DNA of 64,000 nt from contig SCRM01000008.1 in assembly GCA_004298045.1 (NCBI GenBank), positions 1 to 64,000 of the forward strand, in the 5' to 3' direction. Origin of the DNA: Rhodanobacter sp. GTDB lineage: Bacteria; Pseudomonadota; Gammaproteobacteria; Xanthomonadales; Rhodanobacteraceae. The notes under the pieces are model-generated. The model was not told the DNA's origin. It worked only from the letters and a program-made list of their open reading frames with translations, and made no database searches. The first letter of the stretch is position 1. Every line of letters begins with the position of its first letter. Below, one piece after another: positions 1 to 64,000 of the stretch. A program made the position numbers and the translations under genes.

Positions 1-117
1 CAGGGCAGGATGCCCGGAGGGCGCGCCATCGGGGTGGCTTCTCTTTTGGCTACTTTTCTCTGGCCATTCAGAGAAAAGTAGCTCGGACGCCCAAAGGGCG
101 TTCGAAACCGCTCTAGT
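1..117 (-). repeat. Edge of a dispersed structured repeat (partial copy)
   Basis: Positions 3-115 are the reverse complement of 57998-58110, with about three mismatches in 113 bases. The stretch contains a perfect 13-bp stem with an 8-base loop (arms GCTACTTTTCTCT and AGAGAAAAGTAGC). The outer end of the element lies near 115, so the rest of this copy lies to the left of the window. Positions 118-254 contain no gene that I can support. Confidence 0.85.
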
Positions 118-254
118 GCCGCGCCCCGCGCTGGCCCGCACGAAACCACTCTGATGCGCGCCAACCACAAAACCCGCGCCCCGATGTGACCCAGCCAAAG
201 ACGAGCCCCACCCGGATGCAACCGAAATGAGGCCCACCCCTCAGCCAACCAGCA

Positions 255-2402
255 TCACTTCGAAGCCGCGGCCGGCGCCGCCGTCCACTGCTTCAGCCAC
301 GCGTTCACCGTGTCGTGCCACAGCACGCTGTTGTGCGGCTTCAGCACCCAGTGGTTTTCGTCCGGGAAGGTGAGGAACTCGCTGGGGATGCCGCGGCGCT
401 GCAGCGCGGTGAAAGCGCCAAGGCCCTGCGCCAACGGGATGCGGAAATCCTTCTCCGAGTGGATCACCAGCATCGGCACGCGCCAGTCCTTCACGTGGTC
501 GATCGGGTTGAACTTCTCGTAGTTGGCCGGCACGTCGTACTGCGTGCCGCCGTGCTCGCGCTCCTCGAACCACAGCTCCTCGGTGGAGTAATACATCGAG
601 CGGGCGTCGAACACGCCATCGTGGTCGACGAAGCATTTCCACGGGCCGTTCCACACGCCGGCGATCCAATACGTCATGTAGCCGCCGTAGCTCGCCCCAA
701 GCGCGCAGGCTCGGTTGCCGTCGAGGAACGAGTACTTCGCCAGCGCGGCCTTCCAGCCGAGTTTCAGATCCTCCAGCGGCTTGCCGCCCCAATCGCCGGA
801 GATCGAATCGGTGAACGCCTGGCCGTAGCCGGTGGAACCGTGGAAGTTGATGGTGACCACCGCAAAGCCCTGGCCCGCGTAGGTCTGCGGGTTCCAGCGA
901 TAGCTCCAACTGTTGGTCATCGCCCCCTGCGGGCCGCCGTGGATAATGAACGCGACCGGGTAGGTCTTGCCAGCCTGGTAGCCTACCGGCTTCACCACGT
1001 AGCCCTGCACGGTTTCGTGGTTCCAGCCCTTGAAGGTGAAGAACTCCGCATCGCCCTCGTGCGCGTTGGCAAGCATCGACGCGTTGTAATGCGTCACCTG
1101 CTTGAGCGCCTTGCCGTCGGCATCCACGGTGTACAGGTCGTTCGGGCGCTTGAGGTCGTTGCGCGCCAAGAGCACGCGCGAGCCGGCCATGGAGTAGCCG
1201 CCGACCGCGCCATCGCTCACCAGCTTGCGCACCGCGCCGCTGGCCGCATCCACCGCAAAAAGCGGGTGCTGGCCCTCGTCGTCGGTGGTGACGTAGAGCG
1301 TCTTGCCATCGGCGGATATGCTCATGCTGCCGGGCGAGCGATCCCACTTGGGGTCGACTTCGCGCTTGGCGCCGGTGGCAAGATCCAGCGCCATGATGCC
1401 GAAGCGGTCCGCCTCGAAACCGGGCACCTTCATCGCCAGGTAGTACAGCGTCTTGCCATCCGGCGAGGGCACTGGGTAGGCGTCCCAGGCCTTGTTTTCC
1501 GCGGTGAGGTTCACCGGCGCCGCGTTGCCGTCGACCGACACCTGGTAGATGTCGAAATTGGTCGACCACGGCTCGCTCACGCCGGCAATGCGCACGCCGA
1601 AATACACCGTCTTGCCATCCGGCGAAAACGCGAACTCGCTGTCGTCGCCAAACGGCTTGCTCGGGATGTCGCCGTCGATCCCGCGCGAGAGCAGCACCGG
1701 CTCCGCCGGCAGCTCGCCATTCGCGCCGAAACGACCGAGATAGAGCTGATTGCGCGTGCCGTCGGCCCAGGTATCCCAGTGGCGTACGAAGAGTTTCTTG
1801 TAAAGCGTGCCGGTGGTCTTGTCCGCCGCGCGCTTGTCCGCGCGCGCCTTGCTGCACGCCAGCGTGGTGCACTCGCGGAACGCCGCGTAGGAGAGCAGCA
1901 CGCTCTTGCCGTCCGGCGACAGCTTGTACGCCTGCAGATCGAGCACGCCGTGGCTCACCTGCACCGGGGCTTTCGCCGTGGCCAGATCGAGCGCGCCCTT
2001 GGCGTCGGCAAAATCCACCCGCCACAACTGCGCCACGTCCTTCACCGGCGCCACATAATAAAGACTGCGCCCGTCCGGCGCCCAGCGCGGGGAGGAAACG
2101 CCGGTCTTCACCACCGTCACCGGTTCACCGCCGTGCGCAAGATCGAGCACCGCCAGCGCGGTCACACCCTTGTTCGCCGCGTAATCGGTGCTGCGCACGG
2201 TGAATGCCGCATAGCGCCCATCCGGCGAAAGCTGCGGGTCGGACACCCGCTGCAGCATCACCAGGTCGCGCACATTGAACGGATGCGGCGCGGTATCCAG
2301 CGTGATCGCGGTATCCACCGGCGCCACCGTCGGCACCTCCGCCGCCAGCGCCGGCGCTGCCGCCATGGCCAGCAGCAACGCCGTGGTCAGGGTTTTGCTC
2401 AT
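255..2402 (-). CDS. Secreted S9-family prolyl oligopeptidase/dipeptidyl peptidase
   Basis: A 715-residue serine peptidase of the S9 family, which releases dipeptides or cleaves oligopeptides. Residues 1-21 form a signal peptide ending in ALAA, so the enzyme acts in the periplasm or outside the cell. Residues about 45-430 repeat the SPDG blade motif of a WD40-like beta-propeller. The C-terminal alpha/beta-hydrolase domain carries the nucleophile in GASYGGY (Ser about 571), with Asp about 652 (HSEKDF) and His about 684 (ENHW) completing the triad. The start has a GGAACGGACC stretch just upstream. The gene stands alone, divergent from the pilus locus. A second S9 enzyme is at 37594. The exact substrate cannot be read from the sequence. 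Confidence 0.93.
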   Translation of the reverse strand: MSKTLTTALLLAMAAAPALAAEVPTVAPVDTAITLDTAPHPFNVRDLVMLQRVSDPQLSPDGRYAAFTVRSTDYAANKGVTALAVLDLAHGGEPVTVVKTGVSSPRWAPDGRSLYYVAPVKDVAQLWRVDFADAKGALDLATAKAPVQVSHGVLDLQAYKLSPDGKSVLLSYAAFRECTTLACSKARADKRAADKTTGTLYKKLFVRHWDTWADGTRNQLYLGRFGANGELPAEPVLLSRGIDGDIPSKPFGDDSEFAFSPDGKTVYFGVRIAGVSEPWSTNFDIYQVSVDGNAAPVNLTAENKAWDAYPVPSPDGKTLYYLAMKVPGFEADRFGIMALDLATGAKREVDPKWDRSPGSMSISADGKTLYVTTDDEGQHPLFAVDAASGAVRKLVSDGAVGGYSMAGSRVLLARNDLKRPNDLYTVDADGKALKQVTHYNASMLANAHEGDAEFFTFKGWNHETVQGYVVKPVGYQAGKTYPVAFIIHGGPQGAMTNSWSYRWNPQTYAGQGFAVVTINFHGSTGYGQAFTDSISGDWGGKPLEDLKLGWKAALAKYSFLDGNRACALGASYGGYMTYWIAGVWNGPWKCFVDHDGVFDARSMYYSTEELWFEEREHGGTQYDVPANYEKFNPIDHVKDWRVPMLVIHSEKDFRIPLAQGLGAFTALQRRGIPSEFLTFPDENHWVLKPHNSVLWHDTVNAWLKQWTAAPAAASK

Positions 2403-2782
2403 GGTCCGTTCCCCATTGAAATGAATGGGGCACGGTAAACAGCGGAGGCGGCAGGTGCAAGCGAAGGGAGGAACGGGGGCGGAGTATCACTTCCGGGCCG
2501 TAAGGCAAAGCGTTGCTGGGTAAAAGCAGCACCCTGACTCCATCCACTCCGCCCGTGCTCTTCAACACCTCTTGCCTCTTCGACCCAGCATTACGAACCA
2601 ACCGCCTGCCACAACTTGCCGTAAAAGGTCACAAAGTGACGTTAAGCGGAAGGCACCAATAACACCCAGCACACTTGGTCCACCGTCACCGACACGACCG
2701 ATTCTCACCGCATGTCGGCTTTCGTGACCGCGTGCACACCACGTGTATCGTGAAAGATGCGGCAATATGCAAGGGGTTGCGG

Positions 2783-2798
2783 TGGCATGCTCAGTGCT
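2783..2798 (+). promoter_or_regulatory. Sigma-54 (RpoN) promoter of pilA
   Basis: TGGCATG, four bases, then GTGCT matches the -24/-12 consensus TGGCACG-N4-TTGCW. The invariant GG (2784-2785) and GC (2796-2797) are correctly spaced. A start near 2809 would leave a leader of about 113 bases before pilA. RpoN with the PilS/PilR pair is known to drive pilA in Pseudomonas and xanthomonads; pilRS are not in this window. Elsewhere in 2403-2922 I see no gene. Confidence 0.75.
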
Positions 2799-2922
2799 TC
2801 GCATACGCCAGCTTCCTGGTCGTTCCTGACCAAGTCGTGTGAGGGGTTCGATCCCGCCTAGGGGGTATCGGGGCCGGAACCCAGGGGGCCACAACGTTAG
2901 CTAACCGTTAAGAGGAACTATC

Positions 2923-3375
2923 ATGAAGAACCTGCAAAAAGGCTTCACCCTGATCGAATTGATGATCGTGGTCGCGATCATCGCGATCTTGGCGGCGATT
3001 GCGATTCCGGCGTATCAGGACTACATCACCAAGTCGCAGTTCACCGAGTCGCAGACAGTGGCTGACGGCCTGAAAACCCCGATCCAGGAGTTCTACACTC
3101 AGAACGGTACCTGCCCGCAGGTTGGTACAGCCGGCAGTGGTTTGGCATCCAACGTTGCCAGCTACGCAGGCAAGTACGTTGCCTCTGCCTCCGTGGGCAC
3201 CAGCACCACTGCCGGTACGCTCTGCCCGATCACCGTAACCTTCAAGGCAGCATCGGTTGCTAAGCAGCTGGTGAGTGCGACTGTCGTTTTCAACGGCACC
3301 GACAATGGCGGCACGTTCAGTTGGAAATGCACCAGCGCGGTTGCTGACAAGTACAAACCGGACGCCTGCCGTTAA
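2923..3375 (+). CDS. pilA: Type IV pilin, probable major subunit
   Basis: A 150-residue type IVa prepilin, the structural subunit of the pilus. A seven-residue leader (MKNLQKG) precedes the PilD cleavage site and the mature N-terminus [12 protein letters not shown], with the conserved Glu5 and the helix-breaking Pro22 (IPAY). Four cysteines are present: GTCP, TLCP, and the C-terminal pair WKCTS...DACR that would close the disulfide loop. The start is preceded by AAGAGGAACTATC. It follows a sigma-54 promoter and ends at a strong terminator, so it is probably expressed most strongly of the locus. Pilin assembly would use PilB, PilC and PilD encoded at 17548-21765. Confidence 0.95.
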
Positions 3376-3403
3376 TCGTTTCGGCGCGTTGCAACCAGGC
3401 ATC

Positions 3404-3433
3404 AAGGCCCCTCCGCGGAGGGGCCTTTCTTTT
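3404..3433 (+). terminator. Rho-independent terminator after pilA
   Basis: An 11-bp perfect GC-rich stem (AAGGCCCCTCC / GGAGGGGCCTT) with a two-base loop is followed by TTTCTTTT. It lies between the two pilin genes, so the second pilin would be expressed by readthrough or from its own unseen promoter. Confidence 0.85.
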
Positions 3434-3497
3434 GCCTGTCGGGCACGAGGCTTGGTCTGAAACTTGCTGGTTCGTATGAGTAACTGGGGGGAGCCGC

Positions 3498-3944
3498 ATG
3501 AAACGTTCGCAGGGGTTCACGTTGATCGAGTTGATGGTTGTCGTTGCCATCATTGCCATTCTGGTCAGCCTGGCCATCACGGCCTACGCCAAATCCGTCA
3601 GCAAAGCTCAGCTCAGCGAAGCATTCACTGTCACTGCGGGCCTGAAGAACGATGTGCTGGATTACTACGGCCAGACTGGCGCGTGTCCGACCGTGGGCAC
3701 ACCTGGCGATGGGCTCGCCAGCAACGCGGCGAGCTATTCGGGTCACTACGTCGCCAGTGTGAATGTCACTTCCTCGGGCGGCTCGTGCGTCATCACTGCC
3801 CTGATGCGGAGCAGCAGCGTGACGGCCTCAGTGAGCGGTAAGCAGGTGGTATTCACCATGAATCCCGTGCGTAACGGCGGTGCCACGCAGTGGTCCTGCA
3901 CCAGCACCGTTGCAGCGGAATATCTGCCGCAAACCTGCCGGTGA
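3498..3944 (+). CDS. Second type IV pilin, divergent paralogue
   Basis: A 148-residue prepilin with a short leader (MKRSQG) and mature start FTLIELMVVVAI, including Glu5. It resembles the preceding pilin along its length: GLASN-ASY, and the C-terminal pair WSCTS...QTCR. Two differences stand out. Mature position 22, proline in canonical type IVa pilins, is threonine here (AITAY), and the globular domain differs strongly. GGGGGGAG sits just before the ATG. It could be an alternative major pilin, a minor pilin, or a donor of sequence for antigenic variation; the sequence does not decide. It ends 52 bases before the first glycosyltransferase-like gene. Confidence 0.9.
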   Translation: MKRSQGFTLIELMVVVAIIAILVSLAITAYAKSVSKAQLSEAFTVTAGLKNDVLDYYGQTGACPTVGTPGDGLASNAASYSGHYVASVNVTSSGGSCVITALMRSSSVTASVSGKQVVFTMNPVRNGGATQWSCTSTVAAEYLPQTCR

Positions 3945-3996
3945 TATCAGACGCATTCCGGCATACTGCGCCATTGACTGATCCTTGGTTGATCGC

Positions 3997-5949
3997 ATGC
4001 CGATGATGAAGTACAGATGGCTATGGCTAGCCGCATTGTTGTTCGTCTGCACCCTAGTGTACTGGCCGGCCATGCACGGCCCGTTCCTGTTCGACGACTT
4101 CCCCAACCTTGCTGCATTGTCCAGCATCAGCCACGTCTTGAGCTGGCGCGACTTGGGCATCTACCTGTCCCAGCCGCGTCAATTTCCCGGCCGACCGGTG
4201 GCCATGCTGAGTTTCCTGCTGCAGAAGGCTTCTTGGCCGGATCACCCGTTCCCGTTCCGGCTGGTCAACGTAGGTGTCCACCTACTCAACGGCGTGCTGG
4301 TGTTCGCCTTGGTTCGACGCGTCGCGCCCCGGTGGTTATCCAACTTGGCAAGTTCAGGTGCGTTCGAGCGCCGCGCCGACCTGGTCGCCATCCTCGCTGC
4401 GGCGGCGTGGCTGCTGAACCCGATCCAGCTCTCTGGCGTAGTGCTGATCGTGCAACGCATGACCCTCCTGATGGCCATGTTTACCCTGCTGGGTATGCTG
4501 GCTTATCTGCGTGGCCTGCTGGAAAACACGCTACCCACTTGGCGCCGCGGCGCCTGGATGACGCTGGGGCTCGGCGCATGCATGCTGCTGGCCTTCCTGA
4601 GCAAAGAGAACGGTGTGCTATTGCCGCTGTATGCATTGGTGCTGGATGCAACCGTACTGCGTGCGGAAGTGCGGCAATTACCGCTACCGCTTGCTTGGCT
4701 GCGACGGCTGCTGATCTGGCCGGTCGTATTGTTCGTGCTCTGCTTCCTGCTGTGGATTCTGCCCGCCGAATGGGGGCACCAAGGCACCCGTGACTTCACC
4801 GTGGGGCAGCGGCTGCTTACCGAGCCGCGGATCCTGTTCAATTACTTGTACAAGATCTTCCTGCCGCACTTCGGCCACTACGGCCTTTATCACGACGGCT
4901 ACACCGTTTCACGCAGCCTGCTTTCGCCATGGACGACCTTGCCGTCGCTGCTCATCCTGCTCAGCGCCCTGGTCGCCGCCTTGGCCGGGTTGCGCCGCTG
5001 GCCGCTGTTCGCGCTGGCCGTGCTCTGGTATCTGGGCGGCCAGATACTGGAAAGCTCCACGATCACACTCGAACTGTATTTCGAGCATCGTAACTACGTG
5101 CCGCTGGTTGGCCCCATGTTGGCTCTGGCACTGGCGGTAGCGCGCTTTCCCCAAGGCCGGCTGCAACGCATGGCTCGCGTGCTGGGTGGCGCGTGGTTGC
5201 TGGCTTGTGGCTTCACCACTTGGCTGAGTGCCCGCGCGTACACCTCTGAGGACAGCTTGGCGCTGACCTGGGCCCACAACCAGCCTGACTCCGCGCGTGC
5301 GCAGACCTACCTCGCCGAACGGCTCTACAAGCACGGTCAGTTGAATGCGGCAATGCAAGTGCTCAACCACGCAGCACGGCGACACCCGAACAATGCCTCG
5401 CTGGCCATAAATCAAGTCTTCGTCCAATGCAAGCTGGGCAGCCTCACCCAAGCCGATCTGGATCGTCTAGACGCACGCTTGCTGACGATCCACTTCGATC
5501 AGGGCGGCATGGAAGGCATGGAACCAATGCGTCTGCTCGCCGACGACGGGCAATGTCCCGCTCTCACACCCCAGAGCTGGCTGAAACTCAACGATGCCCT
5601 GTTAGCCAATCCCGCTTACCGCAACAATGGCGTCGCGGCGGGATATCTGCACTACCAGAAGCACTACTGGGCGGTCGGCCAAGGCAACCTCGACCTGGCG
5701 ATCCACGAACTTCAGGCCACCTACCAGAACGACCCGAATGCCAATATCCCCCGCATGGAAGCCAAGTATCTGGTTAGCGCCGGACTGTACGGCCAAGCCA
5801 TCGCCGTGCTCCGCAACACCAGCTACAGCAGGTTGCCGCTGTTACGCCGACTGCTGGTCAATGACCGTGCAATCAACGCGGCGGATATCTCCCAGATCGA
5901 AAGCTTGCAGCTGCAATCAACCAGTACGCGGGCGGGTAAGACGGACTGA
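3997..5949 (+). CDS. GT-C-type membrane glycosyltransferase-like protein with TPR tail (TMTC-like)
   Basis: A 650-residue protein. Residues 1 to about 430 are strongly hydrophobic, with ten or more membrane segments. The first extracytoplasmic loop carries an acidic pair (LFDDFPNL), as in GT-C glycosyltransferases such as PMT, TMTC and PglL. Further conserved-looking stretches are VHLLNGVLVF and FEHRNYVPL. Residues about 440-620 are soluble, alpha-helical and TPR-like. The same order, a GT-C membrane domain followed by TPRs, is found in TMTC O-mannosyltransferases. ATG at 3997 was preferred over TTG at 3985. Its place directly after the pilins suggests transfer of sugar to pilin, as with TfpO/TfpW in Pseudomonas; that is inference. 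A paralogue follows. Confidence 0.7.
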   Translation: MPMMKYRWLWLAALLFVCTLVYWPAMHGPFLFDDFPNLAALSSISHVLSWRDLGIYLSQPRQFPGRPVAMLSFLLQKASWPDHPFPFRLVNVGVHLLNGVLVFALVRRVAPRWLSNLASSGAFERRADLVAILAAAAWLLNPIQLSGVVLIVQRMTLLMAMFTLLGMLAYLRGLLENTLPTWRRGAWMTLGLGACMLLAFLSKENGVLLPLYALVLDATVLRAEVRQLPLPLAWLRRLLIWPVVLFVLCFLLWILPAEWGHQGTRDFTVGQRLLTEPRILFNYLYKIFLPHFGHYGLYHDGYTVSRSLLSPWTTLPSLLILLSALVAALAGLRRWPLFALAVLWYLGGQILESSTITLELYFEHRNYVPLVGPMLALALAVARFPQGRLQRMARVLGGAWLLACGFTTWLSARAYTSEDSLALTWAHNQPDSARAQTYLAERLYKHGQLNAAMQVLNHAARRHPNNASLAINQVFVQCKLGSLTQADLDRLDARLLTIHFDQGGMEGMEPMRLLADDGQCPALTPQSWLKLNDALLANPAYRNNGVAAGYLHYQKHYWAVGQGNLDLAIHELQATYQNDPNANIPRMEAKYLVSAGLYGQAIAVLRNTSYSRLPLLRRLLVNDRAINAADISQIESLQLQSTSTRAGKTD

Positions 5950-6005
5950 CCCAAGTCATGCGGTATGCCGCAAAATAGAGACTTTCGGTCTCCTACTTGA
6001 GCCAC

Positions 6006-8048
6006 ATGAGCATTCCCCCAAGGGCGCACCGGCTTCACTGGCTGCTGCTGATTGTGCTGCTTGCCACCGCTACGGCCTACTCGCCGGGCCTTTCCGGCAG
6101 TTGGTTGTTCGACGACTACCCCAACATTGTCGAGAACCCAGGCGTGCAGCCTCATGCAGCCAGCGTGCCGGCCTTGGTGCGCGCGGCGCTTTCCTCACCG
6201 GCCAGTGAGTTCAAACGGCCATTGGCGTCGCTGAGCTTTGCCGCCAACTACCTCGCAGGCGGGCTGCACCCGTTCGGGTGGAAGCTGTTCAACCTTGTGG
6301 TGCATCTGCTGAATGGCGTGGCGGTGTTCGTGTTGGCCAGGATGCTGCTCACCGCGACCTCTCGCCCCCCCAAAGCCGCTTCTGCCAAGGCAGTCGCGGC
6401 GGAGGCTGCTCCTTCGAAGGGTGATTTTGCGCAGGGCGCATCACGCACACGCATCGGAGTCGTCGCTGCGCTGGTAACAACAGCGTGGCTGCTACTGCCG
6501 ATCAACCTCACCGCCGTGCTGTACGTGGTGCAGCGCGAGGAGAGCATGGCGAACGTGTTCGTGTTGCTGGGGTTGATCGGGTATGTGGCCGGGCGCCGCA
6601 AGTCATTGAGCGCCGCGCCACGCCATGGGTTTCTGCTTGGCGTGGCCAGCCTGATCGGCGGCACCGTCCTTGGCCTTACCACCAAAGAAACCGCAGTGAT
6701 GCTGCCGTTGTACGCATTCCTCGTGGAGTGGATCGTTTTCCGCTTTCGGCGAACCGACACGGTGCAAGCTGGACCGGACCGTCGCGTGATTGGATTGTTT
6801 GTGGCGGTATTGGCGTTGCCGCTGATCGTTGGGCTGGTCTGGCTGCTGCCCCAGGTGCTATCCGCGGCCAACTGGGCCACCCGGGATTTCGCCCTGGGGC
6901 AACGCCTGCTGAGCGAAGCGCGCGCGGTGTGCGATTACGTCTGGTGGACGCTGCTACCCACCCCGCACGCGCTGTCGTTCTATCACGACCAGTTTCCCAT
7001 TTCGAAAAGTCTGCTGGTGCCGTGGACGACGTTGCCCGCGCTGGTCGGCATCAGCGCATTGATCGCCTGTGTGCCCGTGCTGCGCCGGCGCCACCCATTG
7101 GCCGCGCTCGGCATTGCCTGGTTTCTCGCATGTCAGTTGCTCACCGGCACCGTGATCCCGCTGGAGCTGGTGTACGAGCACCGCAACTATTTTGCGAGCT
7201 TGGGATTGATGCTGGTGGTGGTGCCGTGGCTCTCCGGCTGGTGGCGCCAACCATCAAAAACACGCACCGCCGCGTTCGGCCGCTTCGCCAAACTCGTGCT
7301 GCTCGCCTGCCTGTTCGCGTGGTGGGGCGGGCTGACCGCAAAAACCGCTTGGGCGTGGGGTGAACCGCTACGCCTTGCGCAAACCCTCGCCGAGCGTGCA
7401 CCTGACTCGCCGCGCGCCCAATACGAGCTGGGGCGCACCTACATCGTCTACTCCCACTACGACCCCACCTCACCCTATACGCAGGCGGCCTACGCGCCAC
7501 TGGAGCGCGCAGCCAGCTTTCCCGAATCGTCGATCCTGCCGCAGCAGGCGCTGATCTTCATGAACTCGCGCATGGGGCTGCCGCTGAAAAGCCAGTGGTG
7601 GGACAGCCTGATTGCCAAGCTCAAAGTGCGCAAACCGGGTGTGCAGGATGAAAGCTCATTGGGCGCGCTGGCGCATTGCGCGCAAACCAAGCAGTGCCCG
7701 CTGCCAACCGACCGCATGACCGCTGCCTTCGAAGCCGCCCTCGCCCACCCCCATCCCAGCGCCCGCCTGCAAGCTATGTACGGGGAATACGCGTGGAACG
7801 TGCTGGGCGATCACGTATTGGGCGAGCACATGACCGCCGGTGCCGCAGCCACCCGACCACAAGAACCCGCCTACCACATCACCCTGGCCCGCATGCTGGC
7901 GGCGCAAGGGCGTTACGACGAAGTTGCAGGCCAGCTGCACGCACTGCAAGCACTCAACATTGGCGGGCGGCTCGACCGCGACATTGCGGAGGTGGCGGCT
8001 TTGCTGCGGGGAGACAGCGACCAACGTACGACGCCCCATAGGAAATAG
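6006..8048 (+). CDS. Second GT-C-type membrane glycosyltransferase-like protein with TPR tail
   Basis: A 680-residue paralogue of the preceding gene, 56 bases downstream in the same direction. It shares the first-loop acidic pair (WLFDDYPNI), VVHLLNGVAVFV, the block ending LLVPWTTLPAL, and YEHRNYFASLG. The C-terminal third (from about residue 460) is soluble and TPR-like. Residues about 120-150 form an Ala/Lys-rich hydrophilic loop that the first copy lacks. ATG at 6006 is used; a TTG lies three codons upstream. Two copies may use different lipid-linked donors or modify different pilins; that is inference. Confidence 0.7.
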   Translation: MSIPPRAHRLHWLLLIVLLATATAYSPGLSGSWLFDDYPNIVENPGVQPHAASVPALVRAALSSPASEFKRPLASLSFAANYLAGGLHPFGWKLFNLVVHLLNGVAVFVLARMLLTATSRPPKAASAKAVAAEAAPSKGDFAQGASRTRIGVVAALVTTAWLLLPINLTAVLYVVQREESMANVFVLLGLIGYVAGRRKSLSAAPRHGFLLGVASLIGGTVLGLTTKETAVMLPLYAFLVEWIVFRFRRTDTVQAGPDRRVIGLFVAVLALPLIVGLVWLLPQVLSAANWATRDFALGQRLLSEARAVCDYVWWTLLPTPHALSFYHDQFPISKSLLVPWTTLPALVGISALIACVPVLRRRHPLAALGIAWFLACQLLTGTVIPLELVYEHRNYFASLGLMLVVVPWLSGWWRQPSKTRTAAFGRFAKLVLLACLFAWWGGLTAKTAWAWGEPLRLAQTLAERAPDSPRAQYELGRTYIVYSHYDPTSPYTQAAYAPLERAASFPESSILPQQALIFMNSRMGLPLKSQWWDSLIAKLKVRKPGVQDESSLGALAHCAQTKQCPLPTDRMTAAFEAALAHPHPSARLQAMYGEYAWNVLGDHVLGEHMTAGAAATRPQEPAYHITLARMLAAQGRYDEVAGQLHALQALNIGGRLDRDIAEVAALLRGDSDQRTTPHRK

Positions 8049-8994
8049 CACTTTGGCCGCGATGTAAACTTCACTCTCGCACCGATAGAGGAGCCGGCCA
8101 TGTTCGCATCGATCTCGCCCAAGATACTGGTCAGCGTCGATGAGCACCCCAACGGGCTATCGTGTGTGTTGACAGATGCAAGCCGCACGCAGGGTTTGAC
8201 GGTCAATGCGATAGCACTTGCTCCGTCAGCACGACGCAAACCTTGCAAGTCGTTCACGTCGGGCATGAAGTTATGGTTGGAGATCGGTGGCAAAACTATC
8301 TTCTACCACTCAAACTTGCTGTTGCACGCACGCAACGACAATGACGTTTGTTTCAGTCGTTCCGTTTGCCCGTTGGCAAAGGTGAGCAATCTCTCCGTCG
8401 CTCACATCGACCGCCACAAGAAACTGCCCGCTTACCAGACACATACCAGCCACACGCCCACATGCGCGCAGGGCGGGAGTCACGGCGTATGAAGGTGTAC
8501 CGGTGCAACAATGAGTGGCTTGTGGGCTACGTGGATCAAGGCGAGATAGCGCTGACATGGCCGGGTGCAAGACTTTCCATCGACGAGGTTTATGCCGATG
8601 TGGCGTGACCAACAGGAAGCCGGGATCAGATCGCTTAAAGGCAACCTACCCCCAGTTTTGAGCGTGCCGCGCAAGCACCTACCGGATCAGCTGGCGGTCT
8701 ACCCCTGCAGCGGCTTCGGTATGCCAGCACAGTGCTCAAACAACAACATTGACTCGGGCATTTGGCATGACCGACCATTCGACCAACTGCCATTATTTAA
8801 ACCTACTCGTGGGTTAGACACAATGGCAGGTAGGGATATCGACTTGGCCAATCTTGCAAACATATCCACGGTCACGCACACACGGGTGATTTCAGATGGT
8901 GGATTGATCTGCGGCGATGATCCATCGCGCTGCAAAAACGTCGGGGTTGAATTGGCCCCCAAACGCTGCCGACAGCGTAACTCGCCGTAAAACC
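8049..8994. other. AT-richer gap without a convincing gene
   Basis: These 946 bases are visibly poorer in GC than their surroundings. The best candidate is an open frame from ATG 8100 to 8492, which has a very good ribosome site (GAGGAG six bases before the ATG), but its 130-residue product has no recognisable domain and ends in low-complexity sequence. Another frame ends at 8608. No transposase or inverted ends were found. The stretch may be the worn remains of transferred DNA at the edge of the glycan island. Confidence 0.4.
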
Positions 8995-10239
8995 ATGCCC
9001 AAAGGCTCGATCGCGCGCGGCACAATGCGTACTACCCTCGCATTGGGTCTTTACCTCTTGGTACAGGCCGGCACACTGCTTTTGGTCGCAGGAATGCTTG
9101 GTCCAAACCGGTTCGGTGCGTTCGCAGGGGTAGCTGCGCTCGCGGTGTTGCTCGGAACGTTTGCGACCTTCGGTACCCACATCGTGCTGCTCGGTGAAGT
9201 GGCAAAGGACGCGTCGCAACGCGGCGAGGTTTTGGCGTACGCAATTCCGACTACGCTTGCCTTCGGAACCCTACTCCTGGGCGTATTTTTTGCCATTTCC
9301 CTACTGGCATTGCGCATCCCGGGCATTAGCTTGTCGGTCTTATTGGCCATCGGGGCCACTGAGCTGCTACTGCAACCGCTGTTCACACTCACTGTCTACG
9401 AGCATCACGGCCTCGGGCGCATCGCGCGGTCACAACTGCTGAGAACATTGCCGTTGATGCTACGTCTCGTGGCCGCCGGTTGCATCGTGCTAGCGCATCC
9501 CGCCGATCCTCTCAATGCGTACGCCACAGTCTACCCATTGATCTCATTGGCAGCACTGGTACTGGCTATAAGAACCTTCCCGGCTGCTTGGCCCAGCCCC
9601 AAGCAGTGGCGCGCGCCACGCATGGCCGAGTTTCGAAGTACTGTCGGTTACGCCGCGCTGGCCATTACCGCCAGCGGTCCAGGCGAGCTCGACAAAACGC
9701 TAGCTGCCAAGTTGCTACCGCTGGCCTCTGCAGGCATCTACGCAGTCGGCACTCGCATCATCGTAGCCAGCACCTTACCGGTCAACGCAATGATGAGCGC
9801 GGCACTGCCACGACTATTCCGGGAAGGTCGACACAGACCGGCGCACACCAGAAGGCTATTGCTCTGGATACTGGCTGCAGGTGCCGCATATGCATCCTTG
9901 GTTGCCACGATACTATGGCTAACAACCCCGCTGTTCGACTGGCTGTTCGGCGCACAATATAAAGGGTTGGGCCAGAACATCCGCTGGCTTTGCATTGTTG
10001 TACCCGGCTTAACGCTTCGTATGATCGCAGGAACCACGATGATGGCACTTGGCAAGCCGTGGACACGCGTTGGATTCGAACTTGCGGGATTGGCGGTTCT
10101 GATCGTAGCCGCCATCGTGCTTAGTGCACGATATGGAACCTTGGGCATGGCGCTAGCGTTGGCGTGCTCCGAATGGACCATGGCCGCCGTTGGGATCGCA
10201 GTGATCCTGCGACAAACGGCACCGACATTGGAAGGGTGA
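8995..10239 (+). CDS. Wzx-like polysaccharide/lipid-linked oligosaccharide flippase
   Basis: A 414-residue integral membrane protein with about twelve predicted membrane helices and no large soluble domain. Hydrophobic repeats such as LGLYLLVQAGTLLLVAGML and the distribution of Arg/Lys between helices fit the MOP superfamily (Wzx-type flippases), which move lipid-linked sugars across the inner membrane. ATG 8995 was chosen because the first membrane segment begins shortly after it. The gene converges on the minus-strand glycosyltransferase operon and is the only transporter in the island. It may hand its product to the two GT-C proteins upstream or to a surface polysaccharide pathway. GC is a little lower than in the pil genes. 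Confidence 0.75.
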   Translation: MPKGSIARGTMRTTLALGLYLLVQAGTLLLVAGMLGPNRFGAFAGVAALAVLLGTFATFGTHIVLLGEVAKDASQRGEVLAYAIPTTLAFGTLLLGVFFAISLLALRIPGISLSVLLAIGATELLLQPLFTLTVYEHHGLGRIARSQLLRTLPLMLRLVAAGCIVLAHPADPLNAYATVYPLISLAALVLAIRTFPAAWPSPKQWRAPRMAEFRSTVGYAALAITASGPGELDKTLAAKLLPLASAGIYAVGTRIIVASTLPVNAMMSAALPRLFREGRHRPAHTRRLLLWILAAGAAYASLVATILWLTTPLFDWLFGAQYKGLGQNIRWLCIVVPGLTLRMIAGTTMMALGKPWTRVGFELAGLAVLIVAAIVLSARYGTLGMALALACSEWTMAAVGIAVILRQTAPTLEG

Positions 10240-10339
10240 CGATTAGGCACCCTTCCGTCCGTTGTGCACCATGTGAAATCCCCACATCCAGTGCGCCACC
10301 GGACCGGGGTCCCAGCCATCCGAATGCGGGTACGACCAA

Positions 10340-11422
10340 CTATCGACCGGCGACTTCGTGCATGATGCTGGCCAACCGTGGAGCTTGAACATCCACGCAT
10401 AACTCGCGTTCAACTCGAAGCCGGCCAGCCTCCCCCATTCGCGTGCGGGTCGCTGCATCACCAAGCAACGACGACAAAGCATTTACCCATTCACCAAGGT
10501 CGGATGGAAGAAATCCAGTCACCCCGGATTCGACAAGGTCAGGATTCACCCCCACCGGAGATGCTACAACGGGCAAACCGCACGCCATATACTGGACCAG
10601 TTTGTAGCCGCACTTGCCACGCTCCCAAGGGCCATCGAGCAAGGGCATAATACCGACGTCCATAGCGGCGACGAGGTCTGGTTCGTTGTGCTCGGACCAT
10701 GCCACGCAGTCTAAAGGAACACCCACAAGATGTTTCGCGGCATCCGGGCTTGCACCGACCAACATCACAACAGCCCCGTGGCGTGCACAGATCTCTCGAA
10801 GCACATCGCGTAGTTCATAGAGATAGTGCTGAGTTACCGGTGAGCCGATCCAACCAATGACCAACCGCCCCCGATTACAGTGCGCTCTAGGCACATACCG
10901 AGCTGCATCTACAACCGTCGGAACGATAGCGATTCGCTCCGCCCCGGCACGTCGCGCGTATTCTGCCAAGTAATCATTGCCGGCGATCACATAGGTCGCC
11001 TCGCGCATAACTGCGCCAATTTTACGCCCAAGCGCCGTGCGCACGACCGCACTCGCGGATAGTCCATAACGGTGGAACAACGCATCGTCGTACTCCACGA
11101 CGAATGGGCGTCGCCTCCATGCAAGTACCTTCTCGATTATTCGGGGGACGAACGGCAGCAATTCGCCCTCAATCCAATCTAGGTCATACGCAGCAGAAGT
11201 TTGTAGCTCTGCAATACGGTTCGCATAACCAACCATGGCCAGAGTCCGCGACCGATATCGGCTCCCTGCGAACAACGCGCGCACATACATGTCGGACAAT
11301 AATGGACGGTGATCCACCGTTACGCCCAAGTGGGAAAGATGCGGGACGTACTGCAGCATGCGCAATCGCGAGCTTGCGCCAAATCGCGAAAACTTCGATA
11401 ACAACCTTACTTTTACAGGCAT
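10340..11422 (-). CDS. Glycosyltransferase, GT4-like, GT-B fold
   Basis: A 360-residue cytoplasmic glycosyltransferase. The N-terminal Rossmann half begins KVRLLSKFSRFGASSRLR. The C-terminal half holds the nucleotide-sugar site: the IGWIGSPVT strand (GT4-type) and the KLVQYMACGLPVVASPVG motif. ATG 11422 was chosen over GTG 11467 because GGAG lies eight bases upstream and the Rossmann fold begins at once. It is the last gene of the minus-strand glycan operon, separated from the methyltransferase by 165 AT-rich bases, which could hold a promoter. Donor and acceptor are unknown. Confidence 0.8.
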   Translation of the reverse strand: MPVKVRLLSKFSRFGASSRLRMLQYVPHLSHLGVTVDHRPLLSDMYVRALFAGSRYRSRTLAMVGYANRIAELQTSAAYDLDWIEGELLPFVPRIIEKVLAWRRRPFVVEYDDALFHRYGLSASAVVRTALGRKIGAVMREATYVIAGNDYLAEYARRAGAERIAIVPTVVDAARYVPRAHCNRGRLVIGWIGSPVTQHYLYELRDVLREICARHGAVVMLVGASPDAAKHLVGVPLDCVAWSEHNEPDLVAAMDVGIMPLLDGPWERGKCGYKLVQYMACGLPVVASPVGVNPDLVESGVTGFLPSDLGEWVNALSSLLGDAATRTRMGEAGRLRVERELCVDVQAPRLASIMHEVAGR

Positions 11423-11587
11423 TTGCGCTCCGTCCCGTACCTCAACAGGGAACCAAGTATCAGCCACTGCACGCCCAATCGCCTCTACAAAAGAGAACCG
11501 AAACTAAGCCCATAGTAACGTTATCGTCCTATACGCCATTTTCCGTCCGTCGGCAGGTAAAAAGGTCCACCAACCATGATGGGATAT

Positions 11588-12229
11588 TTAGTCACTCCTA
11601 TTCATTAACCTTCCGTCCTCCAACGGTAGGCAGCGCAAACTAAAATGCAGTTGGTAACATGGGAAGACATAACACAGGTTTTCTTCGTAAAACTCTTGTA
11701 ACCAGCGCGTCAAGTTAAATAACGAACCCAACGCTCTCTTAACCATTCCGCGAAGAAGGAAGGGCGAGTCGAAATCCAGCCTTACATCGACCAGTTCAAA
11801 AATAGGCCTGCGACCATACTGTGGTACACGGCGATGGAAAAGATCATCTTTTGACAAGTATGAAAACGTGTACAAACCGAAAAACTTAACGTGTGTCGGG
11901 TCGGAATAAAAATAAGGATTTGCGAAATGAGGAACCTCGACATCAAGGCAACCATTCGGTCTTAATACTCGTGCTACTTCTTCCAGCAGAGGCGGAAGGT
12001 CCGCCACGTGTTCGAAGAAGTGGTAAGCGTAAACGGATTGGACGCACGCAGAAGGTAAAGAACGCAACGCTTCTAAAACATCACCAACAAGATCCACACC
12101 GACGTAATCGAGCCTATCGATACCAATTGCACCAGCATGACGTTTGCGCGGACCGCAACCCAGCTCCAGTGCCGTGCATTGCCCCTGGTGCAAACGCTCG
12201 ATCGCTCGACTTTTATCAGTCAAACTCAT
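11588..12229 (-). CDS. Class I SAM-dependent methyltransferase
   Basis: A 213-residue methyltransferase with motif I as ALELGCGPRK, an acidic end of strand 2 (GVDLVGDV), YAYHFFEHV (motif II) and the VLRPNGCLDVEVPH strand. It is of the kind found in polysaccharide clusters, where it may methylate a sugar, cap a chain or act on a lipid-linked intermediate. GC is the lowest of the named genes here, a sign of transfer. ATG 12229 was chosen because motif I follows closely; the ribosome site is weak and a start 13 codons upstream (12268) is possible. Confidence 0.75.
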   Translation of the reverse strand: MSLTDKSRAIERLHQGQCTALELGCGPRKRHAGAIGIDRLDYVGVDLVGDVLEALRSLPSACVQSVYAYHFFEHVADLPPLLEEVARVLRPNGCLDVEVPHFANPYFYSDPTHVKFFGLYTFSYLSKDDLFHRRVPQYGRRPIFELVDVRLDFDSPFLLRGMVKRALGSLFNLTRWLQEFYEENLCYVFPCYQLHFSLRCLPLEDGRLMNRSD

Positions 12230-12280
12230 ATAGGAACACCGTGATTGTTGCCAGCACGCACGATCCACCCGAAATCCTGG

Positions 12281-13396
12281 TCATGCAGTTTTAACGCCTA
12301 CACCATCCAGTAGCCCTAAATAATTGGACGCAATGATCCGAGGATTGTGGAAGCCAAGCAAGACGTCAAATCGGCAAGGTACAGGCCGTTGGAACTCTAC
12401 GTCCATCGCAGCGGCCAAGGCCTCTGCATCACCTAATGGCACTAGGTGCCCATAGCGGCCATCATCTAAGATCTCGCGCGGGCCGTGAGGGCAATCCGTT
12501 GCCACCACCGGTACACCCAACGCCAAGGCCTCTAGCAACACGTTCGGGTAGCCTTCCCAACGCGAGGACAGTACCAGCAGCGCAGCACCGGCAAGTACAC
12601 GAAACGGGTTGCCTATTTCTCCAGCCAGCAAAACGTGGTCGGCAACGCCCAGCTCACGTGCCAGGTCGTGCAGATGGTCGAGCAGCTCGCCACCTCCGAC
12701 AATCACCAGTCGATGCGTCCAGCGCAACTTGCTAGATGCATAAGCCTGCAGGAGAGAGGGATAGTCTTTGGCTTCGGTCAAGCGTCCCAGCGCGATAATG
12801 TACGGGGCCTTAGTCGCTTCCGGAAATGAAGGGCCGATCTCCGCCAGTCGCCGCAAACGCTGGCAATCCACTGGATTGTGGATCACGTGGATACACCCAT
12901 CCGGAATACCCAAACGGCGCAAATCCTCCGCAACGCCGGTAGAGACAGCCACGACCGCATCGACACGCCGATACAGCCAGCGCATGGCCGCGCGCTTCAG
13001 CACGCTGCGTGCATTGACCAAACTGGATGCTTCTCGCAAAACCACCCGCGAGCCAGCACGCGCGCGCATACACGCGAGCACCGTCAACAGGTTGGTACCA
13101 GTGATGGTGCTCAACACGGCGTCGGGGCGAAGCGTGCGCACCAGCAAAACCAATTTCGGAAAGGCTCGCCACGCCAAACCAAAACCCTTAGCCACATAGT
13201 CTGTGCCTATGAGTTCGTGCAGCGTCACACCGCTAGGAACCTGATTGCGCAACGGACCACCACCGAGCAGGGCCGCCACGTGCACCTCCCGGCCTGCGGC
13301 GACAAATGCGCGCGCCAGCTCCAGCAGTACGTGTTCACCCCCGCCACGCTCGAGGCTTGGCAGAACCAACAGCAGACGGTCGGCGCGCGCGGTCAC
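12281..13396 (-). CDS. Glycosyltransferase family 4
   Basis: A 371-residue GT-B-fold retaining glycosyltransferase. The N-terminal half starts RLLLVLPSLERGGGEHVLLELA, whose GGGE is the acceptor-side loop of GT4 enzymes. The donor half has ALGRLTEAKDY, then SRWEGYPNVLLEALALG with the EX7E pair, followed by the DCPHGPREIL signature seen in PglA/PglJ-like GT4 enzymes. The start is probably GTG 13396: it lies five bases after asnB ends and has AGG nine bases upstream; an alternative TTG overlaps the asnB stop. Tight packing with asnB indicates one operon. Confidence 0.85.
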   Translation of the reverse strand: MTARADRLLLVLPSLERGGGEHVLLELARAFVAAGREVHVAALLGGGPLRNQVPSGVTLHELIGTDYVAKGFGLAWRAFPKLVLLVRTLRPDAVLSTITGTNLLTVLACMRARAGSRVVLREASSLVNARSVLKRAAMRWLYRRVDAVVAVSTGVAEDLRRLGIPDGCIHVIHNPVDCQRLRRLAEIGPSFPEATKAPYIIALGRLTEAKDYPSLLQAYASSKLRWTHRLVIVGGGELLDHLHDLARELGVADHVLLAGEIGNPFRVLAGAALLVLSSRWEGYPNVLLEALALGVPVVATDCPHGPREILDDGRYGHLVPLGDAEALAAAMDVEFQRPVPCRFDVLLGFHNPRIIASNYLGLLDGVGVKTA

Positions 13397-13401
13397 GCGA
13401 T

Positions 13402-15252
13402 TCAACCTGCCAAGCCCGCGCGCCAGCGCAGGTACGCGTAAGCCAGCCACAGCGGCTGCGAATGGTCCGCTCGCTGTGCGCGGTGTTCGTCCAGCAATAC
13501 GCGCAATCCTGTGGGATTTACCACGCCGGTGTTGCCGGAATGCGCCATCGCCAGCAGGTCATCGCCAAGCTTGTCGCGCAACCAGTGACTTACGGGCGAG
13601 GCAAACCCCTGCTTGCGCCGTGACCAGACGAAATCCGGTACGCGCCCGCGCATGGCGGCACGCAGCAGGCGCTTGCCGTGCAAGCCGTTGAAGTGCCATT
13701 GCCAAGGTACGCGCACGGCAAATTCGAACAGATCCTTGTCGAGAAACGGACTGCGGGCTTCCAGCGAATACATCATGGTTGTGCGATCGACCTTCTGCAG
13801 GATGTCCTGCGGCAGGTATACCAGCGCATCCATCAGCAACATGTGGCGTATTTCGTCAGGGTCATCGGGCCACGGCAGGTCAGGCGTGGCATTGCCATGC
13901 CCCAACCCCGGCACCAACCGGGCGAGCGTGTCGTCGCGGATGGCTGGTGGACCGATGTAGCCGCCTGCAGCTTCGCGCGCCAGGCGCACGAACAAATGCG
14001 CGCGCTTCAACAGGCTGCCGCTGTGATGCGCATAGGGCTCGGGCGTCGCCAGCACGGCGCGTTCAATGACAACGCGCAAGGCGGCGGGCATACGGCGGTA
14101 CCGCTGACGCAAAAGGCGCCCTGCGTAACGGGCGTAGCCACCGAAGATCTCGTCGCTACCGTCGCCCGTCAGTACCACCTTGACATGCCTCGCCGCGACC
14201 GATGCCACCAGCGCACTCGGTACCAGCGACGAATCGCCAAAGGGTTGGCCGATGCGAGCAGGAAGCTCGGTTGCCAGCTTGACCGCAACCTCCGGGATGA
14301 TCTGTTCGGCAGTATGCAAAGTGCCCAGTTCGGCGGCGGCGCGGGCCGCCGGCCCGCGCTCGTCGTAGGTTGGCTCGGCAAAGCCCGCGGTGAAGGTTTG
14401 CAGTTGGCCGAAACCCGACTGCTGCGCGAGAGCACACACCGTCGTCGAATCGACCCCACCGGAAAGAAACGCGCCGACCTCGACGTCGGACGCCAACTGG
14501 CGTCGGCGCACGCTTTGGGTTAGCAGTTCGCGCACCTGCGCGGCCGCCTCGTCGAAACCACCCTTCCAAGGTTCAGTCGAAGGCGACCAGTAGCGCTTCT
14601 GCTCGATCGAGCCATCCGCATGCCGCCACAGCATGTGTGCAGGCAGTACCTCGTTGACACCCGCAACGCAGGTTTTGCCCGGCAGCGCGTAGCCGTAACG
14701 AAAATAGTCTGCGATGCCTGAAGCATCCTCGTGAACCGGTACATCCGGTGTCAGCGCCGCCAGCGCCGGCAACTCGGACGCACAGGCGAACAACGTACCC
14801 ATTTGGCGGTAATACAGCGGCTTCTTGCCGAAACGATCGCGCGACAGCAACGACGTACCGGATTGCAGGTCGTGCAGCACGAAAGCCCACATGCCATCAA
14901 GCTGCTCGACAAACCCCGCCCCCTCGACAACCAAGCCGGCCAGCAGCACCTCGGTATCACTGTCGTCGCGGAAGTCCCAGCGCCCCTGCAAGCGCGCGCG
15001 CAGGTCGCGGTAGTTGTAAATCTCACCGTTGAACACCAGCAGCCAGCGGCCATTTGGGTCGCGCACGGGCTGATGCCCGCCGGCAAGGTCGATGATGGCC
15101 AGCCGCGTGTGGCCGGCCACGAAATCACCGCCCGCGAAGCGCCCGGTTTCATCGGGGCCGCGATGCTCAAGTTGCCGCAACGCCACCTCCATGCGTTGGG
15201 CGCGGGCTTCCGACAACAACGCCGGCGCGCGCAGAAAAGCTATTCCGCACAT
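13402..15252 (-). CDS. asnB: Asparagine synthase-type glutamine amidotransferase
   Basis: A 616-residue AsnB-family enzyme. Translation starts MCGIAF, so Cys2 becomes the N-terminal nucleophile of the class II glutaminase domain (residues 2 to about 190; conserved RGPDE and FNGEIYN). The ATP-pyrophosphatase synthetase domain has the P-loop SGGVDST at about 264-270. Housekeeping AsnB makes asparagine, but relatives inside polysaccharide and exosortase clusters are thought to amidate sugar acids or other glycan precursors. Flanking glycosyltransferases favour that role here. The start overlaps the end of the upstream GT4 gene by 13 bases, indicating translational coupling. Confidence 0.88.
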   Translation of the reverse strand: MCGIAFLRAPALLSEARAQRMEVALRQLEHRGPDETGRFAGGDFVAGHTRLAIIDLAGGHQPVRDPNGRWLLVFNGEIYNYRDLRARLQGRWDFRDDSDTEVLLAGLVVEGAGFVEQLDGMWAFVLHDLQSGTSLLSRDRFGKKPLYYRQMGTLFACASELPALAALTPDVPVHEDASGIADYFRYGYALPGKTCVAGVNEVLPAHMLWRHADGSIEQKRYWSPSTEPWKGGFDEAAAQVRELLTQSVRRRQLASDVEVGAFLSGGVDSTTVCALAQQSGFGQLQTFTAGFAEPTYDERGPAARAAAELGTLHTAEQIIPEVAVKLATELPARIGQPFGDSSLVPSALVASVAARHVKVVLTGDGSDEIFGGYARYAGRLLRQRYRRMPAALRVVIERAVLATPEPYAHHSGSLLKRAHLFVRLAREAAGGYIGPPAIRDDTLARLVPGLGHGNATPDLPWPDDPDEIRHMLLMDALVYLPQDILQKVDRTTMMYSLEARSPFLDKDLFEFAVRVPWQWHFNGLHGKRLLRAAMRGRVPDFVWSRRKQGFASPVSHWLRDKLGDDLLAMAHSGNTGVVNPTGLRVLLDEHRAQRADHSQPLWLAYAYLRWRAGLAG

Positions 15253-16490
15253 GATGGGTGCCGTTGAGCATGCGATCCCACGGCTACCTGAAACAGCGCG
15301 TTGTAACAACGTGCGGTGTCCGCCCAGGTGCCGATACGCCTACGTGCAGTTGCACGCGCACGTTCGCTCCGGCGCTGCAGTTCCATGCGATCCTCGAATG
15401 CGGCATCGAGCGCGGCCGCAAGCGCATCGGCGTTGCCGGCCGGCACCAACCAACCGTTGTCTCCGTCATCAACCATGCCGCGCACGCCGTCCAGATCGGT
15501 GCTGATAACCGCCAGGCCACTGGCGAGCGCCTCCGCCACCACATTGGGGCGGCCTTCCGAGCGACTGGAAAGCACAAACACATCGGCTGCGGAAAACCGG
15601 GCGGGCATGGCCTCGACTGGCACGCTGCCTGCGAAGTCGAAACGAGAAGCCACCCCATGGCTGTTGGCCAGCGCCATCAGTGCCTCGTGCTCGGGACCGC
15701 TGCCGACAACGCAAACGCCCATTTGCGCGCGATGGCGGGATCGTGACACCGCTTCGATCAACACGTCGAACCCCTTGAGGTGAATGAGATTGCCCACGGC
15801 CAGCACCCGCAGCACGTCGTCCGTAGCCGGTAGCCTTTCGATTTCGAGGAATCTTTCGTCCACGCCGTTGAGGCACGCATGGACATCGGACGCGCGCTCC
15901 GGATACTGCTGGCGCAAGCGCTTGGCCATGGCTTCGGAAACGCAAATCACGATTCGGCTGTATCGCACGGCTAGATCAAGAATCAAGCAATCCAGGCGTG
16001 ACCGCGCAGCGCGTGCCACATCGCTGCCTCGCAGCGTTGTGACCACCGGCTTTCCACGCAGACGACCTGCGACGCCCGCCATCACGCCGCAAATCGCCCA
16101 GTTTGCATGGATCAAATCAGCTCCGGCTGCGCACCTCAGGCAACGCCAGAATAATGCTCCCAGCATGACGGGCAGCAATAGCGCACGCCACGGTGCACGT
16201 CGCACCGCCGAAACCACACCGCCAGATTGCTGCGCCAGCGTGCGCCACTTGCGTGGCGCATACCGGGTCGCATGGATGCGTATATCCCCCCCCGTGGCGT
16301 CTGTCACCACGGCTGCCGAATCGATGCCGGCAGGGCAAACCACGTCGATCGAGCAGTGAACCGACAGACCACGGTAAAGGCTTTGCACGAACACACCAGC
16401 GGAGCTGCCTGGACGCAACGGATACGACGTGGTCAATGCCAGCACGCGCGCCTTCTTTATCGCAGGATCCAACCGGACGGCCTCAACCAT
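15240..16490 (-). CDS. Glycosyltransferase family 4
   Basis: A 416-residue GT-B-fold glycosyltransferase. The N-terminal half has VLALTTSYPLRPGSSAGVFV, the opening strand and glycine-rich loop of GT4 enzymes. The C-terminal donor half has VGNLIHLKGFDVLIEA and the SRSEGRPNVVAEALASG motif with the EX7E pair. It overlaps asnB by 13 bases and the upstream GT2 gene by 8, so these three are transcribed and probably translated together. It likely adds one sugar to the lipid-linked glycan made by this island. The sugar cannot be named from the sequence. Confidence 0.87.
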   Translation of the reverse strand: MVEAVRLDPAIKKARVLALTTSYPLRPGSSAGVFVQSLYRGLSVHCSIDVVCPAGIDSAAVVTDATGGDIRIHATRYAPRKWRTLAQQSGGVVSAVRRAPWRALLLPVMLGALFWRCLRCAAGADLIHANWAICGVMAGVAGRLRGKPVVTTLRGSDVARAARSRLDCLILDLAVRYSRIVICVSEAMAKRLRQQYPERASDVHACLNGVDERFLEIERLPATDDVLRVLAVGNLIHLKGFDVLIEAVSRSRHRAQMGVCVVGSGPEHEALMALANSHGVASRFDFAGSVPVEAMPARFSAADVFVLSSRSEGRPNVVAEALASGLAVISTDLDGVRGMVDDGDNGWLVPAGNADALAAALDAAFEDRMELQRRSERARATARRRIGTWADTARCYNALFQVAVGSHAQRHPSCAE

Positions 16491-17337
16491 CGCGCCGATA
16501 CGTCAACGCGGTGATCTGCTCGGACACCAGCCCGATCAGGAACACGATCACGGCGGCGCTCCACAGCAAGGTGCTGCCGTTGGTGAGGCGGCCGTCCTGG
16601 GCAAAGGTCCAGGCGTAGTTGACGCAGCCCAGCAGGAAAAACACCGCGCTGGTGGGCACGAACAGCTTGAGCGGGGAGTACAGCGTGGCGATCTTGAAGA
16701 TGATGAGCAGGAAGCGCAGGCCGTCGCGCAGTGGCTTGATGTGGCTTTTGCCGATGCGTTGCGCGGCCTTGATCGGCACGTAGGCCACCGGGTAGGCGTT
16801 GCGGAAAAACGCCATGGTGCTGGTGGTGGGGTAGGAAAAACCGTTGGGCAGCAGGTACAGGAATTCGCGGAATTTCTCGGCCCGCACGGCACGGAAGCCG
16901 GAGGTGAGGTCGGCGACTTGATGACCGGTCATGCGCGTGGCAAGCCAGTTGTACAGGGTGTTGGCAACGCCGCGCCCTACCCCGGCCTGGCTGCCCCAGT
17001 CACGGGCGCCGACCACCATGTCATAGCCTTCATCCAGCTTTTGCAGCAGCCGCGCCACGTCGGCGGCGCTGTGCTGGCCGTCGCCATCCATGAACACGAA
17101 AATGTCGCCGCTGGCCGCGCGTGCGCCGCGCTTGATGGAAGCGCCATTGCCCATGGAGTACGGAGAACTCAGGCAGGAAACGCCTGCGTCGGTGCAAATG
17201 CGTCGGGTGTCGTCGCTGGAGCCGTCGTCAACCACGATGATTTCGGCTTCCGGCCAAGCCTCGCGCAGCTGTGGCAGCAGGCTGACCAGCGCCGCGGCTT
17301 CGTTTTTCGCTGGCAGGACAATGCTGAGACGGCTCAC
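16483..17337 (-). CDS. Glycosyltransferase family 2, DPM1/ArnC-like, with two C-terminal membrane helices
   Basis: A 284-residue GT-A-fold enzyme, first gene of the minus-strand glycan operon. The nucleotide site is VVDDGSSDDT and the metal-binding motif is DGDGQH. Residues about 215-275 form two membrane helices (SAVFFLLGCVNYAWTF and AAVIVFLIGLVSEQITAL). This architecture is that of polyprenyl-phosphate sugar synthases, which charge undecaprenyl phosphate with one sugar. Such a lipid-linked monosaccharide is exactly the donor GT-C enzymes use, which connects it to the two membrane proteins at 3997-8048. GTG 17337 is preferred because GGGGGA lies nine bases upstream; ATG 17370 lacks a ribosome site. 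Its promoter should lie between it and divergent pilB. Confidence 0.83.
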   Translation of the reverse strand: MSRLSIVLPAKNEAAALVSLLPQLREAWPEAEIIVVDDGSSDDTRRICTDAGVSCLSSPYSMGNGASIKRGARAASGDIFVFMDGDGQHSAADVARLLQKLDEGYDMVVGARDWGSQAGVGRGVANTLYNWLATRMTGHQVADLTSGFRAVRAEKFREFLYLLPNGFSYPTTSTMAFFRNAYPVAYVPIKAAQRIGKSHIKPLRDGLRFLLIIFKIATLYSPLKLFVPTSAVFFLLGCVNYAWTFAQDGRLTNGSTLLWSAAVIVFLIGLVSEQITALTYRRDG

Positions 17338-17420
17338 AACGGTCGATCCCCCGAGTAGAGCGCGCATCATAACGTGGCGGGACGAGCACCGCAGAAGGCA
17401 TCGGTGCCCCGTGCTTTTGC

Positions 17421-17450
17421 GTATCCCCGATCCGTATTCCCAATCCCGGC
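17421..17450 (-). repeat. GGGATTC-type dispersed repeat arm before pilB
   Basis: GTATCCCCGATCCGTATTCC followed by CAATCCCGG, in the gap between the divergent GT2 gene and pilB, so it lies in the promoter region of one or both. Confidence 0.6.
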
Positions 17451-17547
17451 CGGTCGGGATACCGCAGGAGATGAACGGTCGCCGCGGATGACCTGCGCCA
17501 CGCAGTGCGGTAGATTCGGTGCGTCAAGCACTTGGGGCCTACTCTTC

Positions 17548-19272
17548 ATGTCGACTGCTACGCAACCGTCATTTGCCGGCTTGACCGGGCTTGCCCGCCG
17601 GCTGGTGGCCGAAAGCCTGCTGCCCGAGGCTGACGCCCGCCGCGCGGTGCAGGACAGCAACCAGCAACGTGCCACGCTCACCACCTGGCTGCTCAACCAC
17701 AACCTGGTGGATGGCAACCAGTTGCTACGCCTGCTGTCGCAGGAGTTCGGCATGCCGATGATGGACGTATCGGCGATGATCCCGGCGCGCATGCCGCTGA
17801 ATCTCCTCAGCGAGGAGTTGATCAACAAGCACCGTGCACTGCCGTTGTTTCAGCGCGGCAAGCGCCTGTTTGTCGGTATTGCGGACCCGATGCAGCTCAA
17901 CGCGCTGGAGGAGATCAAGTTCCACTCCGCGTGCATGGTGGAGCCGATCCTGGTGGAGCGCGCGCAGCTCAACCGCGCAGTGGACGTGGCGCTGTCGAGC
18001 ATGCACGACGTCATGCCCGACCTCGGCGGCGACGATCTGGATGAACTGAGCACTGAAGGCAGCGACGGCGACGAATCACAAAACACGGGCGTGGACGCCA
18101 GCGGTATCGACGATGCGCCAGTAGTCAAGTTCGTCAACAAGGTGCTGGTGGATGCGATCCGCCGCGGCGCGTCGGATATCCACTTCGAACCGTACGAAAG
18201 CCAGTACCGCGTGCGCGTGCGCATCGACGGCATGCTGCGCGCGGTGGCCAGCCCGCCGCTGAAGCTCGCCAGCCGCATCGCTTCACGCCTCAAAGTGATG
18301 GCCCAGCTCGACATTGCCGAAAAACGCGTGCCACAGGATGGGCGCATCAAGCTCAACCTCAGCAAGAACCGCGCGATCGACTTTCGCGTGAGCAGCCTGC
18401 CCACGCTGTTTGGCGAAAAAATCGTGCTGCGTATCCTGGACAGCTCGGCGGCGAAGATCGGTATCGAGAAGCTGGGCTACGAGCCGGATCAGCAAAAGCT
18501 CTACGTGGACGCCATCCACAAGCCCTACGGCATGGTGCTGGTCACCGGCCCCACCGGCTCGGGCAAGACGGTGTCGCTGTACACCGGGCTCAACATGCTG
18601 AACACGGCGGAGCGCAACATCTCCACGGTGGAAGACCCGGTCGAAATCCGCGTGGAAGGCATCAACCAAGTGCAGCAGAACGCCAAGCGCGGCATGACGT
18701 TTGCCAGCGCACTGCGCTCGTTCCTGCGCCAGGACCCGGATGTGATCATGGTGGGCGAAATCCGCGACCTGGAAACCGCCGAAATTGCCATCAAGGCGGC
18801 GCAGACCGGCCACATGGTGCTCTCCACGCTGCATACCAACGACGCCCCGCAAACCGTGGCGCGCCTGATGAACATGGGCATTGCGGCGTACAACATCACC
18901 TCGTCGGTGACGCTCATCATTGCCCAGCGCCTGGCCCGCCGCCTGCATAGTTGCAAGCGCGAGCAGCACCTGCCCAGGCAGGTGCTGCTGGATGCAGGCT
19001 TTACCGAGGCCGACATCGACGCCGGCCTCACACTGTACGAGGCTGTGGGATGCGACGAATGCACCGAGGGTTACAAGGGGCGCTTGGGCATTTACCAGGT
19101 AATGCCGATGCTCGAAGAGATCCAGAAGATCATCCTTGAGGGCGGCAATGCGCTGCAGATCGCCGAGGTGGCGCGCCAGGCGGGAGTGAACGACCTGCGT
19201 GCCTCGGCGCTGCTCAAGGTCAAGCAGGGCGTGACCAGCCTGACCGAGATCGACCGTGTGACCAAGGATTGA
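17548..19272 (+). CDS. pilB: Type IV pilus extension ATPase PilB
   Basis: A 574-residue GspE/PilB-family hexameric ATPase that powers pilus polymerisation on the cytoplasmic face of the inner membrane. The N-terminal MshEN-type domain spans about 1-160. Then come a linker rich in Asp/Glu, the Walker A motif GPTGSGKT (334-341), the Asp box (VEDPVEI), the Walker B region (MVGEIRD) and the His box (TLHTND). ATG 17548 gives the usual family length. The zinc-binding segment is unusual: most PilB proteins have two CxxC pairs, but here the first appears as LHSCK, leaving Cys469, Cys502 and Cys505. It starts the pilB-pilC-pilD-coaE run. Confidence 0.96.
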   Translation: MSTATQPSFAGLTGLARRLVAESLLPEADARRAVQDSNQQRATLTTWLLNHNLVDGNQLLRLLSQEFGMPMMDVSAMIPARMPLNLLSEELINKHRALPLFQRGKRLFVGIADPMQLNALEEIKFHSACMVEPILVERAQLNRAVDVALSSMHDVMPDLGGDDLDELSTEGSDGDESQNTGVDASGIDDAPVVKFVNKVLVDAIRRGASDIHFEPYESQYRVRVRIDGMLRAVASPPLKLASRIASRLKVMAQLDIAEKRVPQDGRIKLNLSKNRAIDFRVSSLPTLFGEKIVLRILDSSAAKIGIEKLGYEPDQQKLYVDAIHKPYGMVLVTGPTGSGKTVSLYTGLNMLNTAERNISTVEDPVEIRVEGINQVQQNAKRGMTFASALRSFLRQDPDVIMVGEIRDLETAEIAIKAAQTGHMVLSTLHTNDAPQTVARLMNMGIAAYNITSSVTLIIAQRLARRLHSCKREQHLPRQVLLDAGFTEADIDAGLTLYEAVGCDECTEGYKGRLGIYQVMPMLEEIQKIILEGGNALQIAEVARQAGVNDLRASALLKVKQGVTSLTEIDRVTKD

Positions 19273-19423
19273 CGCCGCACCGATAGGGTACGCATCTTGG
19301 CCGGCGGGCACCTGAAGCTGCGGCAAGCACCACGGTTTTACCGTAAAAAAGTATCCTAAGCTTCGGTTTCAGCACGGGTCGACGGTGAATAAGCCGGCTC
19401 GCACTCATCAAGGGGGAACAGGC

Positions 19424-20692
19424 ATGCCAGCGGCTACTGTAAAGAACGACCTGCATGCGATTGGCGCCCAGCGCGCCGCGGTCAGCAAACTCACGATCTA
19501 CGAATGGGTGGCGCTGGACAAGCGCGGCAAGCGCATGAAAGGCGACATGCCGGCGAAAAACGCCTCGCTGGTCAAGGCCGAGCTGCGCCGCCAGGGCATG
19601 AACCCGCAAACCGTAAAGGAGCGCGCGAAGCCGCTGTTCGGTGCCACTGGCAGCAGCGTCAAGCCGCGCGACGTGGCGGTTTTCAGCCGCCAGATCGCCA
19701 CCATGATGACCTCCGGCGTACCGTTGGTGCAGGCCTTCGACATCATTGCCGACGGTCAGAAAAACGTTCGCTTCAAGAACATGCTGAACGACGTGAAGCA
19801 GGGGCTGGAAGGCGGCCAGTCGCTGCACGAGGCATTGGGCCGTCACCCGGTGCAGTTCGACGAGTTGTACCGCAACCTGGTGCGCGCGGGCGAAGCCTCC
19901 GGCGTGCTCGACACCGTGCTGGACACGGTGGCAACGTACAAAGAGCGTACGGAGGCGCTGAAAAAGAAGATCAAGAAGGCACTGTTCTACCCGATGATGG
20001 TAATCGCGGTGGCCTTCCTGGTCAGCATGATCATGCTGCTGTTCGTGGTGCCGGTATTTGCACAGACGTTCCATGACGCCGGCGCGGCACTGCCGGCGCC
20101 GACCCAGATGGTCATCAGTGCATCCGACTTCATGAAGAGCTGGTGGTGGCTGGTGATCCTGATCATCGTTGGCGCCATCGTGGGCTTGGTTGCGGGCAAA
20201 CGTCGGTCGGTGAAGTTTGCGCACTTTCTGGACCGGGTCACCCTAAAACTGCCGGTGTTCGGCAAGATCATGCGTGAATCGGCCATTGCCCGTTTCGCGC
20301 GCACACTCGGCGTCACCTTCCACGCTGGCGTGCCGCTGGTCGAGGCGTTGGATTCGGTCTCCGGCGCCACCGGCAGCATCATTTACGGCGAGGCCGTGAA
20401 GCAGATGCGCGACGATATTTCCGTTGGCCACCAATTGCAGCTCGCCATGCGCCAGACCAACCTGTTTCCCAACATGGTGGTGCAGATGACCGCTATCGGC
20501 GAGGAATCCGGCGCATTGGACAGCATGCTGTTCAAGGTGGCGGAGTTCTACGAGGAAGAAGTGGAGAACGCCGTGGATACACTCTCCACCTTGCTTGAGC
20601 CGCTCATCATGGTGATCCTCGGCGTGGTGGTCGGCGGCATGGTGGTATCGCTGTACCTGCCGATCTTCAAGCTGGCCGGGACGGTTGGCTGA
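19424..20692 (+). CDS. pilC: Type IV pilus inner-membrane platform protein PilC
   Basis: A 422-residue polytopic protein of the GspF/PilC family, the membrane platform that couples PilB to the growing pilus. Two related cytoplasmic domains (about 75-200 and 280-400) each contain the family pattern FSRQIATMMTSGVPLVQAF or FARTLGVTFHAGVPLVEAL. Three membrane segments are visible, near 225-250, 265-290 and 395-418. ATG 19424 has GGGGGAACAGGC directly before it; a GTG 13 codons upstream is less likely. It lies 151 bases after pilB and 161 before pilD. Confidence 0.95.
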   Translation: MPAATVKNDLHAIGAQRAAVSKLTIYEWVALDKRGKRMKGDMPAKNASLVKAELRRQGMNPQTVKERAKPLFGATGSSVKPRDVAVFSRQIATMMTSGVPLVQAFDIIADGQKNVRFKNMLNDVKQGLEGGQSLHEALGRHPVQFDELYRNLVRAGEASGVLDTVLDTVATYKERTEALKKKIKKALFYPMMVIAVAFLVSMIMLLFVVPVFAQTFHDAGAALPAPTQMVISASDFMKSWWWLVILIIVGAIVGLVAGKRRSVKFAHFLDRVTLKLPVFGKIMRESAIARFARTLGVTFHAGVPLVEALDSVSGATGSIIYGEAVKQMRDDISVGHQLQLAMRQTNLFPNMVVQMTAIGEESGALDSMLFKVAEFYEEEVENAVDTLSTLLEPLIMVILGVVVGGMVVSLYLPIFKLAGTVG

Positions 20693-20853
20693 AACCCTGC
20701 GGCAGCGTGCCCGTACCCGCGCCGCTCATTACGGCACGCGGCACGGTCGCACCACCGTGCATTCGCCCCGACACACGCGCCAACGCGCAATGCTGTCTTT
20801 GACGAGGGGATCATGCGCACGCCAGTGCGCGCCGATGCATACCGTGGATCGGG

Positions 20854-21765
20854 ATGCCGGCGTTTCAGCTTCTGCGCCACAACCCATACTTTGGCCTCAG
20901 TTTTCGCATGCCTGATCTCCCGCTTCCCGTCTGGATCGCCCTTGCCGCCTTGCTTGGCCTGATCGTCGGCAGTTTCTTGAATGTGGTGATTTTGCGCCTG
21001 CCCGAGCGCATGGCAGCGGAGTGGCGACGCGAGGCGCGCGACGTGCTGGAAATGGAGGGCGATACGGCCCCGCTGCCGCCGGGCATCGTGCGCGAGCCTT
21101 CGCATTGCATGCATTGCGGGCACCCACTGTCGCCGCTGGACAACATCCCGGTGTTGAGTTGGTTGTTTCTGCGCGGGCGTTGCCGTTATTGCAAGGCAGG
21201 CATTTCCATCCAGTACCCGCTGGTGGAGCTCTTGACCGGCATCACCAGCGCCGTCGTGGTGTGGAAACTGGGGCCGACCTGGCCGGCGCTGGCCGGGCTC
21301 GGGCTCACCTGGAGCCTGATCGCGCTCTCCGGCATCGATTTCCGCGTGCAACTGCTGCCCGACCAGATCACCCTGTCCCTGTTGTGGGTCGGCCTGCTGC
21401 TGGCACTGGTGCCGCTGTTCGTCACCGGCCACGCGGCCATCATCGGTGCCGCCATCGGCTACCTCAGCCTGTGGAGCGTGTACTGGCTGTTCAAGCTGGT
21501 GACCGGCAAGGAAGGCATGGGCCACGGCGATTTCAAGCTGCTGGCCGCACTCGGCGCCTGGATGGGGCCGGTGGCGCTGCTGCCGATCGTGCTGCTGTCC
21601 TCGTTCATCGGTGCCATCGTCGGCGGCACGTTGATCGCCACCCGACGCCACGAAAGCGGCGTGCCGATGCCGTTCGGCCCGTTCATCGCCATGGCCGGCT
21701 GGGTGTGGTTCATTGCTGGCGACCGGCTGCTGTACGCCTACCTGCAACTGACTGGTTTGCAATGA
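20854..21765 (+). CDS. pilD: Prepilin peptidase and N-methyltransferase PilD
   Basis: A 303-residue membrane protease that removes the prepilin leader and methylates the new N-terminal Phe. The cytoplasmic domain between helices one and two has the four-cysteine zinc motif (CMHC...CRYC). The two catalytic aspartates are in GIDF and GHGDFK, the second in the family pattern GxGDxK/R. Eight membrane segments are predicted. The other prepilins it would process are PilA and its paralogue at 3498. ATG 20854 gives the usual family length; ATG 20908 would remove an N-terminal tail that relatives often keep. Its stop overlaps the coaE start (ATGA). Confidence 0.95.
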   Translation: MPAFQLLRHNPYFGLSFRMPDLPLPVWIALAALLGLIVGSFLNVVILRLPERMAAEWRREARDVLEMEGDTAPLPPGIVREPSHCMHCGHPLSPLDNIPVLSWLFLRGRCRYCKAGISIQYPLVELLTGITSAVVVWKLGPTWPALAGLGLTWSLIALSGIDFRVQLLPDQITLSLLWVGLLLALVPLFVTGHAAIIGAAIGYLSLWSVYWLFKLVTGKEGMGHGDFKLLAALGAWMGPVALLPIVLLSSFIGAIVGGTLIATRRHESGVPMPFGPFIAMAGWVWFIAGDRLLYAYLQLTGLQ

Positions 21766-22382
21766 GTGCCGCCGTGCACAGTTACCTCGTGGCGTTGACC
21801 GGCGGCGTCGCCTCCGGCAAGAGTACGGTGGCCGAGCGCTTCGCCGCCCTCGGCGCCCCCGTCCACGACGCGGATGTGGCAGCACGCGAAGTGATTGCCC
21901 CCGGCAGCGAAGGCCTTGCCGCCCTCGTGGCAGCGTTCGGGCCAGGCGTGCTCGCCGCGGACGGTACGCTCGACCGCGCGGCAATGCGCCAGCGCATTTT
22001 TGCCGATGCCACCGCACGCGCCACGCTTGAAGGCATCATCCATCCCCGGGTGCGTGCCTGGTTGCACGAGCGCGCGCTGGCCGAGACCGCACCGTACTGC
22101 CTGCTTGCCATCCCGCTCCTGGCCCGCAACCTCGACCACTATCGCTGGGTGGACCGCGTACTGCTGGTAGACGCGCCGGAAACCACACAGCTCGACCGCC
22201 TTACCCAGCGCGACGGCATCGGCCTGCCGCTGGCGCAGCGCATGCTGGCACAGCAGGCCAGCCGCGCCGAACGCCGCGCCATCGCCGACGACGTGATCGA
22301 CAACAGCAGCGACGCGGCGGCACTGGATGCCGCCGTGGCGGCATTGCATCGGCGCTATCTGGCGCTGGCGGCAAACCGGTAG
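21762..22382 (+). CDS. coaE: Dephospho-CoA kinase
   Basis: A 206-residue P-loop kinase for the last step of coenzyme A synthesis: dephospho-CoA plus ATP gives CoA. The ATP-binding loop is TGGVASGKST near the N-terminus, followed by HDADVAAREV (substrate-binding DAD motif). The length is normal for the family. The ATG overlaps the pilD stop in ATGA, so it is translationally coupled to the pilus operon, an arrangement conserved in xanthomonads and pseudomonads. Confidence 0.95.
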   Translation: MSAAVHSYLVALTGGVASGKSTVAERFAALGAPVHDADVAAREVIAPGSEGLAALVAAFGPGVLAADGTLDRAAMRQRIFADATARATLEGIIHPRVRAWLHERALAETAPYCLLAIPLLARNLDHYRWVDRVLLVDAPETTQLDRLTQRDGIGLPLAQRMLAQQASRAERRAIADDVIDNSSDAAALDAAVAALHRRYLALAANR

Positions 22383-22410
22383 GCAAGAACCGGAAGGCGA
22401 CCCCCCGGCG

Positions 22411-23331
22411 TTACGCCGGCGGCAAGTGTGGATACCCGGAGCAATCCAGCCGCGCCGCGCTGCCATCGACGCGCAACCGCGCCGGTGCACCAAACGGTAG
22501 GGTGAGCTTGTCGGGAACATGCCCGAACGGCAGGCCGTCCAGCACCGGAATGCCGGCAATGCGCCGAACGTGCGCAAACGCCGCAGCGAGGTCGTAGCCG
22601 TTGTCGCGGCCGCCAGTGCGGCAATCGGTGAAGGTACCCAGCAGCAGCGCCTGCTGGCGTGGCAGCACGCCGGCCAGCTGCAACTGGTAAAGCATGCGCT
22701 CGATGCGGAACGGCGGCTCGCCGACATCCTCGACGAACAGAATGCCGTCGTCGACGGCGGGAAAATACGGTGTGCCGAGCAGGCTGCACAACATGGCGAG
22801 ATTGCCGCCCCACAGCGGCCCTTCGACGTCGATCGACTGCTCGCCGGACGTCGACCACGTGGCGCTGGCCCGCGGTGCGCGCACGGTGGCCCAGAACTGC
22901 GACAGGGTGAAATCGCTCGCCGTCTCCGCGCCGAAGTCGGCCGCCAGCATCGGCCCGCCGAACGTCACCAGCCCGGCCTTGGCGTACAGCGCGAGCTGGA
23001 TCGCGGTGAAATCGCTGTGGCCGACAAGCACCGAGGGCGTGCCGGCAAGACGTTCGCCCAGCGCCGCGTAGTGCAGATGCGGCAGTAGCCGCGTGGCGCC
23101 GTAACCGCCGCGGGTCGCCAGTGCGATGTCCGGCAAGCGGTCGACGGTGGCCAGCACGTTGAGATCCGCCGCGCGTTCGGGGTCGCTGCCGGCAAAACGC
23201 AGCCGACTGCGTTCGAGCACTTCGAGCCCCTCGACCACACAACCGGCAGCCCGCAACCGGGCCACGCCGCGATCCATCGCCGCGCGATCGTGCGGATAAC
23301 CAGAGGGAGCGATCAGGCGGATGTGTGGCAT
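22411..23331 (-). CDS. ldcA: Muramoyltetrapeptide LD-carboxypeptidase (peptidase S66)
   Basis: A 306-residue serine carboxypeptidase that removes the terminal D-Ala from murein tetrapeptides during cell-wall recycling in the cytoplasm. The nucleophile is Ser106 in LVGHSD; the Glu and His of the S66 triad are in LFVEDVGE and PFGHVPDK. The size matches E. coli LdcA (304). ATG 23331 was chosen because MPHIRLIAPSGYP aligns with the family start; frames further upstream to 23400 add no conserved sequence. It converges on coaE and lies just upstream of the ribB end. Confidence 0.9.
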   Translation of the reverse strand: MPHIRLIAPSGYPHDRAAMDRGVARLRAAGCVVEGLEVLERSRLRFAGSDPERAADLNVLATVDRLPDIALATRGGYGATRLLPHLHYAALGERLAGTPSVLVGHSDFTAIQLALYAKAGLVTFGGPMLAADFGAETASDFTLSQFWATVRAPRASATWSTSGEQSIDVEGPLWGGNLAMLCSLLGTPYFPAVDDGILFVEDVGEPPFRIERMLYQLQLAGVLPRQQALLLGTFTDCRTGGRDNGYDLAAAFAHVRRIAGIPVLDGLPFGHVPDKLTLPFGAPARLRVDGSAARLDCSGYPHLPPA

Positions 23332-23430
23332 GCGGAATGGTGATGGTGCGAGGTCAGAGCCCATTTCCTCTGAATTGCCTGGTTTGTGCGTCACGTGCAA
23401 GGAAAATCGACTTTGCCCGGGTCGTCGGCG

Positions 23431-24522
23431 TCAAACGTAATCGACCACTTCCAGCCCGAAGCCGGCCAGCCCGACGAGCTTGCGCGGGGTGCCGAGCACA
23501 TGCAACTTGCGCGCGCCAAGATCGGCGAGCATCTGTGCCCCGAGACCGAGCTGGCGCCATTCGCGCTGCGAGGCGTCGCCTGGCGCCAGCGCGGGCTGGG
23601 TGCCGGCCAGGCGCGACAGCATCAGCTCCGGGGTGTCCTCGCCGGTCAGCACCAGCAGCACACCGCGGTTCTCGGCGGCAATGCGCTGCAACGCAGCGCC
23701 CACATCCATGCCGAGGTCGTCGCGCTCAAGGTGCAGCACATCGCCCAGCGTGTTGCGCACATGCACGCGCGCCAGCACCGGCGCGCCGTCGCCCACGTTG
23801 CCGCGCACCAGCGCAAAGTGCAGGCCGTGATGCACGAGGTCGCGATAAGCCACCAGGCGGAAGGCACCGTGGGCAGTCTGCACGTCTTCCTCATGCACTC
23901 GCTCCACGGTCTTTTCGGTTTGCAGACGGTACCGGATGAGGTCGGCGATGGTGCCGATCTTGAGCCCGTGCTTGTGCGCGAACACCTCCAGCTCGGGGCG
24001 GCGCGCCATGGTGCCGTCCTCGTGCAGGATCTCGATCAGGATCGACGCCGGCTCCAACCCGGCCAGCGCGGCAAGGTCGCAGCCCGCTTCGGTATGCCCG
24101 GCGCGCGTCAGCACCCCGCCCGGCTGCGCGGTGAGTGGAAACACGTGCCCCGGCTGGGTCAGGTCGCGCGGGCCGGCGTCGTGGCGCACGGCGGTCTGGA
24201 TGGTGTGCGCGCGGTCGAACGCGGAGATGCCGGTGGTGACGCCTTCGGCCGCCTCGATCGAGACGGTGAAGTTGGTGTGGTAGGCCGAGGTGTTGTCGGC
24301 CACCATCGGGCGCAGGCCGAGCTGGTGCGTGCGCTCGGCGGTAAGCGTGAGGCACAGCAGGCCGCGCGCCTCGCGGGTCATGAAGTTGACGTCTTCGGGG
24401 CGCACGCACTGCGCGGCCATGATGAGATCGCCTTCGTTCTCGCGGCCTTCGTCGTCGAGCATGACGACCATGCGACCGGCGCGGATGTCGGCGAGAATTT
24501 CGGGGATGGAGTTGAAGGGCAT
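23431..24522 (-). CDS. ribB: 3,4-dihydroxy-2-butanone-4-phosphate synthase with degenerate RibA-like C-terminal domain
   Basis: A 363-residue two-domain protein. Residues 1 to about 205 are a complete RibB domain, making the four-carbon riboflavin precursor from ribulose 5-phosphate, with [12 protein letters not shown] (metal and substrate acidic loop) and HTEAGCDLA. Residues about 210-363 have the GTP cyclohydrolase II fold pattern ([18 protein letters not shown]) but lack the three zinc cysteines and the catalytic region of RibA. Such hybrids are called RibBX in Shewanella, where the X domain is not a cyclohydrolase. A working ribA should lie elsewhere. It follows ribE by about 60 bases; a repeat arm occupies the space where a ribosome site would be. 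Confidence 0.9.
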
Positions 24523-24552
24523 GGGATTCGGGATGTGGGATATGGAATTCGG
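24521..24552 (+). repeat. GGGATTC-type dispersed repeat arm
   Basis: The run GGGATTCGGGATGTGGGATA and its continuation GGAATTCGG belong to a repeat family seen at least eight times in the window. Here it abuts the ribB start codon, on the opposite strand. Confidence 0.7.
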
Positions 24553-24582
24553 AAAAGCGACGGCGTGGCGGGATGGAGCCAC

Positions 24583-25224
24583 TCAGGTGTAGCCGTGGCG
24601 CTGGAGGAAGGACGCGTCGAGCGTGGGGGCGTCGTCGCCATGCAGCAGGCGCTCGACGTAGCGCGCGATCTGGTCGACTTCGATGTTGACGGCATCGCCG
24701 ATGCGGCGGGCGTGGAAGCTGGTGTGATCCACCGTGTGCGGAATGAGGTTCACGCCAAAGCGGTTGCCGGCGACCTCGTTCACCGTGAGGCTGGTACCGT
24801 CGATGCACACCGAGCCTTTGGCCGCGATGTAGCGCGCGATGCGCTGCGGCACCTCGAACTGCCAGCGCTGCGAACGCGCGTCGCGGGTGACGGCAACCAC
24901 CTTGCCAAGGCCATCGACATGGCCGGAAACGAGGTGGCCGCCGAGGCGATCGGCAAGCCGCAGGGCTTTTTCCAGGTTCACCGCATCGCCGACCTTGCGC
25001 GCACCCAGCGTAGTGAGCGCCAGGGTTTCGTTCGACACATCCGCGGCAAAGCCGCGCGCCGTGAGTTCGATCGCGGTGAGGCAGACGCCGGAAACGGCAA
25101 TGGAATCGCCCAAAGCGACGTCGGCAAGGTCGAGCGTCTGCGTGTCCACGTGCAGGCGCAAATCGCCGCTGCGTGGTTCGAGCCGGGCAATGCGCCCCAC
25201 CGCTTGAATGATGCCGGTGAACAT
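24583..25224 (-). CDS. ribE: Riboflavin synthase, alpha subunit
   Basis: A 213-residue enzyme that converts two 6,7-dimethyl-8-ribityllumazine molecules to riboflavin. The two homologous barrel domains are visible: MFTGIIQAVGRI with SGVCLTA, and the second half HLVSGHVDGLG with DGTSLTVN. ATG 25224 gives the classical MFTGII start and has GGGGGGCGCTG before it. It is first behind the FMN riboswitch and is followed by ribB, so flavin supply should feed back on both. ribH and ribA are not in this window, and ribD is 1.8 kb upstream beyond a plus-strand gene. Confidence 0.95.
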   Translation of the reverse strand: MFTGIIQAVGRIARLEPRSGDLRLHVDTQTLDLADVALGDSIAVSGVCLTAIELTARGFAADVSNETLALTTLGARKVGDAVNLEKALRLADRLGGHLVSGHVDGLGKVVAVTRDARSQRWQFEVPQRIARYIAAKGSVCIDGTSLTVNEVAGNRFGVNLIPHTVDHTSFHARRIGDAVNIEVDQIARYVERLLHGDDAPTLDASFLQRHGYT

Positions 25225-25340
25225 CAGCGCCCCCCAGCCGGCAAGGCGCAAAACCGCAGGAATCGAGGCATGAAACGTTCTCCGCAAGGTTCAGCGAGAA
25301 CGTCCCAAGGCTGAGGCCGACACGCTCGCGCGCGTCGAGC

Positions 25341-25574
25341 CGTCTTCTTTTTTCCGGACTGTGGGCCGCCTCACCATCGAAGCAGCTTGACCGTCGGCTC
25401 CGGCATCTAACCGGATCTGCTGACCCTTCGCTACGGCGAAGGCGCTCGCGGGCTCGCTCCCGGAACATGACGCCGGAAACACCGGTGCGGCACGATTGCC
25501 GCCGCCTGTGTTTCCACCGCCCATGCCTCAAGAGCCTACCGCCGGTGGGGAATTTCGCCCCGCCCTGAAGACGC
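25341..25574 (-). promoter_or_regulatory. FMN riboswitch (RFN element)
   Basis: Read on the minus strand, the region shows the conserved RFN segments in order: GCGTCTTC, GGGGCGAAATTCCCCACC, CGGCGGTAGG, GAGCCCGCGAGCG, GGTCAGCAGATCCGGT, AGATGCCGGAGCCGACGGT, AGTCCGG and GAAGACG. The first and last form stem P1. The P2 arm is extended by a large side stem (arms GGAAACAC and GTGTTTCC). FMN binding normally lowers expression of the downstream riboflavin genes. The region 25275-25302 can form a separate hairpin that may be part of the expression platform, but it lacks a strong T-run, so translational control is as likely as termination. Confidence 0.92.
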
Positions 25575-25685
25575 TTGCCGGCGAACCGGCCTGCGCAGCT
25601 TAGCACGCCGGCACCGCGCCCCATGCCGCCCCGATGCACGCCAGCGCGTTACGGCATCATGGGCATCCACGCCAAGGAGTTCCCC

Positions 25686-26882
25686 ATGCGCATGCAGCGA
25701 TACGGCTGGCTGTTGTCGTTCGTCGCCCTGCTGGCCGGGTTCGGATTGCCGGCCGCGCACGCCGAGGGCGCCGCACCCGAGGTTTACACTGGCACGCTGG
25801 GCCGGCAAGCGATCGTGCTGGAGCTCACGCCCGGCGACAACGCCGTCACGGCCGGCCGCTATTTCTACGTGCGCCACCACCGCGACATCGCCCTGTCGGG
25901 CAAGTTGGGCAGCGATCACCTGCAGTTGCACGAAGGCTGGCCGGACGACACCACTGGCCCGCGCGCCACCCTGGAGCGGCAAGCCGATGGTGGCTGGCGC
26001 GGCAGCTGGCAAGACGCCAAGGGCAAGACCCTGCCCATCACCTTGCAGCCGGCCAAGGTCGCATCCCCCGCCGCCGACACCCCGCCCTGGCTCAAGCAGC
26101 TCTACGCCAGCGACCGCTACGGCTACCTGCGCCTGGCCGGGCTCAAGCCGCAAGCCGGCAAGCGCGAAACCTTCATGGGCCACACTCTGCAGTGGTGGCA
26201 CGTGCCCGCTGCCGGCATCGTATTCCTCGAGATCCTGGACGGCTATCCACCCGCCGAACTTGCGCGCATCAACCAGGTACTGATGGGGCGGATGTGGGAA
26301 GAGGCCGGCAGCTACTACGAATGCCTGTTCAACCATTTCAACGATGGCAATTACGACCAGACGGTGACACCGCGTCTGCTCACGGCGAACCTCGTCAGCG
26401 TCAGTGTGTTCACTGACTACTACTGCGGTGGCGCCCACCCCGATTTCGGCGACGCGGCGATCAACCTCGACGCGCACACGGCCCAGCCGCTGGCGCTGGA
26501 AGACCTCCTGTGGGTGGGCAAGGGCAAGCCGCTGCATTACTTCACGGACGCCGACGACAACCCGGCGCCCGGCTCGGCCAGCTTCGAAGCATGGTCGGAT
26601 TATCGCGACCACCACTTGGCACCCTGGCTGGTGCGGCAGTGGCGGCAGTTCTATCCAAAGGTGTTGTCCTCGGCACTCAGCGAGGACGAATGCGAATACG
26701 ACGACCCCAGCGCGTGGCAATTCGTGAGCTGGCACATGACGCCCAAAGGCCTGTTCATCGGCCCCTCTTTCGCCCGCGTGGCCCGCGTCTGCGAAGCCAA
26801 CGACCATTGGTCGATCCTGCCGTGGCACATCGTACGTGAGCACCCGGGGCGGCTTGGCGTGCAACTGCTGCCAGGAAGTTGA
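25686..26882 (+). CDS. Secreted DUF3298-like protein of unknown function
   Basis: A 398-residue protein with a signal peptide (residues 1-26, ending AAHA), so it acts outside the cytoplasm. The middle and C-terminal parts contain YYCGGAHPDFGDAAINLD and AQPLALEDLLW, a pattern close to the DUF3298/RsiV-type domain (YYGGAHPN...TL.DLL). That domain is found in anti-sigma factor sensors and secreted proteins of unclear role. AAGGAG lies just before ATG 25686. It is transcribed away from the FMN riboswitch, so the two share the short intergenic region. No enzymatic motif was found. Confidence 0.65.
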   Translation: MRMQRYGWLLSFVALLAGFGLPAAHAEGAAPEVYTGTLGRQAIVLELTPGDNAVTAGRYFYVRHHRDIALSGKLGSDHLQLHEGWPDDTTGPRATLERQADGGWRGSWQDAKGKTLPITLQPAKVASPAADTPPWLKQLYASDRYGYLRLAGLKPQAGKRETFMGHTLQWWHVPAAGIVFLEILDGYPPAELARINQVLMGRMWEEAGSYYECLFNHFNDGNYDQTVTPRLLTANLVSVSVFTDYYCGGAHPDFGDAAINLDAHTAQPLALEDLLWVGKGKPLHYFTDADDNPAPGSASFEAWSDYRDHHLAPWLVRQWRQFYPKVLSSALSEDECEYDDPSAWQFVSWHMTPKGLFIGPSFARVARVCEANDHWSILPWHIVREHPGRLGVQLLPGS

Positions 26883-27010
26883 TCCGCCAGCCCGGCCCAC
26901 AAAACCCCCGCGCCTTGTGGGGCGGGATTCACCCGACGCGCCTTTCGCGCGAGGCTGTCGGCCGAACTTTGGCCCATGAAAGCTTCGCCGCTGGCCGCAA
27001 GCGGCTCTTC

Positions 27011-27042
27011 CAAATCCCGTATCCCGTATCTCAAATCCCGGG
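27011..27042 (-). repeat. GGGATTC-type dispersed repeat arm
   Basis: AATCCCGTATCCCGTATC followed by AAATCCCGG, between the ribD 3' end and the DUF3298 gene. The preceding stretch GGCCGCAAGCGGCTCTT matches the middle of other copies. Otherwise 26883-27044 holds no gene. Confidence 0.65.
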
Positions 27043-27044
27043 CC

Positions 27045-28211
27045 TCACCCTGCAGGCAGCTCTGGCCGCAAACGCAAGCACCAGTCGTCACCAACTTGGC
27101 GTTGCTCGCTGAGCCGCAGGTGCCAACGCCGTGCCATGTCGGTCAGCGGCGGCAAGTTCAGCAACGGCCGCGCAGCATCGCCGAGCAGCACCGGCGCGAC
27201 ATACAACAACAACTCATCGACCAACCCGGCCGCAAACAGCGCGCCGCACAACCCCGGGCCCGACTCGACCTGCACCTCGTTGCAGGTACGGGCGGCAAGC
27301 ACGGCAAGGATCGCGCGCAAATCCAGCACGCCATCGGTTTCGGGAGTGTCGGCAAGCTCCACCTGCGAGAAACGCGTGTCGACCGGCAACGCAGCAGGCG
27401 CGTGCAGCACCAGCGTCGGCGCCTCGCCATCCAGCAGGTGGAAGCCCGCCGGTGTCCGTAACCGGCGATCCAGCACGACGCGCAAGGGGGGCACGAACGC
27501 CGGCGTCGACGCGGGAAGTGGCGTTGCCGCATGCGTCTGTTCGTTTTCCTGGTACCCCAGTGGCGTCAGCTCATCCGGCCGGACCGTGAGGCGCGGGTTA
27601 TCGGCCAGCACCGTGCCGCTGCCGGTAAGGATGGCGCTGCTGCGCGCACGCCAACGCTGCACATCGGCACGTGCCGCTGCACCGGTGATCCATTTCGACT
27701 CGCCATCGGCCAACGCGGTGCGCCCGTCAAGGCTCATTGCCAGCTTCACCCGCACCCATGGGCGACCGCGTTCGAGGCGGCTGAAAAACCCCACGTTGAG
27801 CTCGCGCGAGGCATCGCGCAGCAAACCGGTCTCTACTTCGATGCCGGCGGCACGCAGGCGCGCAAGCCCCTGCCCCGCCACTTTCGGATTGGAGTCCTCC
27901 GCCCCCACCACGACCCGCGCCACACTGGCCGCAATCAACGCATCCGCACACGGCGGCGTGCGCCCGAAATGCGAGCACGGTTCGAGCGTGACATACGCCG
28001 TCGCCCCGCGCGCCAGCGCATCGGCTGCGCGCAACGCATACACCTCGGCATGCGGCTCACCGGCACGCTGATGCCACCCCGTGCCGACCACCCGCTCGCC
28101 ATGCGCCAGCACGCAGCCCACGCGCGGGTTCGGCGTGGTCGTGTACAACCCGCGCGCGGCGAGACGCAATGCATGCGCCATGTGCAGGTGATCAAGGGTG
28201 GAAAAGCTCAT
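27045..28211 (-). CDS. ribD: Bifunctional riboflavin deaminase-reductase RibD
   Basis: A 388-residue two-domain enzyme for the second and third steps of riboflavin synthesis. The N-terminal deaminase (about 1-145) has the zinc motif HAEVYAL with PCSHFGRTPPC. The C-terminal reductase (about 150-388) has VKLAMSLDGRTA and GSGTVLADNPRLTVR. ATG 28211 gives the family start MAHALRLA shortly after. It lies downstream of valS on the same strand but 313 bases away, with no riboswitch in front of it, unlike ribE-ribB. Confidence 0.95.
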   Translation of the reverse strand: MSFSTLDHLHMAHALRLAARGLYTTTPNPRVGCVLAHGERVVGTGWHQRAGEPHAEVYALRAADALARGATAYVTLEPCSHFGRTPPCADALIAASVARVVVGAEDSNPKVAGQGLARLRAAGIEVETGLLRDASRELNVGFFSRLERGRPWVRVKLAMSLDGRTALADGESKWITGAAARADVQRWRARSSAILTGSGTVLADNPRLTVRPDELTPLGYQENEQTHAATPLPASTPAFVPPLRVVLDRRLRTPAGFHLLDGEAPTLVLHAPAALPVDTRFSQVELADTPETDGVLDLRAILAVLAARTCNEVQVESGPGLCGALFAAGLVDELLLYVAPVLLGDAARPLLNLPPLTDMARRWHLRLSEQRQVGDDWCLRLRPELPAG

Positions 28212-28524
28212 GCTGGAGACTGCGGCGAGAACGAGGTTTTGGATGATGTCACAGCGCAGTGCGCCGCGAGCGCCTTCCTCCAAGAGGATCTTCTTGCGGT
28301 CGGCGCCGCAGCAAACTGACTGCGTGCGCCCTCCGAGTGCGCCCGGTTGCCGCAAGGCCGCACCTTCGGAGATCAGGATTCATCCTGGCGGGCTGTTGGC
28401 GGAGCTGCCACCAGCATTTGAGCTGCATCCAACGCAGCCCCCCGGCTGGTGACGCAACCGCCCGTCGGGCTGAAATCCTACCCTCAAGGGGCGCCGCAGG
28501 ACGCGCGCCACCGACCTCCGCCCA
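28212..28524. other. Intergenic stretch between valS and ribD
   Basis: No gene is visible. On the minus strand this is the ribD leader. It contains decayed copies of the REP-like motif TTTCAGCCCGACGGGC (around 28460-28485) and a small palindrome CAGGATGAATCCTG. I see no clear promoter or riboswitch. Confidence 0.5.
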
Positions 28525-31356
28525 TCATCCCAGCTTCGCCGCCTGTTCGCGCAAGGCGGCGAGTTGGGTGTTCCAATCCGCGATGCGTTGGCGCTCTTGC
28601 GCGACGACTTCGGCCGGTGCGTGGGCGACGAAATTGGCGTTGCCGAGCTTGCCTTCGCACTTCTTGATTTCACCGGCGACGCGGGCGATTTCCTTGGCGA
28701 GGCGGGCTTTCTCGGCGTCGAGGTCGATCAGGCCGGCCAGCGGGATCAGCACGCGCAGCGAACCGACGACGGCCGCGGCGCTGGCCGGTTCGGCGGCGCT
28801 TGGCGTGATCCATTTCGGGGCTTCGGTACGCGCGAGGAAGGCGATCTGTTCGGCAAACTTCGTGGCACGCGTGCGGTCGCCGGCTTCGCCGTCGGCCAGC
28901 AGCAGCGGGATCACCTTGCCGGGCGCGATGTTCATTTCCGAGCGGATTTTCCGCACGCCGGAAAGCACCGCCTTGAACCACTCGATCTCCGCGGTGGCGG
29001 CGTCGTCGCGCGCGAACTCGTCAGCGCGCGGGTAGGGGCGCGCCAGCACGCCGCTTTCCGTGAGCGCGAGATGCGGCGCGACATCCTTCCAGATTTCCTC
29101 GGTGATGAACGGAATCACCGGATGCAGCGCGCGCAGCACGGCTTCCAGCACCACCAGCAGCGTGTACCGCGTCGATGCCGCGGCAGCTGCGTCATTGCCA
29201 TTCAACGCCGGCTTGGAAAGTTCGAGGAACCAGTCGCAATACTCGTTCCACACGAACTCGTACAGCGCCTGCGCCAAGTGGTCGAAGCGGTACGAGACGA
29301 AGTGCCCCTCGACCTCGGCCAGCGTCTGCGACAAGCGCGTCAGGATCCACCGCTCCGCCTCGGTCACCGGCTTTTTCGAATCCCCGATCCCGCATCCCGA
29401 ATCCCCGCTGTTGAGCAGCACGAACCGCGCGGCATTCCACAGCTTGTTGCAGAACGCCTTGTAGCCTTCCGCGCGCTTCAAATCGAAATTGATAGTGCGG
29501 CTGTAGCTGGCCAGCGCGGCGAAGGTGAAGCGCAGCGCGTCGGTGCCGATCGGCTTGATGCCGTCGGGATAGGTTTTGCGGATGCGCTTTTCGACCTTGT
29601 CGCGCACCTGCGGAATCAACAGCGATTTGGTCGACTTCGTCACCAGGGGTTCGAGCTCGATGCCGTCGATGAGGTCGAGCGGGTCGAGCGTGTTGCCCTT
29701 GGATTTGGACATCTTCTGGCCTTCGGCGTCGCGCACGATGGCGTTGATGTACACCTCGCGGAACGGCACCTCGCCGGTGAAGTACTTCGTGGTCATCACC
29801 ATCCGCGCGACCCAGAAGAAGATGATGTCGAAGCCGGTGACCAGCACCGCGCTGGGCAGGAACACCTTGTCGGTAGCCCAGTTGGCGACGGTGTCGCCGT
29901 GCGCGTTCTTCACCGGGCGATCGAGCGGCCAGCCGAGGGTGGAGAACGGCCACAGCGCGGAGCTGAACCAGGTATCCAGTACGTCTTCGTCTTGCCGTAG
30001 CGCGCCGACCGGCGCGGTAGCGGCGTGCGCGCGCGCGTCCGCCTCGTCCTCGCCGACGAAGATGTTGCCGGCCTCGTCGTACCACGCGGGAATCTGGTGG
30101 CCCCACCAGAGCTGGCGGCTGATGCACCAGTCCTGGATGTTGTCGAGCCAGTGCATGTAGGTGGTGGTCCAGTTTTCCGGCACGAACTTCACCGCGCCGG
30201 ACTGCACCGCGTCCAGCGCCGGTTCGGTGATGGCGCGGCGGCCGCCGGGGCGGCCATCCGGCAGGGTGTCGCGCGTCAGGTCGACAAACCACTGGTCGGT
30301 CAGCATCGGCTCGATCACTGCCTCCGAGCGCTGGCTCACCGGCACCTGCAGCTTGTGATCCTTGATCTCGACCAGGAGGCCGGCGGCGTCGAGGTCGGCC
30401 ACGATGCGCTTGCGTGCTTCGTAGCGGTCCAGCCCGCGGTATTTTTCCGGGCCGTTGGCGTTGACCTTGGCGCCCAGCGTGAAGATGGTGATCGGCGCGA
30501 ACCCGTGCCGCGCGCCCACGGCGTAGTCGTTGAAGTCGTGCGCCGGGGTGATCTTGACGCAGCCGGTGCCGAACTCGCGGTCGACGTATTCGTCGGCAAT
30601 GACCGGGATTTCGCGGCCAACCAGCGGCAGCATCAGTGTCTTGCCGACGAGGTGGGCGTAGCGCGCGTCTTCCGGATGCACCGCCACGGCGACGTCGCCG
30701 AGCATGGTTTCCGGGCGGGTGGTGGCGACCACCACGCTGTCCTTGCCATCGGTGGTGAGGTAGCGGATCGACCACATGTGGCCGTCGCGCTCGACGTTGT
30801 TCACTTCCAGATCGGACACCGCGGTGCCCAGCGCCGGGTCCCAGTTCACCAGGCGGTTGCCGCGATAGATGAGGCCGGCGCGGTACCACTCCACGAACAC
30901 CTTGCGCACGGCGGCCGAGAGGCCCTCGTCCATGGTGAAGCGTTCGCGCGACCAGTCGGCGGCCACGCCGAGCCGGCGCATCTGGTGGGTGATGGTGGAG
31001 CCGGACTGCTCTTTCCACTGCCACACGCGGTCGACGAATGCCTTGCGCCCAAGGTCGTGGCGCGTCTTGCCTTCGGTCGCGAGCTGGTTCTCGACGATCT
31101 TCTGGGTGGCAATGCCGGCGTGGTCGGTGCCCACCTGCCACAGCGTGTTCAGGCCGCGCATGCGCTGGTGGCGCACCAGCATGTCCATCACCGTCTGCTG
31201 GAACGCGTGCCCCATGTGCAGCGTGCCGGTGACGTTCGGCGGCGGCAGCAGGATGCAGTACGGATCGCCATGGCCGGACGGCTTGAACGCGCCGCTGGCC
31301 TCCCAGCGCGCATACCAGCGGGACTCGATCTCGGCGGGTTCGAAACTCTTTTCCAT
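28525..31356 (-). CDS. valS: Valyl-tRNA synthetase
   Basis: A 943-residue class Ia synthetase that charges tRNA-Val and edits threonine. The HIGH motif is TGTLHMGH near residue 45, the KMSKS motif is KMSKSKGN near 548, and the C-terminal coiled coil ([21 protein letters not shown]) is intact. The length is normal. Oddly, residues about 648-660 ([13 protein letters not shown]) are encoded by a perfect example of the GGGATTC dispersed repeat at 29380-29412, falling in a surface loop that varies between species. The gene is transcribed toward ribD and away from pyrF. Confidence 0.97.
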
Positions 31357-31440
31357 GGGCTGGCGCGCGCGGCAATGACGAAACGGCCATTGTAGGGGCG
31401 CGCCCGCAGTGCACCAAAGGTGCGTGTGGCGATACTGCCG

Positions 31441-31585
31441 GAATTGGGGATACGGGATTCGGAATTTGGAAGAGCGGTAAACGGCGAGGAAGGCACTTTC
31501 GTGGGTCGGGCTTCAGCCCGACAGATGCCGCACGTACCGAAACCGCGTCGCTGGCGAAACCTGTGTCGGGCTTCAACCCGACACG
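31441..31585. repeat. GGGATTC repeat arm plus two REP-like palindromes
   Basis: Between valS and pyrF. A GGGATAC/GGGATTC arm (31447-31469) is followed by two palindromes: GTCGGGCTTCAGCCCGAC at about 31505-31522 and GTCGGGCTTCAACCCGAC at about 31565-31582. These two motifs recur across the window. Confidence 0.75.
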
Positions 31586-31598
31586 CGGGCGCCAAAAT

Positions 31599-32411
31599 TC
31601 AGCGGTGCGCGTTGATGGCGTCGCGCAGTTGCGTGGTGGCGGTGCGCGCGGCTTGCGCGAAATCCTCGCCGTGACCGGCGTAGAGGATGGCGCGCGAGGA
31701 GCTGATGACTAGGCCGGTGCCGTTGGTTGTAAGGCCGTGGTGCAGCACGGCGGCCACGTCGCCGCCTTGCGCGCCGATGCCGGGCACCAGGAGCGGCATG
31801 TCGCCCGCCACGGCGCGCACCTTGCCCAGTTCCTCCGGCCAGGTCGCTCCGGTCACCAGCAGGCAGTTGCCGTGCGCGTCCCATTTCGCCGCGATGGTTT
31901 CCGCCACGCGCAGGTAGAGCGGCGCGCCACCGCAATCCAGCGCCTGGAAATCCGCGCCGCCCGGGTTCGAGGTGCGGCACAGGAGCACCACGCCCTTGTC
32001 CGCGTGCTCGAGAAACGGTGCGATGGAGTCGTACCCGAGATACGGGTTGGCGGTGACCGCATCGGCGCCGTACCGCTCGAACGCCTCGATCGCATAGCGC
32101 TGTGCGGTCGAACCGATGTCGCCGCGCTTCGCGTCCAGGATCACCGGCACCCCGGGGTGTTTTTCGTGGATGTGCGCAATCAGCCGTTCCAGCACGCCTT
32201 CGGCACGCAAGGCGGCAAAGTGCGCAATCTGCGGCTTGAACGCGCACACCAGATCGGCGGTGGCGTCGACGATCGCGGCGCAGAAGTCGAACACCGCCTC
32301 CGGCTTGCCTGCGAGGTGCACCGGGAACTTTGCCGGATCAGGATCCAGCCCCACGCACACCAGCGAGTGGTTGCGCTGCCACGCGTGCTGCAGGGATTGC
32401 ATGAAGTGCAT
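31599..32411 (-). CDS. pyrF: Orotidine 5'-phosphate decarboxylase (type 2)
   Basis: A 270-residue enzyme for the last step of UMP synthesis. The catalytic motif is [11 protein letters not shown], and VCVGLDPDP and [11 protein letters not shown] are present. The longer length and this motif context place it with the mycobacterial-type (type 2) decarboxylases common in xanthomonads and actinobacteria, rather than with the 245-residue E. coli type. ATG 32411 gives MHFMQSL; ATG 32402, three codons on, is possible. A repeat hairpin fills the gap to ettA and abuts this start. Confidence 0.93.
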
Positions 32412-32420
32412 TGGAAAACC

Positions 32421-32515
32421 TCGGGATTCGGGATGCGGGATTCGAGATTGGACAAAGCGGCGACCCGCGAGCTTTTCGCCCTGCCGCATCCCCAATTCCG
32501 CATCCCGAATCCCGG
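32421..32515. repeat. Hairpin-type dispersed repeat with GGGATTC arms
   Basis: Left arm GGGATTCGGGATGCGGGATT (32423 on) and right arm GCATCCCGAATCCCGG (up to 32515) face each other around a spacer AAAGCGGCGACCCGCGAGC. A very similar unit, with the same arm order and a related spacer, occurs at 35628-35719. It forms the whole ettA-pyrF gap. Confidence 0.75.
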
Positions 32516-32518
32516 CTT

Positions 32519-34177
<1,659 letters not shown>

Positions 34178-34360
34178 GGCGGCTCCGACAAGGCAGGGGC
34201 GGAGCGGTCAGACGATGCGACCGCAAAGCCGGGCATTGTAGCGTGATCGCGCCACGTTCGTGGCCGTATGTGCCGGCAACACGCCGGGTTCGGTGGTCGC
34301 CCGCGCACGCGGGCGCTACACTTTCGAATCCTGCTTTTCCACCACCCGACCGAGGTCAGC

Positions 34361-35614
34361 ATGTTTCCGAAGGACGTCACGCTTGCCAGCTACGACCCTG
34401 AACTGGCCCAGGCCATCGCCGACGAGGGCCGCCGTCAGGAAGACCATGTCGAGCTGATCGCCTCGGAAAACTACGCGAGTCCGGCGGTGATGGAGGCGCA
34501 GGGCTCCAAGCTCACCAACAAGTACGCCGAAGGCTACCCCGGCCACCGCTACTACGGTGGTTGCCAGTACGTGGACGTGGCCGAGCGCTTGGCGATCGAG
34601 CGAGTGAAGAAGCTGTTCGACTGCGACTACGCCAATGTGCAGCCGCATTCCGGCTCGCAGGCCAATCAGGCGGTGTATCTCGCGCTGCTGCAGCCGGGCG
34701 ACACCATCCTCGGCATGAGCCTCGCGCACGGTGGCCACCTCACCCACGGCGCGAAGGTCAACGTTTCCGGCAAGCTGTTCCACTCGGTGCAGTACGGCGT
34801 CAACGCCGAAGGCCTGGTGGACTACGACGAGGTCGAGCGCCTTGCGGTGGAAAACAAGCCGAAGATGATCGTGGCCGGGTTCTCTGCCTATTCGCAGGTG
34901 ATGGACTGGGCACGCTTCCGCGCCATTGCCGACAAGGTCGGGGCTTTCCTGTTCGTGGACATGGCGCACGTTGCCGGCCTCGTGGCCGCCGGCGTCTACC
35001 CGAGCCCGCTGCCGCATGCGCACGTGGTCACCACCACCACCCACAAGACCCTGCGCGGCCCGCGCGGCGGCGTGATCCTCGCCAAGGGCGCCGGCGAGGA
35101 GATCGAGAAGAAACTGCAATCCATCGTGTTCCCCGGCATCCAGGGCGGCCCGCTGATGCACGTCATCGCCGCCAAGGCGGTGGCCTTCAAGGAAGCGCTG
35201 GAGCCAGCGTTCAAGACCTACCAGCAGCAGGTGGCGAAGAACGCCAAGGCAATGGCGAAGACGATCATGGCGCGCGGCTACAAGATCGTTTCCGGCGGCA
35301 CCGAGGATCACCTCATGCTGATCGACCTGATCGCCAAGGGCCTCACCGGCAAGGCGGCCGAAGCGGCACTGGGCAAGGCGCACATCACGGTCAACAAGAA
35401 CGCCGTGCCGAACGACCCGCAAAAGCCGTTCGTCACCTCCGGCCTGCGCGTCGGCACCCCGGCCGTCACCACCCGCGGCTACAAGGAAGCCGACTGCATC
35501 GAACTCGCCGGCTGGATCTGCGACGTGCTCGACGACATGGAGAACGAAACCGTCCTTGCTACCGTGCGCGAGAAAGTCGTCGCCCAGTGCAGGAAATTCC
35601 CGGTGTATGGCTGA
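34361..35614 (+). CDS. glyA: Serine hydroxymethyltransferase
   Basis: A 417-residue PLP enzyme interconverting serine and glycine with tetrahydrofolate. The PLP lysine is in [25 protein letters not shown] and [11 protein letters not shown] are also intact. The length matches E. coli GlyA exactly. ATG 34361 has GAGG seven bases upstream. Followed by nrdR, an order also seen in other xanthomonads and enterics. Confidence 0.98.
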
Positions 35615-35627
35615 GGAGCCGGGATTC

Positions 35628-35719
35628 GGGATACGGGATGGGGGATTTGGCAAAGCCTGAACCCCGCGAGTCCACGGCTCTTTCGAATCCCGAATCCCCC
35701 ATCCCGAATCCCGCCCCCA
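35628..35719. repeat. Hairpin-type dispersed repeat with GGGATTC arms
   Basis: Arm GGGATTCGGGATACGGGATG (35633 on), spacer containing CAAAGCCTGAACCCCGCGAG, then opposed arm ATCCCGAATCCCCCATCCCG up to 35717. It fills the glyA-nrdR gap and runs up to the nrdR start codon without a visible ribosome site. Confidence 0.78.
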
Positions 35720-35720
35720 A

Positions 35721-36245
35721 ATGCATTGTCCCTTCTGCCAGCACGAAGACACCCGCGTGATCGACTCGCGGCTCACCGAGGACGGTTCCACCGTGCGGCG
35801 AAGGCGCGAGTGTCCGGCGTGCGGGGAGCGCTTCAATACCTTCGAGACGGCGGAGCTCAAGCTGCCGACGATCGTGAAGAGCGGCGAGCGGCGCGAATCG
35901 TTTGACGAGCGCAAGTTGCGCACGAGTTTCGAGCGCGCGCTGCAGAAGCGCCCGGTGGCGAGCAGCGATGTGGACAACGCCGTGCACGAGGTCATCAAGG
36001 ACCTGCGCAAGAGCGGCGAGCGCGAGCTGCCGTCGCGCCAGATCGGCGAGCTGGTGATGCGCGAGCTGAAGAAACTCGACCAGGTGGCCTACGTGCGCTT
36101 CGCCTCGGTGTATCGCAAGTTCGAGGACGTGCAGGCGTTTCGCGAGGAGATCGAAAAACTCGAACGCGACCCGCCCGAGCTCGAACGCCTGCAGCTCTCG
36201 CTGCTCGGTGGCGCCGCCGCGCCGCCGCGTCGGTCGAAAAGCTGA
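35721..36245 (+). CDS. nrdR: Transcriptional repressor NrdR
   Basis: A 174-residue ATP/dATP-sensing repressor of ribonucleotide reductase genes. The N-terminal zinc ribbon has Cys3/Cys6 and Cys31/Cys34 (CPFC...CPAC), followed by the ATP-cone domain (about residues 49-140; [16 protein letters not shown]). It is slightly longer than E. coli NrdR (149) because of a charged C-terminal tail. ATG 35721 directly follows a GAATCCC repeat arm, and no clear ribosome site is seen. Confidence 0.97.
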
Positions 36246-36478
36246 CTCCGCCCTGGCACGGGCGGCATAACACCATTGATCGCGTGGAACCGGTTTCGAT
36301 CCGCCGCACGCAGCGGCGCGCGAGAAACCGGCGGGCTGAAGCCCGCCCCACGAAACCGCGCCTGTGCCACCGTGGGTCGGGATTCACCCCCACAAGCTTC
36401 CAGCAGGAAACCGACGACGTGGCGCCTCGAAGCCGCCCCAGCCGTTTGGGCTGAGGTGGCAAGTCGCGAGGGCAGCTG
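36246..36478. repeat. REP-like palindromes between nrdR and lgt
   Basis: Two imperfect palindromes, CGGGCTGAAGCCCG (about 36328-36345) and GTGGGTCGGGATTCACCCCCAC (36371-36392), fill this convergent gap. They may fold as transcript ends. No gene is visible. Confidence 0.6.
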
Positions 36479-37369
36479 TTACGCCGCCTGCTCCGCCAGC
36501 GGCGGCACCGGGGCGCGACGGGAGAGCCACAGCAGCCACAGGCCCACGGCGATCAGCGGCAACGAGAGGATCTGGCCCATGGTCACCCAGCCAAAGGCGA
36601 GGTAGCCCAGCTGGACGTCGGGCAGGCGCACGAATTCGATGGCGAAGCGAAAGCACCCGTAGAGCAGCGCGAACAGACCGGAAACGAGATACCGCCGGCG
36701 CGGTTTCAGCGACACCACCCACAGCACGGCGAACAAGACCACGCCTTCGAGCAGCATTTCGTACAGCTGCGATGGGTGGCGCACCAACCCGCCCCACTGC
36801 GCAAGTTGTGCTTGCAGCGCCGGGTGTGCGGCAGCGTAGGCCACGTCCTCGCCGTGCGCCCCGGGGAAGATCATGCCCCACGGCAGCGTGGTCGGCTTGC
36901 CCCACAGCTCGCCATTGATGAAGTTGCCGAGGCGCCCGAGGCCAAGACCGATCGGCACCATCGGCGCCACGAAATCCACGGTGTCGAAAAAGTGCAGCAG
37001 GTGCCGCCGCGACCACCACAGGCCGACCGCAAGCACGCCCAGCAGGCCGCCGTGGAAACTCATGCCGCCGTCCCAGACGCGGAACAAAGCGAGCGGATCG
37101 GTCCAGATCCAGCGCAGGCCGCCGGCGTAATAAAACAGCATGTAGCCCACGCGGCCGCCAACGATGACGCCCATCATCGCGTAGAAAAACAGGTCGCTCA
37201 CCGCCTCGCGCCCCACCGGCAGCCGCCCCTTGCGGCGGCGGTATTCGCCGAGGAACACGGCGGCGAAAAAGCCGGCGAGATACATGAGCCCGTACCAATG
37301 CACCTGCACCGGGCCAAGATGGAAAGCGACGGGGTCAATCGCGTCGACGAAAGGCTGCAACATGGACAT
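36479..37369 (-). CDS. lgt: Prolipoprotein diacylglyceryl transferase
   Basis: A 296-residue inner-membrane enzyme that attaches diacylglycerol to the lipobox cysteine of prolipoproteins, the first step of lipoprotein maturation. It has the family signature [13 protein letters not shown] and the MSFHGGLLG segment with the catalytic-region His, plus about seven membrane helices. The ATG lies after a stretch rich in purines on the minus strand. Convergent with nrdR; divergent from the S9 peptidase. Confidence 0.97.
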
Positions 37370-37593
37370 GGGTACGCGAAAACCGAAACGCCAAGGCTAT
37401 GCGTGTGGGCGGCACCAACGCAAGCCGGCGACAACCTGCCGCGATACCGATCAGGATGCCGCGCAAGGGCTTGCGCGAGGTAATCGCACGTCATTGCGCC
37501 GTACCGGCGACTGCCGGTTACACTGCACCACGCACCGCGCGCACCGGTACTGGGGGGTATCTGCCGCGGCTGCCCAACCAGGGGGAAACACGG

Positions 37594-39555
37594 ATGAAAT
37601 TCTCGTACACCGTGCGTGTCGCGCTGATCGCGGCGTGCCTGTCGATGCCGACCATCACGCTTGCCGTCGAACCAGTCCCCGTCGCGGATTTCGCGCGGCA
37701 CGCCAACCTGTCGATGCCGCGGCTGTCGCCGGATGGCCAGTACATTGCCGTGCGTTCCGACGATGGCGACAACCACGCGCTGGTGATTTTCCGCGTCGCC
37801 GACATGAGCAAGCCGGTGAGCATGTTGCGCCTGCCCAAATACGAACTGCCCGCCGACGTTGCCTGGGTCAGCGCGACCCGACTGGTGGTGGAAAAAGCCA
37901 AGCAGTTCGGCTCGCTCGATGCACCGATGCGCACCGGCGAGATCCTCGCCACCGATGTGGACGGCACCCATCAGGATTACCTCTACGGCTACCAGTCGGG
38001 ACTCGGCAGCCGCGGCGACACGCGGCAGGCCGACCACGGCTTCGGTACCGTCGCCAGCCTGCCGCCCACGGCCAACGGCCATTTCTATCTCGATGCCGCC
38101 ACCTGGAACCGCGACGGCCAAAGCGTGCTGTACGACGTCGACGCGGTGAAAAACGCGCGGCGCCTGATCGCCGAGATCGGCGTCGGCGGCATGAGCTTCC
38201 TGGTCACGCCAGACGGCAAGGCGCAATTCGCGTTCGGCACCGACGACCACTCCGAACACGTGGCCTATCGCAACCTCGGCAACCACTGGGCCAAGCTCGA
38301 CCCGGCCCAGACCGGCAAATTCTTCGCGCCGTTCGCCACCGCGCCGGATGGTCGGCACATCTACGCCATGGTCGGCCAGAACGGCGGCCCCACCGAGTTG
38401 GTCGAACAGTTGCCCGATGGCAATGACCGCTCGGTGCTGGCAAAAGACGCCTTCGGCAACGTGCACGACACACAATGGACGGCACCACCGCGCCAGCCAT
38501 TTGCCGTCACCCCCGCCACCGGCACTCCGCAACCGATCTACACCGCACCGAACTTGCCGGCGGCAAAGTTGCACATGGCGATCAGCCAGAAGTTTCCCGG
38601 CGAGTCCGTCGACTTCATCGACTTCAGCGAGGACGGCAAGGAGCTCCTGTTCAGCGTGGACAGCGACCGCGACCCCGGCACCTATTACCTGATCGATACC
38701 GACCATTACAAAGTGCGCAAGCTGTTCGCCGCCGCGCCGTGGATCAACCCGGCACAAATGGCTGAGCGCATACCCATGCGGTTCAGGGCCGACGACGGGC
38801 TGGAACTCGAAGCCATCCTCACGGTGCCGAACGGTGTCGCCATGCACGACCTGCCGATGGTGCTGCTGCCGCACGGCGGCCCGCACGGGCCGAGCGACAC
38901 CTGGGGGTTCGATGCCGACGCCCAATTCCTTGCCAACCGCGGTTACCTGGTGCTGCAGGTCAACTACCGCGGCTCCGGCGGCCGCGGCGTGAATTTCGAG
39001 CAGGCGGGTTACCTCAAGTGGGGCACCCGCATCCAGCAGGATCTGATCGACGGCGTGCAGTGGGCCGAAGCGCAGCACTATGCCGATCCGGCCCGCGTGT
39101 GCGTGTACGGCGGCAGCTTCGGCGGTTACTCCGCGCTGATGTCGGTGATCCGCGCACCGCAGCTGTTCAAATGCGCGATCGGCTATGCCGGCATCTACGA
39201 CCTGCCGATGATGTACGAGAAAGGCGACATTCGTGAGCGCGCTGCGGGCCGCAGCTATCTCACCACCGTGATCGGCAAGGATGACGCCGCGCTCGCCGCC
39301 AACTCGCCCGACCGGCTCGCCAGCCAGATCGGCGTGCCGGTACTGCTGATCCACGGCAAGGCCGACCAGCGCGCGCCGTTCGCGCAAGCCAAGGCGATGC
39401 GGGCCGCGCTCGACGCCGCGCACAAGCCGTACGAGTGGCTGGCAAAATCCGACGAGGGCCACGGCTTCTACAATGAAGCCAACAACATCGAGCGACTGGA
39501 CACGATGCAGGCGTTTCTCGCCAAGTACATCGGCAAGGGCGCCGCAGCACCGTGA
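37594..39555 (+). CDS. Secreted S9-family prolyl oligopeptidase-like peptidase
   Basis: A 653-residue serine peptidase with a signal peptide (residues 1-24, ending TLAVEP). The beta-propeller part starts with RLSPDGQYIAVRS. The C-terminal alpha/beta-hydrolase has Ser about 508 in GGSFGGYS, Asp about 591 (HGKADQRAP) and His about 623 (DEGHGF). GGGGGAAACACGG precedes ATG 37594. It is related to, but not close to, the enzyme at 255-2402. The next gene downstream is a TonB-dependent receptor, and a POT peptide transporter follows at 43810, so it probably breaks down extracellular or periplasmic peptides. Confidence 0.93.
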   Translation: MKFSYTVRVALIAACLSMPTITLAVEPVPVADFARHANLSMPRLSPDGQYIAVRSDDGDNHALVIFRVADMSKPVSMLRLPKYELPADVAWVSATRLVVEKAKQFGSLDAPMRTGEILATDVDGTHQDYLYGYQSGLGSRGDTRQADHGFGTVASLPPTANGHFYLDAATWNRDGQSVLYDVDAVKNARRLIAEIGVGGMSFLVTPDGKAQFAFGTDDHSEHVAYRNLGNHWAKLDPAQTGKFFAPFATAPDGRHIYAMVGQNGGPTELVEQLPDGNDRSVLAKDAFGNVHDTQWTAPPRQPFAVTPATGTPQPIYTAPNLPAAKLHMAISQKFPGESVDFIDFSEDGKELLFSVDSDRDPGTYYLIDTDHYKVRKLFAAAPWINPAQMAERIPMRFRADDGLELEAILTVPNGVAMHDLPMVLLPHGGPHGPSDTWGFDADAQFLANRGYLVLQVNYRGSGGRGVNFEQAGYLKWGTRIQQDLIDGVQWAEAQHYADPARVCVYGGSFGGYSALMSVIRAPQLFKCAIGYAGIYDLPMMYEKGDIRERAAGRSYLTTVIGKDDAALAANSPDRLASQIGVPVLLIHGKADQRAPFAQAKAMRAALDAAHKPYEWLAKSDEGHGFYNEANNIERLDTMQAFLAKYIGKGAAAP

Positions 39556-40048
39556 TCCGTGGCTTCGTGGATCGGACTTCATCCCGACCGGGTCTTGGCG
39601 GCGCGGTCGGGCCGAAGCCCGACCCACGGAAGTCACGCTGCTTGCCACGGGCTCTACCAAATCCCGGAGCCCGAATCCCACCTCCAGGCTCGTCGGGCTG
39701 AAGCCTGACCTACAGAAGTTCCATTGCTTGCCGCGAGCGGTTTTACCGCCTCCCGCATCCCCCATCACGGCCACGGCAAACGCTCTCCCCATCCTCCATT
39801 TTCGACCTCCAATTTCCCGCTCGTCGCAAGCTTTCGGACTCGGGACTCCGCCCGAAAAACCGCGTCGTCAATCCCTTGCGCAATTGCAAAGATTTGCTTA
39901 AGGTCGCCGCCACATCGTCTCTCCCCCAAGCCTGACGATGCCGTGGTGCGCCAGCCCTCCCCAGGCACGGCGCACCGTTCCCAAGATCCCACCTGCCGCC
40001 GCTCGGCGCCGGCAGCACGGGACGTTTGTGCTCGGAGTTTTCCCCATA
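39556..40048. repeat. Cluster of REP-like and GGGATTC-type repeats
   Basis: This 493-base gap contains three REP-like palindromes: CGGACTTCATCCCG (about 39572), GGTCGGGCCGAAGCCCGACC (about 39607-39626) and CGTCGGGCTGAAGCCTGACC (about 39690). It also holds GGGATTC-type arms (about 39660 and 39758). The last 150 bases are the receptor leader; no gene or clear promoter was seen. Confidence 0.7.
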
Positions 40049-42901
40049 ATGAAAAACAAGACACTGCTGGCTTCGGCCATTGCAGCCGCGTTGGTGCTGA
40101 CCGCGTGGTCGGCCACTGCGCAGGACACCACCGCCCAGGGCAATGACACCGCCGCACCGGCGAAGGCAAAGACGCTGGATACCGTTACCGTCACCGGTTC
40201 GCGCATCCGCAGCGTGGACGTGGAGACCGCGCAGCCGGTCGTCGCGCTGAGCCGTGAACAGATCGCCGCCACTGGCCTGACCAACGTCAGCGCTGTGCTG
40301 CAGCGCATGGTTTCCACCAACACCCCCGACCTCACCGCGCAGGACACGCTGTCCTCCGGCCCGGCCGTGGGCGGCACCTACACCAGCCTGCGCAACCTGG
40401 GTTCGCAGCGCACGCTGGTGCTGGTCAACGGCCGGCGCTGGAGCACCGATATCGACGGCCTGACCGACCTGTCGACCATCCCGACCTCGATCATCGAGCG
40501 CATCGAGGTACTGAAGGACGGCGCCTCGTCGATCTACGGCTCCGACGCCATCGGCGGCGTGGTCAACATCATCACCCGCGACCACTTCAACGGCGCGGAA
40601 GCCAACGTGCAGTACGGCGAAAACCAGAAAGGCGACGGCCAGCAGCAGGCGTATGACCTGACCTTCGGCAGCCACACCGACAAGTCCGACACGGTGTTCA
40701 CCGCCAGCTACCAGAACACCGACGCCATGTGGGACCGCGAGCGCGACCTCACGCGCACCAGCTACGGCCCGCGCCACGCCAACGTCGGCTGGGGCCTCGG
40801 CCAGTACGGCCGCGTGGTCGATCCGGCCACCGGCCAGGACTACGTCATCAACCACGGGTCGACCGACACCGGCAACCTCGCCAACTACCACCTGTACGAT
40901 CCGACCAGCACGGCCGACAAGTACAACACCCAGCAGGACATGACCTTCCGCGCGCCGACGCGCCTGAAGAACCTGTTCGTGCAGCACCGCTACAACCTCA
41001 CCGACAACATCTCGCTGCACGCGGCGGGCAACTACAGCGAACGCACCTCCTCCTCGCAGTTGGCTGGCTACCCGTTCCAGAGCGGCGTGAACCAGTACAC
41101 CGTGATCTCCGGCCAGAACACCTACAACCCGTTCCCGGGGCAGGACGTCGAGTTCTTCCGCCGCACGGTGGAAGTGCCGCGCATCAGCCGCAACAACGTG
41201 AAAATGTCGCACTTCAACCTCGGCGCGCAGGGCTACTTCACGCTCGGCAGCCAGGAGTGGAGCTGGGATGCGGACTACAGCTACTCCAACGCCAGCATCC
41301 ACCAGCTCACCACCGGCAACCTGAACCTGCTCAACGCGCAGAAGGCGCTCGGCCCGACCTCCGTGGTCGACGGCCAGATCGTCTGCGCCAGCGCCGATGA
41401 CCGCGCCAACGGCTGCACGCCTTGGAACCTGCTGGCCGGCCCGGCCGCTACCACCGACGCCGTGCGCAACTACGTGTTCGGCATCGAGCAGGCCTCGGCG
41501 CAGAACACCACGCGCGACTTCACCGCCAACGTCAGCGGCGGCGTGTTCGACCTGCCGGCCGGCACTGTGAACCTCGCCGTGGGCGTCGAGCACCGCCGCC
41601 TCGCCGGCTGGTTCACGCCGGACCAGTTCGCCTCCTCCGGCTACTCCACCGACCTCGCCAGTGCGCCGACCAACGGCAAATACACCACCAACGAGGCCTA
41701 CGCCGAACTCGACGTGCCGATCCTGCAAGGCATGACCGGCGCGCAGGAGCTGGCGGTGAACATCGCCAGCCGCTACTCGCACTACAGCAACTTCGGCAGC
41801 ACCACCAACAACAAGTACAGCTTCCGCTGGAAGCCGTTCGAAGACCTCTTGGTGCGCGGCACCTACGCGGAAGGTTTCCGCGCGCCGACGCTGTCCGACC
41901 TGTACGGCGGCACCGGCCAGAGCTTCGAGACCTTCCTCGACCCATGCGACAGCGCGTACGGCGCGGCAGCATCCAATCCGACCGTGGCCGCCACCTGCGC
42001 GGCTGCGGGCGTGCCGGCCAGCTACCGTCAGGTGGATCAGGCGGGCAAGCTGATCGACAGCAAGGCCGGTGGCCAGACGCCGGTGCCGTTCCTGTCCGGT
42101 TCCAACTCGCACCTCAAGCCGGAAACCTCGACCACCCGCACCCTGGGCCTGGTGTACAGCCCGCACTACGTGCCGGGCCTGGACTTCACGCTGGACTACT
42201 ACCGCATCACGCTGGCCAACACGATCTCGTCGGTGGTCGCCTCGGACATCCTCGACTACTGCTACGTGCAGAACGATCCGGCCTTCTGCAACCGCTTCAC
42301 GCGTGATGCGAGCGGCAAGATCACCGCGCTGAACGAAAGCATGGCCAACCTGGGCTCGCTCAAGACCGAAGGCTACGACTTCGGCGCCCACTACCGCCTG
42401 CCGCAGCTGCCGTACGGCCAGTTCGCCGTGTCGCTGGAAACCACCTACCTGACCAAGTACGACCTGCAGACCGGTCCGGGCAACCCGACCCAGACGCTGG
42501 CCGGCTGGGATTCCGGCATGCAGGGCCTGTTCCGCCTGCGCGCCAACCTGGGCGTGGACTGGAGCCTCGGCAACTACAGCGCCGGCTGGACCCTGCGCTA
42601 CTTCAGCGGCTTGCGCGACACCTGCTGGGATGCAACCACCGAGTGCAACGCACCGCACTACACCAATCCGTGGATCGGCGGTTTCGGCGCCAGCAACAAG
42701 GGCGCCGTGGCGTTCAACGACATCCGCTTCGGCTACAAGCTGCCGTGGAATGCCTCGGTCAGCGTCGGCGTGAACAACCTCTTCAACAAGAAGGGGCCGT
42801 TCTACTACAACGTCGTCGGCGCCGGCACCGGCAGCGCCGCCTACCTGCCGGCGTTCGACATCGACCGCTACTACTTCCTGTCGTACAACCAGAAGTTCTG
42901 A
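40049..42901 (+). CDS. TonB-dependent outer-membrane receptor
   Basis: A 950-residue receptor. Signal peptide (residues 1-25, ending SATA), then a TonB-box-like region ([10 protein letters not shown]), the plug (about 55-165) with LVLVNGRRW and [22 protein letters not shown], and a 22-strand barrel ending in the aromatic residue of YNQKF. Of the kind common in xanthomonads and sphingomonads for peptides, sugars or metal chelates. The lone position after an S9 peptidase suggests peptide uptake, but that is weak evidence. It ends just before a strong terminator. Confidence 0.92.
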
Positions 42902-42927
42902 GTGGCAGCAAAAATCGTACGTACACG

Positions 42928-42957
42928 GAGCGGGCCCGCAAGGGCCCGCTCCACTTT
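42928..42957 (+). terminator. Rho-independent terminator after the TonB receptor
   Basis: Perfect 10-bp stem GAGCGGGCCC / GGGCCCGCTC with loop GCAA, followed by CACTTTT. Confidence 0.85.
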
Positions 42958-43088
42958 TAATTACCGCCACTTTCTTCGGCGACCTTTTTCGCCCCGAATC
43001 AAGTGCACCGATGCGCGGGACGGTGGCGTTTGCCACCTGAGTGGTTGCCGATACACCTGCGTCATGTCTGCAGACGCAGGAGGCTTTC

Positions 43089-43463
43089 CTAAAACGCGCG
43101 CGCGCCCAGCACCACCACCCAGCTCCCTCCCGTCAGCACCATCAGCACGAAGGTGGCGGCGGAGCCGAGATCCTTCGCGCGGCCGGCGAGTTCGTTGAAG
43201 TCGGGGCTGACAAGATCGACCACGGCCTCGATCGCGGAGTTGAGCAGTTCGGCGGCAAGCACGAGAAAAACTGGGGCGACGAGCGCCAGTTTTTCCAGCG
43301 CACCATCGCCCAGCCACAGGCCCAGCGGTACCAGCACAGCGGCAAGCAGCACTTCGAGGCGGAACGAGGCCTCATGGCGCCAGCCGGCGCACAAACCCCG
43401 CAGCGACCAGCGCAGCGCGTTCCAGAGTTGTTGCGGATTGCCGCGAAAGCCGCTGTTCGGCAT
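43089..43463 (-). CDS. dgkA: Diacylglycerol kinase
   Basis: A 124-residue inner-membrane kinase that phosphorylates diacylglycerol released by membrane-derived oligosaccharide synthesis. It contains GLCAGWRHEASFRLE and the active-site block AAELLNSAIEAVVDL, followed by NELAGRAKDLGSAA. Three membrane helices. The length matches E. coli DgkA (122). ATG 43463 starts MPNSGFRG; a longer frame upstream adds only repeat-like sequence. Confidence 0.96.
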   Translation of the reverse strand: MPNSGFRGNPQQLWNALRWSLRGLCAGWRHEASFRLEVLLAAVLVPLGLWLGDGALEKLALVAPVFLVLAAELLNSAIEAVVDLVSPDFNELAGRAKDLGSAATFVLMVLTGGSWVVVLGARAF

Positions 43464-43550
43464 GGCAGATGGTTCCCGTAATGACGCACGATCGAAGCCG
43501 CCATGATGCCATTGGCCCGGCAAGTCCTGGGCGTTCCATGGGTCCACCAC

Positions 43551-43680
43551 CTGCAGGTCGGGTTCATCCCGCTCCCCACACGGAGCACATCGGGCTGAAG
43601 TCTGACCTGCAGGAACGCCGCTCCAGCCCGATCTCGCACGACCGTGCCGTTACGAATCCCTGATCCCCAATCCCACCCTC
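43551..43680. repeat. Repeat-filled gap between dgkA and the POT transporter
   Basis: An inverted pair (CTGCAGGTC at 43551-43559 and GACCTGCAG at 43604-43612) encloses two REP-like cores, and a GGGATTC-type arm (ATCCCTGATCCCCAATCCCA, about 43656-43676) follows. The gap 43464-43809 holds no gene. Confidence 0.65.
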
Positions 43681-43809
43681 GCATATTGCGCCGCAGCGGA
43701 GCCACGCGGACCGATCGGTTACCCTTCACCGGTTGTGGTTTTGTTCAGCCCCTCGACCCGGCGGCCGCGCTTGCGCGGCCGCGGCATTCCCAAGGCACGG
43801 AAACGACGC

Positions 43810-45411
43810 ATGGCAACCCTGAATCACCCGGTTTCACAGACGCGCTCTTTCAGCACGGTGTTCCTGATCGAGATGTGGGAGCGCTTCGGCTACTACGGCA
43901 TGCAGGCGCTCATCATTTACTACATGGTGCAGCGGCTCGGGTTTCAGGACACACCAGCCAACCTCACCTGGAGCGCCGCGGCAGCGCTGATCTACGTCTC
44001 CCCCGCGATTGGCGGCTGGGTAGGCGACAAGTTTTTCGGCACCCGGCACACCATGCTGCTGGGCACGTTCGTGCTGGCGCTGGGCTACGCGCTGATGGTG
44101 GTGCCGGCGCACAGTTCCAATTTCCTGTTCGTGGCGCTGGGCGTGATCGTGGTCGGCAACGGGCTGTTCAAGGCCAACGCCGGCAACCTGGTGCGCAAGA
44201 TCTACGAGGGTGACGACAGCAAGATCGACAGCGCCTTCACCTACTACTACATGGCGGTGAACATCGGCTCCACGTTGTCGATGCTGGCCACGCCGGTCAT
44301 CAAGAATTACTTCAACACACCGTTCGATGGCCAGCTCACCTGGCTGCTGGGCGACAACGCCGCCAAGCTGTTCGGTGACGGACTCGGCTGGCACATCGCG
44401 TTTGCCGTGTGCAGCGTGGGTCTGCTGGTGGGCCTGGGCAACTACGCGGTGATGCGGCACACGCTGAACCACATCGGCACCGAGGAAGACGCGAAGCCGA
44501 TGCAGCTGTGGAAGCTCCTCGCCGTTCTGGCTGGCGGCATGGTGGTGGTGTTTCTGTCCACCATCATCCTGCGCTACGGCACCGTGGCAAAAGCGTTCGT
44601 GTACGTCGCCGGCGCCTGCGTGCTGGGCATCTTTGCCTACCTCATCAGCAAATCCGACGTGCGCGAGAAGCCTGGGCTGGCGATTGCGTTGATCCTGGTG
44701 ATCGAGACGGTGTTCTTCTTCATCTTCTACCAGCAGATGTCCACCTCGCTGAACCTGTTCGCGCTGCGCAGCGTCGACCCGGCGTTCAACGTGTTCGGCA
44801 TCCACCTGTGGGATTGGGATCCGGCGCAGTTCCAGGCGTTCAATCCGATCTGGATTTTCATCCTGAGCCCGATCCTCGCCATCACCTACACCCGGCTGGC
44901 GCGGCGCAAGCGCGATTTCTCGATCGCGGCGAAGTTCGCGTTCGGCTTTCTCGCCGTGGCACTGGGCTTTTTCATCTACGGCGCGGCCGGCCACTTCGCC
45001 GTGGCGCCGGGCAAGACCAGCTCGTGGGTGATGGTGTGGGGCTACGGCTTTGCCTCGCTCGGCGAGCTCCTGACCAGCGGCCTTGGCCTCGCCTTCGTGG
45101 CGCGCTATGTGCCGGCACGGATGGGCGGCTTCATGATGGGTGCGTACTACGTCGCGTCCGGCGTGGCGCAGTACCTGGGCGGCATCGTCGCCTCGTTCGC
45201 CAGCGTGCCGGCGACCATTACCGACCCGGTGCAGATGATGCCGATCTACACCAGTCTGTTTAACTGGCTCGGCGCCGCGGGCGTGGGGTGCACCGTGATT
45301 GCGCTGGCGGCCTTGCCCCTGATTCGCAAGCTGGACGCGGCGCACGCCAACGGCCAGGTCAAACTGCCGGTCGGCGCCGAAGGCCTGCCCGCCGTTGCCA
45401 GCGAGCAATAA
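43810..45411 (+). CDS. POT-family proton-coupled oligopeptide transporter
   Basis: A 533-residue major-facilitator protein of the PTR2/POT family that imports di- and tripeptides with protons. The family motif EMWERFGYYGMQALI is in the first helix and GGWVGDKFFG in the loop after helix two; NIGSTLSML and the C-terminal FMMGAYYVASGVAQYLGG complete the signature. Twelve to fourteen membrane helices. ATG 43810 was chosen because EMWERF lies about 25 residues in, as in DtpA. Fits with the S9 peptidases and TonB receptor upstream as a route for peptide-derived nitrogen. Confidence 0.94.
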   Translation: MATLNHPVSQTRSFSTVFLIEMWERFGYYGMQALIIYYMVQRLGFQDTPANLTWSAAAALIYVSPAIGGWVGDKFFGTRHTMLLGTFVLALGYALMVVPAHSSNFLFVALGVIVVGNGLFKANAGNLVRKIYEGDDSKIDSAFTYYYMAVNIGSTLSMLATPVIKNYFNTPFDGQLTWLLGDNAAKLFGDGLGWHIAFAVCSVGLLVGLGNYAVMRHTLNHIGTEEDAKPMQLWKLLAVLAGGMVVVFLSTIILRYGTVAKAFVYVAGACVLGIFAYLISKSDVREKPGLAIALILVIETVFFFIFYQQMSTSLNLFALRSVDPAFNVFGIHLWDWDPAQFQAFNPIWIFILSPILAITYTRLARRKRDFSIAAKFAFGFLAVALGFFIYGAAGHFAVAPGKTSSWVMVWGYGFASLGELLTSGLGLAFVARYVPARMGGFMMGAYYVASGVAQYLGGIVASFASVPATITDPVQMMPIYTSLFNWLGAAGVGCTVIALAALPLIRKLDAAHANGQVKLPVGAEGLPAVASEQ

Positions 45412-45416
45412 GCCAC

Positions 45417-46739
45417 ATGCCGGGCACCGCACGCACAAACGCTGCTGCCCTGCCCCGGCGCTCGCCGGCGCGACGCACGCTGCAAAACCGCATCGGCCCG
45501 TTTGCGCTGGCGCGCGCACTGGCGTGGCTCCGCTTGTGCGCCATCGCCGGGCAGACCGGTGCGGTGCTGGTCAGTGCGTTCTGGCTGCACCTACGCCTGC
45601 CGCTGCCGCAACTGCTGGCCAGCATTGGCGTGCTGGCCGCGTTCGCGGTGTTCGCGGCATGGCGGCTCACGCGTGCCTGGCCGGTAAGCGAGGCGGAAAC
45701 CATCGCGCACGTGGGCGTGGATACGCTGGTGCTTGGCGTACTGCTGTACTTCACCGGCGGCGCGAACAACCCGTTCGTCACCTTGCTGCTGGTGCCGATC
45801 GCACTGTCGGCGGCAACCCTGTCGATCCGCGCCATCCTGGCGGTGGCCGCGATCGCCGGCACCGCCTACCTGGTGCTGATGCGCTGGCACGTACCGCTGC
45901 CGGTGCTCGACGGCGAGTACGACGACGGCTACTCGCTGCACGTGATCGGCATGGGCGTGAACTTTGTCATCACCGCGCTGTTGCTGGGCTTTTTCATCAA
46001 CCGCCTCGCGCGCGCGCTGCGCAGGCAGCAACTGGCGACCCAGCGTGTGCACGAGCGCGCGCTGCGCGACGAAGGCATCCTCGCCATTGCCACCCAGGCC
46101 GCCGGCGCCGCACACGAGCTCAACACGCCACTGTCCACCATGCGCACGCTGCTGCCCGAACTGCGCCGCGAGCATGCCGACGACGAGGTACTGGCCGAGG
46201 ACCTGGCTTTGCTTGAAGGCCAGGTGGACCGTTGCCGCGACATCCTGCGCGAAATGGTGGCGTTCGGTCAGGCGCAACTGTCGCAGGAACCGGAACGGAT
46301 CGACGTGGCGCACTTCCTGCACAGCTGCACCGAGCGCTTCCAATTGCTGCGCCCGGAGGCCGAGCTCGATGTGCAGGTGGACGACACCACCGGCCACCTG
46401 ACGCTGCATGTGCCACCGGGCCTGCGCCACTCGTTGCTCAACCTCTTGAACAACGCCGCCGACGCCTCCGCCCTGCGCGACTCGCACGAAGTGTTGCTGC
46501 AGGCGGATTGCGACGGCGACTGGCTGCAATTTTTCGTGATCGACCGCGGCCCCGGTTTCAATGCCACCGACAACGACACGCAGCTGGGCGCATCCGGCAA
46601 GCAGACCGGGTTGGGCATCGGCCTCACGCTGGCCGTGGCCACCGCCGAGCGGTTGAATGGCGAGCTGGTCACGCGCAACACCGATGCTGGCGCGCTGGTC
46701 TGCCTGCGCCTGCCGCTGGACGTGGTTTCGCCGCACTGA
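45417..46739 (+). CDS. RegB/PrrB/ActS-type redox sensor histidine kinase
   Basis: A 440-residue membrane kinase. Six membrane helices span about residues 30-200, with the RegB quinone-site motif GGANNPF at 114-120. The DHp domain has the phosphoacceptor His233 in AAHELNTPLSTM, and Cys273 (DRCRDIL) lies exactly 40 residues later, as the redox-active Cys265 does to His225 in Rhodobacter RegB. The HATPase domain is intact: LLNLLNNAADAS, DRGPGF and GLGIGLTLA. RegB partners sense the quinone pool and oxygen to control respiration. Its response regulator is next. ATG 45417 is five bases after the transporter stop. Confidence 0.9.
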   Translation: MPGTARTNAAALPRRSPARRTLQNRIGPFALARALAWLRLCAIAGQTGAVLVSAFWLHLRLPLPQLLASIGVLAAFAVFAAWRLTRAWPVSEAETIAHVGVDTLVLGVLLYFTGGANNPFVTLLLVPIALSAATLSIRAILAVAAIAGTAYLVLMRWHVPLPVLDGEYDDGYSLHVIGMGVNFVITALLLGFFINRLARALRRQQLATQRVHERALRDEGILAIATQAAGAAHELNTPLSTMRTLLPELRREHADDEVLAEDLALLEGQVDRCRDILREMVAFGQAQLSQEPERIDVAHFLHSCTERFQLLRPEAELDVQVDDTTGHLTLHVPPGLRHSLLNLLNNAADASALRDSHEVLLQADCDGDWLQFFVIDRGPGFNATDNDTQLGASGKQTGLGIGLTLAVATAERLNGELVTRNTDAGALVCLRLPLDVVSPH

Positions 46740-46899
46740 GCCGGGCGACCGCCGCTTTCGCGCGACGTGCCGCCGCCAGCGGCAGTCGGCAACGGCGGCA
46801 TCAGACGAATGGCTTCTCACCAGCCTGAAACCGCCAGATACGCGCGGCCTTCGCGCGCATGCGGCAAAATGCGGTGTCCATCTGCCGGAACGCTTCCCC

Positions 46900-47484
46900 A
46901 TGACCGAACCGCTGTCCACCGCCACGCCGCGTACCCTGTTGCTGGTCGACGACGACGCCACTTTCGTCCGCGTGCTTGCGCGTGCACTCGGCTCGCGCGG
47001 CTTTGAGGTGATCGCCGCCACCAACCTCGGCGACGCACGCATGCTCGCACGCCGCCACCACCCGCCGTACTGCGTGCTCGATCTGAAACTCGGCGAGGAA
47101 AACGGTCTGCGTCTGATCCCCGAATTGCACACGCTGGTGCCGGGCATGCGCATCCTGCTGCTCACCGGCTACGCCTCGATCGCCACCGCGGTGGAGGCGA
47201 TCAAGCGCGGTGCCCACGATTACCTCGCCAAGCCGGTCGACGCGGATGCCGTGGTGCGCGTGCTGCTGGACGGCGACAACGGCGAAGAGGACGAGGACGT
47301 GCCGGATGCTCCGGAAGCGCCGCTGGCCCTGCGCCGCCTCGAATGGGAACACATCCAGCGCGTGCTGACCGAGTGCAACGGCAACATCTCCGAAACCGCA
47401 CGTCGGCTCGGCATGCACCGCCGCACGCTGCAGCGCAAACTCGGCAAGCACCCGGTGCGCGAGCGGCCCGACAGCGAAAGTTGA
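46900..47484 (+). CDS. RegA/PrrA/ActR-type response regulator
   Basis: A 194-residue regulator. Receiver domain 1-125 with DDD at 17-19, phosphoacceptor Asp61 and the conserved Lys in YLAKPV; a linker rich in acidic residues; then a Fis-type helix-turn-helix ending GMHRRTLQRKLGK, the segment that is almost invariant in RegA. It would control genes for respiration and carbon or nitrogen metabolism according to redox state. It is 160 bases after the kinase. ATG 46900 is used; no strong ribosome site is visible. Confidence 0.92.
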   Translation: MTEPLSTATPRTLLLVDDDATFVRVLARALGSRGFEVIAATNLGDARMLARRHHPPYCVLDLKLGEENGLRLIPELHTLVPGMRILLLTGYASIATAVEAIKRGAHDYLAKPVDADAVVRVLLDGDNGEEDEDVPDAPEAPLALRRLEWEHIQRVLTECNGNISETARRLGMHRRTLQRKLGKHPVRERPDSES

Positions 47485-47674
47485 TCCACGCTGGCGCGCA
47501 CACGTCGGCGCGCGCCGCGACATCACGCCACCTGTTCCTTCACGGCCGCGCTGCTAGCCTTCTCGCGTTCACTCTCGGAGTTGGCGTGCGTACACGTTCT
47601 GTCATCGCAACCCTGTCCGCTGCTGGCGCGGCCGCGGTGGCGATGCCGCACCCCCATCCATCGCAACCGAGCCC

Positions 47675-48139
47675 ATGCTTCGCCGTCCGCTGAAACGCCT
47701 CGTCGCTTGTCGCCGGCATGCGCAGCGCCGTCTGCTGACGGGGCTCGCGTTTGCGGCCATGCTGCTGCTGATGGTGATGCCGACCACCGGCCGCTTGCTC
47801 GGTGTGCTGGGTGCCGGCAACTATGGCATGCCACACGCCATGACGGTGTCCGGCCATGCGGCGATGACCGCGGCAATGGCGATGCCGGACCAGCCGGCGG
47901 CCGTCGCCCTTGCCGACCACGTCGGGCATCCGTTGCCTCCAGGAGGCAACGGCCCGCATCCGGACAACGGCACCTGCCCGTATTGCCCGCTGCTCGCCAG
48001 CATGCTGGCTCTGGCGCTGTATGTGGCGCTGCTGGCGATCGCACCAGCCCATCGCCCGACATGCGCCACGCGCCACTTCGACTTTGCCGCGGGGCTGCAC
48101 CGCGGCCTTGGCGCCCGCGGGCCACCCGCCCTGCTCTGA
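47675..48139 (+). CDS. DUF2946-family protein
   Basis: A 154-residue small membrane-anchored protein. One N-terminal hydrophobic segment (LLTGLAFAAMLLLMVMP), a Met/His-rich middle (MPHAMTVSGHAAMTAAMAMP) and the family CxxC motif CPYCPLL followed by a second hydrophobic segment. DUF2946 proteins occur mostly beside TonB receptors for copper and beside copper-protein genes. The Met/His/Cys content supports metal binding, but the function is not established. First gene of a four-gene set with the next three. Confidence 0.75.
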   Translation: MLRRPLKRLVACRRHAQRRLLTGLAFAAMLLLMVMPTTGRLLGVLGAGNYGMPHAMTVSGHAAMTAAMAMPDQPAAVALADHVGHPLPPGGNGPHPDNGTCPYCPLLASMLALALYVALLAIAPAHRPTCATRHFDFAAGLHRGLGARGPPALL

Positions 48140-48200
48140 ATGTACGGATACCCCTGCGCGCGTCGCTCGTGGCGCACGCAAATCTCTTTCGGAGTTTTCC

Positions 48201-50387
48201 ATGTCGAAGTCTTTTCGCGCGGCGCCGCGTGTGTCGTTGCTTGCCATGGCCGTCGCCATGGCGCTTGCCGGGCTGCCCAGCGGCGCCCTCGCCGCCACCA
48301 CGCCTGCGAACAGCCCCGAGCCACAAGGCGCGGGCGACCACGCCAACGCGCACTCGGCGGTGACACTGGGCCCGGTCTACGTGATCGGCACCGATGGTGG
48401 CGACGCCAACGCCCACACGCGCAAGGTGCCCGGTGGCGTGTACGCCACCAGTGGCGCCAGCCTCAAGGGACGCGCCATCAACAACCTTGCCGATGCGCTG
48501 CGCTACGTGCCTGGCGTGATGGCCAACAGCAATGCCGGCGGCGACGACCTCACACTGTCCATCCGCGGTTCCAACCTCAACTCGATTGCGTACGACAACG
48601 CCGGCGTCGCGCTGTTGCAGGACGGTCTGCCGGTCTCCGCGGCCGACGGCAACAACCACAACCGCATGCTCGACCCGCGGATGGCAAGCAACCTCATCGT
48701 CGCCAATGGCGCCAACGCCCTCACCTACGGCGCCAGCACGCTGGGCGGCGCGATCGACGTCATTTCGCGCACCGCGCTCAACAGCGACCCGCGCACGCTG
48801 TCGGTCACCGGCGGCAGTCACGGCAACGGCGAGGCCACACTGAGCACCGGCGGCGTCACCGGCAACTACGACGGCATGCTCACGCTGGATGCCAAGCACC
48901 ACGACGGCTATCGCCGGCACAGCCACCAGAACCGCGACAGCCTGTACGCCAACGGCGGCTGGCAAGCCACGGAAAACCTCGAACTGCGCGCCTACGCCAC
49001 GTACATCAACAATCGCCAGCAATTGCCGGGAGCGCTCACGCGCGACGAGTTCCACGCTGATCCGTGGCAGGCCGACCCGGCCTATGCGCTGGGCAATCAC
49101 CAGTTGAACGTGACCACCGCGCGCCTCGCGCTCAAGGGCATCTGGAACCTTACCGACGACAGCTCGCTCGAGTTCGGCGTGTCGAACGAAGCGCAGCGGT
49201 TGTACCACCCGATCGTCGATGTCTACGTGCCCGGTGGCCCGGCGCCGGATGCGCCGCTGCTGGACGTCTTCAGTCTGCTCATCAACACCACCCAACGCAC
49301 CACCGGCGGCATGCTGCGCTACCACCTGCATGCCGGCGACCACGACATCGTGGCCGGCGTGAACCTGGCGCAAACCACCAACCGCGGCGGCAACTACGCG
49401 AACGAGGTCGGCACCCGCGGCAAGCTGCAGGCGCTGGTGAACAAGCGCACCACCCAGGCCAACCTGTTCGCCATGGATCGCTGGCAGGTTGCGCCGGGCT
49501 GGACCCTGGTGTACGGCGCGCAAGGCACCACCACGCGCCTGATCGATCGCCAAGTCGACGGCTTCGACCATGGCAACCGCACGCCGCGCAACCAGACCAA
49601 CCGGTTCAGCGCCGTCAATCCGCGCGTGGGCGTGATCCACCAGTTCACCGCCGCCAGCCAGATCTACGCCAGCGCCGGCACCCTGTACCAATCACCCAAC
49701 ACGTTCGACCTCGACAACGCGCGCATGGATCTCGGCCCTACCACCAGCCTCAAAGCCACGCGCGGCGAGAGCTACGAGCTGGGCATGCGCGCCGCCAGCG
49801 ACGGGCACGGTGTCGGCCCACGCTGGCACTGGAGTGTTTCCGGCTACCTCGAACGCCTGCGCAATGAAGTGTTCTCGATCGACAACCCGAACGCGCCCGG
49901 CACCAGCCTCACCACGAACCTGCCGCGCACCGTGCACGCCGGCATCGAGGCACAGGCCAGCGCCAGCCTGCCGCTCGCGAACGGCACCCGGCTGGAGCCC
50001 TTGGTCAGCGCCAGCTGGAACGATTTCTCGTTCCGCCACGACCCGCACTACGGCAACCATCGCCTGCCCTCGGCACCGCGCTACGCGTTGCATGCCGAAC
50101 TCATGTGGCGCACTGCCGGCGGGTATTTCCTCGGCCCCACGCTCGACGCCATCGGCACCCGCTACGCGGATTTCGCCAACAGCTACCGCGTTGGCGGCCA
50201 CACGCTGCTCGGCCTGCGCGGTGGCTGGCGCCAAGGTCGCTGGGAGCTATACGCCCAGGCCGACAACCTCGCCAACCGCCGCTACGCCGCCAGCATTGGT
50301 GTATTCGATCGGGTCACCGCCACTGACGGCGTCTTGAACCCCGGTGCGCCACGCTCGCTGTATGTCGGCGCGACCTACCACTACTGA
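48201..50387 (+). CDS. TonB-dependent receptor, probably for copper or another metal complex
   Basis: A 728-residue outer-membrane receptor. Signal peptide 1-31 (ending GALAAT), then His-rich stretch GDHANAHSAVT, TonB-box-like VYVIGTDGGD, the plug (RGSNLNSIAYD, NGANALTYGASTLGGAIDVISR) and a barrel ending in the aromatic-terminal YVGATYHY. His-rich segments such as KHHDGYRRHSHQNRDS recur in the loops. Family and neighbours (DUF2946 before, BNR and thioredoxin-like after) suggest copper; copper import through OprC is known in Pseudomonas, so the metal here is inference. GGAG lies ten bases before the ATG. Confidence 0.88.
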   Translation: MSKSFRAAPRVSLLAMAVAMALAGLPSGALAATTPANSPEPQGAGDHANAHSAVTLGPVYVIGTDGGDANAHTRKVPGGVYATSGASLKGRAINNLADALRYVPGVMANSNAGGDDLTLSIRGSNLNSIAYDNAGVALLQDGLPVSAADGNNHNRMLDPRMASNLIVANGANALTYGASTLGGAIDVISRTALNSDPRTLSVTGGSHGNGEATLSTGGVTGNYDGMLTLDAKHHDGYRRHSHQNRDSLYANGGWQATENLELRAYATYINNRQQLPGALTRDEFHADPWQADPAYALGNHQLNVTTARLALKGIWNLTDDSSLEFGVSNEAQRLYHPIVDVYVPGGPAPDAPLLDVFSLLINTTQRTTGGMLRYHLHAGDHDIVAGVNLAQTTNRGGNYANEVGTRGKLQALVNKRTTQANLFAMDRWQVAPGWTLVYGAQGTTTRLIDRQVDGFDHGNRTPRNQTNRFSAVNPRVGVIHQFTAASQIYASAGTLYQSPNTFDLDNARMDLGPTTSLKATRGESYELGMRAASDGHGVGPRWHWSVSGYLERLRNEVFSIDNPNAPGTSLTTNLPRTVHAGIEAQASASLPLANGTRLEPLVSASWNDFSFRHDPHYGNHRLPSAPRYALHAELMWRTAGGYFLGPTLDAIGTRYADFANSYRVGGHTLLGLRGGWRQGRWELYAQADNLANRRYAASIGVFDRVTATDGVLNPGAPRSLYVGATYHY

Positions 50388-50408
50388 CCGCGCCCAGAGG
50401 AATCCGTC

Positions 50409-51599
50409 ATGTCTTCATTCTTTTATCGCTGGCGCCGATCGTGGTTCTGGTTTGGCCTTGGTCTCCTGCCGTTTGCCGTCAACGCCGGTGCCATGAAAAT
50501 GGACATGGGCAGCGACCCCGCGCTCGGCGCCAGTGCCGCATTCGATGCGCAGGGCGCGCTATGGCTGGCCAGCGCCCACGGTGAGCATGTGATGCTGCGG
50601 CGCTCCACCGATCTTGGAAAAACGTTTGGCACGCCGATGACCGTGAACCCGGCGCCGGAGGCGGTCTACGCCACCGGCGAAAACCGGCCGAAGATCGCTT
50701 TCGGCCCGGCCGGCGCGGTTTACGTGCAGTGGACGGAAAAGCCCGCCGCCGGCTGGGTCGGCGACGTGCGCTTCGCGCGTTCCGGCGACGGCGGCAAGAC
50801 CTTCTCGGCGCCGATCACGGTCAACCACGGCACCGCGCCGGCCACGCGCGGTTTCGACTCGCTTGCGGTGGCCGGCAACGGCGACATCGTTTCGGCATGG
50901 ATCGACGGCCGCGACAGCGCCGCGGCAAAAGCCGCCGGCAAGCCGTACGCGGGGTTCGCGTTCTACTACACGCGATCGAGCGATGGCGGCCGCAGCTTTG
51001 CCCCCGAGCGCAAGCTGATGGACCACAGTTGCGAATGTTGCCGCACGACGCTGGCGCGGGCGCCGGATGGCACCATCGCCGCGTTCTTCCGCGGCATCTA
51101 CGGCGACAACATCCGCGACCACGCCTTTGCCCTGCTGCCTGCCGGCACCGCACCGGCACACGCCGAACGCGCCACCTTCAGCCAGTGGCAGGTGGCCGCC
51201 TGCCCCGACCACGGACCGGGTCTGGCGATCGACGCGCACGGGGTGCGCCACGCAGTGTGGTACGAAGCGAAAGACGGACCGACGATCTGGTACGGCCAGC
51301 TCGATCCCGGCCATGCGCCGCGGCACATGCTGAAAATCGGCGGGCCGGGCGCTAGCCACGCCGATGTTGCCGCGCATGGCAACACCGTGTGGCTCGTGTG
51401 GAACCAGGTGAACGCTGAAGGCTACGCGCTGATGCTGCGCCGCTCGGACGACGGCGGATTGCACTTTGCGGCGCCACGCACGATCGCCACCTCGACCCAC
51501 GCCGTCGGTTCGCCGCAAATCCTGCTGCGCGGCGCCCACGCCTACGCAGCGTGGAATACCACGGATGGTTTCAAGCTGATCGACACGGGGGCACGCTGA
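50409..51599 (+). CDS. Secreted BNR/Asp-box (sialidase-fold) protein with CxCC motif
   Basis: A 396-residue protein with a signal peptide (ending NAGA) and a six-bladed propeller made of BNR/Asp-box repeats (RSTDLGKTF, RSGDGGKTF, RSSDGGRSF, RSDDGGLHF). It begins after the signal with MKMDMG. The stretch HSCECCRTTL and a later Cys (VAACPDHGPG) are unusual for a sialidase, and the sialidase catalytic residues (Arg triad, Tyr/Glu pair) are not evident, so it is probably not a sialidase. The Cys/His cluster could bind metal. Its stop overlaps the next start (TGATG), so they are coupled. Confidence 0.75.
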   Translation: MSSFFYRWRRSWFWFGLGLLPFAVNAGAMKMDMGSDPALGASAAFDAQGALWLASAHGEHVMLRRSTDLGKTFGTPMTVNPAPEAVYATGENRPKIAFGPAGAVYVQWTEKPAAGWVGDVRFARSGDGGKTFSAPITVNHGTAPATRGFDSLAVAGNGDIVSAWIDGRDSAAAKAAGKPYAGFAFYYTRSSDGGRSFAPERKLMDHSCECCRTTLARAPDGTIAAFFRGIYGDNIRDHAFALLPAGTAPAHAERATFSQWQVAACPDHGPGLAIDAHGVRHAVWYEAKDGPTIWYGQLDPGHAPRHMLKIGGPGASHADVAAHGNTVWLVWNQVNAEGYALMLRRSDDGGLHFAAPRTIATSTHAVGSPQILLRGAHAYAAWNTTDGFKLIDTGAR

Positions 51600-52066
51600 T
51601 GCGCCGCTGGATGCTGCTCGCCCTGTTCACCCTCGCCATGCCCGCGCTGGCCCAGGCGCCCGCGTTGCAGCCGCTCGCGGCCAGCGACATCCCGGCCCTG
51701 CTCAAGCCGCCCGCGCAGGGCACGCGCATCATTGCCATCTGGGCGCTCGATTGCGCCTACTGCGAAGCCAACATGCAGGCGCTGGCGAAGGCGGTGCAGG
51801 CGCAACCGGACTACTACCAGCTCGTCACCGTGGCCACCGACCGCTACGCGCTGCATGCGCAGATCGCCGCGCGACTGAAGCTGATGCATATGGACGGCTA
51901 TCCGGCGCGCGCCTATGTCGAGGCGGCGCCCGAGCACCTCAATTTCCTGCTCGATCCGCAATGGGGCGGCGAGACGCCACGCACCGAGGTCATCCACGCC
52001 GATGGCCGGCGCGCCGGCGCCAGCGGCGAGCTGACACCCGCACGTCTGCAAAAACTGCTGCGCTGA
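51599..52066 (+). CDS. Secreted thioredoxin-like protein
   Basis: A 155-residue TlpA/thioredoxin-fold protein with a signal peptide (residues 1-18, ending ALAQ). The redox motif is CAYC in WALDCAYCEANM. The following sequence (VTVATDRYA, PRTEVIHADGRRAGAS) fits the fold's later strands, although the usual cis-Pro context is weak. It may keep the Cys motifs of the BNR or DUF2946 proteins reduced, or move a metal. It overlaps the BNR gene by one base and is the last gene of the set; the next gene is on the other strand. Confidence 0.82.
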   Translation: MRRWMLLALFTLAMPALAQAPALQPLAASDIPALLKPPAQGTRIIAIWALDCAYCEANMQALAKAVQAQPDYYQLVTVATDRYALHAQIAARLKLMHMDGYPARAYVEAAPEHLNFLLDPQWGGETPRTEVIHADGRRAGASGELTPARLQKLLR

Positions 52067-52067
52067 C

Positions 52068-53108
52068 TCAGTGCACGCTGGCGGCCGGCGCGGGCGGCTC
52101 GGCGGTGCTGTCGTCCTCGTCGCCGTAGATCGCCACGTGCGGCACGCCGCTGGCGTCGATCCAGCCGCGGTACATGCCATCGGTGTTGAACGGGATGGCG
52201 ATGTTGCCATGTGCGTCGAGCGCGATCGCGCCGCCATTGCCGCCGAGCGCGGGAATCTCCTGGTTCACCACCACCGCGGCCGCACGCTGGATCGGGATGC
52301 GCATCTGGCTCACGCGCATGCAGATCGCGTGCGCCGCCACGGTGCGGATGTAGAACTCGCCCCAGCCGGTGGCGGACACCGCGCAATCGCTGTTGGCGTA
52401 GGTGCCGGCGCCGATGATCGGCGAATCGCCGATGCGGCCCCAGCGCTTGTCGGTCATGCCGCCGGTGGAGGTGCCGGCGGCAAGATGACCGTGGACGTCC
52501 AGCGCCACCGCGCCGACGGTGCCGAAATGCTTCGCGGTTCCCTCGTCGGCGTGCAGTTTGCCGCTGGCGTCTTCCTTGCGCGCCTTCTGCAATTGCTGCC
52601 AGCGCGCATCGGTACGGAAATACGCCGCATCCACCAATGGCATGCCAATGCTGCGCGCAAAATCCTCGGCGCCGCTGCCGGCGAGCATGACGTACGGTGT
52701 CTTGTCCATCACCGCGCGCGCCAGGAGGATGGGATTCTTGATGTGCTGCACGCCGGCCACCGCCCCGGCGCGACGACGTTCGCCATCCATGATCGCCGCG
52801 TCGAGCTCGTTTTTGCCGTCGTGGGTGAATACCGCCCCCTTGCCGGCGTTGAAGTTCGGATCGTCCTCGAGCACGACGATCGCGGCGCTCACCGCGCCCA
52901 CCGCGGATTTGCCGGCCTTGAGCCGCGCGTAGCCCGCTTCGAGCGCCTGCGTCAACGCGGCGCGGATCGCCTTTTCCTTGGTCGGCGTCAAATCGCGCTT
53001 GATCACCCCGGCACCACCGTGGATCACCAGCACCGGTGGCACGGCGGCTTCACTCACGGCAACGATTCCCGACAGCACGACGGCAAGCAACACGCGGTGC
53101 AAGTTCAC
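52068..53108 (-). CDS. Isoaspartyl peptidase/L-asparaginase, secreted form
   Basis: A 346-residue Ntn-hydrolase. It starts at GTG 53108 (GGAGAAGCTGC precedes it) with a signal-like N-terminus ending SEAAV. The alpha part has VLVIHGGAG; the autoproteolytic nucleophile is the Thr in HFGTVGAVALD; TSTGGMTDKRWGRIGDSPIIGAG and GNGGAIALD complete the family signature. It removes isoaspartyl residues from peptides or hydrolyses asparagine. The signal peptide is unlike cytoplasmic E. coli IaaA, but is common in xanthomonads. It converges on the thioredoxin-like gene. Confidence 0.93.
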   Translation of the reverse strand: MNLHRVLLAVVLSGIVAVSEAAVPPVLVIHGGAGVIKRDLTPTKEKAIRAALTQALEAGYARLKAGKSAVGAVSAAIVVLEDDPNFNAGKGAVFTHDGKNELDAAIMDGERRRAGAVAGVQHIKNPILLARAVMDKTPYVMLAGSGAEDFARSIGMPLVDAAYFRTDARWQQLQKARKEDASGKLHADEGTAKHFGTVGAVALDVHGHLAAGTSTGGMTDKRWGRIGDSPIIGAGTYANSDCAVSATGWGEFYIRTVAAHAICMRVSQMRIPIQRAAAVVVNQEIPALGGNGGAIALDAHGNIAIPFNTDGMYRGWIDASGVPHVAIYGDEDDSTAEPPAPAASVH

Positions 53109-53251
53109 GCAGCTTCTCCAGGACACGGGCGCAGTATATCCGCGGCCGGTGACGGGTATCACCACCAGCCATGCCCCTTAAGTACGACGCGGCGCCGATG
53201 CGATACGTCGTATCCTTGCAAGCCTATTCCCTTGCACACGAAGGCATGGCA

Positions 53252-54601
53252 ATGAACAAGGTTTATCCCTCCGCCGCGAAAGCGCTCGAAGGCCTGCTGT
53301 TCGACAACATGACGATTGCCGCCGGCGGTTTCGGCCTGTGCGGCATTCCGGAAAACCTGATCGGCGCGCTGCTCGATGCCGGCACCAAAAATCTCACCAT
53401 CGTCGGCAACAACGCCGGCGTCGACGACTTCGGCATGGGCCCGCTGCTCAAGACCCATCAGGTGAAGCGCGTGTATGCCTCCTACGTGGGCGAGAACAAG
53501 GAGTTCGAGCGCCAGACGCTGGCCGGCGAGATCGAGCTGCACCTGACCCCGCAGGGCACGCTGGCCGAGAAGCTGCGCGCCGGCGGCGCCGGCATCCCCG
53601 GCTTCTACACCCGCACCTCGTTCGGCACCAAGCTGGCCGAAGGCAAGGAAACCAAGGTGTTCGACGGCAAGGAGTACGTGCTGGAGGAAGCCATCCGCAC
53701 CGACCTTTCCATCGTCAAGGCGTGGAAGGGCGACGCCATGGGCAACCTCGTGTTTCGCGAGACCGCACGCAACTTCAACCCGATGATCGCCACCTGCGGC
53801 AAGACCTGCGTGGCCGAAGTGGAGCATCTGGTGCCGGTCGGCGAGCTCGACCCGAACAACATCCACGTGCCGGGGATCTACGTCGACCGCATCGTGCAGG
53901 GCGCCAAGTACGAGAAGCGGATCGAGATCAAGACCCTGGCCGGGCAATCCACCGGCAAGGCCAACCCCACCCGCATCGCGATGGCGCAGCGCGCGGCCAG
54001 GGAGTTGCGCGACGGGTTCTACGTGAACCTCGGCATCGGCATCCCGACGCTGGTGGCCAACTACATCCCGGCCGGCATCGACGTGGTGCTGCAGTCCGAA
54101 AACGGCCTCTTGGGCATCGGCCCGTTCCCGACCGAGGAGCAGGTCGACCCCGACCTGATCAACGCCGGCAAGCAGACCGTCACCACCATCCCCGGCTCGG
54201 CGTTCTTCTCCAGCGTGGACTCGTTCGCCATGATCCGCGGCGGCCACATCGACCTGTCGATCCTGGGCGGCATGGAGGTCTCGCGCAACGGCGACCTCGC
54301 CAACTGGATGGTGCCGGGCAAGATGGTGAAGGGCCCGGGCGGCGCAATGGACCTGGTTTCCGGCGTGCGTCGCGTGGTGGTGCTGATGGAACACTGCGCG
54401 AAGGACGGCTCGCCGAAGATCAAGGAACAGTGCGATTTGCCGATCACCGGCAAGCAAGTCGTCGACCTCATCATCACCGACCTTGCCGTGTTCGAAGTGG
54501 ACAAGGCCAAGGGCGGCCTGACCTTGATCGAGCTGAGCCCCGGCACGACGCTCGACGACGTGAAGGCGAAAACCGGCTGTGCGTTCGCGGTGAAGCTCTA
54601 G
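53252..54601 (+). CDS. Fused succinyl-CoA:3-ketoacid (3-oxoacid) CoA-transferase, subunits A and B
   Basis: A 449-residue single protein combining both subunits. Residues 1 to about 229 are ScoA-like ([32 protein letters not shown]). Residues about 235-449 are ScoB-like, with the catalytic glutamate in [10 protein letters not shown] and [15 protein letters not shown]. Bacterial relatives, including those of Xanthomonas, normally use two adjacent genes. Eukaryotic SCOT is fused. Here the frame is open across the junction with only a short linker. It uses acetoacetate or succinate in ketone-body or branched-chain catabolism. ATG 53252 has GAAGG seven bases upstream. Confidence 0.93.
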
Positions 54602-54603
54602 GA

Positions 54604-54716
54604 CTGGGAATCGGGAATAGGAAATCAGAAAGGCGCACCGCAATGAGGGTTCACCTCAAGGCGCCCTGCCCATTCCCTATTCTCGATTGCCCATTCCCAG
54701 CTCCACAGGCCGCGCG
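54604..54716. repeat. Hairpin-type dispersed repeat in the gap after the CoA-transferase
   Basis: Inverted arms CTGGGAATCGGGAATAGG (54604 on) and CCTATTCTCGATTGCCCATT (54671 on), around a spacer with REP-like symmetry (AATGAGGGTTCACCTCAAGG). Same architecture as the units at 32421 and 35628. Confidence 0.7.
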
Positions 54717-54719
54717 ACC

Positions 54720-55718
54720 TTACGCCGCCGCCGGCAGCGAGTCGGGAAACTGCACGCGCGTCACCGCGGCGCTGCCTGCCGCGGGCAATTCGAGCGGCCA
54801 CGCATAACGCGCGCTGATGCGTTGTGCGATGGCCAGCTCAAAACTCGCGGGTGCGTTGGCCGCAACCGGTGGCGCGACGGCTTGCGGATCGTGGCTGACG
54901 GTCAATGCGGACGGCAGTACGGTGACCACCACGTGGCCGGATACCGCCTGCCGGCAGGCGTCGCGGATGAGCTGCCGGCACAGCACCGCAAACGCACGCA
55001 CCGAACCCTGCAGCGCAAACCGCGCCGGCTCATCCAGCCGCAAGTGGATGGCGGCGTCGGTGAACAGCTCGCTGGCAGTATCCAACTCACGGCGCAGCAC
55101 GTCGTTCACCACGAAGCGCTCGCCCGCACAACCGGGGTCGGATTCGCGCGCAAGGATCAACAGCACGTCGACCATGGCTTCCAGCTCGCGCGCGGCGCGA
55201 TGGATGCGGCGCACCGAACGCTTGGCGGAATCGCTGATGCCGTCCTCACTGCCGAGCATGTCGACCGAGGTGCGGATGACGGTGAGCGGCGTGCGCAATT
55301 CGTGGCTGGCATCACGGGTGAAGTTGCGCTCGCGCGTGCCGTAATCGGCAATGCGTGCGGCAAAACCATGCAATGCCTCGGTGAGCGCGGCAAGGTCGGC
55401 ATCGGTGCGCCGCGACAAACGCTCGGGACACAGTATTGACGGGTCGGACTGGCCATCGTGCCAGCCACGCATCAGCCCGGCCAGCGTGCGCACCGGCAGC
55501 CACGCGCGGTGCGCCACCCGCCACGCCACCACCGTCGCCAGCACCAGCACGCCAAGCACGAGCGGCAGCGGCAGCCAGCCGCGCGCCAACGCGACGCACA
55601 GCGCCACGGTCAGCGCCAGCTGCAGCGCGAACACCCAGGCAATGCGGTGGCAAAACACGCCGTCGTGACACGCGGCCGCACGTCGTTCCACCCTTGCTTT
55701 CATCACCATCTGCTGCAT
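54720..55718 (-). CDS. Sensor histidine kinase with apparently degenerate ATPase domain
   Basis: A 332-residue inner-membrane protein. Two membrane helices (about 25-70), a short HAMP-like/linker part, then a DHp domain with phosphoacceptor His139 in FTRDASHELRTPL and a regular second helix. The following region lacks the usual ATP-binding boxes: no Asn in the N-box (LIRDACRQA), no DxGxG (SHDPQAV instead), and no GxGL (FELAIAQRISARY). It may have lost kinase activity and work as a phosphatase or phosphotransfer protein, or be altered by decay. ATG 55718 lies one base after the stop of the preceding response regulator gene. Confidence 0.82.
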   Translation of the reverse strand: MQQMVMKARVERRAAACHDGVFCHRIAWVFALQLALTVALCVALARGWLPLPLVLGVLVLATVVAWRVAHRAWLPVRTLAGLMRGWHDGQSDPSILCPERLSRRTDADLAALTEALHGFAARIADYGTRERNFTRDASHELRTPLTVIRTSVDMLGSEDGISDSAKRSVRRIHRAARELEAMVDVLLILARESDPGCAGERFVVNDVLRRELDTASELFTDAAIHLRLDEPARFALQGSVRAFAVLCRQLIRDACRQAVSGHVVVTVLPSALTVSHDPQAVAPPVAANAPASFELAIAQRISARYAWPLELPAAGSAAVTRVQFPDSLPAAA

Positions 55719-55719
55719 T

Positions 55720-56451
55720 TCATGCCGTCTGGACGGCCGTCGCCACTTCCGCATCGAGATCCGCGAGACGATATCCGGCCGAATGGATGGTATGTAGCAG
55801 CGGCCGCGGGAAGGGTTTGTCAATGATGCGGCGGAGGTTGTAGAGGTGCGAACGCAGCGTGTCCGAATCCGGCAGCATGTCGCCCCAGATTTCGCGCTCG
55901 ATATCGCGCCGGCTGACCACGCGCGGCGACTCGCGCATCAGGATCGCGAGCAGCTTGAGCCCGATCGGCGACACCGTCAGCTCCTGCCCGGCACGGGTCA
56001 GGCGCAAGGTGGCGGTATCCAGCGTCATGTCGCCCACGGTCAACACCTCGGCCGACACCTGGCGGCGGTCGCGACGGATCAGCGCGCGCAGGCGCGCTTC
56101 GAGCTCACGCACCTCGAACGGCTTGACGAGGTAGTCGTCGGCGCCGGCCTCGAGACCGATGAGCTTGTCTTCCAGCGTGTCGCGCGCGGTGAGCATCAGC
56201 ACCGGGGTCGACTTTTTCGCGTCGTGGCGCAGCTTGCGGCACACCTCCAGGCCGTCCAGCCCCGGCAGCATCAGGTCGAGCACGATCACGTCATAACTGC
56301 TGGCCACGGCCAGGTGCAGGCCGCTCGGGCCATCGGCCGCGTAATCCACCGAGTAGCCGCGGGTTTCAAGAAACTCGCCGACGGCTTCGGCGATCTGCCG
56401 GTTGTCTTCGACCAGCAGGATCAAACCGGCTTGCTCTTCGCGTCCGCTCAT
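55720..56451 (-). CDS. OmpR/PhoB-family response regulator
   Basis: A 243-residue transcription factor. Receiver domain 9-125 with Glu/Asp pair (VEDN), phosphoacceptor Asp59 and YLVKPF; winged-helix effector domain about 145-235 (LTVSPIGLKLLAILM, HLYNLRRIIDKPF, HSAGYRL). ATG 56451 has GGAGAAGGCAC before it. Cotranscribed with the unusual kinase downstream. Promoters for this pair should lie in the short gap to tesA. Confidence 0.95.
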   Translation of the reverse strand: MSGREEQAGLILLVEDNRQIAEAVGEFLETRGYSVDYAADGPSGLHLAVASSYDVIVLDLMLPGLDGLEVCRKLRHDAKKSTPVLMLTARDTLEDKLIGLEAGADDYLVKPFEVRELEARLRALIRRDRRQVSAEVLTVGDMTLDTATLRLTRAGQELTVSPIGLKLLAILMRESPRVVSRRDIEREIWGDMLPDSDTLRSHLYNLRRIIDKPFPRPLLHTIHSAGYRLADLDAEVATAVQTA

Positions 56452-56526
56452 GTGCCTTCTCCGCGTTGGCTTCACAAATGTGAAGAAAGTCAAACGGAGG
56501 CCAGGTGAGCCGCGCGTGAAGACGCG

Positions 56527-57141
56527 TCAGCGCAACAGCGGCTGCAGCAGCGGCCACACGTTGTCCAGCACCTTCGGCTCGCCTGCCGCCGTGGGGTGCA
56601 GGCCGTCGGGCTGCATCAGGGCCGGATCGAGCGCCACGCCTTCAAGCAAGAAAGGCAGCAGTGCCGCGTGTTTTTCCCGCGCCAGGTCGGCATAGACCGC
56701 GCGCAGGCCATCGCGATACTGCGGGCCGTAGTTGAGTGGCAGCTCGATGCCGAGCAGCAACACCTTGGCGTGAGTGGCCTGCGCCGCACTGACCATCGCG
56801 GTGAGGTTGTCGCGCAGCTGGTCGAGCGGCAGGCCGCGCAGGCCGTCGTTCGCCCCCAGCTCGATCACCACCACCTGCGGGCGATAGGTAGCAAGCAGCG
56901 CCGGCAGGCGATTGCGTCCGGACAGCGAGGTCTCGCCGCTGATGCTGGCATTGACCACCGTCCATCCCGGCCCCATCTTCGCCAATCGGGCCTGAAGCAA
57001 ATGCACCCAGCCCTGGTCGACGGCAATGTTGTGCGCAGCCGACAGCGAATCGCCCAGCACCAGCACCGTCCGCGCGCCCGCGGCCTGCACGCCAAAGGCC
57101 CCGCCCGCCAGCCACAGCAACACGATCAGGAACCGACGCAT
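56527..57141 (-). CDS. tesA: Multifunctional acyl-CoA thioesterase/lysophospholipase/arylesterase TesA
   Basis: A 204-residue SGNH-fold hydrolase of the periplasm. Signal peptide 1-20, then block I with the nucleophile (GDSLS), block III (GANDG) and block V (DGLHP) with the catalytic Asp and His. It hydrolyses acyl-CoAs, lysophospholipids and esters. The E. coli gene is also divergent from ybbA. Here the two start codons overlap by two bases, with GGAGG ten bases upstream of the tesA ATG inside the ybbA coding region. Confidence 0.95.
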   Translation of the reverse strand: MRRFLIVLLWLAGGAFGVQAAGARTVLVLGDSLSAAHNIAVDQGWVHLLQARLAKMGPGWTVVNASISGETSLSGRNRLPALLATYRPQVVVIELGANDGLRGLPLDQLRDNLTAMVSAAQATHAKVLLLGIELPLNYGPQYRDGLRAVYADLAREKHAALLPFLLEGVALDPALMQPDGLHPTAAGEPKVLDNVWPLLQPLLR

Positions 57142-57841
57142 GCGCGACACGCCTCCAGCCATTCTCGAAGCCCGTGATGTTAGCAAGTCGGTGATCGGCC
57201 CCGAGGGCCCCCTGGCGATACTCGAAGATGTGAGCCTGTGCGTTGCGGCCGGGGAAAGCTTCGCCATCGTTGGCGCATCGGGCTCGGGCAAGACCACGCT
57301 GCTTGGCCTGCTCGCGGGGCTCGATACGCCCAGCAGCGGCCACGTGCGGCTTGCCGGCCACGCGCTGGAAACGCTGGATGAAGAAGCGCGTGCCGACCTG
57401 CGGCGCGAGCTGGTCGGTTTCGTGTTCCAGTCGTTCCATCTGCTGCCCGCACTTTCGGCCGAAGAAAACGTGATGCTGCCACTGGAACTTGCGGGCGATG
57501 CGCAGGCGCGGCGCAAGGCCCGCGATGCGCTTGCCGCCGTCGGGCTCGATGCACGTCGGCGACATTACCCAGCGCAGCTTTCCGGCGGCGAACAGCAGCG
57601 CGTGGCCATTGCACGTGCGTTCGTGCACGCGCCACGCGTGTTGTTTGCCGACGAACCCACCGGCAACCTGGATCAGCGCACCGGCCACCACATCGCCGAC
57701 CTCCTGTTTGCGCTCAATCGCGACCACCACACCACGCTGGTGATGGTCACCCACGACAGCCAGCTCGCCGCGCGCTGCGCACGGCACATCGAGCTGCACG
57801 AAGGCCGCGTGGTGGAAACCGCGGCGACGGTCGGCGCATGA
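57140..57841 (+). CDS. ybbA: ABC transporter ATPase, LolD/YbbA type
   Basis: A 233-residue ATPase. Walker A is [10 protein letters not shown], the signature [12 protein letters not shown], and Walker [12 protein letters not shown]. The type belongs to MacB/LolD-like transporters whose permeases act on lipids or peptides in the inner membrane. The partner permease (58704-61190) matches YbbP, but 862 bases with a structured repeat lie between them, unlike the tight operon in E. coli. ATG 57140 has AGGA nine bases upstream; it shares two bases with the tesA start codon on the other strand. Confidence 0.9.
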
Positions 57842-57995
57842 GCGTGCGCTCACCGGTGACGCAGCCCAGCCGGATTCGAAACCGGAACAACCGCCTCCGC
57901 GTCACCCATCGCCCGCTTGCAGACCGGGATTCATCCCAATGGGTCGCTGGCGGAACGATCGCGGGCTTCCACCTGGCTCTGGCGCGATGCGTAGT
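57842..57995. other. Short flank before the structured element
   Basis: Between ybbA and the element. It contains a REP-like core, ACCGGGATTCATCCCAATGGGT (57926-57947). No gene seen. Confidence 0.5.
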
Positions 57996-58595
57996 ATCAG
58001 AGCGGTTTCGAACGCCCTGCGGGCGTCTGAGCTACTTTTCTCTGAATGGCCAGAGAAAAGTAGCCAAAAGAGAAGCCACCCCGATGGCGCGCCCTCCGGG
58101 CATCCTGCCCTCCGGGTGCGCGGGTGGGCTGCGGGGTTTTCCGACGGCACATCCCTGTGCCGGCGGAAAACTGGCCCGCCTCCGTGCGGGCCATCCTGCG
58201 GACTACCCGCCGCCCACCCGCCGCGCCATAGGGGCCCCACAAGGGCAGGCGTGCGTCCGCGCGCCCAAAGCAGAACAGCCGCGCACCACCAGTTGCGGGA
58301 GGGGCGATGCTTTGGCTTCTTCTGGCGCGCACGACGCGCGCCGCTCTTCCTGGGGCCCCTCGGCGGCGGTGAGGCGGGGTCGGAAAAGCCCGCAGGGGCG
58401 AGGCCAGGGATGGCCTCGCCTTTTCGTGCGGGCAGGAGCCCGCTCGAAAAGCCCGGCCCCGCCTCACGCACTTTTTGCCCACGGATGGGCAAAAAGCGCC
58501 GCCGCGGGGTGCCGTTTTCTCTTGGCTACTTCTCTTTTGGGCAAGCAAAAGAGAAGTAGCTCGCGCGCCCGCAGGGCGCACGAAACCGCCCTGAT
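57996..58595. repeat. 600-bp structured element with terminal inverted repeats and hairpins
   Basis: The ends form imperfect inverted repeats of 42 bases (36 identical), both starting ATCAGRGCGGTTTCG. Inside each end is a hairpin of 13 or 14 bp with an 8-base loop (58031-58064; 58525-58560). Between them are perfect or near-perfect hairpins at 58137-58170 (15 bp, one mismatch), 58172-58193, 58397-58420 (10 bp, loop GGGA), 58428-58443 and 58471-58496 (11 bp, loop CGGA), plus a long-range pair at 58230-58239 and 58351-58360. Frames are open on both strands because of GC symmetry, but none looks like protein. A partial inverted copy lies at 1-117. Confidence 0.85.
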
Positions 58596-58703
58596 GCCGC
58601 ACCCGCCGCACCAGCGGCGACAGCTCCACCCGCTTGCCCGCTTGCAAGCAGAAGCGTGCAATCCGGCACGGGAACGGATCGCCTGCGCCGCCGGAGCACA
58701 CCC

Positions 58704-61190
58704 ATGAACCTCATGCGCTTGTCCCTGCGCAACCTGCGCCGCGAATGGCGGCTCCCGGAACTGCGCACGCTGGCCGGGTCGCTGCTGTTGGCCGTACTGG
58801 CGCTGGGCATCGTCGCCACGCTGGCGGCACGGGTGGAGAACGGCATCCTGGCCAGCGCGGCGGAGCTGATCGGCGGCGACATCGGCATCTCGGCCCCGCA
58901 GGCGCTGCCGGCGACGTTCGCCGAACAGGCACAGCGTGACCAGCTTGCCACCAGCCGCGCCGCCGGTTTCCCCAGTGTGGCGTTTGCCGGTGAGCGCAGT
59001 CAGCTCCTCGATGTGCAGGCGGTCGACGCGGCGTGGCCATTGCGCGGCAAGCTCGCACTGGCGGATGCGCACGGCGCCACGCGCATCGGCCATGGTCCGG
59101 CGCCCGGCAGCGTGTATCTCGACCATCGTGCACTGGTGGCACTGGGGCTTGGGGTGGGTGATGACGTGCAGCTTGGCGGCCGCACCCTGCGCATCGCTGC
59201 GCGGATCGTGCAGCAGCCCGACGGCGGTACCCTTGTCGCCCTCGCGCCGCGCGCACTGATGAACCTTGCCGATGCGCAGGACGCCGGCCTGCTCGGCGTC
59301 GGCAGCCGCGCCACGCATCGCCTGTTGCTGGCGGGCGCGCCGGACGAGGTACGCGCATGGCGCACCTGGGCACAGCGGCAGACCTTGCCGCAGGGCGCCG
59401 AGCTGATCACGCCCGAGCGCACGCGGGAGCGCATGCGCAGCGCGTTCGAACGCGCCGGTACATTCCTGCACCTGACCGCCTTGCTCGCCGCGTTGCTGGC
59501 CGGCGTGGCGATCGCCCTCTCGGCGCAGCGCTACGCGCGGCGCAAGACGCCGGAGGTCGCGCTGCTGCGCGCGCTGGGCACCTCGCGCCGGCGCACGCTG
59601 GGGCTGCTGCTGGGCACACTCGCGATACTCGCGCTGCCAGTCACGGCACTGGCCGTGCTGGTCACGCTGGCGGTCGGGCAGCTCGCATGGCGGTTTGCCG
59701 GCAGTTTGTTCGGTGCGCTGCCCACTGTGCTGCCGGTGTGGCCGGCGCTCGGCGCCGCAGCCATGGCGCTGGCGGTGCTCGCCGGCTTTGCGCTGCCGCC
59801 ACTGCTGCGGCTGGCCGAAGTGCCGCCGGTGGCGGTGTTCCGCGCCAGCGCGGTGCGCCGCGTGCGCCGCTTCGATGCGTTGTATCTGCTGCCGGCCGCG
59901 GTCGCGGTCGGCCTCATCTGGAGCCAGAGTGATTCACTCAAGCTGGCGCTGATCCTCAGCATCAGCCTGCTCGGCGTCGCCGTGGCGGCAGCCGCGTTGG
60001 CAATCGCGCTGCTGTGGCTGACGCGGCGTGTGGCACCCGGCGCGCACCCCGCGCTGCGGCTGGGCCTGGCGGCGCTCGCACGCCGCCGCGCCCTGAGCGT
60101 GATCCAGGCCACCGCGCTCAGCCTGGGCCTCACCGCGTTGCTGGTGCTGGCCGTGGTGGCCCCGGCGTTGCTCGACGGCTGGCGCCGCGAGCTGCCGCCC
60201 GATACCCCAAACTGGTTTGCGCTGAACCTGCAGGACACCCAGCGCGACGCGTTCACCCAGGCCGTGGCACACCTCGGTGGCGGGCACCTCAACATGATGC
60301 CGTTGGCCGTCGGCAAGTTGGTCGCGATCAACGGCGTGGCGGTTGACCAGCTGCAGCTTGCCGACCCACGTGCCCACGAGTGGGCGGATCGCCAGCTGCG
60401 GCTGTCGTGGGCGGCCGCGCTGCCGCCGGCCAACCGCGTGCTGGCGGGCCACTGGTTCGATATCAACCCACGGCAAGCCGAGGTATCGGTGGACCGCACC
60501 TGGCGCGACCTGTTTGCGCTCAAGCTCGGCGACCGCATGCGCTTCGACGTCGGCGAAGGCAGCCTCGACGCCACGGTGACGAGCTTTCGCGACGTCGACT
60601 GGAGCTCGTTCCGGGTCAATTTCTTCCTGCTGCTCGACCCACGGCACGCCGTGCGCCTGCCGCACACCTGGCTGGCGAGTTTCCATCTGGACCGTGGCCA
60701 CGCGCCGGCGATGGCGCGGCTGGCGCGCGACTACCCGAACCTCAGCCTGGTCGATGTCGACGACGTGCTCGATCGCATCCGCGGCATCATCGGCCGTGTC
60801 GGCGGCGCGGTGCGCTGGATCCTCGGTTTCAGCCTGCTTGCCGGTGCGCTGGTGCTGGCCGCGGCGCTGGCCGCCAGTGCCGCGGAACGCCGGCACGAAG
60901 CGGCCTTGCTGCGCACCTTGGGCGCGCGCCGCGCGCAACTGCGCATCGCCGCCGGTTGCGAGTTTGCGCTGCTCGGCCTGATCGCCGGCAGCACCGCTGC
61001 GCTCGGCGCCGCCGGTGCCGGGCTGTGGCTGGGTCGCGCGCTGTTCCATATCGAAGGTTTCGTGTCACCGCTCGCACCGCTCGCGCTCGGCGCCCTGGGT
61101 TGCGCCGTTGCGGTGATGCTGTTCGGCCTGCTCGGCACGCGCAAGGTCACCCGCACGCCACCGATGCAGCTGCTGCGCGAAAACGGATAG
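58704..61190 (+). CDS. ybbP: ABC transporter permease, FtsX-like, YbbP type
   Basis: An 828-residue membrane protein with two FtsX-type units. The first helix (LLLAVLALGIVATLAARVENG) is followed by a large periplasmic domain, then three helices around 265-375 with the RYARRKTPEVALLRALG coupling helix. The second half has further helices and a similar motif (ERRHEAALLRTLGARRAQ). YbbA/YbbP-type transporters are thought to export or extract lipids or secondary metabolites; the substrate is unknown. ATG 58704 begins MNLMRLSLRNLRREWR. It is 109 bases after the structured element. Confidence 0.9.
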   Translation: MNLMRLSLRNLRREWRLPELRTLAGSLLLAVLALGIVATLAARVENGILASAAELIGGDIGISAPQALPATFAEQAQRDQLATSRAAGFPSVAFAGERSQLLDVQAVDAAWPLRGKLALADAHGATRIGHGPAPGSVYLDHRALVALGLGVGDDVQLGGRTLRIAARIVQQPDGGTLVALAPRALMNLADAQDAGLLGVGSRATHRLLLAGAPDEVRAWRTWAQRQTLPQGAELITPERTRERMRSAFERAGTFLHLTALLAALLAGVAIALSAQRYARRKTPEVALLRALGTSRRRTLGLLLGTLAILALPVTALAVLVTLAVGQLAWRFAGSLFGALPTVLPVWPALGAAAMALAVLAGFALPPLLRLAEVPPVAVFRASAVRRVRRFDALYLLPAAVAVGLIWSQSDSLKLALILSISLLGVAVAAAALAIALLWLTRRVAPGAHPALRLGLAALARRRALSVIQATALSLGLTALLVLAVVAPALLDGWRRELPPDTPNWFALNLQDTQRDAFTQAVAHLGGGHLNMMPLAVGKLVAINGVAVDQLQLADPRAHEWADRQLRLSWAAALPPANRVLAGHWFDINPRQAEVSVDRTWRDLFALKLGDRMRFDVGEGSLDATVTSFRDVDWSSFRVNFFLLLDPRHAVRLPHTWLASFHLDRGHAPAMARLARDYPNLSLVDVDDVLDRIRGIIGRVGGAVRWILGFSLLAGALVLAAALAASAAERRHEAALLRTLGARRAQLRIAAGCEFALLGLIAGSTAALGAAGAGLWLGRALFHIEGFVSPLAPLALGALGCAVAVMLFGLLGTRKVTRTPPMQLLRENG

Positions 61191-61308
61191 CCGCCAGAAC
61201 GACACGCAGGCAAAGGGGCGCAGGCGTTACCCTGAAGTTGGCGGCCTTCACGCTGTTTCGAACCTCGAATCCCACACCCCGCACCCCGTCCCAGCGCAAG
61301 GAAACCCC

Positions 61309-61803
61309 ATGTTCGGCGTTGTTCTTCTCTTCGTCGGTTTCGTGCTCGCCATCAACGGGCTCACGCTCGCCGGCCGGATCGAGGCCAAAGACGCCGCGGT
61401 GTTCAACCTGCTGGTCGGCTTGCTCTCCGCGCTGGCTGGCGTACTCGGCGCCAGCCGCGCGGTGACGCCGGCGGATTTCCTCGCCGTCGGCTCCGGCCTG
61501 CTGTTTGCCTTCACCTACCTCTATGTCGCGGCGGTGAACTGGTTCGGCCTGCGCGGCGCGGGACTCGGCTGGTATTGCCTGTTCGTCGCGATCACTGCGC
61601 TGCCGGTGGGCTGGGATGCGTGGACCCGCGGCGATCCGCGGATGGCTACGATCTGGCTGGTGTGGTCCACGCTGTGGGCACTGTTCTTCGTCGACGGCTG
61701 CACCCGGCTGAGCGTCAAGCGCTTCCTTGCGCCTTACACCGTGCTGGTCGCCATTGCCACCTGCTGGGTACCCGGCCTGCTGATGTTGCTTGGGCGCTGG
61801 TAG
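61309..61803 (+). CDS. AmiS/UreI-type amide or urea channel
   Basis: A 164-residue protein with six or seven membrane helices and little soluble sequence. The start (VVLLFVGFVLAINGLTLAG) and the later motifs FLYVAAVNWFGL-like YLYVAAVNW and TRLSVKRF fit the AmiS/UreI family of short-chain amide and urea channels. No urease or amidase gene is within the window, so its partner is unknown. Upstream lies a GGGATTC-like tract, then AAGGAAACCCC before the ATG. Confidence 0.85.
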   Translation: MFGVVLLFVGFVLAINGLTLAGRIEAKDAAVFNLLVGLLSALAGVLGASRAVTPADFLAVGSGLLFAFTYLYVAAVNWFGLRGAGLGWYCLFVAITALPVGWDAWTRGDPRMATIWLVWSTLWALFFVDGCTRLSVKRFLAPYTVLVAIATCWVPGLLMLLGRW

Positions 61804-61809
61804 ACGCGA

Positions 61810-62589
61810 TCAATCATCGGCGCGCGGCACGTCGACCTTGCCGCGCACGCTGCTGTAGTTCACGTCGCCACTGCCTTTGGCACCGACGCTGAGGCTGCCG
61901 CCGACGCCATTCACCACCAGGTCGCCGGAGCCGATGGTGTCCACCCGCACGTTGCCGCCGATATCGCGCAGCTTGACGTCACCCGAGCCGATCGCGCCTA
62001 CGTTCGCCTCACCTTTGACACCCTGCGCCTTGAGATCACCGGAGCCGACGGCGCCCACCTTGAGGCTGCCGACACCGTTGGCATCGACATCGCCGGAGCC
62101 GACGCTGGTGCTGAAGGCGCCGCTGATGTTGCTCACGTGCAGATTGCCCGAGCCGACGATGCTCGCCAGCTGTTGCAGGCCGGAGACCCAGGCATCGCCC
62201 GAACCCACGCGCACCGTGGTCGGCATCTCCGGCGGCAACTGCACGCTGACGTCGAGGCTGGCGTAGCTGGCGCCAAACAGGTTGAAGCCAGAGCCGCTGC
62301 CGGAGCGATCGCCGCCAAGAGTGACGATGAGCTGGTCGCCCTCGCGTCGCTGGTTCACTTGCAGACGGTCAAGCATGCTTGCTTCCGAGGCGCAGGCGCG
62401 GCCATTCAACTGCAACTGGCGGGTACCGGGCGCCGCCTTCACGTGCAGGTCGAAACTGCGCACCTCGAGCTGCACGCCGCGCACGCCGGCAAGATCGAGC
62501 TGCAGGTGGCGCGGCGCCTCGTATTTGCAGGGTGCAGCCAACGCCGCGAGCGGCGCGCACAACAGGACGGCAAGGACGGAACGGAACAT
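61810..62589 (-). CDS. Secreted GSGD-repeat protein (DUF2807/head-GIN domain)
   Basis: A 259-residue protein with a signal peptide (residues 1-18). From residue about 125 it consists of seven successive turns carrying G-S-G-(D/N) (VGSGDAWVSG, VGSGNLHVSN, VGSGDVDANG, VGSGDLKAQG, IGSGDVKLRD, IGSGDLVVNG, KGSGDVNYSS), spaced by about 20 residues. Such arrays form a right-handed beta-helix (DUF2807). Function unknown; possibly adhesion or envelope structure. It is convergent with the channel gene. Confidence 0.85.
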   Translation of the reverse strand: MFRSVLAVLLCAPLAALAAPCKYEAPRHLQLDLAGVRGVQLEVRSFDLHVKAAPGTRQLQLNGRACASEASMLDRLQVNQRREGDQLIVTLGGDRSGSGSGFNLFGASYASLDVSVQLPPEMPTTVRVGSGDAWVSGLQQLASIVGSGNLHVSNISGAFSTSVGSGDVDANGVGSLKVGAVGSGDLKAQGVKGEANVGAIGSGDVKLRDIGGNVRVDTIGSGDLVVNGVGGSLSVGAKGSGDVNYSSVRGKVDVPRADD

Positions 62590-62669
62590 GCGACGACTCC
62601 CGAGTGATGAATGACGGGGAGTTGGATGCGCGTGCCGCGCGAAGGGTTGCAAGCCACGGCGCAGGCCGT

Positions 62670-63485
62670 TCAAGCGGTGGCGTCGCCCGCCTGCTTCGCA
62701 CGCTGCCAGAGCGCTTCCTGCTCGGCCAAGCTGCGCTCGGCCAGCGGCCGGCCCTCTGCTGCGGCAAGCTGCTCCATGCGCCGGAAACGCCGCTCGAATT
62801 TTGCGTTTGCATGGCGCAGCGCCCGCGAAAAATCGACGCCGCCGTGACGCGCAAGATTCACCGCGACAAACAGCACGTCGCCGATCTCGTCTTCCAGCCG
62901 CGCGGGATCGCTGCCGGCTTCGAACTCGGCGCGCACCTCGCCGGTTTCCTCCACCAGCTTGTCCAGCACCGGGCGCCAATCGGGCCACTCGAAGCCGACC
63001 CGCGCCGCATGCTGCTGCAATTTCGCCGCGCGCCGCCACTCGGGCAAGCCAGGCGAAACACCGGCAATCGCGCTGGCATCGTCCGGCGTACCTTTTGCCG
63101 CGTGTTCGGCCGCCTTGATCGCATCCCACGCGCGCTTCTGTGCTTCGAGGTTTGCGTAATGCACGTCGCCGAACACATGCGGATGGCGACGGATCAGTTT
63201 GGCGCTGATCGCCTCGACCACGTCGGAGAAATCGAAGCGCCCCTGCTCGCTTGCCATCTGGGCGTGGAACACCACCTGCAGCAGGAGGTCGCCCAGCTCT
63301 TCGCGCAGGTCGGCAAAGTCGCCGCGGTCGATGGCGTCGACCACTTCGTAGGCTTCCTCGATGGTGTACGGCGCGATGCTGGCGAAATCCTGCTGCACAT
63401 CCCACGGGCAACCACGCTCACCGTCGCGCAGGCGACGCATGATCGCCAACAGATCTTCCAGCGTGTGTTTTGCCGGCATGCTCAT
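62670..63485 (-). CDS. mazG: Nucleoside triphosphate pyrophosphohydrolase MazG
   Basis: A 271-residue housecleaning enzyme that hydrolyses NTPs and dNTPs, and so limits ppGpp-linked stress and mutagenic nucleotides. Two MazG domains show the metal-binding EExxE...ExxD pattern: EEAYEVVDAIDRGDFADLRE with ELGDLL, and EETGEVRAEF with DEIGDVL. GCPWD opens the first. The ATG overlaps the cysQ stop (ATGA). Length close to E. coli MazG (263). Confidence 0.95.
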   Translation of the reverse strand: MSMPAKHTLEDLLAIMRRLRDGERGCPWDVQQDFASIAPYTIEEAYEVVDAIDRGDFADLREELGDLLLQVVFHAQMASEQGRFDFSDVVEAISAKLIRRHPHVFGDVHYANLEAQKRAWDAIKAAEHAAKGTPDDASAIAGVSPGLPEWRRAAKLQQHAARVGFEWPDWRPVLDKLVEETGEVRAEFEAGSDPARLEDEIGDVLFVAVNLARHGGVDFSRALRHANAKFERRFRRMEQLAAAEGRPLAERSLAEQEALWQRAKQAGDATA

Positions 63486-64000
63486 GGCAGGCCGGCCGCG
63501 CGCAACTTCGCCGGCCAGTCGTGCGTGGCATCCGCGACCGCGATGAACTCGGGGTTCAGAAGCGACTCGCCGCGGTCGTAGCGCAGCGGCACGCCGTGCA
63601 GATCAAGCACTGCGCCGCCGGCTTCCTCGAGCACGCATTGCGCGGCGCCGGTATCCCACTCGCTGGTTGGCCCGCGGCGCAAATAGACGTCCGCACCGCC
63701 GCGCGCCAAGAGGCAGAACTTGAGCGAGGAGCCCAACGGCTGCTCGATATAACCAGCCCCAAGCAGGTTCGCCAGGGCGGTGCGATCGCCGCCCCCGTGC
63801 GAACGGCTGCCGGCGGCAATTGCAGGCTGCGCCAGGGGGCGGGTGTGGACGCGTTGCCAATCCACATCCGGCGCACGCTGCCACCACGCACCCATGCCAC
63901 GCGCCGCCACGTACAGCTCACCGCTGACCGGCACCTGCACCACGCCCAGCACCGGTGTGTGGTCTTCGATCAGCGCGATGTTGACGGTGAACTCGCCATT
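63482..64000 (-). CDS. cysQ: 3'(2'),5'-bisphosphate nucleotidase CysQ, 3' part only
   Basis: The frame is open from the right edge of the window (reading NGEFTVNIALIEDH) to its stop at 63482, about 172 residues. It has GELYVAARGMGAW, the substrate loop and the C-terminal inositol-phosphatase motif EWDTGAAQCVLEEAGG. CysQ dephosphorylates 3'-phosphoadenosine 5'-phosphate from sulfate assimilation. The 5' end, with the metal-binding DP-DGT motif, lies beyond the window. It overlaps mazG in ATGA, so both are cotranscribed. Confidence 0.9.
   Translation of the reverse strand, partial: NGEFTVNIALIEDHTPVLGVVQVPVSGELYVAARGMGAWWQRAPDVDWQRVHTRPLAQPAIAAGSRSHGGGDRTALANLLGAGYIEQPLGSSLKFCLLARGGADVYLRRGPTSEWDTGAAQCVLEEAGGAVLDLHGVPLRYDRGESLLNPEFIAVADATHDWPAKLRAAGLP

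Follow-up and report, generated by a model that had tools for sequence, protein, structure and literature searches.

A dispersed palindromic repeat of Rhodanobacter with predicted triplex-pseudoknot ends and outward-facing A(N)GGA hairpins

The closest described relatives of the element studied here are the triplex-forming repeats PIT, BoxC and TM_ECO and the decoy RNAs of the RsmX/Y/Z type, neither of which it fully matches. PIT, BoxC and TM_ECO are dispersed intergenic repeats in which a single DNA strand supplies the third strand and both strands of the stem, the triplex being of class II on one strand and of class IV on its complement, and they sometimes occur as inverted pairs (accessible sections of PMC4666352). 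BoxC, 5'-CCCTCNCCCN3-6GGGNGAGGGN3GGGNGAGGG, spans about 37 nt and is a purine motif rich in G and C (Holder et al. 2015, PMC4666352, same sections), and the word pseudoknot is absent from that paper. Decoys such as RsmX/Y/Z, RsmW and those of the CsrB type likewise carry several hairpins with A(N)GGA loops, and the preferred target of CsrA is a short hairpin that exposes an unpaired ANGGA (accessible part of PMC7366521). RsmU of Xanthomonas campestris also possesses GGA motifs and is an RsmA-binding RNA cut from the 3'-UTR of an mRNA (PMC7694677, as excerpted). MITEs and REP/BIME sequences are non-coding inverted-repeat elements with many intergenic copies (excerpts of PMC10969869, PMC2817692 and PMC3733652), the latter being defined by a palindrome of 20-40 bp with a GTAG or CGTC tag (PMC3733652, same excerpt).

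In this study, we analyzed a window of 64,000 nt from Rhodanobacter sp. (assembly GCA_004298045.1, contig SCRM01000008.1, positions 1 to 64,000), in which a 600-bp element lies at 57996-58595. At slightly less than even confidence, we interpret it from sequence comparison as one copy of a palindromic repeat that is dispersed, lacks a transposase, and would act as RNA, be capped by triplexes and bind CsrA in hosts possessing CsrA. The literature searched, outside which lie most subscription papers and the 2000 PIT survey, contained no description of the element; that survey, which dealt with PIT in H. influenzae (Hoyne 2000), may include some of these ends.

The element has no strand of its own. 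Compared with itself, it matches its reverse complement over the full 600 bp at 67% identity, and we take it to be two inverted half-units flanking a variable centre. A preliminary description, made from the letters of the window, had reported inverted terminal repeats, and these are borne out as arms of 46 nt that are 85% complementary in repeat and hairpin analysis, each including a small terminal hairpin (57996-58041 on the forward strand and 58550-58595 on the reverse strand). The further strong hairpins that it had listed were recovered (58388-58429, 58468-58499 and others), as was its long-range pairing, in which AGGGGCCCCA at 58230-58239 is complementary to TGGGGCCCCT at 58351-58360. 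This pair frames the centre (58230-58360, no strand), where the enclosed spacer differs between copies and, in the long units of some relatives, contains a gene or an IS; no conserved promoter was found in the variable centre of the copies. The impression of more than random structure also holds, since the predicted folding energy of the forward strand is -421.5 kcal/mol against -288.7 kcal/mol for shuffled sequences (z -16.0), the reverse strand gives z -15.4, and on either strand none of 100 shuffles folded as well as the element. The nested minimum-energy fold of the full-length RNA joins both ends together, which counts against the RNA reading favored here. Open reading frames cross the element in several frames; we rejected a protein gene, in agreement with the earlier view, because the similarity of whole units is at the DNA level and the compensating changes in the stems are unexpected for a coding frame. 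The self-palindromy goes beyond what had been described, as do the triplex-pseudoknot ends and outward-strand GGA loops presented below and the similarity past the borders, which among some other copies continues 37-85 bp outside those of the window copy. Elsewhere in the window, one end of a second copy lies at the contig edge (1-114; the window starts within that copy), and an FMN riboswitch (Rfam, 77.7 bits) occupies 25338-25576 on the reverse strand.

Read outward, each half was predicted to end in an H-type pseudoknot, the first loop of which lies as a pyrimidine third strand on the stem of the end hairpin. The order on the outward strand is S1a, third strand, GG, S2a, S1b (in the loop) and S2b, with 8-9 triples of the types T.A-T and C.G-C per end. 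The hairpin that had been placed just inside each end is present and constitutes S2, with a loop of 6 nt and not the 8 nt given earlier. At the left end, where the outward strand is the reverse strand, S2 (14 bp; hairpin analysis and end alignment) spans 58031-58064, the third strand TCTCTTTT at 58066-58073 forms 8 parallel Hoogsteen triples (end alignment), and S1 (58047-58078) pairs 58075-58078 with the loop positions 58047-58050 (TGGC/GCCA on the reverse strand). The right end lies on the forward strand: S1 (58510-58543) pairs TGCC at 58510-58513 with the loop GGCA at 58540-58543, the third strand TTTTCTCTT at 58515-58523 forms 9 parallel Hoogsteen triples with 58547-58555, and S2 (15 bp; hairpin analysis and covariation) spans 58525-58560.

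This fold of the ends is strongly supported by the variation among copies. Our end alignment comprised 57 of 64 true same-genus ends, the window contributing three, out of 66 distinct pattern hits of which 2 were false; the seven true ends omitted include degenerate ones, and the collecting pattern misses worse ends. A perfect third strand of 8 or 9 bases against S2b, in the parallel Hoogsteen register, was present in 48 of the 57 aligned ends and in six stem types. Thirty-two of these 48 fall in five asymmetric stem types, which matter because they tell mirror from direct repeats. The observed match was reached in none of 20000 permutations (14 types), and sliding the third strand by 1-3 positions gave 34-55% match compared with 88% in register. 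S1 was fully paired in 54 of the 57 ends, with four sequence types. Together, S2, S1 and the small terminal hairpin were 97.1% paired, with double changes at 14 of 24 pairs, against 41-52% pairing in slid controls, and the half-units were 97.7% and 98.8% paired in copy alignments. S1, third-strand loop and S2 of an H-type pseudoknot triple helix are thus all found, with covariation in three strands. The earlier suggestion of a large structured RNA, put forward beside a mobile element and a nucleoid or recombination site, gains partial support, in that the copies do vary with compensating changes in their stems.

Replacing the mirror by a direct repeat gave 75% identity against 88% in the same alignment, in which a gap shifts the shorter stem type, and was rejected. 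Judged from these alignments, the third strand is a mirror of the stem, neither its copy nor its complement. Neither direct repetition nor repair of palindromes would yield covariation in mirror register, and we are aware of no form of duplication or template switching that generates mirror copies. Some variants deserve mention. About 70 bp of extra sequence lies inside the end-hairpin loop at the right end of copy L057 and at both ends of copy L088. An inverted stem pair occurs in L125 (1288-1372, reverse strand) and L099 (1501-1592), where the third strand has G facing T-A and C facing C-G; the triad G.T-A is known from pyrimidine triplexes. The terminal hairpin region in ends of family f16 (e.g., L112, L124 and L178) allows two overlapping, mutually exclusive hairpins. 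The left half-units of same-genus copies carry GGAGGAAAGTCCG adjoining CAGGATGG, a pair missing from the window copy; it is reminiscent of a conserved RNase P RNA motif, presumably by chance. An H-type pseudoknot triple helix is also present in telomerase RNA. The SAM-V riboswitch contains one as well (accessible part of PMC6061858). Those are regulatory or enzyme RNAs, whereas here the fold makes up the ends of a dispersed repeat, with 8-9 consecutive triples.

Mismatches in S2 carry a strand polarity. Among 77 distinct distant ends, they were distributed on the outward strand as G.T 30, A.C 2 and other 9, in a set that may be biased because it was retrieved with a model scoring G-U and that includes a few mis-registered or BoxC hits. 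The excess of G.T points to an outward strand that works single-stranded, as RNA or ssDNA. The wobble signal outside S2 is weak, the half-units of the genus having G.U 37 versus A.C 27 (pairs common to both strands), and we dropped wobble asymmetry over the whole element as a test for RNA. Stems outside S2 appear almost purely Watson-Crick, which is equally consistent with DNA-level forces.

In the host genome (22 contigs), 26 pieces match the element, spread over about 12 places, some of which may be pieces of one copy because six contig ends lie within copies. Matches to the element were present in 34 of 61 genomes (the host's own and 60 relatives) and in 14 of 15 within the genus. When 398 genomes sampled from the phylum were searched with a covariance model of the end, scoring no more than 10 candidates in each, 47 genomes from 17 families had matches. 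Many distant ends retain the fold with new S1, S2 and third-strand sequences; their list was thresholded at 6 or more triples and an S1 of 3 or more, and therefore gives no rate, and a few of its members are mis-registered or BoxC. Outward-facing pairs of ends occurred at 21 of 89 loci scanned, most of them 262-806 bp apart from stem to stem. In the stretches fetched from one genome (G246), both ends were present in 9 of 11 elements, with 626-733 bp between outer edges. Unpaired ends exist too, five of nine further stretches from the genus having one end only (E up to 1).

A pattern scan yielded at least 118 stretches, 80 of them listed. The hosts among the matches listed were Burkholderiales, Dyella, Rhodanobacter, Lysobacter, Luteimonas, Pseudomonas, Methylobacter, Thiobacillus, Polaromonas, Acidovorax and others, together with Bacteroidota, Selenomonadales and Clostridia. 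In the resulting pattern-selected set of 63 distinct ends from the listed matches, up to 5 of which come from viral contigs, the free third-strand base agreed with the stem base in 63 of 63 (T/T 34, C/C 29, off-diagonal 0), and S1 reached at least 4 bp in 51, compared with a mean of 23 and a maximum of 31 when loops were swapped (300 trials). S1 is 6 bp long in Parafilimonas and Filimonas, 3-4 bp in Selenomonadales and weak (1-3 bp) in Mucilaginibacter, Segetibacter, a Bacteroidetes MAG and the Clostridia MAG; we are less sure of such weak-S1 ends outside Pseudomonadota. A blastn search with the window element returned no plasmid copy and no phage copy. Copy L112 of family f16 matched 7 plasmid records (best in Comamonas and Variovorax; the other five over less than 70 nt), and none of the phage records searched matched another f16 copy, L184.

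The window copy lies between genes for an ABC transporter ATPase (57140-57841, forward strand; PF00005) and an FtsX-type ABC permease (58704-61190, forward strand; PF02687). In 8 of 14 same-genus genomes, the element is absent and the two ORFs overlap by 4 nt; the element is therefore an insertion, since it splits an operon whose genes overlap in these relatives. Six genomes, including the host's, have it between the two genes. The genes are 811-913 bp apart in four of these filled loci, the stretch examined in the other two has no ATPase gene, and one filled locus has the element in the opposite orientation. Extra flank of the order of 100 bp accompanies the filled site on each side, several with BoxC-like repeats. 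The flanks of four copies (L078, L086, L087 and L066) hold inverted BoxC/TM_ECO-like CCCTCTCCC repeats, which makes a nested set of the triplex type. One relative possesses two copies that are 97% identical across 810 bp, extending about 85 bp beyond each unit end. The idea of a non-autonomous mobile element put forward earlier is upheld as far as dispersed copies and filled and empty sites are concerned, and the copies are presumably mobile; the comparison of filled with empty sites revealed no clean target-site duplication at the ATPase/FtsX site, nor did the 810-bp copy pair.

No autonomous parent emerged among the long units examined, those of 1.4-5.2 kb in two genomes (G010 and G012) differing in content and having no single transposase. 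The contents of these five units vary (an IS110-type gene, IS30-like genes, a DUF5343 gene, an unmatched 171-aa ORF), and no transposase is common to them. The IS110-type and IS30-like genes within or between half-units look like later insertions (transposase genes in L218 3480-4559, L219 2012-3076 and L220 1759-2823; Pfam for the first two). L217 (1499-3564) and L216 (1541-3302) have half-units at both ends and a central gene, which is DUF5343 in one and the 171-aa ORF, with no Pfam match, in the other. Among the 32 of 34 same-genus copies for which our own ORF caller predicted both neighbours, the neighbours are tandem in 21, convergent in 10 and divergent in 1, and in 31 copies at least one of the two genes reads towards the copy. 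Avoidance of divergent pairs was discarded, 1 of 32 being not clearly lower than a baseline of 13-21% (p 0.05-0.30, depending on the baseline).

A(N)GGA hairpins sit upstream of the triplex end, nearly all on the outward strand. In the window copy, a hairpin scan identified CAGGGATG (58397-58420), GCAGGAGC (58428-58443) and CACGGATG (58471-58496) on the forward strand and GCACGGAGGC (58172-58193) and CACAGGGATGTG (58145-58162) on the reverse strand; a further reverse-strand hairpin, GGGCAGGATGCCC (58098-58110), is evident from sequence and alignment and has a 5-bp stem, under the 6-bp cut of the scan. Counted over 32 of 36 copies with this cut, 259 outward hairpins had GGA in or beside the loop in 171 cases, 14 of which are S2 loops, and TCC in 3, against 21 GGA and 23 TCC among 338 hairpins of control flanks. 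Each half carries on average 2.7 GGA hairpins on the outward strand, S2 loops included. Loops such as CANGGATG are kept while the stems vary.

CsrA was found in 14 of 15 genomes of the host genus. Among genomes taken from the listed pattern-scan matches (49 of 50 loci searched, 44 of the 49 assessed), A(N)GGA hairpins were present in 20 of 23 with CsrA and in none of 21 without it; a Selenomonadales MAG in this set has both CsrA and the hairpins. In a second set of element-bearing genomes, 32 of 41 being usable, the figures were 11 of 20 and 0 of 12; the two sets overlap by at least one genome (Pseudomonas sp. ML96; G442, L309). In the samples examined, the predicted hairpins are thus restricted to CsrA-bearing hosts. 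The association is confounded with clade, because the CsrA-lacking hosts of the pattern-scan set are, judged by record title and with the exception of one MAG, Betaproteobacteria or Bacteroidota, and clade accounts for part of it. CsrA binding cannot be the core function, since 9 of 20 CsrA-bearing genomes of the second set lack an A(N)GGA hairpin; the triplex ends are the core, since they persist where these hairpins are absent.

The element has multiple GGA loops on the presumed RNA strand, as decoy sRNAs do, and it differs from the RsmX/Y/Z type in being multicopy and palindromic, in its terminal triplex pseudoknot and in having no Csr/Rsm family above cut-off. At gathering level, Rfam gave no match in the element, the FMN riboswitch being the only one in the window. 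RsmW scored weakly on the element in a low-threshold scan (31.2 bits, E 0.003; cut-off 52). We rejected a known RNA family, the low-threshold list of 15 being probably mostly chance. Neither RsmZ nor RsmW exceeded its cut-off in any of 15 genus genomes, RsmZ appearing below it in 4 and controls being equally silent for RsmW. RsmU, compared by description, differs in being a single locus, reported in Xanthomonas only and with no triplex end described (as far as the excerpt of PMC7694677 goes). As in PIT/BoxC repeats, at least 8 triads lie on one strand, 8-9 of them perfect in the 48 ends mentioned above. In contrast to the BoxC consensus, the third strands are T-rich (e.g., TTTTCTCTT and TTTCTTTT); the element has a pyrimidine motif and paired ends, its pseudoknot comprises about 4-6 bp, and its units measure 0.3-0.8 kb.

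How the repeat works can be read in other ways. It may be an RNA 3'-end element, a bidirectional terminator or stability element in which the triplex alone is functional and CsrA has no role, a reading that we regard as rather doubtful. The persistence of triplex ends without A(N)GGA loops and the position of 31 of 32 same-genus copies downstream of a gene speak for it, but it does not account for the strong GGA bias of the outward strand with stems that vary, the window copy has no T-run after its end hairpins, and the related PIT repeats are reported to lack terminator activity (PMC4666352, accessible sections, citing Hoyne and Maher 2002). A main rival, albeit an unlikely one in our judgment, is a MITE-like or REP/BIME-like mobile element acting at the DNA level, whose triplex hairpins would be ssDNA ends for a transposase or replication protein encoded elsewhere and whose GGA hairpins would be secondary. 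Like MITEs, the element has terminal inverted repeats, many copies and no coding gene; dispersal, filled and empty sites, the 97% identical 810-bp pair and stems nearly without G.U all fit, and the G.T pairs of S2 might mark recognition of ssDNA. Against this, neither a parent transposase nor a target duplication such as MITEs have was found, no partner transposase with the same ends occurring in the five long units and no clean duplication being readable. With a unit of about 600 bp, it is also much larger and more structured than the 20-40 bp REPs (PMC3733652, as excerpted). Mobility at the DNA level does not predict A(N)GGA loops limited to CsrA hosts, and it is compatible with action as RNA.

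A functionless by-product, in which template switching (quasipalindrome correction) keeps the palindromes perfect and recombination spreads them, seems to us most improbable. Its stems would be nearly perfect Watson-Crick with few wobbles and mismatches, as observed, but the third strand follows the stem in mirror register and loop motifs stay constant while stems change. Template switching gives complements, not mirror copies. An intrastrand triplex that arrests DNA polymerase and promotes genome rearrangement, as proposed for BoxC/PIT, is improbable as well. The strand topology is that of class II/IV intrastrand triplexes (PMC4666352, accessible sections) and several copies are flanked by BoxC-like repeats, yet a T-rich pyrimidine motif with a conserved pseudoknot is unlike the G-rich purine motif of BoxC, and the GGA loops and the CsrA pattern are left unexplained.

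In the interpretation that we favor, an RNA-acting, triplex-capped repeat, transcription entering from a neighbouring gene would run across the element, the far half would fold, and its triplex would close and shield the 3' side. In hosts with CsrA/RsmA, the A(N)GGA hairpins would bind the protein as a decoy or as a stabilising partner, and the inverted layout would let the mechanism work from either direction. It is possible, as a tentative extension, that these repeats form an unrecognised class of structured RNA in at least Pseudomonadota and likely also in Bacteroidota/Bacillota, with inverted pairs and triplex caps, to which CsrA hairpins are added in CsrA hosts.

Three-strand covariation of a long triple helix is unusual, and its recurrence in many bacterial families makes triplex biology testable in ordinary bacteria. 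A 3' triple helix protects some eukaryotic and viral RNAs, and the present ends raise the question of whether RNA is protected in this way in bacteria. To our knowledge, RsmA antagonists are poorly known in the host lineage. If the GGA hairpins bind CsrA, repeats that are readily dismissed as intergenic clutter would belong to a global network of post-transcriptional control, and genomes with dozens of copies would run a distributed, mobile network of CsrA decoys in the 3' regions of their mRNAs.
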